Shown piece by piece: positions 1-64,000 of a stretch of 64,000 nucleotides of DNA; the first letter of the stretch is position 1, and the number at the start of each line of letters is the position of its first letter. The stretch is taken from the NCBI GenBank assembly GCA_963556255.1, contig OY744616.1:11293927-11357926 (forward strand). The letters run 5' to 3'. The stretch is from Allolobophora icterica (Eukaryota > Annelida > Clitellata > Crassiclitellata > Lumbricidae). Made by a program: the position numbers and the translations under genes. The notes under the pieces are model-generated. The model saw nothing but the letters and a program-made list of their open reading frames with translations, was not told the origin of the DNA and did no database searches.

Positions 1-455
1 ATCCGATGTTTGATTATGTAGATTTATACCCGCAGGATCTGTCTTCGATCAGTGCTTTGGAACTTCCGGCGTTCCTTAGAAAGAATGGTCGACACGCTTG
101 TGCGTTCGCCTGTTCGTCAGTTTGTCCCAGTTCTGTGTCTGATGGGTCGACGTGGAATGGGTCAGAGGACGAACAGCCGGCTGCCTTCTCTGTTTGCTCT
201 GGGTATTAGGTGCTTGTTGTCGTTGTCATGACGGGCTGTTTTTGTTGGGTGGTCGCTATTTCTCTTTGACGTACAGTGTATGAAACGGCGCGGAAGGCGG
301 TTACAAGGATGAGAGGAGAAAGTGAATGGAACGGCGTGAGAGATGGATGGTTCGTGAATGCTTTCGTGTGTTTTGTGGCGTGGTGTGTTTGCTGCTGAGT
401 GGTTGAGCGCTTGCCTGCAGCTCTGTGTGTGTGTCGATTCAAATCGCCACTGATC
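1..455. other. Stretch with no recognised gene
   Basis: I see no conserved protein motif, no convincing exon and no repeat array here. Short open frames on both strands have no recognisable domain. Confidence 0.5.
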
Positions 456-826
456 AATTGAAGCAGAAGGAGGACGAGGACGAGGAGAAGAACAAGAACA
501 AGAGGAAGAGGAAGAGGGGAGGAGAAAGAGGAAGAGGCGAAGGAAGAAGGAGAAGAAGAAGAAGAGGAGGAGGAGGAGGAGGAAGAAGAAGAAGAAGGAG
601 GAGGAGGAGGAGGAAGAGGCAGGAGAGGAGATGGCGGAGGAGGAGATGGAAAAGGAGGAGGAGGTGGAAAAGCAGGAGGAGGAGGAGGAGGAGAAGAAGA
701 AGAAGAAGAGGAGGAGGAGGAGAAGGAGGAAGAAGAAGGAGTAGGAGCAGAAGAAGAAGAAGAAGAGAAGGAGGAGAAGGAAGGAGAAGAGGAAGAGGAG
801 GAGGCGGAGGAGAAGAAGAGCAGTCC
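456..826. repeat. Long homopurine (GA-rich) tract
   Basis: About 370 bases are almost purely A and G on the plus strand, mainly GAG, GAA and AGG triplets. The open frames across it (poly Arg/Glu/Gly, and poly Leu/Pro on the other strand) are simple-sequence artefacts. The tract runs straight into the GAAGAAGAG tail of a minus-strand SINE at about 815, so it may be an expanded SINE tail. Confidence 0.9.
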
Positions 827-1170
827 ATTAAGTTAGTCCTGAGAGACAACCGTGAGTATGAAGTGTTAGAGACTATTTTCTTAGATTCGGCGTATGCGGG
901 CGGATCAAGTCCTCTCCCTGGCCATCTGATCTCCCCCAGCAGTGGATGGTCAGTATTCTCATTATAGCTGCTATGGTTAGAGGGGAGCAGGCGGAGCAGA
1001 ATTCTCTAAACATTGACATGGCGGGAATATGAACCCCCGACCTCTCGATCGACACTCTATAGCATGCTAACCACTGGACAATCAGAGTTTGCTTAACACC
1101 ATCGAAAGATGATGCACTGTCTACGTCTACATGTCCTGTCTCGCAATTCCAATCTAACATTTGTAAACAG
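815..1170 (-). repeat. tRNA-derived SINE, family S4 (GAA-tailed)
   Basis: On the minus strand this has a tRNA-like head: an A-box-like GGTTAGCATGC near 1065 and a B-box-like GGGGGTTCATATTCC near 1037. The body ends in CTGCTCTTCTTCTCC. The same body and tail recur at 1190-1510, 34550-34735 and 42925-43225, with a fragment at 9080-9215, which shows a dispersed family. It is not a functional tRNA because the cloverleaf is degraded. Confidence 0.7.
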
Positions 1171-1184
1171 ATGAATCAATGAAG

Positions 1185-1512
1185 CGGAGAAGAAGAGCAG
1201 TCCCTTGAGCTAACTCCTAGACACAGCCATGGGGTCATGACGTGCTAGCGACTTCATAGTTCATGACCTCGTCACGTGAGGGCGGGTGACCGACCAGCCG
1301 TCTCCCGTACCATCTGACCTTTCCTCTTATATATAGCATATACGGCCAGTGTAAATATTATAGCTGAGTCTGCTAGGGGCTGCTCAAGTGGAATGTGGAA
1401 TTCTCAAAGCAGATTTCTGCCATGGCGGGGGATTTGAACCCCCGATCTTTCAGTTGACAGTCCAGCCCACTGACCAGTGGAGTCACTCAACCGTCGGACA
1501 CTCCTTTGAATC
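1185..1512 (-). repeat. tRNA-derived SINE, family S4
   Basis: A second minus-strand copy directly follows the one at 815-1170. It shares the GAAGAAGAGCAGTCC tail start, the internal CTCAGCTATAATATTTACAC-type block near 1360 and a B-box-like GGGGGTTCAAATCCCC near 1433. The two adjacent copies look like independent insertions of one family. Confidence 0.65.
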
Positions 1513-1739
1513 AGTAAGACTCTAATCAATGAAACGAAGCTGTTCTAAGCTAAGCTGTTGTAATCGAATCCTTATCTTTTATAACGCATGAATAAAACTC
1601 CGTATGATCGGATCAGGCCAGGCGATGAAATACAGTACAAAGTAATAAAATATTATTATTATTATTATTTTTAACGCCCGAGGTAAAAATAATCCCTCAG
1701 ACTCTTAGAAACTATTCAGAGAGCTTGGTTGTCTGGAGT

Positions 1740-1868
<129 letters not shown>

Positions 1869-1925
1869 TTGAAGTCCCTGAGGGATCCTGTATACCTCGG
1901 GGCAAAAAAATAAATAAATAAATAA

Positions 1926-1964
<39 letters not shown>

Positions 1965-2134
1965 TTTCACACACTTAGTATCTGACTCCTGAGGGATTAT
2001 ATGTACCTCGGGGGAAAAAAAATAATAATAATGATAATAATAACAATAATAATGATAATAATGATAATAATAGTAATATTATTATTATAATAATAATAAT
2101 ATAAAATAGTAATAACTGTTATTATTATTATTTT

Positions 2135-2302
2135 ATTAAGCGCCACTATCTAATGACCAAGCATCAATTTATTATGATGGTGCTAAGCAAATGTGAGTTA
2201 AGCACTTGGTCAAGGTCCCTACACAATAACCGTCTAAGGGGAGGAGGATCGAACCCATTCTCTGCGTTAGAAGGCTAGCGCTCTAACCAATCGGCTACCG
2301 TT
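2135..2302 (-). repeat. tRNA-derived SINE, family S2
   Basis: Minus-strand copy. The plus strand reads ATTAAGCGCCACTATCTAA, then CCAAGCATCAATT, then CAAGGTCCCTACACA, and ends in an inverted tRNA-like head (ATCGAACCC, CTAACCAATCGGCTACC). Copies with the same order of blocks occur at 11648-11808 and 62950-63121, and a head-containing plus-strand copy at 7363-7500. Confidence 0.7.
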
Positions 2303-2375
2303 ATTTACCATTGGCTTTCACAATACATTGTCTTTTAATTGGTGTGCTGTTATTATTTTTTACCACTATTATTAT

Positions 2376-2642
2376 CAGTGCTTTTTTTCTAGAAAGAAAG
2401 GTTCCAGAACGGAACAATAGGTTCCGGAACTGAACAATTATGGAAGGGTTAAAATCCTGATAGAAACGGGATTGGGGGGTTGGGTGGGATCTCAATAAAC
2501 GCTGAAAACAGTTCACAACACTGAGATTAAATTAAAATAACTAAATTATTGTTTTTATTATTAAAATAAATAAATTGTTTTTTATTAGCTGAAAAAGGTG
2601 CCGGAACGCCGTTCCGGCGCGTTCCGGCTGAAAAAAGCACTG
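2376..2642. mobile_element. hAT-like non-autonomous element (267 bp)
   Basis: The ends are 13-bp inverted repeats, CAGTGCTTTTTTT on the left and its near-complement GAAAAAAGCACTG on the right. They are flanked by ATTATTAT at 2368-2375 and 2643-2650. An 8-bp duplication and CAG-type termini fit the hAT superfamily, but ATTATTAT lies in AT-rich microsatellite surroundings, so the duplication alone is weak evidence. There is no transposase inside. Confidence 0.6.
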
Positions 2643-3156
2643 ATTATTATTATCATTATGAAGTTATCCTATCCTGATTCTAATCATGCACCACCACAGG
2701 ACCACCATCATCACCAATTAGATTACCACCGTAGCACCATAGCTGTCTCCTCGGGTTCACCTCCCTGGATTCTGACCTGGCACCGGAACGGTCAAAACAA
2801 CCTGGCTATTTCGGACTTGATTTGGTATAGAATATATCACACTAAAGCCCTGACGTGGCTTTTGTGTGACGCTGAGAAATTTCCAAGAGTTACATTACGT
2901 TACATCAGAACCAATCCAAGCTGACTGGTATGACTGATGCGGAGAACACGAAGTAAACTAATCGGGTCTGGGCAGCGCCGATTAGAAGGAAACAGATGGG
3001 ATAGTTCGCACGCAATGGAATATCATCGGCTGTTGTAGAAGACCCGTTAAGTCATCGGAGGAAACAGACGCAGGAGTTGATTCTGTTCGAAGCGGAAAGA
3101 TAACTGGACGATGAGGTCAATTTCAGGTGATGCTGATTGGCACCCGAGGCCCGCCT

Positions 3157-3595
3157 TACCACCACCACCACCACCACCACCACCACCACCACCACCACCA
3201 CCACCACCACCACCACCACCACCACCACCACCACAAAGACCATCAAAAGCACAGCCACCATCATCGTCACTGCCACGACTAATACCATCTTGACCACCAC
3301 GGTGCCACCACAACCAACACCCGTACCACCACGACCAACACTACCACCCACCATCACGACCACCACCACAACCATCACCACCACGATTACCACCGCTACA
3401 ACCATTACCACCTCCATTGTGACCACCACCCTCATCACCACCACGACCAACACCACCACGACCATCATGACCACCCTCAAGACTACCACCATCACCGTGA
3501 CCATCGTGACCACCACTACAAACATCACCACCATCACCACTACGACCACCACCATCACCACCACCACTACGATCATCATGACTGCCACCAACACC
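3157..3595. repeat. (CCA)n microsatellite and impure ACC-rich tract
   Basis: About 26 perfect CCA triplets at 3157-3234 are followed by about 360 bases of ACC, ATC and ACG triplets. The poly-Thr, poly-Pro, poly-Val and poly-Gly frames are artefacts of the triplet repeat. Confidence 0.95.
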
Positions 3596-3679
3596 CCACT
3601 ACGCCCACCGCCTCCACCATCACTAACAGCAGGAATGATGAGCGCTGTCAGGGATCGATTCCTTGCCCTTGGAGCCCAG

Positions 3680-3783
3680 AGACCGGTGGCGGTGTGGTGG
3701 TGGCGGTGTGGTGGTGGTGGCAGTGGTGGTGGTGGTGGCAGTGGTGGTGGTGGTGGCGGTGGCGTCGGCGGTGGTGGTGGGTC
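3680..3783. repeat. (GGT)n microsatellite
   Basis: A GGT/GGC triplet tract that is the reverse complement of the CCA array 500 bases upstream, so the two could pair into a long hairpin. Confidence 0.93.
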
Positions 3784-4084
3784 ATAGATGGACGTCGTCG
3801 CCGTATCAGATGGATAGATATGAACAGATGCATTTCTGGGATTATCGAAAGACAGACCAGGAGTCATCGAAGCCTCGAAAGAAACTGATAAGGGCTACAG
3901 GGATCGAAGCAAGCAGGCCAAGAAACACCCTGGGAAACAAAGGAAAGCGGAGAGGGAAAGAGAATTACGTTCACAGATCAAAGCAGGACGGGTACGCTCA
4001 GGGCAACAGAGCGGAGCAGAGAGGGAGAGAAACAGAGCAACAGATAAGCAGAGAGGGAAACAGGAGAGGCACATAAATCAAAGC

Positions 4085-4172
4085 AGGCACCGAGACATCC
4101 AGGGAACATCCAGGGAAACATCCAGGTAAACATCCAGGGAAACACCGAGGGAAACATCAAGGGAAATGGAGT
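4085..4172. repeat. Short tandem repeat, about 14 bp unit
   Basis: Five to six imperfect copies of CATCCAGGGAAA and relatives. Confidence 0.75.
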
Positions 4173-4254
4173 AGCAGGAAGGAAAACAGGTGAAAGCTGG
4201 AAGAGAAAAAGCAACAAAGGCATCTTTGTAGTTTCTCACCTCTTACTCGTTGTA

Positions 4255-4640
4255 TTACGTTTTTGCTACACATTACAACAGAAATTACATTTTAAATTAC
4301 ATGTTATATTATTTATTATGTTACACATTACAACACATATTACATCACACATTATGTGACATATCATGCCACATGTTATGTTACATATTACATTGCACAT
4401 AAAATGACGTATTGCATTATATAAGGTAAATCACATGTTACATTATTACTTTTATACACATCAAGTAAACATTGCATTACATATTGCACATTAATTATTA
4501 ATTAATTATTACCCATTACATACTACATTGTGCCATATAGTATGAATTCCATATTACATTACATATTATATCAAACGTAATTACACACTGCCCATTACAT
4601 ATTACAATTACATATTACAGTTACATATTACATATTACAG
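4255..4640. repeat. AT-rich ACATATTACATT-type degenerate repeat
   Basis: Repeated variants of TTACATATTACA over about 380 bases, without a strict period. Confidence 0.7.
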
Positions 4641-4723
4641 TTACTTTACAAAGAACGGAATTCGGTTCCGTTAGAGTGAGGAATACAGTTGCGCTCTTTG
4701 TAGACCATTTGCGTCCTGCGTCC

Positions 4724-4914
4724 ACACACAGATATACACACACATGCACACATATATACACACACACATATATATATATACACACACACATACACATACA
4801 TACACACACATACACACATACATACACACATATATGCACACACATACACACACATACATACATACATACATACACATCCACCTACGCACACACATGCACA
4901 CACACACACGTGTG
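4724..4914. repeat. (CA)n / CATA microsatellite
   Basis: Alternating CA and CATA units. All open frames through it (Cys/Val- and Thr/His-rich) are artefacts. Confidence 0.95.
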
Positions 4915-5069
4915 TTTGAGAAGACGATGACGAGGTGGTCTTTTAATCTGCTATATTATTTCCATGCAATGCAATTGCACGAGCAATCGAGACTGTCAGG
5001 TGCACTACAGGCGAGCAAACAGGAGCCACTTGCTCATTTCGAAACCATCGCCCAGCACTCTGTCTTCGT

Positions 5070-5108
<39 letters not shown>

Positions 5109-5215
5109 GAAAACATATGCATATACATATATATAATATATAGGCCTACATATGAATATTTCATATATATATTTATATATAAGCCTACATATGAATATTT
5201 CTCTGTGTGGCAATA

Positions 5216-5270
<55 letters not shown>
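5070..5270. repeat. Two (TA)n microsatellites
   Basis: TA runs at about 5070-5106 and 5216-5268 are separated by AT-rich sequence in which a GCCTACATATGAATATTTC block occurs twice. Confidence 0.93.
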
Positions 5271-5342
5271 AGAGAGTGAGGGACATATATGGATACGCAC
5301 ATTCATTTTTCTATGTAGAGCCCTTGATCTTAGTGATACTTC

Positions 5343-5424
5343 ACACACACACGCACACGCACACGCACGCACTCACACACAAGCACACACACACACACGC
5401 ATGTCACACACACACACACATACA
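5343..5424. repeat. (CA)n microsatellite
   Basis: CACACA and CACGCA dinucleotide repeats. Confidence 0.93.
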
Positions 5425-6740
5425 GTAAGCCATAATCGTCCATGATTTGTTGTATGTTTAGATACTTGGTGGTTGTATCGGAGTATGAAGTGTAAGCTTA
5501 TACAACTAAGTATTTGTGTGTGTATACTTGATGTTGATGTACTTTGTTGGTATTCTTGGTTGCTTAGTGTCCTCTTGAACGGCATTTTTAGCCACAACAT
5601 AAGTGGCTTCAGATTGGAGGACATGGACGTAAAATTAGCCATATTACTCATTCGTCTGATCCATTGGGGAAATATACTGCTCAGTGGGGTTAGAATAGAA
5701 AAGAAAATAGAGGGAGGAGGAAAAATTCTTACATGTCTCAATGTCCCGACCGGAATTTCTTACGTTCCTAAAACCAGTACACGTGTTAAATTGTAGTTGG
5801 TGTGGGTTTAATCGATCCTTAGCTGTGTCTAAATATCGAACAATGAAGAATACATGTTGGAAAGCTCTTGAGTTTGATTTTCAGCAGATTTATTGTTTTA
5901 GGAAAAAATTATGACGTACCAAACACTGAAGGGGTATGAATGAAATTATATTGAACCACTGAACGTTGTGCTGGGGGTTTAACTTAACCCCCAAGGTAAT
6001 TTTGGGAAATTAACTGGAGGGGTTGAAAAATGAATTGGGGCGTTGAAACCTCCCAAGCCCCACGACAATTCAATCTCTGTACTATGCATGCAAAAACAGA
6101 TAATTACCATCAATTTATTTACATGCGAAGAAATTGTGCATGCTTGTGTGTGGGTGTTGAGTGTAGAACACTTGATCAGTTGGCGGTCAAAAACAACTAA
6201 TGGCGAAACGTCATACTGACGTAATTGTATCCCGATAATAGATCGGTCGAGGCATCGGCGACCGGAAGTACACGCAGAGCCTGCGAACAATTAGTGTCTG
6301 ATTTCTGCAGAGACCTATTAGAGTTTGCTGCAACCACATTTGACTATCAAATGGCCTTGGCATTAGCACATCTTTCATGCTGTTCCGGCAAAAACATGGC
6401 AAAATAACAGCGTTTTACTGCGAAAGGCAGATGGGGAGGAAGTTGGGGTTGACGGGTTTGATATGGGGTGGAGGACTCGCCGACATTAATGGGTCTTTGC
6501 GTGATTTATGGGTGGCAGTGTCGACAAGAAGGACATTTTCGGTGAAAGGCTGTAACTCACCGACATAAGTGGAGTTCATTTGGTGGCCTTGGCCAGTTGT
6601 AACGAAGTGTGAGGGAAGGAACGGAAAGATTGTTGGTGGTTACAGGGCGCGATTTGTATTGGAAAACTCAGCGACTTTGCTCCTCACCTCTTGAGACTAT
6701 TTTACCACTGAAGATATATGTGCCATTTACATTTCCGCAG
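5425..6740. other. Stretch with no recognised gene
   Basis: Several open frames of about 60-120 codons exist on both strands, but none shows a domain, signal peptide or matching exon structure that I recognise. It may be intron or upstream region of the kinase gene that starts to be visible at 9285. Confidence 0.45.
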
Positions 6741-6930
6741 ATCCAATCCTGCCTTCAATCTCTTTCCGTTAGGCTACCCCTCCCGTCACTTCTATTCTAA
6801 ACGCCACCCACCCTAGTAGCCGTCTGACTGTCTGCCTGCCCGGGGAGACTGAAATAATTAGTTCTCCCCGGCCTTCCTCACCCGTGGATCTTGACCCTGA
6901 ACTGATTTGGACCCTGCCTACCTATCGATT
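6740..6930 (+). mobile_element. Probable LINE-derived 3' fragment
   Basis: The order of blocks (CACTTCTATTCTAAACGCC, GTCTGACTGTCTGCCTG, then TTGACCCTGAACTGATTT) parallels 46410-46500, where similar text leads into a degraded LINE C-terminus. The shared block order is the only support; no protein is readable. Confidence 0.4.
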
Positions 6931-7084
6931 TTGTTTTGACTGAGCTGCAGTGAGCGTCCGTGTATAAGCTGGTTCCAGAGACTGTAGAAATTTCGAGGTT
7001 ATGATTACGTGTTCACTCTTGTCCACAGCTCTTCCCAATTAAATCAGACTGTCTTCCATTGAGGATACATCTACCCCATTCATG

Positions 7085-7288
7085 GGCGGCGATCCCGGGT
7101 AGATCCAGAGGGACAAGACCCCCACCTTTAACAGTGAGGGGACACAGTATACAGTTCCCCCTACATTTTGCAGAAACACCAAAAACGGTTAAGAAAATCA
7201 TTTCGCGCAAAAATTTGTTGACCTCTTTTTTGACCAGATCAGTTCAAAAGTGACCCGTGTCCCCCACCTGTCAAACAAGATCGCCGCC
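7085..7288. mobile_element. MITE with GGCGGCGATC termini (204 bp)
   Basis: Perfect 10-bp terminal inverted repeats, GGCGGCGATC at the left and GATCGCCGCC at the right. The interior (GACAAGACCCCCA, CGCAAAAATTTGTTGACC, CAGTTCAAAAGTG) is shared with the copy at 43378-43575. The superfamily is unknown because I cannot define a convincing target duplication. Confidence 0.7.
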
Positions 7289-7362
7289 TCTGACCCCATT
7301 ACATAATGGCCTTTTCCATTGATCTCCTCCAATAAATGACCTGATTCTCTTTCGACTTCACA

Positions 7363-7500
7363 GCGTGGGACACGGTAGTCGATTGGTTAGGATGTCCGGC
7401 CTGTAACCCGGAGATCACGGGTTCAAGCCTCCGATCAGGCGGTCACTGTGTAGTGTGTGTAGGAACCTTGAGGAAGTCCTTCACTCACAATTGTCCTTAC
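7363..7500 (+). repeat. tRNA-derived SINE head, family S2
   Basis: This contains an A-box-like GATTGGTTAGGATG and a B-box-like GGGTTCAAGCC spaced as in a tRNA, followed by GTAGGAACCTTGAGGAAGTC. The last block is the complement of the S2 body seen at 2135, 11648 and 62950. The tRNA-like fold lacks an acceptor stem, so it is a SINE promoter region and not a tRNA gene. Confidence 0.7.
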
Positions 7501-7861
7501 TCTGCTGATGAGAGAAAACTAAGGAGGAATTTCTACGCTTGGCTGAATTTGTTGGCGTGGGTTGTTACGAGATCGATTTCTGATGTAATGGAATTGCTTT
7601 CGTTAAGTAGTTCTGGGTGTTTGTCAACAAATAAGCTACTCAATGCAACCACAGTCGTGACTTACTCAAGACTCTGCACGCTCTCCCTTTTGCCTCTTAC
7701 AGTATGAATAATCGTAAATATAAATATAAATTTATGTAAATTGATGGTTTTAGGAAGGGTACGTAGCAGCGGTGTTCTATTAATTGCAAATTTTAAACGG
7801 TTTATTAATGACTGTTTATAATTACGTTGCATCACGTCATATAATTATATTTATACGACTG

Positions 7862-8026
7862 TGTGTTTAGGTATGTGTACATATGTATAATGTATATGCG
7901 TGTGGTTTGGTGTGGGTATATGTATGTGTGCGCGTGTGTGTGTATAGGTGTGTTTGTGTGTGCATGTGTATGTGAGTATGTGTATGTATGTATGTGTACA
8001 TGTGTGTGCATGTGTACATATGTGTT

Positions 8027-8063
<37 letters not shown>

Positions 8064-8108
8064 ATGTGTATGTGTGCATATTTGTGTGTGTATGTGTGCA
8101 TGTGTGCG
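7862..8108. repeat. (TG)n / TATG microsatellite
   Basis: TGTGTG and TATGTG repeats. The Cys/Val-rich and His/Thr-rich open frames are artefacts. Confidence 0.95.
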
Positions 8109-8633
8109 AGTAGTGGTGGGGAATAAGATGGACGATGTGATGATGTGACAGATGCAGATGGTAGGAGTGCAGGATAAATGATCTAATGATCTTGTTGCGT
8201 TTCTTGGGGAAGGCATACATTCCGGGGAAGGGAACAACTACCCATCTCACCCCATCGCGTTCTGCATGTACATTTAGATCAACATTATTATTATTAGGTC
8301 AGTAGGTCTTTAAGTAGGTCAGGTGAAGGTCGATTTTGGTTGCGTGATCTCGGTGTTTGTGTGGATTTTGATCGTGCACAAGAAATTTCGATCCTGTTTT
8401 TCAGACTGAGACAAGAAAGGGACAATGGGTCTTACATGACTTCGATATTATATCTGCTTTTTCTGCTTCATATTTTTCTCATAGGCAATGAAAATATTAT
8501 CCAAGAAACGGCTGATGAAGAAAGCAGGTTTTTTTAGTAAGGAAGACATCTTCTTGCCGTTCTCTTGTTTTAACTGAAAATATAGAGATATACATGTTTT
8601 CATTTAGCGAGAGTATGCTGTAAATGTACTGTC

Positions 8634-8892
8634 AGTCTCTCTCGCGATATCTTTCAATCTCTCTCGATGTCTCTTAACCCATAATGATCTCTGTTAAACT
8701 CTCTAGATATCTTTTAATCTCTCTCAATCGCTTTTAATCTTTCCTGATTTCTTTCAATCTCTCTCTTGATCTCTTTTAACCTCTCTCGATCACTTTCAAT
8801 CTCTCTTGATTTTTAATCTCTCTCAATCGCTTTTAATCTCTCTTGATTTCTTTCAGTCTCCCTTGATCTCTTTAAATCTCTCTCAATTTTGC
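8634..8892. repeat. Degenerate tandem repeat, CTCTCTCGAT / CTTTTAATCT
   Basis: About 12 imperfect copies of a unit of roughly 20 bp that alternates CTCTCTC with GATCTCTTTTAAT. Confidence 0.85.
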
Positions 8893-9079
8893 ATGCCTTA
8901 TCTTTCATTATTTTTATTAATACTTTGAAAATTTAATCTATGTCAACAAAGGGTGCTATAGAATCAAATGTTTGCTTTCATTGCATTATCTCTACGTGCC
9001 GACTTTGAATTTCATCAGAGTGCACTAATATAAGTTTTTCATAAATAATGACGAATAAATTATAATAAATAATGAATTA

Positions 9080-9215
9080 CACTGACCGTACACAGTCGGT
9101 GGGATGAAGAAAGAGGACTTGCCACTTCCACATATATGCCGAGACTAAGAAAATGAAGTCGCTGACACTTCATACCTGTGGCTGCCTCTCAGGCTAGCTT
9201 CAGGGACTGCAAATA
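9080..9215 (+). repeat. SINE family S4 fragment
   Basis: It matches the 3' body of the S4 copy at 43065-43225: an ACACTG...GTCGGTGGGA block, then CTAAGAAAATGAAGT, then CTAGCTTCAGGGACTGC. It lies just upstream of the first visible kinase exon. Confidence 0.6.
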
Positions 9216-9244
9216 AAATGATAATAAATACTAAAGAATTGTGA

Positions 9245-23001
<13,757 letters not shown>

Positions 23002-23490
23002 TTAACACTGTCTTCAGAATTGCTGCATTCAACTTGTGCTTGTGATGGTCCGCCGTGTTCCTAAATAACTGATAATATTGGATCTTTTCAAGCAGAAAAA
23101 GAAATTTTTATTCTTAAGCACACAAGAAAATGAAGTTGTGGAAACCGCCTTATTCTCAGGTGCTTAGTCAAAACAAAACTGATGAGGTAGGTAGGGTCAA
23201 TGTCAATGATAGTGTCTTCATTCTTCACAAATTATAAGCTGGAAGTTATTTCACAGAACCTTTTAACACTTTAACGACAAGCGTGTACTAAAACTGTCCT
23301 GGGAAACCAGCGCAGCTTGTCGTTAAAGTATTGACAGGTAGTTACTGTTATAGTCTACTACAAAGCTATTGCAATATAACCTTGTTATGTATTCAAGTTA
23401 TCCTGAAGTAATGTATTCATTTGCATGAACTTTGTTTGCAGCAAGATTTCCTTAAGCGACAATCCATTGCCAAAGGTTGTCGAGCATTGA
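23002..23490 (+). other. Possible alternative last exon of CaMKK (23442-23490)
   Basis: A weak donor (CG|GTTGGT) at 22988 and a good acceptor (TTTGTTTGCAG) ending at 23441 are phase-compatible. Together they would replace the last codons with KISLSDNPLPKVVEH and a TGA at 23488-23490. The simpler reading ends at TAA 22999-23001. Only transcripts can decide. Confidence 0.3.
23268..23329. mobile_element. Short hairpin MITE (62 bp)
   Basis: Perfect 15-bp inverted arms ACTTTAACGACAAGC / GCTTGTCGTTAAAGT. A related copy lies in opposite orientation at about 25225-25292, with one arm intact and the other degraded. Confidence 0.55.
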
Positions 23491-24120
23491 AACATTGGCT
23501 GAGTGACAACTTACACTTGAAACTTATCTACGATTTGTGTCGTCTGCACTGCAACCGCACATTGATGGTGTGACGCCTGAAGTTTTCACCACGGCAAAAC
23601 CGACGCGAAGAAATCAGGTGATCAGCCAAGATATACCAACTGACGGAGGGACGGATCAAGCGAACAGGGTGCCAGCATATCAAATGTGCTTAGCGTGGTA
23701 CCAGTATGCAGGACTGTTTTGTACTTTTGAAGTTTTTTCCCATCGCTTCGGTGCAACACCGAAGTAAACGGATCTAGCATTTTTCTCGATGTTGTGAATT
23801 TGCCTTCTTCTCCATACACATAATCAAAAAATACACATATCTTTACAAAATCTTGTGCAACGTATTTTTGCTTTTAAGTACATTTAACGATTCTTTCACT
23901 GTTGTCGTAAAAACAGTTTTTATCCCCAATACTGTAAGACATTTGTGCGTGCAAGCTGCCTGTATTCTTCAGACCAGATTTCTAGCCGTGGTGTGATACG
24001 CGTGTGGAAAGTAACACAAGACGTCTGCGTTGACAAAATATCAATACACGAGTTAAAAATTATTTAAATGAAAAGGTAGGCATGATTAAATTTTTATTTG
24101 CATTTAAACGTACCCATACT

Positions 24121-24830
24121 CACTGGCGTAAACTTGTCCAAAATATTGGGTGGGCATGGGGTCTGGACCGGAGGAGCAAAAAACAAGTTATTTCAAGATG
24201 AGAAGTTGCTTTTTTTAAACAAGTTTTTCAAGATAAAAAATTTTGTTTTTTGTTTTTCTTTATTTTTGTTTTGTTTTTATGGTTCTTGTTGTTTTGGTTG
24301 TTTTTAAGATTTTCGGATTTCGAATCATAAAAATCATGAAAAATGGCATGAACAAGAGCTCCAACTCAGTTTAATTCAGTTGCGATTTCCGAAAATTAAA
24401 AATCATTAAATCAATGTTATTAAAATAACTTCTACAAAATGAGAAAGTTTTTTAAAACAAATTTTGTGGTTTTCTTTTTTTTAAACCAATATTCGAAAAA
24501 ACTTTTTTCACCTCTAGTCTGGACAGTCAGCAGAGGCTTCCGATGTTACGTTAATGCGTATGAAATGGGGCGTTTTGCTTACATGCAAATTTGTTTCATA
24601 TTGCAGATATTGAAGATAAAAATAAATCTTTGTTTTCATTATGAATTTCTGACAGTATTTCAGTTCTGTGTCTCTGTTTTTCTGTTTCTGAAGAAATTTG
24701 TCTATATTGAAACATAATATTTTAATATTTTAAGAAATTCTCCTCTCGATTTTTGGGGGGCATTGCCCCGGCTCCTCAATTATTGGGGGGGGCACTTGCC
24801 CCGGCTGACCCCCCAGAGTCTACGCCTATG
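24121..24830. mobile_element. hAT-type non-autonomous element (710 bp) with perfect 8-bp duplication
   Basis: The left end CACTGGCGTAAAC and right end GTCTACGCCTATG form imperfect inverted repeats. CCCATACT occurs at 24113-24120 and again at 24831-24838. A deletion copy of the same family lies at 47245-47373. The interior is AT-rich with no transposase. The 8-bp duplication and CA-type ends fit hAT. Confidence 0.85.
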
Positions 24831-24838
24831 CCCATACT

Positions 24839-26640
24839 CAATCCGTTTGTTTGCAGTTTGGTTTGTCTGTTCTGTGGATGTAGCGAGATTATTGTTTATC
24901 TGAATTTAGATCAACAAATTCTTGAAATTTCTTGAAATAAACTAAAATCTATCTTTTATAGCTTTACGTTTAGTGCTTGTGTGTAAAATTTCTACTTCAT
25001 TGTGACTTCATCGTCACAATGATGTAAACCTCTGCATTGATATGACATATGCATTGTGTCTTGGCACACTTATGACAATGTTTACACCAACTATTTCCTC
25101 TACTGCTTGAGCTAAACGGTTGCCCCTAAAAATTCCTTGTTCTTCCTCACACCTACTAATGATGATTTTCAGGAATATCCAGAGTTATAGAAGTATCTGT
25201 ATTGTGACACTATACAGCACATTATGTTAACATTTTAACTACAGGCTGCATGGGTTTCCCAGTCGCTTTTAGTACATTCTTGTCGTTAAAGTATTAACAG
25301 ACTTCCTTCCCTTCACATGGCAAAATAGCAACATGTTGGACGTCATAATAGTATTACAGCGTAATGTACTGATTGCCAACTATATCAAATCTCTTAACTG
25401 CATATGATGGAAATAGTTATCCAATTCATAATACACATGATCAATAGACTGAAATCCGAAGTTGTTGGAAGTGCATTAAGAAGGATGCAAAAAAAATTTC
25501 ATGAAAGTCACTATAAGTTAGTTTCAACTTTTCAGATAAGCACAGGTGACCAACAGCCATACAAACAACTGACTTTTTCACCTTCAGTGTACGCTTGAAT
25601 TGAACAGTGTTTGAGATTTATTTATTTCTACCTTCTGTGAACACGTTTTTGTGAATTTTTGGCTTTGCAACGTTTCTTATGTCAAGTGATTGTGTGATGG
25701 TGTATTTTTCTTTCAGTGCTCTTGTTCTTTTTTGATGACGCTTAGATGTGATTTGAAGGTTGAAGTTCAAGGTCACTTGAAATATCTTGTTTACACAGCT
25801 AATCACGTGACGCAGTTCGAGGAAGAACTAAGACAAAGATTACACACACATATCTTTGAACAAAGACGTAAAATATTTTAGGTTACTTTTGCTATTCTTA
25901 AAGATGCAGGATGAATATCGGGTGAATTTCGGCTAGATGAAGGAAAGAGTTTTGTCGACATCAATCGTACCTCAAAGTATTTGGTTAAAATGGAGAGTGG
26001 ATATTAGGTGAACTTCAACCAGATAGTATTAATACTTCTGCAAGATAATGTTCACAGTTTTGTTGGCTTTTTAATGTGCAGAGTCAGAATGGCAGTTATG
26101 GTTAAATACTGATTAGTTCACGGGTGCTTTTTATAGCTACTTGTAAAATCATGACAAACTTCTTTCAGTTTTTGCTACGGAGACAGACAGAAATCAGTTT
26201 AATAATAAACTGGCAGCGGTCATGACATTTAAAAGACACACTTTGGTATTTTATGTACGTTGAAAAGCGTTGTTACTGAAATATCGTCTTGTAACTGGCC
26301 GATATTGGAACTACAGAATTCAGCAGTGGCAAATGTGAGTAATATAAGAAAGTATATTTGAACCTTTTACAGTTTGCCGGTTGGATATATGTTCTGCTAA
26401 AAGACCCCAGTTCAAAATAAAAAGTCATGAACAATATGATATTTGCAAAAATTACTTGAACTAGAAATGTGAGTAATATATGAAAGTGCATTTGAAATTT
26501 CTGCAGTTTAACAATTGGAAATTTTCTATCAGAAACCCAGTTTAAAACAAAGAGCTCAGAACAATATGTGCTGCTCATACTATACGCAGCAATGCTTCAA
26601 CGAGTCAGTAGGTCCGAATTTAGGCCGACAGTGTTTGTAT
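24839..26640. other. Intergenic stretch with no recognised gene
   Basis: AT-rich unique sequence between the kinase gene and GTPBP3. Small open frames have no domains I recognise. A pair of diverged 130-base blocks (TTGAACCTTTTACAGTTTGC and TTTGAAATTTCTGCAGTTTA) at 26340-26560 suggests an old local duplication. Confidence 0.4.
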
Positions 26641-26653
26641 AATTACACGATCG

Positions 26654-26699
26654 CATAGGGGTCATCCATAAAGGACGGCCTTTATGGATGACCCCATAC
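26654..26699. repeat. Short perfect-arm hairpin
   Basis: GGGGTCATCCATAAAGG is followed almost at once by CCTTTATGGATGACCCC. The same half-site (TTTATGGATGACCCC) occurs singly at 47400-47414, so this is probably a small transposon end or MITE. Confidence 0.5.
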
Positions 26700-27329
26700 T
26701 TAATTCAAACAAGAACACATACTGCAGTGCAGTTATTTGTACGGTTGCTATTTTTCTACATTGTACTGCTGTGCAATTTCTTCAAGTGTCGATTGTTACA
26801 TGCAATATTTTTTCTCACATTCACATTTTAACTTAAAAATAAATTGTGAGAATACACGCAAATGCTTTGTGGATTTTAGCCCGCTTATAAGATGATGTAA
26901 AACATGACTTCATATGTTTTACGCAGTTATTTGCACTTGTCTGTATAAATTTTAAACTTTGTAAGTGAACAGAATTGTTGAGGAAACATGATTTTGAAAA
27001 GAACTTGACTGGCAAGCAAGCTGATTTCATGATACAGCGGAAAATAAACTTTTACATTACAGTGAATTACAGATTTCTGTAACGTATAGAAAGCACCTAG
27101 TAAATTAAGACAAATCTGGAACTGGAAACCTTTCTTTGCCAATTCAGACATCATGGTGAAAGACAATCTTGTCCATAACTTACTCCAAACCTAAAGAAAG
27201 TCTTTTAAGAGATACTTGTGTATTATACTACACATCTTCATACATAATTACACTTGTCACAATATCTTCAGCTGCCAATTAGACTAGAGACTGTTTCACG
27301 CTCTAAAAGTAAAGTAAATTCAGTCCATA

Positions 27330-27598
27330 TCCGCAAGTGGGACGTAGGTGAGGCGCTCATCTCCTTTTCTAAGCCCTTGAGCCGGCAATGGACGAATCCC
27401 AAGGTCCTGGACACGGGGCTAGTGATATCACAGGACTTGCCGTTTACTTCCCAGCTTACGCTGGTACCAAATTATACTGCTTGGTGGCAGAGGCACGGTG
27501 TGCGCAAACAACTTGCCCAAAGTCGTTGCACGGAGTCGAACCGGCGACCGCATGATCATTGACCAAACGCGTTACCGATAGCTCCACCGTGCCGCACC
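27330..27598 (-). repeat. tRNA-derived SINE, family S5
   Basis: The minus-strand head has an A-box-like CTATCGGTAACGCG and a B-box-like CCGGTTCGACTCCG near 27540. The body includes TCCCAAGGTCCTGGACAC, shared in weaker form with 49640-49680. Confidence 0.65.
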
Positions 27599-27770
27599 AA
27601 CACAACAAAATCTCTACATAAACATCTGGATATCAAACTGAACATATTCACTCAGAGATTGTCTAACGATGCACAAGATTCGCATTTCTGTGCGGCATGC
27701 GCTGAAAAGTTTTGCAATAGTAATAACAATATAGTCCGACTTCTGAAACGTTGAGAAAGGGTCAGTTTTG

Positions 27771-30700
27771 TCACTTTCCGATGCAGAAGTCTCTGAAAAT
27801 GACATCGAGGACATCGTCTGAAGTAACCCTACCAGTTATCTTTCCAATTTGGTGCATGGCTCTTCGCAGGTCTTCTGCACCCAGTACGCTGTCCGTCGAA
27901 TGTCTGTCAGTGTACGCAGCAAGAAATTTCAGGCAGTTTGTCAAATGAAGCCGATGTCGTTCATTTGTCAACGACGGACTCTCACCAGATGAACCGGAGC
28001 AACTGAAATAGTTTAATATATCAAGTCATTTTCATTCTTTGTTATAATCACGCTAGAATAACAAGAATGGGTTGCCTCAGGTAAAAAAACAGTCTTTTCT
28101 AAACTTTTCTCTTTTATTTATTTATTTTATTTATTTATTTATTCCGGATATTTCTAAAGCGCCTCTCAAAGTCAACTACTACTCAGAGGCGCTCCCGACT
28201 ACAGCATTTGATACTGTGCCGGAATTTTCACGCCGAAGCGCCACGAGCAATTGCGAGTGAAGGACTTGCCCAAGGTCCGTACGCAGCGGCTAGAGTGGGA
28301 TTCGAACCTGCAACCCTCCGGTCACAAGGCGCCGAACTTACCACTGAGCCACCATGCCCCACAAGACTTGGCAAGAAAGTAAATGACTCAAACTAAATGC
28401 TGACTTTCATACATCTGAATATATTGCTTATCCAGCATAGGCTGCCTCTCTGTCTTCGTGAACTGATCTTCTGGATCAATACCTGATCATGGCTTGGTTT
28501 TCGTGCATCATCGGTTGATGCCCTTTGCATTAGAAACTGGCGCAACAGAGGTTACTAATCAATCAGTATCGAACTGCTAATTTCCACTGCTGTGAGAGCT
28601 TGTCTTAGCAATTTCATATTATCTAATAGCAATAACAGGTAAAATAAAATAAATAATAATCTCTAAAACCTAAGCACTTTTGAACCGTTCTTAAAAGGCA
28701 CCATACAAAAAGCCTGTTACAAACATCATTTATACCTAACGTCTAATAAGTCAATATAATTGCCAAGTCGTTCTCTAGTCCTAGATTATAACTACTGCAA
28801 AAGTCTACCATGATAGCCGACCATAGTTTCACTTACATAACTGCTAAGACACAAACAAGGCATTTCAGTGTGCTACCTTAACAGCCAAGTTAGTATGGCC
28901 CACACTGGTCCCATAAACTGCGACAAGTGGCACTATGTGGGCCAGCTGTGGGTCCATCAAATGTGGCTGAGTATGTGCATGGGCGCATTACACCAGACAC
29001 AGGAACAGGTGTATTTATATTTGAGAAAAACATTAACCTATTACTACTAAACTTACAGGGTCTTCAGCTTTCCAGAAAGTATGTTTAAAAATTCGTCTAA
29101 GCCATCGTCTGCTGTACAGGAGGCCAGACACCAACTGATTTTGTTCTGGCCACTTCTCAGCGTATCCTGAAGCTGCTTTGCCATTTCTTGCGAAAGAAGA
29201 TCCTGCTTGTTCAAGACCAAAACCACATCTTGGCTGCTACCTCCACCTCATTTCAGAAAAATATACCAAATGAACTGCATGAAGGAAACTTGTAATACCA
29301 ACCATTAGATAACACATATAACAGTTCAATAACACACATATTATTGTAACAGGTCATTGTACAAAACTGCATAATCGGGAATTCTACAGCATTCTCGGCC
29401 ACAGGAGAAGCACGACACTGAAACAGTATTCAAGTCTATCCACTCTAATCTACTTCAATGACATTATCTCTTGGCACAAGGCATCAGTCAACGATCGCTT
29501 GGAGTGAAACCATAGTCAGGAATCTTAATCCATTGGAGAAACCCGGTCGAAAACAATGGGTAACCCGGTTGAAATTCGCCCACATCATAAGGACATATAG
29601 AAGTTAAACTTTTACCCACTGTTCCCAGGGTCTGGACAATTTGTCCACAAAGAGAAAGAAAAGCTAATACAATTTACAGACACACTAATACACTACAGTA
29701 CTGACGTTCTGCCGAGAGTAAAGAATCCTAGAAGACTCTGAGAGAGAGCACGAGACTCAGTGATTTCCATACCCTAAAGCTGTCCATACCCTAAAGAAAA
29801 ATAAAGAAGTTTGCGATGCCAGTCTACAGTGACAAATAAAAGCCCAAATAGGGGACCTAATTAGGCTTATGTGTGAGAATAAGCATCTACAAGTGTTACC
29901 TGGAAGTCCAGATTAATTGATTAGGGATTAGCAGTTATTATATTAAAATTCATAAGAGTTTCACTAACTCTTCAAGAAGAACCTTGCATAATGAGTTGTT
30001 ACATCTGTATAACCCTCACCCCAAAGATGTACCAATAGTATTTACAGAAACTGCTGACTGATGAGTCACTTTTTCGCACATCACCGCTTTGACCGGTAGA
30101 ATGCTGCACACTCTGTCGCTCAACCGAGATCGGTAAAGCTGAAGAATTCTCCACAACGCCATTCAACCGTGATTGAAGGGGTGTGTCGACAAGGCCCAGT
30201 CTTTTCAGGTGGTCACTGACAAACTGGTCAACTGTTAATTGACCATCGTCCAAGAGTTTCCTCATCGAACTATCTGTACATTCCACCACCAGTACCACGA
30301 GATCGGCTTCCTCTGACCTGTACAAACATCCAAGAACTTCTCTGTAATGTAAGCAGTTTATAACGTAAACACTACTGCCTGTGTTTTGGTGGAAAATTCC
30401 CATCGTAATCTCTGTCAAGTGAAGGGTAAATTATCCCCCCAAAAAAAACAATAATCAAAATAAATAATACACAGTGCAAATGATCTGACAACATTCTAAA
30501 ACTCATCTTTGCTATAACAGGGTTTTAACTATTTGGGGGATGAAAAATCTCTTAGGTCAACAATGAGGGAGAGAGAGGAAGTGTCTGCAAACTGAGAGGA
30601 GACTCCCTTCCAAGAACTATCAAAGAGGTTAGAACAGAGGGCAAGAGGATGAAAGGAAGACCTCAACAGATGCTGCTGGACAGGAAGATGACAGATGGAT

Positions 30701-33700
30701 ACAGGAAATTGAGGAACGAGGCCCACTATCACCAGCAGTGGCACCACTGCACCTATGAACCTGCCCAAGGGCAGAGAACTTGAAGAAGAAGTTTTTAACT
30801 ATTCTTCATTCTAGATCAGAATAACTCGGGTTGGTTGCTAACGGTTCTTCAGAATAGATTAACCTAGATTAGATGATCATTCATACATTTCCTCAGAACA
30901 TTATGATGAGATTTAAAAAATTAACATTTCTTCACACTGGATCAGACGAGATAATACCTCTTGATTGCCCTCCGAACTCCTTCCAGTTCAAGATGGTCGC
31001 TAGTTTGCCGCAGTCCAGCGGTGTCGCTGATGACAACAGGATAGCCCGCAACATTCAACGTTGTCTCGATAACATCTCTTGTGGTACCTGCGATTGGAGA
31101 TACAATGGCAGCCGGCCGTTGACCTGCCAAAATGAAACATATAGCACATGCAAGGTCAGTGAAACAGAACCCGTGGCACAAGAGAATTGTGCATGAGCAT
31201 GATCATTACAGAGTCCACTGAGCAGGCTGAAACCCACAATCATCGGATTAAACACCAAGCATGCTACAGAATAGACCACCATGCTGCATAGTTTTTACCA
31301 CACAACTGTCAAGTTTGAACAAACAACCTATACCTTGCAAAGTACTGCACCTATAAATTCAAAAGAGTTTAAATCGGTAACTAATTTTTAAAGCACTCTA
31401 ATATCAGCATCCAGATTTCAAATCATTGCGTGTTTTGTGAAACCCGCCATTCAATAAAAGGGCAGACGACCACTAAAGAAATTTGTCCCATTATTATCGG
31501 ATCAACGTCATTTCTGTGCTTCAGTGCTGAGATGTTCCACCATATCCATTTCTGTTCTACCTACCTGTTTCTGTTTCTACCTACCTTTTCTACATACCTG
31601 TTTCTGTTTCTACCTACCCATTTCTGTTTCTATTTACCTGTTTCTGTTTATACTTACCTGTTTCTGTTTCTACTTACCTGTTTCTGTCCATTTTCTCTCC
31701 TTCAGTAATTGGTCATACGATAGTTTTGTCCATGACTTATTGTTATCAATCCATACCATCTTAGGTATCCATCCATACTATCTTAGGTATCAATTCACAC
31801 CATCTTAGGTATAAAAAGATACCATCTTCCCTGGACTTGTGATCTATGACAATGTTGGATGATCTTCTTCCCAGAATGATACATCCTTTTGGGGTGGGAA
31901 CTTTAACCACGGAACAAAAAAAAATCGAGATATGTTGATAAATGTGTGTAACAGATGATTGATCACTTTACCGTACCATACTTTACATTAATATAGAAAC
32001 CTAAGGTACATACACAGACTGTTAAGGAGGCTGCTCTTGCCGACATTTGGTTCTCCGATAATCGCCAGATGAACCCCGCTTCGCAGGCGTTCGCCTCGTC
32101 GATTGTCCGCCAGATGGCGCTTTATCTCTGCCTTGGTTTCAAGAACGTCCCTGAGCACTGGAAATGTATCAGAAAGTTACAAAGCCTATGCTTCTCTCGA
32201 GACAAAAGAAACGGATGAACACAAGAAAACAGACAAACACCAGTCATGTTTACATTAAGTTGCGGCATTTCTTGCCTTTGAAGTAAAAATTGCACGTGTG
32301 CATGCATTTACTGACATGCACAAATAATTATAATAATAATAATAATATTCGTTTATTAATTCAAACTGACAAGTGTGGAGTAAGATTACATGATACAGTA
32401 GTAACAAATGATAACAAGTTTTACAGGAGTCGAATTTAACTGTATGGCAGCCAGCAAGGTGTCCATCTGTCCTACTGCTCATTTTACAGTTGCCCCTAGG
32501 GAGTGGAAGGCTGAGTCAACCTTATAAAAATGCGTGTATGCATAGTTCTGCATTTACCTAGATGCCAATAGAATGCCAACTTGTTCTGTACCAGAATTTT
32601 GAGTAACTAGAAAGGCGACTATCCTGGGACTAACTCACCCATCACCTGCACCCAGAAGGCTTAAAATGTGTCCTGCATAAAAGATTGCTTGGCTGAATGT
32701 TCCGTAAATTTAAATATCATACTTCTGAGAAGCTTCAATATTGGTCATCATCTTTGTCATATGCTGAAAGCAATGAACCAACTACATCACTGCCGACTAG
32801 CACAAAGCAATTTCATAAATTTTACCCGACTCAATTATGCCTTCTTCGATATTTTCTTCTTCGCTGAAGTCGATAAAAGCTTCCAAGTGAGCAACACACT
32901 GCGCACAAACGAACAACAAATGTACTACAAATTACTTTACATATTACAAACAAAAAATAGTACATCCGGAAACAGCTGTAAATAGGTGTAAAGAAGAGTA
33001 ACATAGCATTGAACTTAACAATTATACAATCATGTCATGACCTTAATCGTGAACTTGATCTTCAGTGCAAAACCACAAACAGCACCACAACCATGACAAA
33101 AATGACCGCCGCAACCATGACTGCCACATCCACCATGACCACAACCAACACCATCCCATAGCAATGACTGCTACAACCACCATTACCAACACCATTACCA
33201 CCACCACTTTTCTATAAATGTCAGTATTATGAATGGCAAAGCAAGCACAAAACAAAGTTACTACTACGCTTACATTGTCTGAGACCACTACCATCTGTTC
33301 TTTTGACTGCATTGCATTGTACTGTGAAATTTATATAGCACCTCTTATAGTATAAAGCACTCATTGGTATCCCCCAGCATGAGAACACAGTAGCATCCAT
33401 ACTGTTGTGCACTGTTCCTTGTTCTTCTAAACTGACTGTGGACAAAATTACCCTTACTGTCGATACCAGTCAGAAGTGTGCAAACAAACTGACATTAGAT
33501 AAACACTGTGAAAAAATACCGGACCCTGACAAGCTTCAGTCTCCACGTCGTGTAGAGTTTGCTCAGCGCTCCGTCCATCTGCCTCAGCGCTTGACGCCTC
33601 TGTGCTTCTGTCTCGGCATGGATGAGGTCGGCAAGACCCTCGACCTCAGTCAGATCCAGTTTGCCATTCTGAAAGGACCTTTCCAGTCACATTTGTTGGA

Positions 33701-35311
33701 ATTTATAGGCTAGAATGCGTGAATCAAATTACAATATGCCAAAAATAAATATATAATTTCCTATCAGTTCATCCCCCACTGACCCACCCACCACCATCAA
33801 CCCACTCATCCATCTATTCACCCACTCACCCATCCATCTACCCAACTATCCATCCATGCATCCATTTATCCATCCATCCATCCATCCATCCATCCAACCA
33901 CCCAGCCATGGGTTCAAACCAAGACAAAGGGGCAACAGGCTCAGACATTATCCTTCAGGCAGCACTTATAGCAGATGACCTCAAACCCATAGCCAACAAA
34001 AATACAAAGTGAATGCATACACATACAAGTTACAATTCATGCTGTACATGCTGACACAAAAGCAGGAAGCGATTGGTATAGCAAAGGTGAGCAATGATCT
34101 CTACGATGCTAATGTAAACGTAATTAGCAACTTCTATTGTGCCCGCATCTAATGCATAATGTACCAATCGAAGACGCACCAAAACCAAACCGTAATCAGG
34201 TCAATATCCAGAAGATCAGTCTGCAATAAGCATGACTAGGATACTAGGATACATGCATCATGAAACTATCCAAAGGCCTTTCACTCCACTGCATCTACCC
34301 AAAAATCCCATCCTGCCTAAAAGCTGTTACATAAATGTTTGGTTATAATAAGCAAAATGGAAGCCACAACAAAAACGCACCTCCTTGTGAACTCTCCTGG
34401 TTCAGCATAGCGCAGACCAGACATGGAGCCGAGAGCATCTATTACGGCTGATGAAACAGCCAGGCCACCATGGACATGAAGCTCACAACAGTCTTCTCCA
34501 GTAAAACTGTTTGGCCCTGTACACACATTTCATCAACAGAATATAAGAACAGTCCCTTATGCTAGCCCTGAGGCAGCCATGGATATGAAGTGTTAGTGAC
34601 TTCACTTTCTTAGCCTTGGCATGAGGAAGGATGACCAGCTCTCACCGTGCTGTCTAAACTTCCCACAGACAGTGTACGGTCAGTGTACGGCTATACACAT
34701 TATAGCTGAGTTGGCTAGGGGGCGCAAGTGGAGACAAAAATTTCTTACCTTCTTCTATGAATCAATATTTATACAACTAAAAACATGTAAGTATGAAACC
34801 CTGTCTCACTCGACTCATCAACTAGAATTTCCCTACATACGTTACAATTAAAAATAATACAGATCTAGAAACATCATACATGGTTTTTAATTATGTACAC
34901 AGAACTCGCTCTTAAAAGATTTGTTTAAATAAATTCACCTGGAAACCATAGCAACAAGCCACGGTCAATCTGCTCTCCAGTAACTGGGTGATAGAATCGT
35001 CTTAGGTGGGCTTTTCTTGGTTCCAGACTATCTTTGCACTTTGCAATCGTCCTCATGACATCCTTCACTAAAACCCCCGACACGCGAAACACCATAACGC
35101 CACATTTTCCCGCACCGGACGAAAGAGCAAAAATTGTATTACGCGCTTTGGATCTCTCCGAGGCGTAAACTCGGATGCTAGCCTGTCTCAAATCGATTAA
35201 CTTCGAGGTCAGTGTCCTTGGTTTTGCAGTTATAGTATAACTAAATGTGGTCTTTAGAAAGTTTGAAAGACTAATCAGCTGACAGCCATGCGCAAGTGGG
35301 CGATAATACAT
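27771..35311 (-). CDS. GTPBP3: GTPBP3, mitochondrial tRNA-modification GTPase (MnmE family), nine exons
   Basis: GTPBP3 works with MTO1 in mitochondria to make 5-taurinomethyluridine at tRNA position 34. Minus-strand exons are 35311-34939, 34516-34381, 33678-33525, 32898-32826, 32157-32014, 31123-30958, 30317-about 30085, 29240 (or 29246)-29057 and 28002-27771. Phases agree and give about 564 codons. The first exon has a basic, Ser/Thr-rich presequence and then the MnmE N-terminal domain (FRVSG, HPVTGE). Next come [15 protein letters not shown] and [10 protein letters not shown] with [16 protein letters not shown]. The G domain is complete: G1 [10 protein letters not shown]2 AGTTRDV, G3 DTAGLR, G4 NKQD, G5 SCTADDG. 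The C-terminus is FCIGK, whose Cys is the invariant MnmE cysteine. The 3' end of exon seven is uncertain, and the segment encoded there is longer than in the vertebrate protein. Confidence 0.95.
28110..28360 (-). repeat. tRNA-derived SINE, family S1 (young copy, in GTPBP3 intron)
   Basis: On the minus strand it has a tRNA-like head (GGCTCAGTGGTAA, then GGTTCGAATCCCAC), a GGACCTTGGGCAAGTCCTTC block and an AATAAATAAA tail. It is about 95 percent identical by eye to 38281-38512 over 200 bases, implying recent activity. Confidence 0.85.
30640..30800 (+). mobile_element. LINE 3' fragment (in GTPBP3 intron)
   Basis: GGAAGACCTCAACAGATG through GAACCTGCCCAAGGGCAGAG and TTGAAGAAGAAG match the end of the LINE at 38513-38690 in order and spacing. 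Confidence 0.55.
31548..31692. repeat. Tandem repeat, TACCTGTTTCTGTTTC unit
   Basis: Eight to nine imperfect copies of a 17-18 bp unit within a GTPBP3 intron. Confidence 0.85.
32322..32495 (-). repeat. tRNA-derived SINE fragment, family S3
   Basis: A TAATAATAAT tail followed by TTTATTAATTCAAACTGACA and TTTTACAGGAGTCGAATTTA, the complement of the 37360-37460 segment. Confidence 0.65.
33770..33905. repeat. (CATC)n / CCAC-rich repeat
   Basis: CATCCATCCATC and CACCCACTCACC units in a GTPBP3 intron. Confidence 0.88.
34550..34738 (-). repeat. SINE family S4 fragment (in GTPBP3 intron)
   Basis: Complement of the S4 body: GAAGTGTTAGTGACTTCA, TTTCTTAGCCTTGGCATG, then TATAGCTGAGTTGGCTAG. Confidence 0.55.
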
Positions 35312-35639
35312 GTTGCGCCACTTAAATATAAACCTCCCAAACTATATAGAGCACAGAAAGACCATTTGCATGTACCTGCTTACATTAATAATCAATACTT
35401 ATTTATAATTGCTAATACGCTCCTTTTACTCTTAAATTGTGGCTCTTATCGAGTGTTTGAGACCCAAAAATTGTATACATAAACTATAAATAACTTTGAC
35501 GCACCTACACATCTATCTATGATCATAAGTAAGTAAGTAAGTAAGTGTTTTCTTTAGTTAACGCTAGCAAACGCACAACGCCCTCAAGATTGAAAACAGT
35601 TACTAAGCATTATCATCAGTCTGATCACCATTATCATCA

Positions 35640-36429
35640 CTCTCATTGTTATTATTTTTTACTAAAAGAGGTGGCAATATATTATCTGTGAAATCACAAT
35701 GCAATTATTGCAAGATGTTACAAGATGTTGCTACGGAAATATACCCTGCATGAAATCGCAATGTGATCATTACAAGAGATTGCTATGACAATGTATCCTG
35801 TATGAAATCACAGTTCAATTATTTTTTTACAAAAGGCTGCTACTGCAATACATCCTCTATGAAAATGTCATCACAATGCAGTTATTCCCAGAAGTTAAAA
35901 GAGGTTGCCACGGCAACATATGCTTTCTATGAAATCACAATGCAATTATTAAAAAATGCTGCTGTGGAAATGTAGCTTGTACATGAAACCACAATGGTGA
36001 AGGCAATTATTACAAAAGGTTGCTAAGGCAATATATCCTTTATGAAATCACAATGCAATTATTCCCAGAGGTTATACAATTAATTGTTGCTAAGGCAACA
36101 TGTTCTCTATAAAATCGCAATGCAATTATTCCCAGAGGTTATACAATTGTTGCTACGGCAACATGTATCTCTATGAAATCATAATACAATTATTACAAGA
36201 GGTTGCTACGGAAACATAATACCGTGTGAAATCACAATGCAACACGTCCTCTATGCAATCACAATGCAATTATTTCAAGAGGTTAGAAGAGGTTGTTAAG
36301 GCAATATATCCTCTATGAAATCACAATACAGTATTATTCCTAGCGGTATCATGCACTGTGCAATTATTCCTAGCGGTAGCAATATCCTCTCTGAAAGCCC
36401 AATGCAATTATTTATTCCTAGCGGTAGCA
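35640..36429. repeat. Diverged tandem array, unit about 55-60 bp
   Basis: About 12 imperfect copies of a unit containing TATGAAATCACAATGCAATT and AGAGGTTGCTACGGCAACAT. The array stops where the inverted-repeat element at 36430 begins. Confidence 0.85.
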
Positions 36430-37132
36430 ATTGAAGGGCTTGCCTCAATAACCAGGTATGTCGACATACCTGGTTTATGTGAAAAAGTATGCCAGCGTAC
36501 GTGCTTGGAATATTGTATTCTATATACCCTGCAAATTTGGTGCAAATCCGATTATTTTTGAATTGGCTTTTGGATAAACAAGTTTGTCGACATATGGTTT
36601 TTAGCAGCCGGCAGCATTACTCCAGTGCAATAACCCGGTATGATAACAAAAATTGTCGTTTTTTCTAGTAATCTTTGTATTAAAACCGGTGCAATAATCA
36701 GGTTATTTGACATACCCGGTTATTGACTGTTACTTACTCTACAATTCACTGATTTTGCGTTATTTTTTCCTTACTGTAAAGTAGCTATGATGACTTACCT
36801 TTTTATAGCACGATTAATTTGTACTGTGTGTTAGTCACCATTTGGTGCAAGAATAAGGTATGTCGACCAACAGCAGGCGATGTTGGGTTATTGAGTGTCA
36901 ATAACCAGGTATGAAGGAAAATGTCGTGAAAAAAACATTAAAGTTATCTTTTGCATTGCATTATGTAACAATTTCGTGAAAGACAATAACAACTCAGACG
37001 TTGTTTCAAACAGCTTGTCGATATCTCGTAAAATGGCTTAGATACAACAGTTTGAAGTGTCAAATCTTTGAAGCCATTTTCCCAAAACTCAAAAAATCGG
37101 ACATACCTGGTTATTGCTGCAAGCCCTTCAAT
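36430..37132. mobile_element. Uncharacterised inverted-repeat element (703 bp)
   Basis: The left end ATTGAAGGGCTTGC, then CAATAACCAGGTATGTC, is mirrored at the right by GACATACCTGGTTATTG, then GCAAGCCCTTCAAT. This gives 33-bp terminal repeats with a 2-base mismatch. Further ACC(A/C)GGTTATT or complement motifs recur inside at about 36458, 36630, 36695, 36710 and 36898. There is no transposase. A target duplication could not be fixed, so the superfamily is open. Confidence 0.7.
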
Positions 37133-37194
37133 AATTGTATTGTATGGCATGTTTAGTTCGGTATTCAAACATTGCAAGGATAAACAAAACATCG

Positions 37195-37478
37195 GCGCGG
37201 AGATGGTTGAGTGGTAATAAGCTGGCACGAAGTTCAGAAGGACGCAGGTTTGATACCCGCTAACCCCACAAGGTTAAGTCAGCCTTCATTCCCTAGGAGG
37301 CGATTGTGAAATGAGTGGTAGTACAGATGGGCGCCTTGCATGACTGCCGTACGGTTAATTCGACTCCTGTAAAACTTGTTATCGTCTCTTACTACTAGGC
37401 CTATATCGTGTAGGCCTAATCTTACTGCGTACTTGTCAGTTGGAATTAATAAACGAAGATATTGTTATTATTATTATT
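37195..37478 (+). repeat. tRNA-derived SINE, family S3 (fullest copy)
   Basis: The head has GATGGTTGAGTGGTAATAAG (A box) and GCAGGTTTGATACCCGC (B box). The body has ATGGGCGCCTTGCATGACTG, TTCGACTCCTGTAAAACTTG and TAATCTTACTGCGTACTTGT, then GAATTAATAAACGAAGATA and a (TTA)n tail. Confidence 0.82.
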
Positions 37479-38207
37479 ATATAATGCTTATAATCAATTA
37501 ACATAATCTGGCTATATACACAGGAGACCCAAAAGGGGTCGTAGACCCTGCTACCAGGACCACCTGGGGAAGTAGGCTAATAGGGCCTACAATTTGATGA
37601 AAAGCAGTCGATCTAACACCACTAGATACGCAATGATAACATTATACTTTACTAATAGTAAAGCATAGCATATAATTAGATATGTAATGGTAACGGATAA
37701 AATGTTTGACCTCTGCCTTTTTTCTACAATTCCCACACTGTGACAGGTCTAGTCGAAATATTTCCTTTCTTCGACAGATACGTTGTAGGCTCAACTCTAT
37801 GGCGACTGGCGAGGTCTCGAGACGTTGTGATTTTTTATGGTCGAGATCGATGAGCTTATGTTAAACCCGGAGTAAGCCCTACGACGCTTTCTCAACACCG
37901 AGAGTGAGTCTGCCCAGAAATGCATAGTCTGCAAGATGGTCCGAGTCCCCCGTACATTGGGAAGCGAATGCGCAGGTAGGCCTGTGTGTGAAACAAGGGA
38001 TAGTGCTACACAAAAATTATCCCTTTCAGTGGTTTCGTCACGGAAAACGAGTCTGTCTAGGTATCCTACAGACGAAACCAACCTGGTCAGTGCGATCCGG
38101 GAACGTCACTATCGTAGCATTCGATATTCGATGCATGTATACATAGGCTACGTACCAGCTCAACGGATCTGATTTCATCCTTGCGGCCCATCTAAAGCAC
38201 TATAATG

Positions 38208-38690
38208 GCTACTATAAGAGAGGGGCAGAGAAAGTGGATTGGGCACATATACTGCAGGGGATTCTCTCTGAGAACTGTCATTTTATTTATTTATTTCGGA
38301 TATTTCTGTAACGCCTCTCGAAGTCTACTACTACTCAGAGGCGCTCCCGACTACAGCATTTGATACTGTGCCGGAATTTTCACGCCGAAGCGCCACGAGC
38401 AATTGCGAGTGAAGGACTTGCCCAAGGTCCGTACGCAGCGGCTAGAGTGGGATTCGAACCTGCAACCCTCCGGTCACAAGGCGCCGAAGTTACCACTGAG
38501 CCACCACGCCCCAATATTCTAAGAGAATGAGAGGAAGACCCATAGACGGAAAAATGGTGGACTGGATGATGGTGGATGGTTACAGTGGGAAGATCGAGGA
38601 AGTCTAGCGGGCAACGAGAGGAGTGGCGCCATTTGGACGCTTGAACCTGCCCAAGGGCAGAACACTGGAAGAAGACGAATTAAAGCATAG
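38208..38690 (+). mobile_element. LINE 3' end interrupted by a SINE
   Basis: The stretch 38208-38280 reads KWIGHI-like and then CTGAGAACTGTCA. After the SINE at 38281-38512 the LINE resumes at about 38513 with GAGAGGAAGACCCATAGACG and ends GCCCAAGGGCAGAACACTGG, AAGAAGACGAATTAAAG. The 30640-30800 fragment is a second copy of the end. Confidence 0.6.
38281..38512 (-). repeat. tRNA-derived SINE, family S1 (young copy, nested in LINE)
   Basis: Same structure as 28110-28360, differing at only about ten positions over the body. The tail is AAATAAATAAA. Confidence 0.87.
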
Positions 38691-39032
38691 TCAGTAGCGG
38701 TACTAGCCTAATAGCAATTGTTACACTGATTGTAATGCAAATAGCAGATAAAAGTCTGTTAGCATGATTTTAATTACATGTTTATTGCTATCCTTTAAAG
38801 TTAGAAATTAAAACGAATAGCAAGTGTATACAATGTGCAGAACGGATTACATAATTTTATTGAATATTGAAGTTCACACCATTCCACTGGTTTGGATGCA
38901 TATTAATTCTGTTTTTAAAATGTCCAGATAAGTTTAAAAGACGAAAGCTATGGATACGACTTCATTTAACAAATTTGTCTTTATGTATTTCGACTAATTC
39001 AGTTTAAGTCTCAAATTATCTGAGCCGTCGAT

Positions 39033-39312
39033 TCTGTGTAGGCTAACGGTCGTCTGTGTAGGCTAACGGTTGTCTGTGTAGGCTAACGGTTGTCTGTGTA
39101 GGCTAACGGTTGTCTGTGTAGGCTAACGGTTGTCTGTGTAGGCTAACCGTTGTCTGTGTAGGCTAACGGTTGTCTGTGTAGGCTAACGGTTGTCTGTGTA
39201 GGCTAACCGTTGTCTGTGTAGGCTAACGGTTGTCTGTGTAGGATAACGGTTGTCTGTGTAGGCTAACCGTTGTCTGTGTAGGCTAACGGTTGTCTGTGTA
39301 GGCTATAGCGGT
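39033..39312. repeat. 20-bp minisatellite with a 3-unit higher-order pattern
   Basis: About 14 copies of GGTTGTCTGTGTAGGCTAAC. A G-to-C variant (AACCGTT) occurs in units 6, 9 and 12, which suggests amplification of a 60-bp trimer. Confidence 0.93.
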
Positions 39313-40844
39313 TGTCTTTGTCCAGAATAACCGGAAAAATTTGACTGCAGTTTATCGTTCGATAAATTTCATAAATTCAACTCGTTAAATTCAGCCGGAT
39401 CCCGCCGGATCTGAGATCCAGTCCCTCTGATTTGAGACCATGCAGTTACCTGGCCTATAGCCTATAATGAGATCCGCCACCTAAAAGAGAAGACCCATCA
39501 CCTAACTGTTTTTGTTTACGTCGACATGTTTCACACATTTTATGTTCGTTTAAACAGCGAATAGTGAATATCAACAATAGATCACGCAGGTTTTAGAACT
39601 GGAGAGCCGCCACCTCTGATGAACAATTAGAGTTCCGTCGAAGGGTTAATTAATTCTTTCTTCCTGCGTATGCGCCCCAACTGATTGTTAAATTTCGAAC
39701 GGTGGCAGTTGTCTTGTTCGTATACAGTCACAAAGTTGATCTTCGTCTTGCGGTCCTCTTTTCTCTAACTTCCAAGTTAATTCCGACATCACTGGCTGAC
39801 TTCGATCATTTGATTCATCGATGGTATCTTGTCTCTTTTCGAAAGTTTCATCTTGAACCAGTTGCACAGGTTGGTCGATGTCATTTGCTTCGTATACCTA
39901 GATAAACATACGTATAAGAAACAGAAGACTTATTCTCACAGATATTTAAACGACACCCAACGTTGCATACTTTATTCCCTGCCAGCATGTTCATTAAAAT
40001 TTGAAGGGATTCGTATAGGTCCTTAATCAGTGTTTAATCTAGTCCCCCTCTTCTGAGGGAGGAAACAAGGTTTGTCGGGGGACCAACAACGGCGACCTTT
40101 TGTGAAATTTCATCTGCACGTGTTTCATCCAACGTCGGTTTTTGGGAATTTCATCTTTAAAAAAGTTTATGACCTTTTTTAGTCATTCATCCCACTTTCT
40201 TCACTTTTAAAACTGTTACGACCTATTTTACTCATTTGCTCGTCTCTGGGGAGCGCAACATGTCTCGATCCTGGGGGGGGGGGAGAATTTCCAAAGGTTT
40301 CTGCATTAGAATATTGCTGGCCTCTGGAAATCCCCCCCCCCCAAAAGGTGTCTAGATTAAACACTGGTCCTTAATGGACCCACATAGAGTGAGCAGGGCT
40401 ATAAACGGCCACCGTCAGATGCCACAATGGCCGTGGCCTGCAAGCGGTATAGGCCTATGCCTTTTGTTTGCAGTGGGCAGGCTTAATTACAACGTAGGCC
40501 CTACAAATCCAACTGGGGCTTTATCCTATACAGCGCCATGGTTAATTGGGTGAATAGATTTAAAACCTAGATTAGAAAAGGTTATAGAGTCCCACTATAA
40601 TCCATCCAATCCTTCGCCTTCCAAGTTACATTTCTCGTCCTCAACGAAACCAGCCTTACGCCACAATATGCTACTATGATTATCAGTTTTTATCACCACA
40701 CATGCTGATTTATGTATATGAGCGTTCTGACTAATTCATTGCTGTCTGCTAGCTGTTTTCATTAAATTCTTCTAAAAATGTAGAAGCGAGCATCTGCAAT
40801 CTGATAAACTCCGATGGATGGTCTCATCTTGACTGTCTAGTATA

Positions 40845-40949
40845 CGCTATAGTGGAAAACCTTCTGACTTTACGTAGTGCTCGTGAATAAGTTGGTGCCC
40901 TGCGCTTAGTTTTCAAGTGGCGCGTTAGAATGCTGGAGTTTACGATTAC
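40845..40949 (+). repeat. SINE family S6 fragment
   Basis: GTGCTCGTGAATAAGTTGGT, TTTTCAAGTGGCGCGTTAGA and the TTTACGATTAC tail match 41578-41655 and the complement of 62683-62760. The copy ends exactly at the donor site of the candidate exon 40950-41039. Confidence 0.65.
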
Positions 40950-41039
40950 CTGTTCTGACGCGCTAGCGGCCGGCGAAACAGTAACCAGCCAACCGAGACA
41001 CAAGACACAGCACAGCTGAAGCGTAACTGGTACCGTCAT
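40950..41039 (-). CDS. Candidate first exon of a secreted protein (partial)
   Basis: On the minus strand an ATG at 41039 opens a 30-codon exon that reads like a classical signal peptide: MTVPVTLQLCCVLCLGWLVT, then a polar VSPAASASEQ with an Ala-x-Ala-type cleavage context. It ends in CAG|GTAATC (phase 0). TATAAAAG sits 55-62 bases upstream of the ATG. I found no downstream exon with a recognisable domain, so the product is unknown. Caution: the intron side of the donor coincides with the tail of a SINE, which may have created the GT site. Confidence 0.35.
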
Positions 41040-41093
41040 CCTTCACCGTCTGAATTCAGGCGCAGTATCTTAGACGAACAACACAAGAACCAG

Positions 41094-41101
41094 CTTTTAT
41101 A
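41094..41101 (-). promoter_or_regulatory. Possible TATA box
   Basis: TATAAAAG on the minus strand, 55 bases before the ATG at 41039, a spacing that leaves room for a short 5' UTR. The motif is short and could be chance. Confidence 0.35.
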
Positions 41102-41469
41102 AGATTATCTGAAGGCAAGAACGACCAATCGCAAATGTGCACGTAGCTATATATATTTATGCATGCACGTAACCCTATGCGCATGATTAATAAGCACCAC
41201 TAAATAATTATACGCTATCAGTTGTGATGTGTTTGCCTTTCTGACGGTCTCGATAATAAACATTTTGGATTATGGCATTGTTGTGGCATTGTTGTGGCAT
41301 CAATTGTTATTTGTCAAATAAGCGCGATCGGCGATCTAATGCATGCCATGGTGAGCCAGCTGGATTGGTAACCCAAAGGTTGCTAGTTCCAAATAAATCC
41401 CGTCATGGTAAAAATTATGTGTTGGGAATAGCCTACTGTTTTATTTGCGCTATAGGCCTACCTAGGCCT

Positions 41470-41668
41470 ACATGAACTGTTTAGAGCGCTCGTCCCATGC
41501 ACTTCTGCGCGTAAGGTTGCCAGTTCGCATACTGATGGTGAATTTGAATCTCTGGCTAGCACGGTCCTTAAATGGCTTAGCGCTCGTGAATAGGCTGTGC
41601 CCTGTGCTTGGCCTTCGAGTGGCGCTTTAGAAGTTTGGAGATCACGATTACGATAGCACGCCCGCATT
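41470..41668 (+). repeat. SINE family S6
   Basis: A head-like segment (CGTCCCATGCACTTCTGCGC, AGGTTGCCAGTTCGCA) is followed by TTAGCGCTCGTGAATAGGCT, CTTCGAGTGGCGCTTTAGAA and ATTACGATAGC. Confidence 0.6.
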
Positions 41669-42900
41669 AAAACGGGCAGCGATAGGCCTAGTGATGGATC
41701 TCACCCGATCAATTCATTGAAAAGTGAACAGGGTCGAGACCATACGGTCGTTATGGAAAAACGCATTTACATTTGCAATGGATTGCACTGTTGGTGAGAA
41801 GACCAGACGGCTAGGGAGGAGACTGACAACCGCAGTGGTGGCGCCAGGATTTCAGGTTTGGAGGGGCTGGAGCCGTATACGCTGAATATTTAATCGCAAG
41901 TGAGCGCGAACATTTTTTAAAATCTCTTTTGTCACAACCGGTCCTCATATGGGGACCCCACTGCACAACATTATCCTATAGTTGTTTCAGAGTCTGGGAG
42001 TCTGGGGCTGGGGCTGTAGTGACAAGTTAAGCCCGAATGTAAAGCTTCAAATTCTAAATGCCAATAAATATTATGGCAAATCTGTATCTGTCACTACTAC
42101 AACTGAGCACAAAGTTGTTGTCTGCTTTTGTTAGATTGTAAAGTAAATCCTTTGTAAAGCTGTGAAAATGGACTAGAAAACAACATGAAAACCTGAAACT
42201 AATACTTGAAAATGTCCTAAAAATAAATATTTTCCGAAAAACGTTCAGCTTAAGGGTCTTCTCCCCGACCCCTAACCGGGGGTTGCCTCTCAACCCCGCT
42301 CGTCACGTGGCCTCTGCTGAATCCCGGGTCCGCCCTTCTGGCTACAGACAGACAAACCGAGAGACAGACATACAGACAGGCAGAGAGACAGACAGACAGA
42401 TGTTTATGCATAAGTACGTATCTATATATGATTGGCCGTTCTTCACATAACTTTAAATTTTGATCTTGAACTGACTAAGAGTAAATGTATATTTTGACGT
42501 TTCTTTAAATACAAAACTAAATGCTTCCTGGGGGATCATTAGTTTCAGACCAACCGATAAGTTGATAACGTCTAGTAATCTTCAAAAACAACAACATTGT
42601 ACACCTGCATGGCGGACAGGCCACAAGGCATATAGAATGAAATTATTCATTAGTTTATTTAAGTAATAAGTAGGCCTACACAAGTTGTTTAAGAATTGCA
42701 TAATACGAGATTGATTGATGCTTGATTGAATGATTGTTTCGTTCGCTTCAGATTGTTTCAGATATTTTCCTTATTTATATAATAGACCAAAGCAGGTCGT
42801 TTTCGTATAAGAAATTCTCACTATAGGCTAGAGCTGATCTTGTTCTAATTCTTCTAACAATGGCATTGGCGTGGAGTGATAGTATACAGCACGTAACTTC

Positions 42901-42949
42901 GCTAACCACTTCACTATCGAGCATCCCGCTCGATAGTGAAATGGTTAGC
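42901..42949. repeat. 22-bp hairpin at a SINE head
   Basis: GCTAACCACTTCACTATCGAGC and its complement (21 of 22 match) flank a 5-base loop. The right arm is the A-box region of the S4 SINE that follows. Confidence 0.75.
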
Positions 42950-43228
42950 TAACTTGTAAGCGTGCTGTACTGTCAATCGAGAGATCCGGAGTTGAAATCT
43001 CCGCCAGAGAAATTTGGTTCCAGATTTCTGCTCCACCTGCTTCTCTAGCCAACTCAGCTATAATGAGTACACTGATCTACACTGTCGGTGGGAAGAAAAG
43101 ACGGCGGGGGAGAGGACTGGCCACCCGCCCTCATATGCTGACGCTAAGAAAATGAAGTGGCTAAGACTTCGATCATAACCTTGGCTCAGTTGTCTGCCTC
43201 ACGGCTAGCTTAAAGAACTGCTCTTCTT
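42925..43228 (+). repeat. tRNA-derived SINE, family S4 (plus-strand copy)
   Basis: GGTTAGCTAACTTGTAAGCG, then a B-box-like GGAGTTGAAATCTCCG, GCCAACTCAGCTATAATGAG, CTAAGAAAATGAAGTGGC and the tail CTGCTCTTCTTCTCC. Confidence 0.72.
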
Positions 43229-43377
43229 CTCCTTATATTAATTATTCAGACAGCTGATCAAAGAGACTCCTATTCGGCGCCTCAGACGGGAGACTTTATT
43301 CTATAGTTCTGAGTTGGAACCAAGTTGGCTGTATACTTGTGGCCTTGCTTGTATATTATACTGCCGTCGCAGTCATG

Positions 43378-43575
43378 GGCGGCGATCCCGGAGGGTCGAG
43401 GGGGACAAGACCCCCATCTTTAACAGTGGGGGACACACCATACATTTGTCCCCCAAATTTTGAAGAATGCACCCAAAAAAGGTTCAAACAAATTTTCGCG
43501 CGAAAAATTTGTTGACCCTTTTTTGAGCAGATCACTTCAAAAGTGTCCCTTCTCCTGTCAAACAAGATCGCCGCC
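43378..43575. mobile_element. MITE with GGCGGCGATC termini (198 bp)
   Basis: Inverted ends GGCGGCGATC / GATCGCCGCC. The interior GGGGACAAGACCCCCATCTT, CGCGAAAAATTTGTTGACCC and CACTTCAAAAGTGTCCC matches 7085-7288 in the same orientation. Confidence 0.72.
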
Positions 43576-43751
43576 AGTGGTCGCAGTGGGTATCGCAGCT
43601 TTTCAGAAGATGCTAAGAAGGATGAGCTATTCAAGCTCTGTTACTTTATGTTATACGTATATCCATTTAGTGCACGGCAAATGCAGAGGATTTTGCACGC
43701 GTCATACAAGGTATATGAATGGGTTTAATTGCTGAATATCCTTTTATGTAA

Positions 43752-44580
43752 GATACAGTGGTGGCGATCTTGCCTGAGAGGTGGGGGGACAAAGTCGGCC
43801 ACGATCTCGTCGACGACCGGTTTTGGAAAATCTTGTCAAAAAAAAAAATTTCTGCCACTTCATCTCCGAAAAATTTCGCTTTCATCTCCGAAAAAGTTGA
43901 TGACCTTTTTTTAGTCCTTCATCTCTTTTTACAACTTTTCTTACACTATCCTCTCTTTTTTTCTCCAGTCTCCAGAGCAGGGATGGGAGACAGGATCGAT
44001 AGCCAATTAGTCAAATGGATAGAGCCAGGGGCGTAACTTTGGTCTAAAAAGTGGGGGTACCAATTTCTTACATACACGAAGCAAGGCTGAATCTGCGATC
44101 TCTGGGAAGGCACGATAACAAAATATTGATTGGCATTGTTCAAAAAGTGTGGTGTACTGTACCCCCTAGTCCAAAAGGTGGGAGGGGGTAGCCGGGGAAT
44201 GTGTCCCCCCAGGGCCTACTATCCCCCCCCTGTAAGCTGGAAGCAATCCCCCCTTACTGTAAACCCTCCCCTTTTTCTGCCTCCCTTCCTCCACTACACC
44301 CCCTCCCATTCCCAACCCAATCCACTCCCCTCTCCCTTTACCCCTCCTGTACATTCCCCTCCCCTTGAAGTGGGGGTCCGGGGGTCCTCCCCCGGAAAAA
44401 TTTTGGATTTCTACATTGCCGTAGGTGAGTTTTAGCGCATTTTTGGAGCAAGAAAACTGGGTTTGAAAGACTATACATTTTAGTTCAACTGAACTGTTGA
44501 ATTAATTTCTGCAGGGTCCCCCACCCCACTGTCAAAGGTGGGTCTTAATAATTGTCCCCCTCGGCCCCCGGGATCGCCGC
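43752..44580. mobile_element. Larger relative of the GGCGGCGATC MITE, with a hAT-like end inside
   Basis: It starts GGTGGCGATCTTGCC (43752) and ends GGGATCGCCGCC (44580). GGGGGGACAAAGT near the left and GTCCCCC-rich text near the right resemble the short copies. At 44027 the sequence CAGGGGCGTAACTTTGG looks like a hAT left end nested inside. Boundaries are tentative. Confidence 0.4.
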
Positions 44581-45363
44581 CAATAGGCAAAGGTCTTTAA
44601 AAATCTGCCATTACATATCGGCTCAGATGGGGTTTATATATTGTCTGGTACGTGATTCTGCAGACGTGGCATTTACTGTGATTTACAGCCAAGGTCTGGC
44701 TTCGGTAACCCTGAACTCGATTTAAGGCGACGTTTTGAGACAATAGCCGGCAAGGGACTTTAGGTCAGCTTAGGCTGAAATACAATGGCACACTGGCAGG
44801 CTGAGACACGTGCGTGAACGATACCCGGAAAGACAGATGTACAGACATACAGACAGACCATACAGTCAGATGCTAAAGCAATGTCTGCATAATTGCAGAT
44901 ATATAAGGCTCGCGGCAGTTGTCTGCTATCAGCCCACTAGCTGTGATCTGCGCCTACTGTCGACAATTACCCCTTTTGTCTCTTTATTTGAAAGTCCACA
45001 ATAACATTACGATAGCAGGCCACGTTAGCCCTGCCCCGTTACTACCAGACACTCGACACCAACCATCTTTAGCCTCTGCTCTAGGGCGGATGCATTTCAC
45101 GAACGCGTCCTGCAGGAAATGAGATAATAGTCCCCAGAGTCGAAAGATCGTCGACCGACTAATTGAAAGGCTCTTTTCACTCGCATGTACAACACTTGCA
45201 ACAGTCGCCATCAAGAGAACAACGCGTTGTCCGCGTTGCAACTCTGACATCAGTCTGTTTCCTCGCCAAAGCCCGGAACACCAACAACATAGCTTTAAAG
45301 TAGCATGTATCTGCGCTGCTGAAAACCGAGACGAGCGATCACTAGGTAGAACTGCTATTCAGG

Positions 45364-47062
45364 ATGGAGCCTATGACGTCATCGATGAAGTTTCGAATCG
45401 CGTTTGCGATCATCGGAATTTTCGTCGGATTGTCGATAGGTGTCTGTTTTGGCTTCGTCTATGGGAACATCGACACAGCTGTTTGGGGACTCATGTCAGG
45501 TGGGCAATCAGTCAATCAATTAATAAATCAATCGATTGATCAGTCGGTGAATCAATCAAGCATCACTGTCAGATCAATTTATCAATTCGAAGCTGTACAA
45601 TTGCCAAACTCCTGTGTTACGCTTCACCTACGAAAGTATATTATATATCTGCGTTTAATACTTATCTGTACTTCTGTAGGCTATCTAACAATCATGTAGG
45701 CCCTAAATGTAAATCTCCGAAATTTCTCAGCGCCACACAAAAGCCACGCAAGGGAGACCAGCTTATACAGCGGCGCTATACCAAATCACGTCCGCAATTA
45801 CAGCCTTGTCCGTTCCTGTGCCAGCTTAGAGTCCTGAGAGATCAAGCCGAGGAAGTCATATGTGACAGTATGATCAGAAGGCGTACAGATCCATCCATCC
45901 ATCCATCCATCCATCCATCCATCCATCCATCCATCCAATCCAAACAACCATCCATCCAATCATCTATTCGTCCATCCATCCAACCATCCATCCATCCCAA
46001 CATCCATCCATCCTACCGACCAGCCATCCAACCATCCATCCAAACAACCATCCATCAATTCATCCAACCATCCATTCATCTGTAGGTCGTAATTAAGTGC
46101 GCATGGCGCCATACAAATGCATGACTAAATTAAACGTGTATTGTTTCGTTGTCGTAGGGTTGTTTGCCGGTGTAACGTTGTTCATGCACATAAAGCAAGC
46201 GAAGGATCAGTGGAACACACAGTCGACCGTCCTTCGATGTCTCATGTACCTCGGATGTCTCGGTCAACTGGCGTCCGTCGTCGCCGCTCTTGTATATCTC
46301 GTCATTGCCATCGTCGAAAAACAGGGTCAGTTCAAACACATGATAGGATATCGTAATCTATTCTACACAGGCTTATACATATCCTATCCAGGTTCCTCCT
46401 CTTCCATATACTTCTCTCGCCGCTTCCACTCTAAACACCATAGCGGTCTGTCTGTCTGCCTTTTAAAATCTTGACCTGGAAACGATTTTGACCCCACCTG
46501 CATTCGTCTATCTCGTTTATGGATGTACAATCCCTGCGCTCGCTTCTGGAATCAACCACTAGGCCTATAAGGCATTTAATTCTTTGTCTAAACTATTTCT
46601 CCGATCAAGTCAACTCTGGTCTCGCAGCACTGCAAGCTGTGGAGATATGCAGATGCCGCGCTAACGCACTTCAACTCAAGCTCATCGTGCCTTCTCGGGT
46701 ATTGGCCAACATTATCAAACTGTCTTAAAACGCATTTGTTTAGATCAGTTAAATAGCCACATGCAGCGCTTTTGTGAGGTAATGAAAAGGCGCTATATTA
46801 AGTACCTTGATACTTACATACAGGCTGATACAGCTGTACATACATTAAAATGACTGCAGTGTCGTCACTCCCTAATAACCGCTTTGTGTGTTGTTTCTGT
46901 TTAGCGCTGACTCCATACGGAAGAGGCTACTACCTGAGCTGTGTCTGGACTCTCATGACCTGGAAATGGGCTTTCATCCTGTTCTACTGCGCACGCAGCT
47001 ATAGACGACTGTACGAAGAACGCCATCGGACAAATCCCGACGTTGGCTACCAGAAGATCTGA
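45364..47062 (+). CDS. SLC48A1: Heme transporter HRG1 / SLC48A1, three exons
   Basis: HRG1 is a small four-helix protein that exports heme from endolysosomes into the cytosol. Exons are 45364-45499, 46158-46325 and 46905-47062 (TGA 47060-47062); all joins are phase 1 with GT/AG sites, giving 153 residues against about 146 in vertebrates. Helix 1 is in [20 protein letters not shown]; helix 2 includes [19 protein letters not shown], whose His matches the heme-ligand His of the family; helix 3 is [17 protein letters not shown]; helix 4 is [20 protein letters not shown], followed by the aromatic/basic ARSYRR tail comparable to the family's C-terminal heme-binding motif. Intron 1 contains a CATC tetranucleotide array. 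Confidence 0.93.
45888..46083. repeat. (CATC)n repeat in SLC48A1 intron 1
   Basis: CATCCATC units with CAACCATCCATCCAAACAAC variants. The Pro/Ser/His/Ile-rich open frame is an artefact. Confidence 0.93.
46390..46840 (+). mobile_element. Degraded LINE 3' region in SLC48A1 intron 2
   Basis: CTTAAAACGCATTTGTTTAG can be read as LKTHLF, the usual last residues of CR1/L2-type ORF2, and is followed by a short 3' UTR with AAAAGGCGCTATATTAAGTA. Frames upstream are broken. It shares blocks with 6740-6930. Confidence 0.5.
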
Positions 47063-47244
47063 AGAACTAAACAGCAAGGGCCATCCATTTAGCATGCACG
47101 CATAGAGGGGGATAATCCATATGCATATGCTTGCGTATGGGGTGTACTGATAATGTACGCACGCATACGGAACGGCGAGGGGTGGGGGAGAGGGAGTAAA
47201 CCTATAATTTGTCTATATTGGCCCTCAAATGGACCCCTTCCTTC

Positions 47245-47373
47245 CACTGGCGTAAACTTGTCCAAAATATTGGGGGGCATTTGGTTATGCCTTCTACGCT
47301 TGTTGCATTGGGTGTAGTCCATCTGAATTATTGGGGGCACGTGCCCCGGCTGCCCCCAGAGTCTACGCCTATG
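47245..47373. mobile_element. hAT-type MITE (129 bp), deletion copy of the 24121 family
   Basis: It starts CACTGGCGTAAACTTGTCC and ends GCCCCCAGAGTCTACGCC plus TATG, as at 24121-24830. Flanks CTTCCTTC and CCTCCCTC agree at 6 of 8 positions, consistent with an aged 8-bp duplication. Confidence 0.75.
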
Positions 47374-48834
47374 CCTCCCTCCCCTCATTGTGGACGTCAT
47401 TTATGGATGACCCCTTACCTCGCTATCCCATGGATTCGGGGGGGGGCAGAAGGTGCGTCAAGACTACGTACGCAGGTGGGAGTGTAAAAAACTACACGTG
47501 CGTACAGGAGGCAAGTCAATTTTTCTGGATTGCGTTCATACTAAATGGATGCCCCTCCAACAACCCCATAGCAGCAATTGTCTTTTGAAATAAATCCTAC
47601 GAAAAATGAGACATCTGCACTAAAAACTTTACAAAATGAATGCATGACTTGCTCACTGCATCAGTGATAGGAAGAGTTGACTCCTTCACTGTGGTTTCAG
47701 GTGGCAAAAAGTATGAAATTTTCAGCAGATCTCAGTCTGTCGTTATTACATTGTATATGAATTTCATGTAAAAGAAATCACTCAATCTAGTTTGCCTCTG
47801 ATCAACATAAATAGAATACATAGTTACACATATGAAATGGCCAGATATGTATATACATTTATATAAGCGATACATACATGTACATACATAATTATATATT
47901 TATACAATACACGTATACTAACACATTAACTAATAAATATAAATGGCATAACAATTCTGATTATTATCAATGAACAAAAGAACAATCCAAACACATAACT
48001 TGGTCAAGATATTCTGACCTTCATGCCACCAATCAACTTTGGTTTGGAATTCATTGGTTGGGTAGGGCCTACAAGCACACCGCTGATGACCTGCCTAGTT
48101 GTCAGTGCACAGCTTTGCTTTCTGATTAAATCTTTTAAAATTACATTTAATATCATACAGGTTAGCACAGAGCTCTGATTACTTGAGTGGCATTTTATAA
48201 ATTTCGTAAATAAATTTAAAAAAACAACAGGTGAACTTCTGACTGCTGTTAATGTAATGGCAAAACCAATAACTCGAGAATCTTTTTGCCAAATTATGAA
48301 CAACTGTACAGAGCGATTTAAACACTCAGAAGACTGAATTTTAACTCAGTTATACATGTAATACTTATCATTTTTATCATCTAATTATCCTGATTATATT
48401 TAACATGCTTGTAATGTATCGTCTTTGCCAACATAGCAAACAACTTCCATAGCATCATTTGATTATATATACTATTACTAACAGCAGTAAACACGTGATA
48501 TAAGAGATATCTGCACAGACTGGTTTCAGGTTTCTGCGATTTTAAGATAATTTTCATAAAATTTTCATAATATAATTTTTTTCACTTGAAACCAGTCTGT
48601 AAATTCATTGATCAAAAGCTAGGACATTTACAGCGAAACCCGAACACCTTATAGAGAACATCTACTCTGAAGACATAAGATGTTTGCAAAGGATTGTTTT
48701 TAATTTGTTTCGACTAGACCCATACTTAATCATTGATCAATAGGGTTAGCAGTCCCTTATCCTGTTCTTTTACTCTATCTACAATAGGTACCATCAATCT
48801 ACACCTCTATTTTATCAATATTTTTCTCTAAAAA
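47374..48834. other. Intergenic stretch with no recognised gene
   Basis: AT-rich sequence between SLC48A1 and the convergent FMC1. Part of it may be the 3' UTR of either gene. No domain-bearing open frame was seen. Confidence 0.4.
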
Positions 48835-51095
48835 TTATTTCACTTTCGGTAAAGCCAATCCGACGAGATTTGCTGATTCCTCGATTGATCTTTCACCTCT
48901 GGAGTATATTGCATTGACCTCCTGGAAAAGACCACAGACACCATACATTCAATAACATACATTTTTGACGGTCCTTCACTCTGCCACTGGGCTCATTACC
49001 CATATCCCAAAATATGCACCAGTTTCAGCTCATATGTGTGATGTCCTGTATTGGCTTCCTGCCTCGCAGCACATCTTTTATAAGATTGCTTCTCTTGTCT
49101 GGCGGTCTCTTTCTGGTGAATATCTGAATATCTGCTGTCCGCTTTCTGGCGTAATGTCCTGTTGAGTTTTGCGTTCTGCACAATCACTTGGTCCCTCGGT
49201 CTCACTCCTCAGTTAAACAGCGTCGTGCCTTCTCAGTGGCTGGTCCCTCTATGTGGAATGGGCTCCCACCTTCTTTGCACTTATTTCCCTGAGGCAATTC
49301 ACCTGCTTTCTACCGCCTCTTTAAGTCTTCTCTGTTTAACCGTGGCTGGACTGGGGGCAACTCTGAGTAAGCTTCCTGAAGAGGCACTATATAAATCATA
49401 AAAATGAATGAATTAATTAATTTGAACGCTCAAAAGCGTTGAGAAAAAGAGAAAAACTCGAAGGGTTACCATAACCCTGTTCGGATCTAGATATGGTGCT
49501 AAATTCTTGTGGGACACCACTGAAAGAGATAGGCCTAAGATGGCGTTCTACGTAAATAACTAGCCGTGATCATTGGCTAAAGCATTCCAAATGGATGACA
49601 TCAGCAAGGCTCCCACATACCATTGTGATACATATGGGAGGAGATGGACGGATTCCAAGGTCCTGAACACCTAGCCGGCATGATGCAGGACTTTCCATAT
49701 CTTTCCAGGCCTGTGTTGGCACAAACTTCTTGTTCAAAGTCATAGCTCATGTGTGCAGAAACAATTTGCCCTGGGTTTGTTCAAGTTGCATAAAAGGTTC
49801 TCCTCATTCAATCATTCGCCGAATTCTAGGGCATAACCGGGTAGACATTTTCCACCAAGTACCGAATCCAAGTATTCAGATGTACTATTTGCCGGATCCG
49901 GATATGAACCGAGTACCATGATCAAACTAAGAATGGTTTTTAAACCCTAGTGCTACATGGTTTCTAAACTCTGGTGCTGAATGGTTTAAAACCCTAGTGC
50001 TAAATGGCTTTTAAATGATAGTGCTAAATGGTTTTTAAAGCCTAGTGCTAAATGGTTTTTAAACTCTAGTGCCAAATATGGTTTTCAAACTCTAGAGTTA
50101 AATGGTTGTTAAACCCTAGTGCCAAACTGCCAATAATCTTACCTTACTGTAAACATTTGCACAGTTTAACAACTTCTACTCTAAATATATTTCAAAAGCA
50201 CAAACTTACTTCTCTTTTCCTTGTGTTTTCAAGGAGACATCCATAAGTCTGGGCTAGGTGTTTCATCTCGTTCTGGTCCTTGCAATACTTGGCCCCCGTC
50301 AGCTGATAGTGTCGATACTGTTCCATAACATATACGTACATCGGAGAAGACCTTACCGAACCCTGAAAGTAAGCAGACATTCAAATTCAGCATAACATTA
50401 GCAATCGTAAATCGACATGGAAAATTTAACCCTAAAAACCCCTCACATTTGTTCATTTATTGTATTGTATTGTATTTATGCTCTGCATTAGAACTATGAA
50501 ATGTAATAAAATCAGTAGCTCTTGCCGGTTTCGAGAAGGCCGGTTCTAAATGTAATGTAGTGTAAATTTCTTAAATATCTCGGCAAAAAATAAAAGCTAT
50601 ACCATGAAGATCTGCTTATCCACTAGTCTTTAATGCAGTCAAATCCATATTATAGGGCTACAGGTCAGAAATGTCAAGCCAAGACAGTGAAGAAACACTT
50701 GCATGGGAACATCGGTATTTGAAGAAGGGTGAAGGACAAGAAATGTGATGAGAGTTTCAATAATTCAGTTTTAGGCTGGAGTAAAATTCCCTGGAAAAGG
50801 TCACAAGCAGTTCAAATACACTCACTCGTTTGTTCGAATGTGCAATGTCGTGCGTTCGTAGTACAGCCAGCTTAAAAGGCCTGATCAAAATTTAACCTAG
50901 GTGGTGCATGTTCATTTTTAAACAGTATGAACACGCTCAAATGTGCAAGGCTCAATAAAAGTTGATCAATCCGGTTGTCCGGGTCTTAGGAACACCGGAA
51001 CATGGCATAAATATTTTTGATTAAAAGCATGATTTTTATACCTTTCCATGTATTCGGCGAAGCTCTCGAATAATTTGCCGCAAAGTGGTTGCCAT
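48835..51095 (-). CDS. FMC1: FMC1 homolog, mitochondrial ATP-synthase assembly factor, three exons
   Basis: FMC1 (formerly C7orf55) is a small mitochondrial matrix protein needed for assembly of the F1 part of ATP synthase. Minus-strand exons are 51095-51042, 50362-50210 and 48921-48835; all joins are phase 0 with GTATAA or GTAAGT donors and good acceptors, giving 97 residues against 113 in human. The N-terminus MATTLRQIIRELRRIHGK, the middle segment with YVMEQYRHYQLTGAKYC and YGCLLENTRK, and the C-terminal GERSIEESANLVGLALP follow the family order; the GERS.EES..LVGL.LP block is the most diagnostic. The start codon is the first ATG after a non-coding leader. Intron 2 (1.3 kb) carries a LINE fragment. 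Confidence 0.92.
48965..49424 (+). mobile_element. CR1/L2-type LINE 3' end (in FMC1 intron)
   Basis: In plus frames one reads LHSATGLITHIPKYAPVS, LYWLPASQHIFYKIASLVW and, after stops and frame breaks, KQRRAFSVAGPSMWNGLPPS. This is the order of the C-terminal part of CR1/L2 ORF2 proteins. It ends in AGGCACTATATAAATCATAA and a GAAT-type tail at 49400-49424. It is a dead copy with multiple stops. Confidence 0.8.
49620..49922 (-). repeat. SINE family S5, degraded
   Basis: GATTCCAAGGTCCTGAACAC, CATGATGCAGGACTTTCC and GGTTCATATCC (complement) follow the order of 27330-27598. Confidence 0.45.
49925..50130. repeat. Tandem repeat, AGTGCTAAATGGTTTTTAAA type
   Basis: Eight imperfect copies of a 24-28 bp unit (CTAGTGCTAAATGGTTTTTA) in FMC1 intron 2, next to exon 2. 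Confidence 0.88.
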
Positions 51096-51593
51096 TTTCT
51101 TCTATAGACTACGCGAAAAGAAAAGTTGCTTTTCAAGGTTAGGACTACAAATCTTCACATCCGAACAACCTTCCCGCAACCAATAGAGCCTTTGGAAGAG
51201 TGCCCTACATACGAACATTCCTATTGGTTTCTATAAATAGAACTTGCTTATAATGTAAATAAGTCAATAAACACAAAACGCACGCTGATTGGTCCAACTG
51301 ACTTCACGTATCGGAAACAACACGTCATAGAGCTTGTTTAATAAAGATGACGTAATTTAACGGGTAACCTGGTCATTCTGATATGTAACGCGTTGTTGTT
51401 TGGTATAGAATGTAACTGGAAGTGGAAAGGAGTGGCGCAAGAGGACGGGAAGCTGGATCTTTGAAAGGTGTTGGTCGCTAGGGTTACGTAATATATTCAG
51501 GTTTTGTGTGGTGCTGAGAAATTTCAGAATTTACATTTACAGTTGCACTCTAGTGTGTTTAATTGTTTCCTTGCAATAAAAATGATCCACTTC

Positions 51594-51602
51594 TATGTTA
51601 AG
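51594..51602. repeat. Left 9-bp target-site duplication
   Basis: TATGTTAAG directly abuts the left end of the palindromic element. The identical 9 bases are at 62129-62137. Confidence 0.9.
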
Positions 51603-51817
51603 ACCTCCGTCAAGTTGGTTTGATATTCACATTCGGATATTGGATATTCGGTATGGAAAGCCGCAGGTCAAATACAAGTTTAAACATCTTCAAAAAATTC
51701 GCATTTCTACATAAAATGTTATATCAAACCCACCACCAATCAACAGTTATCCACTGTAGGCAATCAGAAATAATCGCAAACTGATTACTGCATGTGTGAA
51801 AGTGGGTCAAATTTAGG
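51603..51817 (+). repeat. Left terminal inverted repeat of the palindromic element
   Basis: The outer about 125 bases (ACCTCCGTCAAGTTGG ... ATATCAAACCC) are unique to the ends. The inner part (AACAGTTATCCACTGTAGGC ... TAGGCCTAAACACGGGG) is a diverged satellite monomer, suggesting the arrays grew from the terminal repeat. Confidence 0.9.
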
Positions 51818-54530
51818 CCTAAACACGGGGAAAAGCCATTTTCACACATTTTCTCACTGTAAGTGTCTCATGACATGTGCTTCTATGACTTTCACTATTC
51901 CTATCATGAGTTATCCACCTAGGAAACCAGAAAATAATTTCAAACTGATTTTGCCATGTGCGTAAGTTAGGCCTAAACACGGGGAAAAGCCATTTTCACA
52001 CATTTTCTCACTATAAGTGTCTCATAGCATGTTGGACTTAGAACTTTTCTCTTCCTATCATGAGTTATCCACCTAGGGAACCAGAAAATAATTTCAAACT
52101 GATTTTACCATGTGGGTAAGTGGGTCAGATTTAGCCCTAAACACGGGTAAAACCATTTTCACACACTTTCTCACTATAATTGTCTCATAGCATGTTCGAC
52201 TTAGAACTTTTCTCTTCCTATCATGAGTTATGGGTAAGTGGGTCAGATTTAGCCCTAAACACAGGGAAAGCCATTTTCACACACTTTCTCGCTATAATTG
52301 TCTCATAGCATGTTCGACTTAGAACTTTTCTCTTCCTATCATGAGTTATCCACCTAGGGAACCAGAAAATAATTTCAAACTGATTTTACCATGTGGGTAA
52401 GTGGGTCAGATTTAGCCCTAAACACGGGGAAAGCCATTTTCACACACTTTCTCACTATAATTGTCTCATAGCATGTTCGACTTAGAACTTTTCTCTTCCT
52501 ATCATGAGTTATCCACCTAGGAACCAGAAAATAATTTCAAACTGATTTTACCATGTGGGTAAGTTGGTCAGATTTAGCCCTAAACACGGGGAAAGCCATT
52601 TTCACACACTTTCTCGCTATAATTGTCTCATAGCATGTTCGACTTAGAACTTTTCTCTTCCTATCATGAGTTATCCACCTAGGGAACCAGAAAATAATCT
52701 CAAACTGATTTCATTATGTGGGTAAGTGGGTCAGATTTAGCCATAAACACGGGGAAAAGTCATTTTCACATTTTCTCACTATAATTGTCTCATAGCATGT
52801 TCGACTTAGAACTTTTCTCTTCCTATCATGAGTTATCCACCTAGGGAACCAGAAAATAATTTCAAACTGATTTTACCATGTGGGTAAGTGGGTCAGATTT
52901 AGCCCTAAACACGGGGAAAGCCATTTTCACACACTTTCTCGCTATAATTGTCTCATAGCATGTTCGACTTAGAACTTTTCTCTTCCTATCATGAGTTATC
53001 CACGTAGGGAACCAGAGAATAATTTCAAACTGATTTTACCATGTGGGTAAGTGGGTCAGATTTAGCCCTAAACACGGGGAAAGCCATTTTCACACACTTT
53101 CTTGCTATAATTGTCTCATAGCATGTTCGACTTAGAACTTTTCTCTTCCTATCATGAGTTATCCACGTAGGGAACCAGAAAATAATTTCAAACTGATTTT
53201 ACCATGTGGGTAAGTGGGTCAGATTTAGGCCTAAACACGGGAAAAGCCATTTTCACACATTTTCTCACTGTAAGTGTCTCATGACATGTGCTTCTATGAC
53301 TTTCACTATTCCTATCATGAGTTATCCACCTAGGGAACCAGAAAGTAATCTCAAACTGATTTCATTATGTGGGTAAGTGGGTCAAATTTAGGCCTAAACA
53401 TGGGGAAAAGCCATTTTCACACATTTTCTCACTATAATTGTCTCATAGCATGTTCGACTTAGAACTTTTCTCTTCCTATCATGAGTTATCCACCTAGGGA
53501 ACCAGAAAATAATTTCAAACTGATTTTACCATGTGGGTAAATGGGTCAGATTTAGCCCTAAACACGGGGAAAGCCATTTTCACACACTTTCTTGCTATAA
53601 TTGTCTCATAGCATGTTCGACTTAGAACTTTTCTCTTCCTATCATGAGTTATCCACGTAGGGAACCAGAAAATAATTTCAAACTGATTTTACCATGTGGG
53701 TAAGTGGGTCAGATTTAGGCCTAAACACGGGGAAAAGCCATTTTCACACATTTTCTCACTGTAAGTGTCTCATGACATGTGCTTCTATGACTTTCACTAT
53801 TCCTATCATGAGTTATCCACCTAGGAAACCAGAAAATAATTTCAAACTGATTTTGCCATGTGGGTAAGTGGGTCAGATTTAGGCCTAAACACGGGGAAAA
53901 GCCATTTTCACACATTTTCTCACTATAAGTGTCTCATAGCATGTTCGACTTACAACTTTTCTCTTCCTATCACGAGTTATCCACCTAGGGAACCAGAAAA
54001 TAATTTCAAACTGATTTTACCATGTGGGTAAGTGGGTCAGATTTAGCCCTAAACACGGGAAAAGCCATTTTCACACACTTTCTTGCTATAATTGTCTCAT
54101 AGCATGTTCGACTTAGAACTTTTCTCTTCCTATCATGAGTTATCCACCTAGGAACCAGAAAATAATTTCAAACTGATTTTACCATGTGGGTAAGTTGGTC
54201 AGATTTAGCCATAAACACGGGGAAAAGCCATTTTCACATATTTTCTCACTGTAAGTGTCTCATGACATGTGCTTCTATGACTTTCACTATTCCTATCATG
54301 AGTTATCCACCTAGGGAACCAGAAAGTAATCTCAAACTGATTTCATTATGTGGGTAAGTGGTTCAGATTTAGCCCTAAACACGGGGAAAGCCATTTTCAC
54401 ACACTTTCTCGCTATAATTGTCTCATAGCATGTTCGACTTAGAACTTTTCTCTTCCTATCACGAGTTATCCACCTAGGGAACCAGAAAATAAACTGAAAC
54501 TGATTTCATTATGTGGGTAAGTGGGTCGTA
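51780..54530 (+). repeat. Left satellite array, ~163-bp monomer, about 17 copies
   Basis: The monomer contains AGTGGGTCAGATTTAG, AAACACGGGGAAA, GCCATTTTCACACA, CCTATCATGAGTTATCCACC and GGAACCAGAAAATAATTTC. Spacing between equivalent points (for example 52381, 52543, 52706) is 162-163 bases. Two subtypes alternate irregularly: type A with CATAGCATGTTCGACTTAGA and type B with CATGACATGTGCTTCTATGA. Open frames of 60-65 codons across monomers repeat only because the sequence repeats. Confidence 0.95.
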
Positions 54531-55214
54531 TAAGGGCCCAAATATGAGGAATTTGTTTTTGCATCAGTGAAGCTATAAGTTACATTTTGAATATTTGCAT
54601 TAATTTCCTTTGGGATTTATTTTATGGTTATATGCATTTAGAATCACTTTTGTCTATGCATTTCTGTTTTTGTATTTATGCATGTGTGAATGTATGAATT
54701 CATGGACGAATAGAGGGGTTCTCAACAATGGTAGCGATTTTCCTGATGGATATATGCATACATACTTACATATACGCACATAGATACAGACAGTCAAAGA
54801 TCGCTGTGACAGAGGGACAGACAGAGTCTTTGCTTTATTTATATAGATAACTATGAAATCAGTAAAGTACAGTAGTTGTCATATAATTCATTAATATTTT
54901 ATTTTGCTAGATTTTGAAGTCAGTTCAATGTGCATTTTGCAATATAACCATACTCAAAATCAATTCAATTTAGAAGTGTTTTTAAAATGTTATTGTTTAT
55001 AGACCTAAGCATATCCTTCCCAAAGTATATTTTCACACGAGACTTTAAATTCTTTATAGTATACATGCATAGCATGCACAGTTAACCGCAAACATAGGCA
55101 TTAAGTAATTAATTGTTTTCACTGTCCATCTTTGGTAATTGTTATGCATAACTGGGATATGTAATTGACCAATCTCAGTAGTCTCCATATTCTGGTTGAA
55201 AGTGATTTTCTCCA

Positions 55215-55321
55215 ATGGCTTCATTGCAAGCAAGAGCCAAAGCAGCTTTTCTACATTACATTCAGCATGGTAATTTGCATCAGCAAATTCAATGCTTGGA
55301 CTCTGGAGGTGGACCACGGGT
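55215..55321 (+). other. Exon-like open segment, left arm copy
   Basis: ATG at 55215 opens MASLQARAKAAFLHYIQHGN, continues for 15 more residues and meets CGG|GTAAGT at about 55320. The right arm has the same segment on the minus strand (57080-56974) starting MASLHARTKAAFLHYIQQGI, again with GTAAGT. Of eight base differences in the segment, seven change the residue, while the 40 bases after the donor are identical. That argues against recent selection for protein. It may be the relic first exon of a lost transposase. Confidence 0.3.
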
Positions 55322-56973
55322 AAGTGTAATTACATATCTGTATGTTAGTTGCATGGCTGAATATTCTCTGAGAAGACTAGCCTCTCCTAAACACAGCATC
55401 TGCATGCTAGTTTTCCAAATGTCCCTTCTCTGAAAATCCTGTTGGTCTAGTAACCTGTTGGTCTAGTCACTCTCCCTTCTTCTTGCCTCTCACTCTCCCT
55501 CTCCTGAATTTTAAAACCCACTGTTGCTCTCCATTAACTACATGTTATGAAAGCAATTGCTACAAATGTTAAAACAATACTGTGAAGACAAGACCCCAGC
55601 CAGATCATGTACATCTAGGTTGTGTTGTAAATTCACAGGTAAAATTTTTGCAGTAAAAGTCCAAATTTTTTACTGGTCGAATATGATACAAACAGTTCTA
55701 GGATTACAGAGCTTGGAGTTTGTGCACCTGAAGCTTTCATGCTACTCTTCAGGTGTCAAAAGGACAAACCTGAAGGGTCTAATGGTTGATTCAGGATTGT
55801 CCATTCCATTTCCTGTTGATTATGTTACAGGTGGCTTGCTTTCAAACTTTACAGCTTAAAGTTTGTTTGTTACTTAACTAAGCTGCAACACAAATGTAAA
55901 TAAAATCATTGCACTCTATGATAAAAGTTACAACACAGTCTTTTCAATCAGTAGTTATACTAATTAAAGAACTAACCTTTACATTAAATCATAAATTGAC
56001 TTACAGATGGTACATTCCTCAGAAAAGCTTCACAATAGTGCAAGCTGTGGCAGTTCAATAATTTTGCAAAGATCCTTTGTCAATTTCTTTTTATAATAAC
56101 CAAATAATAACTAGGCCAATTTCATATTTGAGAACTTGTTAGACATTATGCCAAAAAGACTTATATGTAGTGATGTGAAGTGATTTTTCACCAGTAAAAC
56201 CCTGAATCAAGCATTAGACCCTTCAGGTTTGTCCTTTTCACAAGAGTAGCATGTAAGCTTCAGGGGTACAAATTCCAATCTCCGTAATCCTCTTTTTGGT
56301 GATTCAATAAACGAGTCAATCACTCATTTGCCAGATAGCATCAAAGTCGACCAAATAAATGTACAAAATATTTGACCATTTCCATCACTTAAATCATGCT
56401 TTACCATTTCTTTAATGGCTAAACACACCTTTCGAAACATAACCAAGACACTACACTGACAATTCATTTGTACCATTTCCCCCCATATTTTACCTTTTAG
56501 ACTGGTAAACAACCTGGAACTTGGCTAAACACACCTTTTGGCAACATGAGCAACCAAGATATTCCATGATTTAAATCACGTTTTACCACATGTGTTTTTA
56601 CCATATTTTACCATTCCAACTGGTAAAAAATCCGGATTTTTACTGCAAAAACATTTTACCCATAAATTTACAACACTACTTAGATGTCCATGATCTGACT
56701 GGAGTCTTGTCTGGACAATATTGTGTTGACATTTGAAGCAATTGCTTTCATAACATGTAGCTAATGGAGAGCAACAGAGGGTTTTAAAATTCAGGAGAGG
56801 GAGAGTGAGAGGCAAGAGGAAGGGAGAGTGACTAGACCAACAGGTTACTAGACCAACAGGATTTTCAGAGAAGGGACATTTGGAAAACTAGCATGCAGAT
56901 GCTGTGTTTAGGAGAGGTTAGTCTTAGATAAAATTCAGCCATGCAACTAACATACAGATATGTAATTACACTT

Positions 56974-57080
56974 ACCCGTGGTCCACCTCCATAGTCTAAG
57001 CATTGAATTTGCTGCTGCACAATACCCTGCTGAATGTAATGTAGAAAAGCTGCTTTGGTTCTTGCGTGCAATGAAGCCAT
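56974..57080 (-). other. Exon-like open segment, right arm copy
   Basis: Inverted counterpart of 55215-55321 with the same start codon context and GTAAGT donor. No downstream exon could be joined to it. Confidence 0.3.
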
Positions 57081-57664
57081 TGGAGAAAATCACTTTCAAC
57101 AAGAATATGAAGACTAGCCAGATCGGTCAATTACATAATATATCCCAGTTATGCAAAACAAAATTACCAAAGATGCACAGTGAAAATAATTAATAATGCC
57201 TATGTTTGCAGTAAAATCATCATATTCGTTTTTATTATTGATCATAATTATACTGGTTGACACACCGCAACCGTGTACGATAGAAGAGGTTGAACACTAG
57301 CCTGGAGAAAAGAATAATAAAAATGTAAGAAAAAGCCTATAAAATGTGCATGCTATGCATACTGTAAAGAATTTAAATTCTCGTGTGAAAATATACTGTG
57401 GGAAGGATATGCTTAGGTCTATAAACTATACAACATTAAAAACACTTCTAAATTGAATCGATTTTGAGTGTGTTATGTTGCAAAAGGCACATTTAACTCA
57501 CCTAAAAATCTAGCAAAATACAATATTAATAAAATATATGACAACTACTGTACCATACTGATTTTTTAGTTAATTTCTTTAATCTTGTGCAAAATTTGTA
57601 ATGCATAAAATGAATAAAAGAAGTAAAGCTTACCAAATATGATAGCTTCACTGATGCAAAAAAT

Positions 57665-60600
57665 TCCTCATATTTTGGCCCTTATATGACCCACTTACCC
57701 ACATAATAAAATCAGCTAGAGATTTTTCTGTTTCCCTAAGCGGATGAATCACCATAGGAATAGTAAAACTCACAGAAACATATGTTATGAGACACTTATA
57801 GTGAGAAAATATGTGAAAATGGCTTTTCCCCGTGTTTATGGCTACCACATAATGAAATCAGTTTGAGATTATTTTCTGGTTCCCTAGGTGGATAACTCAT
57901 GATAGGAAGAGAAAAGTTCTAAGTCGAACATGCTATGAGACAATTATAGCGAGAAAGTGTGTGAAAATGGCTTCCCCCTGTTTAGGGCTAAATCTGACCC
58001 ACTTACCCACATGGTAAAATCAGTTTGAAATTATTTTCTGGTTCCCTAGGTGGATAACTCATGATAGGAAGAGAAAAGTTCTAAGTCGAACATGCTATGA
58101 GACAAATATAGTGAGAAAGTGTGTGAAAATGGCTTTCCCCGTGTTTAGGCCTAAATCTGACCCACTTACCCACATGGTAAAATCAGTTTGAGATTATTTT
58201 CTGGTTCCCTAGGTGGATAACTCATGATAGGAAGAGAAAAGTTCTAAGTCGAACATGCTATGAGACAAATATAGTGAGAAAGTGTGTGAAAATGGCTTTC
58301 CCCGTGTTTAGGCCTAAATCTGACCCACTTACCCACATGGTAAAATCAGTTTGAAATTATTTTCTGGTTCCCTAGGTGGATAACTCATGATAGGAAGAGA
58401 AAAGTTCTAAGTCGAACATGCTATGAGACAATTATAGCGAGAAAGTGTGTGAAAATGGCTTCCCCCGTGTTTAGGGCTAAATCTGACCCACTTACCCACA
58501 TGGTAGAATCAGTTTGAAATTATTTTCTGGTTCCCTATGTGGATAACTCATGAAAGGAATAGTGAAAGTCATAGAAGCACATGCTATGCCACACTTATAG
58601 TGAGAAAATGTGTGAAAATGGCTTTTCCCCGTGTTTAGGCCTAAATCTGACCCACTTACCCACATGGTAAAATCAGTTTGAAATTATTTTCTGGTTCCCT
58701 AGGTGGATAACTCATGATAGGAAGAGAAAAACTCTTAAGTTGAACATGCAATGAGACTATTATAGTGAGAAAATGTGTAAAAATGGCTTTTCCCCGTATT
58801 TAGGCCTAAATTTGACCCACTTACCCACATAATGAAATCAGTTTGAGATTGCTTTCTGGTTCCCTAGGTGGATAACTCATGATAGGAATAGTGAAAGTCA
58901 TAGAAGCACATGTCATGAGACACTTACAGTGAGAAAATATGTGAAAATGGCTTTCCCCGTGTTTAGGCCTAAATCTGACCCACTTACCCACATGGTAAAA
59001 TCAGTTTGAAATTATTTTCTGGTTTCCTATGTGGATAACTCATGATAGGAATAGTGAAAGTCATAGAAGCACATGTTATGCCACACTTACAGTGAGAAAA
59101 TGTGTGAAAATGGCTTTTCCCCGTGTTTAGGCCTAAATTTGACCCACTTACCCACATAATGAAATCAGTTTGAGATTACTTTCTGGTTCCCTAGGTGGAT
59201 AACTCATGATAGGAATAGTGAAAGTCATAGAAGCACATGTCATGAGACACTTACAGTGAGAAAATGTGTGAAAATGGCTTTTCCCGTGTTTAGGCCTAAA
59301 TCTGACCCACTTACCCACATGGTAAAATCAGTTTGAAATTATTCTCTGGTTCCCTAGGTGGATAACTCATGATAGGAAGAGAAAAGTTCTAAGTCGAACA
59401 TGCTATGAGACAATTATAGCAAGAAAGTGTGTGAAAATGGCTTTCCCCGTGCTTAGGGCTAAATCTGACCCACTTACCCACATGGTAAAATCAGTTTGAA
59501 ATTATTCTCTGGTTCCCTAGGTGGATAACTCATGATAGGAAGAGAAAAACTCTTAAGTTGAACATGCAATGAGACAATTATAGTGAGAAAATGTGTGAAA
59601 ATGGCTTTTCCCCGTGTTTAGGGCTAAATCTGACCCACTTACCCACATGGTAAAATCAGTTTGAAATTATTTTCTCGTTCCCTAGGTGGATAACTCATGA
59701 TAGGAATAGTGAAAGTCAAAGAAGCACATGTTATGAGACACTTATAGTGAGAAAATGTGTGAAAATGGCTTTTCCCCGTGTTTAGGCCTAAATTTGACCC
59801 ACTTACCCACATGGCAAAATCAGTTTGAAATTATTTTCTGGTTCCCTAGGTGGATAACTCATGATAGGAATAGTGAAAGTCATAGAAGCACATGTTATGA
59901 GACACTTATAGTGAGAAAATGTGTGAAAATGGCTTTTCCCCGTGTTTAGGCCTAAATCTGACCCACTTACCCACATGGTAAAATCAGTTTTAAATTATTT
60001 TCTGGTTCCCTAGGTGGATAACTCATGATAGGAAGAGAAAAGTTCTACGTCGAACATGCTATGAGACAATTATAGCAAGAAAGTGTGTGAAAATGGCTTC
60101 CCCCGTGTTTAGGGCTAAATCTGACCCACTTACCCACATGGTAAAATCAGTTTGAAATTATTTTCTGGTTCCCTAGGTGGATAACTCATGATAGGAAGAG
60201 AAAAGTTCTAAGTCGAACATGCTATGAGACAAAGATAGTGAGGAAGTGTGTGAAAATGGCTTTCCCCGTGTTTAGGCCTAAATCTGACCCACTTACCCAC
60301 ATGGTAAAATCAGTTTGAAATTATTTTCTGGTTCCCTATGTGGATAACTCATGATAGGAAGAGAAAAGTTGTAAGTCGAACATGCTATGAGACAATTATA
60401 GCGAGAAAGTGTGTGAAAATGGCTTCCCCGTGTTTAGGGCTAAATCTGACCCAGTTACCCACATGGTAAAATCAGTTTGAAATTATTTTCTGGTTCCCTA
60501 TGTGGATAACTCATGAAAGGAATAGTGAAAGTCATAGAAGCACATGCTATGCCACACTTATAGTGAGAAAATGTGTGAAAATGGCTTTTCCCCGTGTTTA

Positions 60601-61960
60601 GGCCTAAATCTGACCCACTTACCCACATGGTAAAATCAGTTTGAAATTATATTCTGGTTCCCTAGGTGGATAACTCATGATAGGAAGAGAAAAACTCTTA
60701 AGTTGAACATGCAATGAGACTATTATAGTGAGAAAATGTGTGAAAATTGCTTTTCCCCGTATTTAGGCCTAAATTTGACCCACTTACCCACATAATGAAA
60801 TCAGTTTGAGATTGCTTTCTGGTTCCCTAGGTGGATAACTCATGATAGGAATAGTGAAAGTCATAGAAGCACATGTCATGAGACACTTACAGTGAGAAAA
60901 TATGTGAAAATGGCTTTCCCCGTGTTTAGGCCTAAATCTGACCCACTTACCCACATGGTAAAATCAGTTTGAAATTATTTTCTGGTTTCCTATGTGGATA
61001 ACTCATGATAGGAATAGTGAAAGTCATAGAAGCACATGTTATGCCACACTTACAGTGAGAAAATGTGTGAAAATGGCTTTTCCCCGTGTTTAGGCCTAAA
61101 TTTGACCCACTTACCCACATAATAAAATCAGTTTGAGATTACTTTCTGGTTCCCTAGGTGGATAACTCATGATAGGAATAGTGAAAGTCATAGAAGCACA
61201 TGTCATGAGACACTTACAGTGAGAAAATGTGTGAAAATGGCTTTTCCCCGTGTTTAGGCCTAAATCTGACCCACTTACCCACATGGTAAAATCAGTTTGA
61301 AATTATTCTCTGGTTCCCTAGGTGGATAACTCATGATAGGAAGAGAAAAGTTCTAAGTCGAACATGCTATGAGACAATTATAGCAAGAAAGTGTGTGAAA
61401 ATGGCTTTCCCCGTGTTTAGGGCTAAATCTGACCCACTTACCCACATGGTAAAATCAGTTTGAAATTATTCTCTGGTTCCCTAGGTGGATAACTCATGAT
61501 AGGAAGAGAAAAACTCTTAAGTTGAACATGCAATGAGACAATTATAGTGAGAAAATGTGTCGAAATGGCTTTCCCCGTGTTTAGGGCTAAATCTGACCCA
61601 CTTACCCACATGGTAAAATCAGTTTGAAATTATTTTCTGGTTCCCTAGGTGGATAACTCATGATAGGAATAGTGAAAGTCAAAGAAGCACATGTTATGAG
61701 ACACTTATAGTGAGAAAATGTGTGAAAATGGCTTTTCCCCGTGTTTAGGCCTAAATTTGACCCACTTACCCACATGGCAAAATCAGTTTGAAATTATTTT
61801 CTGGTTTCCTAGGTGGATAACTCATGATAGGAATAGTGAAAGTCATAGAAGCACATGTCATGAGACACTTACAGTGAGATAATGTATGAAAATGGCTTTT
61901 CCCCGTGTTTAGGCCTAAATTTGACCCACTTTCCCACATGCAGTAATCAGTTTGCGATTA
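57665..61960 (-). repeat. Right satellite array, ~163-bp monomer, about 26 copies
   Basis: Same monomer as the left array in opposite orientation (TGGATAACTCATGATAGGA, CCGTGTTTAGG, GACCCACTTACCCACATG). A long block is duplicated: TATGTGGATAACTCATGAAA at about 58537 recurs at about 60500, an offset of 1,963 bases or 12 monomers, and the order of subtypes that follows is the same for over 1 kb. Confidence 0.95.
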
Positions 61961-62128
61961 TTTCTGATTGCCTACAGTGGATAACTGTTGATTGGTGGTG
62001 GGTTTGATATAACATTTTATGTAGAAATGCGAATTTTTTGAAGATGTTTAAACTTGTATTTGACCTGCGGCTTTCCATACCGAATATCCAATATCCGAAT
62101 GTGAATATCAAACCAACTTGACGGAGGT
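61914..62128 (-). repeat. Right terminal inverted repeat of the palindromic element
   Basis: Exact complement of 51603-51817 except one base seen (CCCACATGCAG here against CACACATGCAG expected). It ends CTTGACGGAGGT next to the duplication. Confidence 0.9.
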
Positions 62129-62137
62129 TATGTTAAG
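62129..62137. repeat. Right 9-bp target-site duplication
   Basis: TATGTTAAG, identical to 51594-51602. Confidence 0.9.
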
Positions 62138-62366
62138 GCTGTTACAACTTAACGAATCTGGTTCACGGTTTCGAGTACTAGTCCGCTGTGGAAAATACGT
62201 GCGCTATAAAAAATGTCTTCGCTGAAATAGGTCTAATGCATGCGTTAATAATTTGATAGGCAGCATTACAGTCTATGTTTTATTTAGAAGTTTCTGAAGA
62301 GGTATGTAAACAAGCGAGTTACCATTGAAGTAGGCCTAGAGTACAATGCGGCAATTATAGTGCGCC

Positions 62367-62533
62367 CAGGGACGTCTATCCCCCCTAAGTCATTGGAGCA
62401 ACGTACCTTTTCCCCCTCTTCTTCCCCCCTTCCCGTCCCTCCCCCCTAAAATGGTGGCACACACACTGACAAATCCCCCCCTATTTCTTGGATGGAGCAT
62501 TTGCTCCAAGGTTTCTATGTGTAGACGCCCCTG
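62367..62533. mobile_element. hAT-type MITE (167 bp) with perfect 8-bp duplication
   Basis: The left end CAGGGACGTCTAT and right end GTAGACGCCCCTG are flanked by AGTGCGCC at 62359-62366 and 62534-62541. It is the same family as 16448-16621, in opposite orientation. Confidence 0.85.
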
Positions 62534-62679
62534 AGTGCGCCACTTTGGCCTATTTTCGGGGATACTCATTTCATTGTCATCTGTACTACCTGACCGAGGT
62601 TTTCCGATGAACAACAGTCAACAGATGATGAACAGATTATCCCCTCCCCATCCCATACTTTCACGATGTATCATGGAAG

Positions 62680-62885
62680 CTTGGCAATCGTAATCTCCAA
62701 ACGTTGAAACTTCTAAAGCGCCACTCGAAGGCCAAGTGCAGGGCACTAGCCTATTCACGAGCGCTGGACAATTGTATGTGTCCAAGGTCGCTACGCAGTG
62801 GCTTGACGTAGATTCGAACCTGCGACCAGCCGGTTACAAGGCACAGACCATACCGCTACACCAATAGCCTACGTCCCACTGTGAC
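62680..62885 (-). repeat. tRNA-derived SINE, family S6
   Basis: The plus strand reads AATCGTAATCTCCAAAC, TCTAAAGCGCCACTCGAAGG and CACTAGCCTATTCACGAGCG, and closes with an inverted tRNA-like head (GATTCGAACCTGCGACC, CACCAATAGCC). Confidence 0.72.
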
Positions 62886-62949
62886 ACGAGTTCTTGTATT
62901 TTATATCTCTATTTCGGCAGTTATTATTATAATTACTATCATTATTACG

Positions 62950-63121
62950 CATTTATTAAGCGCCACTATAATAACCAAGCGTCAATTGATGGTGCTGATC
63001 AATTATTGTCGGTGAAGGACTTGCTTTCGGTCCCTACACAGAAACTGTCTCAGAGGAGGCTCGAACCCATACTCTCCGCATTACAAGGCAAGAGCTCAAA
63101 CCAGTCAGCTACCATGTCCCA
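62950..63121 (-). repeat. tRNA-derived SINE, family S2
   Basis: TTTATTAAGCGCCACTATA, CAAGCGTCAATTGATGGTGC, GGTCCCTACACAGAAACTG and then CTCGAACCCATACTC with AACCAGTCAGCTACC. Confidence 0.72.
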
Positions 63122-63129
63122 CAGTTCAC

Positions 63130-63235
63130 CAGTGGGTGAAACCACCCTGTTTAATCTTGGTCTTGTATTGTCTGGTCTGGAACACCTCTGATCAGTTTCT
63201 GAAGAGGTGCTATATAAATTTACACTTCAAAATTA
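63130..63235 (+). mobile_element. LINE 3' end fragment
   Basis: GTTTCTGAAGAGGTGCTATA and TAAATTTACAC resemble the last bases of the CR1/L2 copy ending at 49400 (CCTGAAGAGGCACTATATAA). Confidence 0.45.
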
Positions 63236-63340
63236 GAAATTACTATGACCAGCAGGGCATTGTATAGTTGGTAGGCTCTAAGCCAGTCCAAACAAAAGAG
63301 TTTTACATGCATTACTGTATTGAATACTTTTAAATTGCAG

Positions 63341-63597
63341 GATGCTGAAGTCCAGAGATTGATGAACGCTCGCTTGTGGTCATATGAGTCTCAGACGATC
63401 ACAGTCGACTGCAGTCAAGATCTGCACGTCCTGAACTACACCTGCTTTGATCGGCTTATAAGTACATCACCAAATTCATCATGGCTGCAAACAACAAAAA
63501 GACCGTTTATGTCAAGTCAAAAATCGGGTCCATGGACAACTATGACCACAAAGCAGGAGGGGGAACAACTAAGGTCCAGATGCTTTGTAATTTGTAG
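63341..63597 (+). CDS. Exon-like segment with a tau/MAP2/MAP4 microtubule-binding repeat (partial)
   Basis: One plus frame (63451-63597) reads KKTVYVKSKIGSMDNYDHKA and then GGGTTKVQ before a stop. KSKIGS.DN..H..GGG is the signature of the tubulin-binding repeat of tau, MAP2 and MAP4, which binds along microtubule protofilaments. A good acceptor (TTTTAAATTGCAG) ends at 63340, but the frame open from there (DAEVQRLMNARLWSYESQTI) is a different frame from the repeat. So either the true acceptor is nearer, or there is a frameshift or pseudogene. A weak donor (AAG|GTCCAG) would follow the repeat at 63573. The rest of the gene would lie beyond the window. Confidence 0.6.
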
Positions 63598-63649
63598 ATC
63601 AAAACCTAGATTCAACTCAGTTTTGAATTCCTGTCTAAGTGAGAGTTAA

Positions 63650-64000
63650 TCCGTAAGTAAGTAAGTAAGTATATTCTTTATTAAACCAGTTGGTGAAGAG
63701 CCATGCTTCAGTGCACAAAACGGCAAAAACATGCTCAGAATCAGTAAGAATACAGCATTCTTCCTATAAAAGTTTTCCTCGTATTATTGTCTAGAAGGTT
63801 CAGGACCCTGTCATGAGAACGTGGTCAGAGAATAAGAGAATAAAAAAAGGTTCCATAGTTATTAACACAAATCAGAGTTAATCCGTGTTTCCATAGTTAT
63901 TATACAAACCAGAGTTAATCTGTGTTTCCATAGTTATTACTACTAATTTATTTTCATGCTCATTTCAACAGGCTTTGTAAACAAATCCCATAATTTCTAA
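63650..64000. other. Window end, no recognised gene
   Basis: A (GTAA)n tract at 63654-63670 and a repeated TTCCATAGTTATTA block (63852, 63890, 63927) are visible. If the tau-like gene is real, this is its intron. Confidence 0.4.

What the first reader, a model, noticed from the sequence alone, without database searches (positions are those of the whole stretch)
51594..62137. 10.5-kb palindromic transposon built from inverted satellite arrays
The interval is one foldback structure: a 9-bp duplication (TATGTTAAG), near-identical 215-bp ends, two ~163-bp-monomer satellite arrays in opposite orientation, and an inverted core around a small loop. Few transposons carry whole satellite arrays inside their terminal repeats. 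Drosophila FB elements and sea-urchin TU elements share the design, but the monomer here is much longer. I do not recognise this family.
Basis: partly seen in the sequence, partly recalled or inferred. Interest (0 to 1): 0.88.

Follow-up and report, generated by a model that had tools for sequence, protein, structure and literature searches.

The report
Jumping palindrome carrying satellite-like arrays
This is a recently mobile foldback transposon of an unnamed animal genome whose two ends each hold a long array of a 163-base repeat; the design was already known from one fruit-fly element, but here long arrays evidently travel with the element and appear to change quickly.

Summary
The element is 51603-62128, flanked by an exact 9-bp duplication. 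Inverted 131-bp tips are followed by opposed arrays of a ~163-bp monomer (17 and 27 units), then core arms (86-90% identical) around a ~390-bp loop. The unnamed 1.118-Gb genome holds many copies: 98 tip matches against 0 for the reversed control, 25 loci with the core. All 16 copies examined at both ends have an exact 8-10-bp duplication, all different. An empty paralogue of this site lies about 109 kb beyond the element. No copy read encodes a transposase; a Mutator-like (MULE) enzyme is the likeliest mover, but no MULE with matching tips was found. Closest known is Tetris of Drosophila virilis (same design, ~220-bp repeats). Two features stand out. Three sister copies whose cores differ by 2-5 substitutions show 11-12 gap runs of whole monomers between their arrays (assembly error not excluded). 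Two of them share 23 and 25 collinear monomers per arm, so long arrays travel. Of 998 monomer sites genome-wide, the 581 located all lie in or beside this family. New variant of a known kind.

The parts
51594..51602 (.). left target-site duplication TATGTTAAG
   Evidence: single copy TATGTTGAG in the empty paralogue
51603..51733 (+). left 131-bp tip (ACCTCCGTCAAGTTGG...); its outer part, up to ~72-90 bp, is shared with many other elements of the genome
51736..54551 (+). left array: 17 anchored units of a ~163-bp monomer; the first is diverged, the third holds an extra partial copy, the last is truncated
54536..55800 (+). left core arm (arm A)
55215..55319 (+). 35-aa mini-ORF followed by GTAAGT in arm A; shows no coding constraint
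55801..56190 (.). loop, ~390 bp, 100% identical in sister copies C8a and C1
56198..57679 (-). right core arm (arm B), 86-90% identical to arm A over the aligned segments; 56291-56623 is a B-side stretch found in all 11 copies read
56976..57080 (-). second copy of the mini-ORF in arm B
57664..61995 (-). right array: 27 anchored units (the innermost truncated), with a block of 6 monomers (4-9 from the tip) repeated 12 monomers further in (16-21)
61998..62128 (-). right 131-bp tip, identical to the left tip
62129..62137 (.). right target-site duplication TATGTTAAG

Best explanation
A young, non-autonomous foldback DNA transposon family, most likely of the Mutator (MULE) superfamily, cut and pasted in trans by a transposase that recognises the short tip. 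SHOWN: precise insertion with an 8-10-bp duplication, an empty site, many copies, no transposase-like frame in the copies scanned, and a constant core with variable arrays. SHOWN BY COMPARISON OF COPIES, if the assembly is right: the arrays differ by whole monomers and by blocks of several monomers. Two sister copies share 23 and 25 collinear monomers per arm, so an ancestor with long arrays has moved. INFERRED: the monomer arose as a unit just inside the tip and was amplified by unequal exchange or repair-linked slippage; the two opposed arms exchange some sequence with each other; the arrays may act as extra transposase-binding sites, as was shown for Galileo repeats. The MULE assignment rests on duplication length and on MULEs of the same genome that have internally repeated ends; the actual partner was not found.
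For: Duplications: 16 of 16 copies seen at both ends (11 read in full, 5 only at their ends) have an exact 8-10-bp duplication (14 x 9, 1 x 8, 1 x 10), all different; 420 mismatched flank pairs give at most 5 bp. Empty site: the paralogue at G000:C19:11464683-11465078 matches bases 1-395 of the 400 joined flank bases at 95% and has one target copy. Copy number: 98 tips vs 0 control; 46 of 46 mini-ORF candidates scored, in 25 loci, 43 inside convergent tip pairs and 3 within 4.1 kb of an unpaired tip. Recent activity: core identity 99.84-99.94% within one subfamily of 3 and 99.2-99.8% within another of 4. Array behaviour. No transposase-like frame: window; six cores and two inserts; the cores of the other four copies read are at least 99.2% identical to a scanned one; five shorter relatives and three enlarged loops. 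MULE context: 150 of 402 MULE candidates scored, most without stops; MULE locus L100 has a 9-bp duplication and ends built of a 15-bp tandem unit, and MULE locus L099 has three 206-bp copies in one end.
Against: No transposase gene with these tips was found: none of the 150 scored MULE hits lies within 70 kb of any of the 98 tips (252 candidates were not scored), and six MULE loci sampled have at best 12-13 of 20 tip bases, though in three of them no long inverted ends were seen in the 6 kb read. So the superfamily is inferred. Transposase binding to the monomer is untested, and the 131-bp tip shows no similarity to the monomer above shuffles (score 31, shuffle maximum 45). Inter-arm exchange is only partly supported: a tree of a ~590-bp arm segment still separates A arms from B arms (support 71/83), and in 6 of 11 copies the two arms share no block longer than 2 monomers. 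Part of the array differences could be assembly error, and one of the compared arrays (C1) is interrupted by a nested element.
Confidence: 0.88

Rival explanations
1. A foldback transposon moved by a transposase of another superfamily (P-like as Galileo, Merlin, Rehavkus or an undescribed one), not a MULE.
For: No MULE with these tips found; foldback design arises in several superfamilies (Tm1 discussion; Galileo). Rehavkus also makes 9-bp duplications (passage in PMC6446971).
Against: 8-10-bp duplications with 9 as the mode fit MULEs; a MULE with repeated ends and a 9-bp duplication lives in the same genome (L100); Galileo's 7-bp duplication (recalled) does not fit.
Confidence: 0.22
2. The transposon is real, but the large differences in array length between sister copies are mostly errors of assembling tandem repeats.
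For: No reads are available here; tandem arrays are error-prone; 11-12 gap runs against 2-5 core substitutions is a high ratio.
Against: The gained or lost units carry diagnostic variants and the rest stays collinear; arrays of 2-11 kb are within reach of long reads (recalled); old copies and minis also vary in monomer number; copies outside the two sister groups share almost no blocks (mean longest shared block 0.5 monomers), which assembly error would not produce.
Confidence: 0.12
3. Gene capture: the core arms carry an exon taken from a host gene (ATG ... GTAAGT), as in Pack-MULEs.
For: A 35-aa open frame followed by a splice-donor-like GTAAGT sits in both arms of the window copy and, with some indels and base changes, in the other copies read.
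Against: All 46 hits genome-wide at E up to 10 lie in or beside elements of the family, no parent gene; 14 nonsynonymous to 1 synonymous distinct changes, against 22% synonymous expected; no Pfam or PDB match.
Confidence: 0.05
4. Not a transposon: a host palindrome or an assembly inversion.
For: None beyond the inverted structure itself.
Against: 25 core loci, different duplications, empty site, arms ~10% diverged.
Confidence: 0.01

Closest known systems
Tetris / DAIBAM, Drosophila virilis group (PMC4079207; abstract, section 10 and part 1 of section 16 read)
   Same: Modular inverted ends: outer flanking domain, internal tandem repeats of ~220 bp, inner domain, then a middle without conserved open frames; non-autonomous; 8-10-bp duplications; shares its outer ends with the MITE-like DAIBAM; repeat number differs between allelic copies; larger arrays (up to 66 repeats) are reported to have grown inside Tetris.
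   Different: Monomer 163 bp; sequences could not be compared. Intact copies here, with duplications, carry 10-66 monomers per arm, against 3 and 4 in the left end of the allelic Tetris copies described. The Tetris authors describe long satellite-like arrays and suggest that larger arrays may have disrupted transposition; here no free array was located (581 of 998 sites placed) and long arrays have evidently travelled.
Galileo, P superfamily, Drosophila (PMC3573991: abstract, section 7 and part 1 of section 10 read; PMC3688188: abstract read)
   Same: Long ends; subfamily F has two or three copies of a ~210-bp tandem repeat; copies exchange sequence; longest ends are on non-autonomous copies; repeats hold extra transposase-binding sites.
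   Different: Encodes a P-type transposase; 7-bp duplication (recalled); at most three repeats in the text read.
Tm1 Mutator/Foldback family, root-knot nematodes (PMC3169594; abstract, section 9, part 1 of section 11 read)
   Same: Composite ends with variable numbers of tandem units, 9-bp duplications, MITE-like and transposase-bearing members; MULE (Phantom) transposase.
   Different: Unit most often 14 bp, 1-9 copies; a transposase-bearing member is known.
FB of D. melanogaster and TU of sea urchin (recalled; only mentioned in papers read)
   Same: Foldback design with internally repeated ends.
   Different: Short repeat units (recalled).
Crassostrea gigas Helentrons carrying satellite-like arrays (PMC7492417; title and start of abstract in a search listing only)
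   Same: Mobile element that carries tandem repeats.
   Different: Helentrons have no long inverted ends and make no target duplication (recalled).

Membership tests
Foldback transposons (structural class) | Long inverted ends containing tandem repeats, around a middle | tested here: met
   11 of 11 fully read copies
Foldback transposons (structural class) | Mobile, with target duplication | tested here: met
Mutator (MULE) superfamily | 8-11-bp, usually 9-bp, target duplication | tested here: met
   14 of 16 copies 9 bp, one 8, one 10
Mutator (MULE) superfamily | Encodes, or shares tips with an element that encodes, a MULE transposase | tested here: inconclusive
   No transposase-like frame in the copies scanned; no tip within 70 kb of 150 scored MULE hits, 252 candidates unscored; six MULE loci show no such tip
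Tetris | Module order tip - tandem repeats of ~200 bp - inner domain - middle | tested here: met
   against text
Tetris | Sequence homology of tip or repeat | not tested
   no Tetris sequence or repeat library was on hand
Galileo / P superfamily | 7-bp duplication (recalled) | tested here: not met
   duplications 8-10 bp
Galileo / P superfamily | P-type THAP transposase | not tested
   no transposase in the copies; the genome was not searched for P-type transposases
Helentron/Helitron | No target duplication, no inverted ends (recalled) | tested here: not met
Free satellite DNA | Monomer forms long arrays outside the element | tested here: inconclusive
   998 monomer sites genome-wide: 508 in the 11 read copies and all 100 listed places (73 of them outside those 11) in or beside elements; 417 were not placed, and unassembled DNA cannot be judged

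The most novel reading that the evidence does not exclude
Moving drives the satellite. The opposed arrays are working parts of the transposon (multiple transposase-binding sites), and each excision, repair or insertion cycle rewrites them through pairing of the two arms. The family would then be a mobile generator of new array haplotypes that keeps kilobase arrays alive in dispersed places and seldom or never releases them as free satellite DNA.
Probability: 0.25. Interest if true: 0.75.

Novelty: new variant of a known kind. Interest (0 to 1): 0.5.

Why it matters
How satellite arrays start, grow and are kept homogeneous is an old question, usually studied in centromeres where the copies are hard to date. 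Here each array sits in a transposon with a core that acts as a clock: sister insertions with cores 99.8-99.9% identical can be compared monomer by monomer. The family also bears on a published suggestion, made for Tetris, that large internal arrays may stop transposition: here an ancestor with more than 20 monomers per arm has evidently moved.

Tried and rejected
Gene capture in the core was considered and dropped. A search for the autonomous partner failed: open frames were listed for the window element, for the cores of six copies and two inserts (the longest ten per stretch), for five shorter relatives, for three elements that share only the tip, read on one side, and for the extra stretches of three enlarged loops; six MULE loci were checked for the tip. 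The long frames found belong to nested retroelements or unrelated DNA. Pfam found nothing in four frames of L040 and L041. The tip does not contain the monomer. The viral-contig scan for the tip found nothing. Rfam and tRNA scans of the window found nothing. The tree of arm segments did not give clear support for wholesale conversion between arms. A test whether monomers of the two arms of the window copy differ as groups was weak (124 of 2000 permutations as extreme). L046-L052 did not reach the ends of that MULE family.

Literature searches whose listings showed no report of this family: (open-licence PubMed Central only). No repeat library was available, so absence from Repbase or Dfam is not claimed.
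Full report
Observation. The element runs from 51603 to 62128. TATGTTAAG flanks it at 51594-51602 and 62129-62137. The first 194 bp of the two ends are identical, and ~99% identity reaches about 360 bp. Inside a 131-bp tip begins an array of a ~163-bp monomer: 17 anchored units on the left, 27 on the right, in opposite orientation. Then follow inverted core arms, 86-90% identical over 936 aligned bases, and a ~390-bp loop. The arms differ in substitutions, indels and array length, so an assembly inversion of one molecule is excluded.

It is a family. In the genome that holds the window (1.118 Gb in 328 contigs, unnamed), a search with the left end returned 40 scored matches of 148 candidates, all at least 97% identical. 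The 22-base tip with up to 2 mismatches occurs 98 times and its reversed control 0 times; a 20-base pattern with up to 3 mismatches gives 224 against 45. The 98 tips form 27 convergent pairs of 337 bp to 33 kb, with 44 tips left unpaired. A 35-aa mini-ORF of the core gave 46 hits, all candidates scored, in 25 loci. In 21 loci there are two inverted copies, in 18 of these 1.76-1.90 kb apart. Of the 46 hits, 43 lie inside convergent tip pairs and 3 within 4.1 kb of an unpaired tip. The core is thus fairly stable while total length varies.

It has moved. I read 11 copies in full (window copy included) and the two ends of 5 more. All 16 have an exact target duplication: 14 of 9 bp, one of 8, one of 10, no two alike. 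Of five further, older or smaller relatives, four have an exact 9-bp duplication (two of these are the same insertion in duplicated DNA) and one has 8 of 9 matching. Flanks paired wrongly on purpose (420 pairs) never exceed 5 bp. The joined flanks of the window copy match bases 1-395 of 400 at 95% at G000:C19:11464683-11465078, on the same contig about 109 kb beyond the right end of the element. The alignment (93% over 533 columns with longer flanks) runs through the junction with a single target copy (TATGTTGAG) and no element.

Anatomy across copies. All 11 copies have tip, array, core arm, loop, core arm, array, tip. Anchored monomer units per arm range from 10 to 66; the arm with 66 (C174) includes two 88-bp pieces. 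C1 carries a 6-kb LTR retrotransposon inside one array and C14 a 3.3-kb LINE. I listed open frames for the window, for six cores and the two inserts, for five shorter relatives, for three elements sharing only the tip and for the extra stretches of three enlarged loops, and saw none resembling a transposase of a cut-and-paste element. The cores of the other four read copies (C12a, C5a, C174, C1) are at least 99.2% identical to a scanned one. The mini-ORF shows 14 nonsynonymous and 1 synonymous distinct changes among the 10 of 22 arm copies without indels, with 22% synonymous expected, so it is not kept as a protein.

Ages and array turnover. Cores of C19w (window), C8a and C1 are 99.84-99.94% identical; those of C4a, C12a, C5a and C174 are 99.2-99.8%. 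In substitutions: 2-5 in the first group over 3.1 kb, and 9-13 among C4a, C12a and C5a over 4.6 kb (33 between C4a and C174). At monomer level the arrays of sister copies are partly collinear, with runs gained or lost. Between C8a and C1, 23 monomers of arm A and 25 of arm B pair up with 0-4 differences each; C19w pairs fewer. Each of the three pairs among C19w, C8a and C1 shows 11-12 gap runs over the two arms, against 2-5 substitutions and 1-3 small indels in the core (the run counts are my reading of the printed alignments, adjacent opposite gaps counted apart, and the C1 array is interrupted by a nested element). Since 23-25 monomers per arm are shared by descent in C8a and C1, their ancestor, which moved, already carried long arrays. 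Within arms, blocks are duplicated at various lags, for example 15 monomers at lag 16 in C174, 12 at lag 9 in C1, 13 at lag 8 in C13 and 6 at lag 12 in the window copy; some arms show no long block. Between copies outside the two sister groups the longest shared block averages 0.5 monomers (184 arm pairs), although their cores are still 92-98% identical. Between sisters it averages 3.8, and between the two arms of one element 3.2, though 6 of 11 copies have no block over 2 there. So arrays are replaced lineage by lineage, and in some copies the two arms share blocks.

Exchange between arms. Core arms are 97-98% identical in C4a, C12a, C5a, C174 and C5b (C5b: 100% over 667 bp) but 84-89% in the other six copies. 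Tips differ by 0-4 of 131 bases between the two ends of a copy in all 11. This fits occasional conversion between arms. Against it, a tree of a ~590-bp arm segment keeps A and B arms apart (support 71/83), so conversion is partial at best.

Origin of the array. Of the 44 unpaired tips, 41 were read in 40 stretches; 3 were not fetched. Seven of the 40 carry family monomers after the tip (one of them only half a monomer). By my reading, a further 11 carry one diverged monomer-like unit scoring above the best of 60 shuffles, some only marginally; about one such case is expected by chance. The remaining 22 share only the outer tip, over 22-90 bp. An older 5-kb copy (tips 86% and 92%) has about 6 monomers on one side and 5 on the other. 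This fits a single unit just inside the tip that was amplified later, but array loss in old copies cannot be excluded. The tip itself shows no similarity to the monomer. A 34-base monomer pattern (up to 3 mismatches) occurs 998 times, control 0. Of these, 508 lie in the 11 copies read; of the 100 places listed, 96 lie inside tip pairs and 4 within 5.2 kb of an unpaired tip, 73 of the 100 being outside those 11 copies. Thus 581 of 998 are placed, all in or beside the family; 417 were not placed. I saw no free array, but cannot exclude one.

Which enzyme. Duplications of 8-10 bp, mostly 9, point to Mutator-like transposases. The genome is rich in them: 150 scored of 402 candidates, many with long intact frames in near-identical copies. 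Two MULE loci show the same tendency: L100 has a 9-bp duplication and ends made of ~11.6 copies of a 15-bp unit; L099 has three 206-bp copies, 99% alike, at one end, but no duplication was found for it. No scored MULE lies within 70 kb of a tip, and in six sampled MULE loci the best tip match is 12-13 of 20; three of the six showed no long inverted ends in the 6 kb read. The partner is unknown and the superfamily is an inference.

Comparison. Tetris (PMC4079207; abstract, section 10 and part 1 of section 16 read) has the same order of modules, ~220-bp repeats, 8-10-bp duplications and no transposase. Its authors proposed the Mutator superfamily, reported arrays of up to 66 repeats that grew inside Tetris, and suggested that larger arrays may have disrupted transposition. 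Galileo F has two or three ~210-bp repeats (section 7 of PMC3573991), and Galileo repeats bind the transposase (abstract of PMC3688188). Tm1 joins foldback ends of ~14-bp units with a Phantom MULE transposase (PMC3169594). The present family works like these. Whether it is related by sequence to any of them could not be tested. What is new is the size of the arrays in intact copies that bear exact duplications, the evidence that long arrays travel, and a set of dated sister arrays that suggests how fast they change.

Limits. No reads, no species name, no repeat library, and one genome only. Array differences rest on the assembly.

Noticed in passing
L100 (G000:C9:37974700-37980700): A 484-aa MULE family member with a 9-bp duplication (GTTAAGAAG) and ends built of ~11.6 copies of a 15-bp unit, a foldback-like end on a MULE with an open transposase frame.
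   Followed up: partly
L099 (G000:C2:2597400-2603400): A 388-aa MULE family member with a 206-bp unit in three 99%-identical tandem copies in one end and one copy in the other; no duplication found.
   Followed up: partly
L053-L092: 22 of 40 unpaired ends share only the outer tip (22-90 bp) with this family and then diverge.
   Followed up: partly
L042, L043, and G000:C3:85053740-85054270: A 526-bp derivative with one full 131-bp tip and only 19 bp of the other, flanked by 9-bp duplications; L042 and L043 have the same flanks, so they are one insertion in duplicated DNA, and the C3 copy has the same 12 bases on one flank.
   Followed up: partly
L044 (G000:C1:35305372-35305908): A 337-bp element with the same outer tip, an unrelated interior and a 9-bp duplication.
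   Followed up: partly
L041 (G000:C9:782037-786532): A 4.3-kb relative with the tips and some monomers but a different core.
   Followed up: partly
17741-18595: Open frame of 285 aa resembling Tc5/pogo-type transposases, all matches below Pfam cut-offs.
   Followed up: no
34928-35341 and 46097-46471: Exon-like frames matching the TrmE N-terminus and the HRG haem-transporter family, both above Pfam cut-offs.
   Followed up: no
39033-39321: Homogeneous minisatellite, 14.4 copies of a 20-bp unit, 95% matches.
   Followed up: no
window 51403-62337 and G000:C19:11464683-11465078: The insertion site lies in DNA that is duplicated (93-95% identical) about 109 kb beyond the element on the same contig.
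   Followed up: partly
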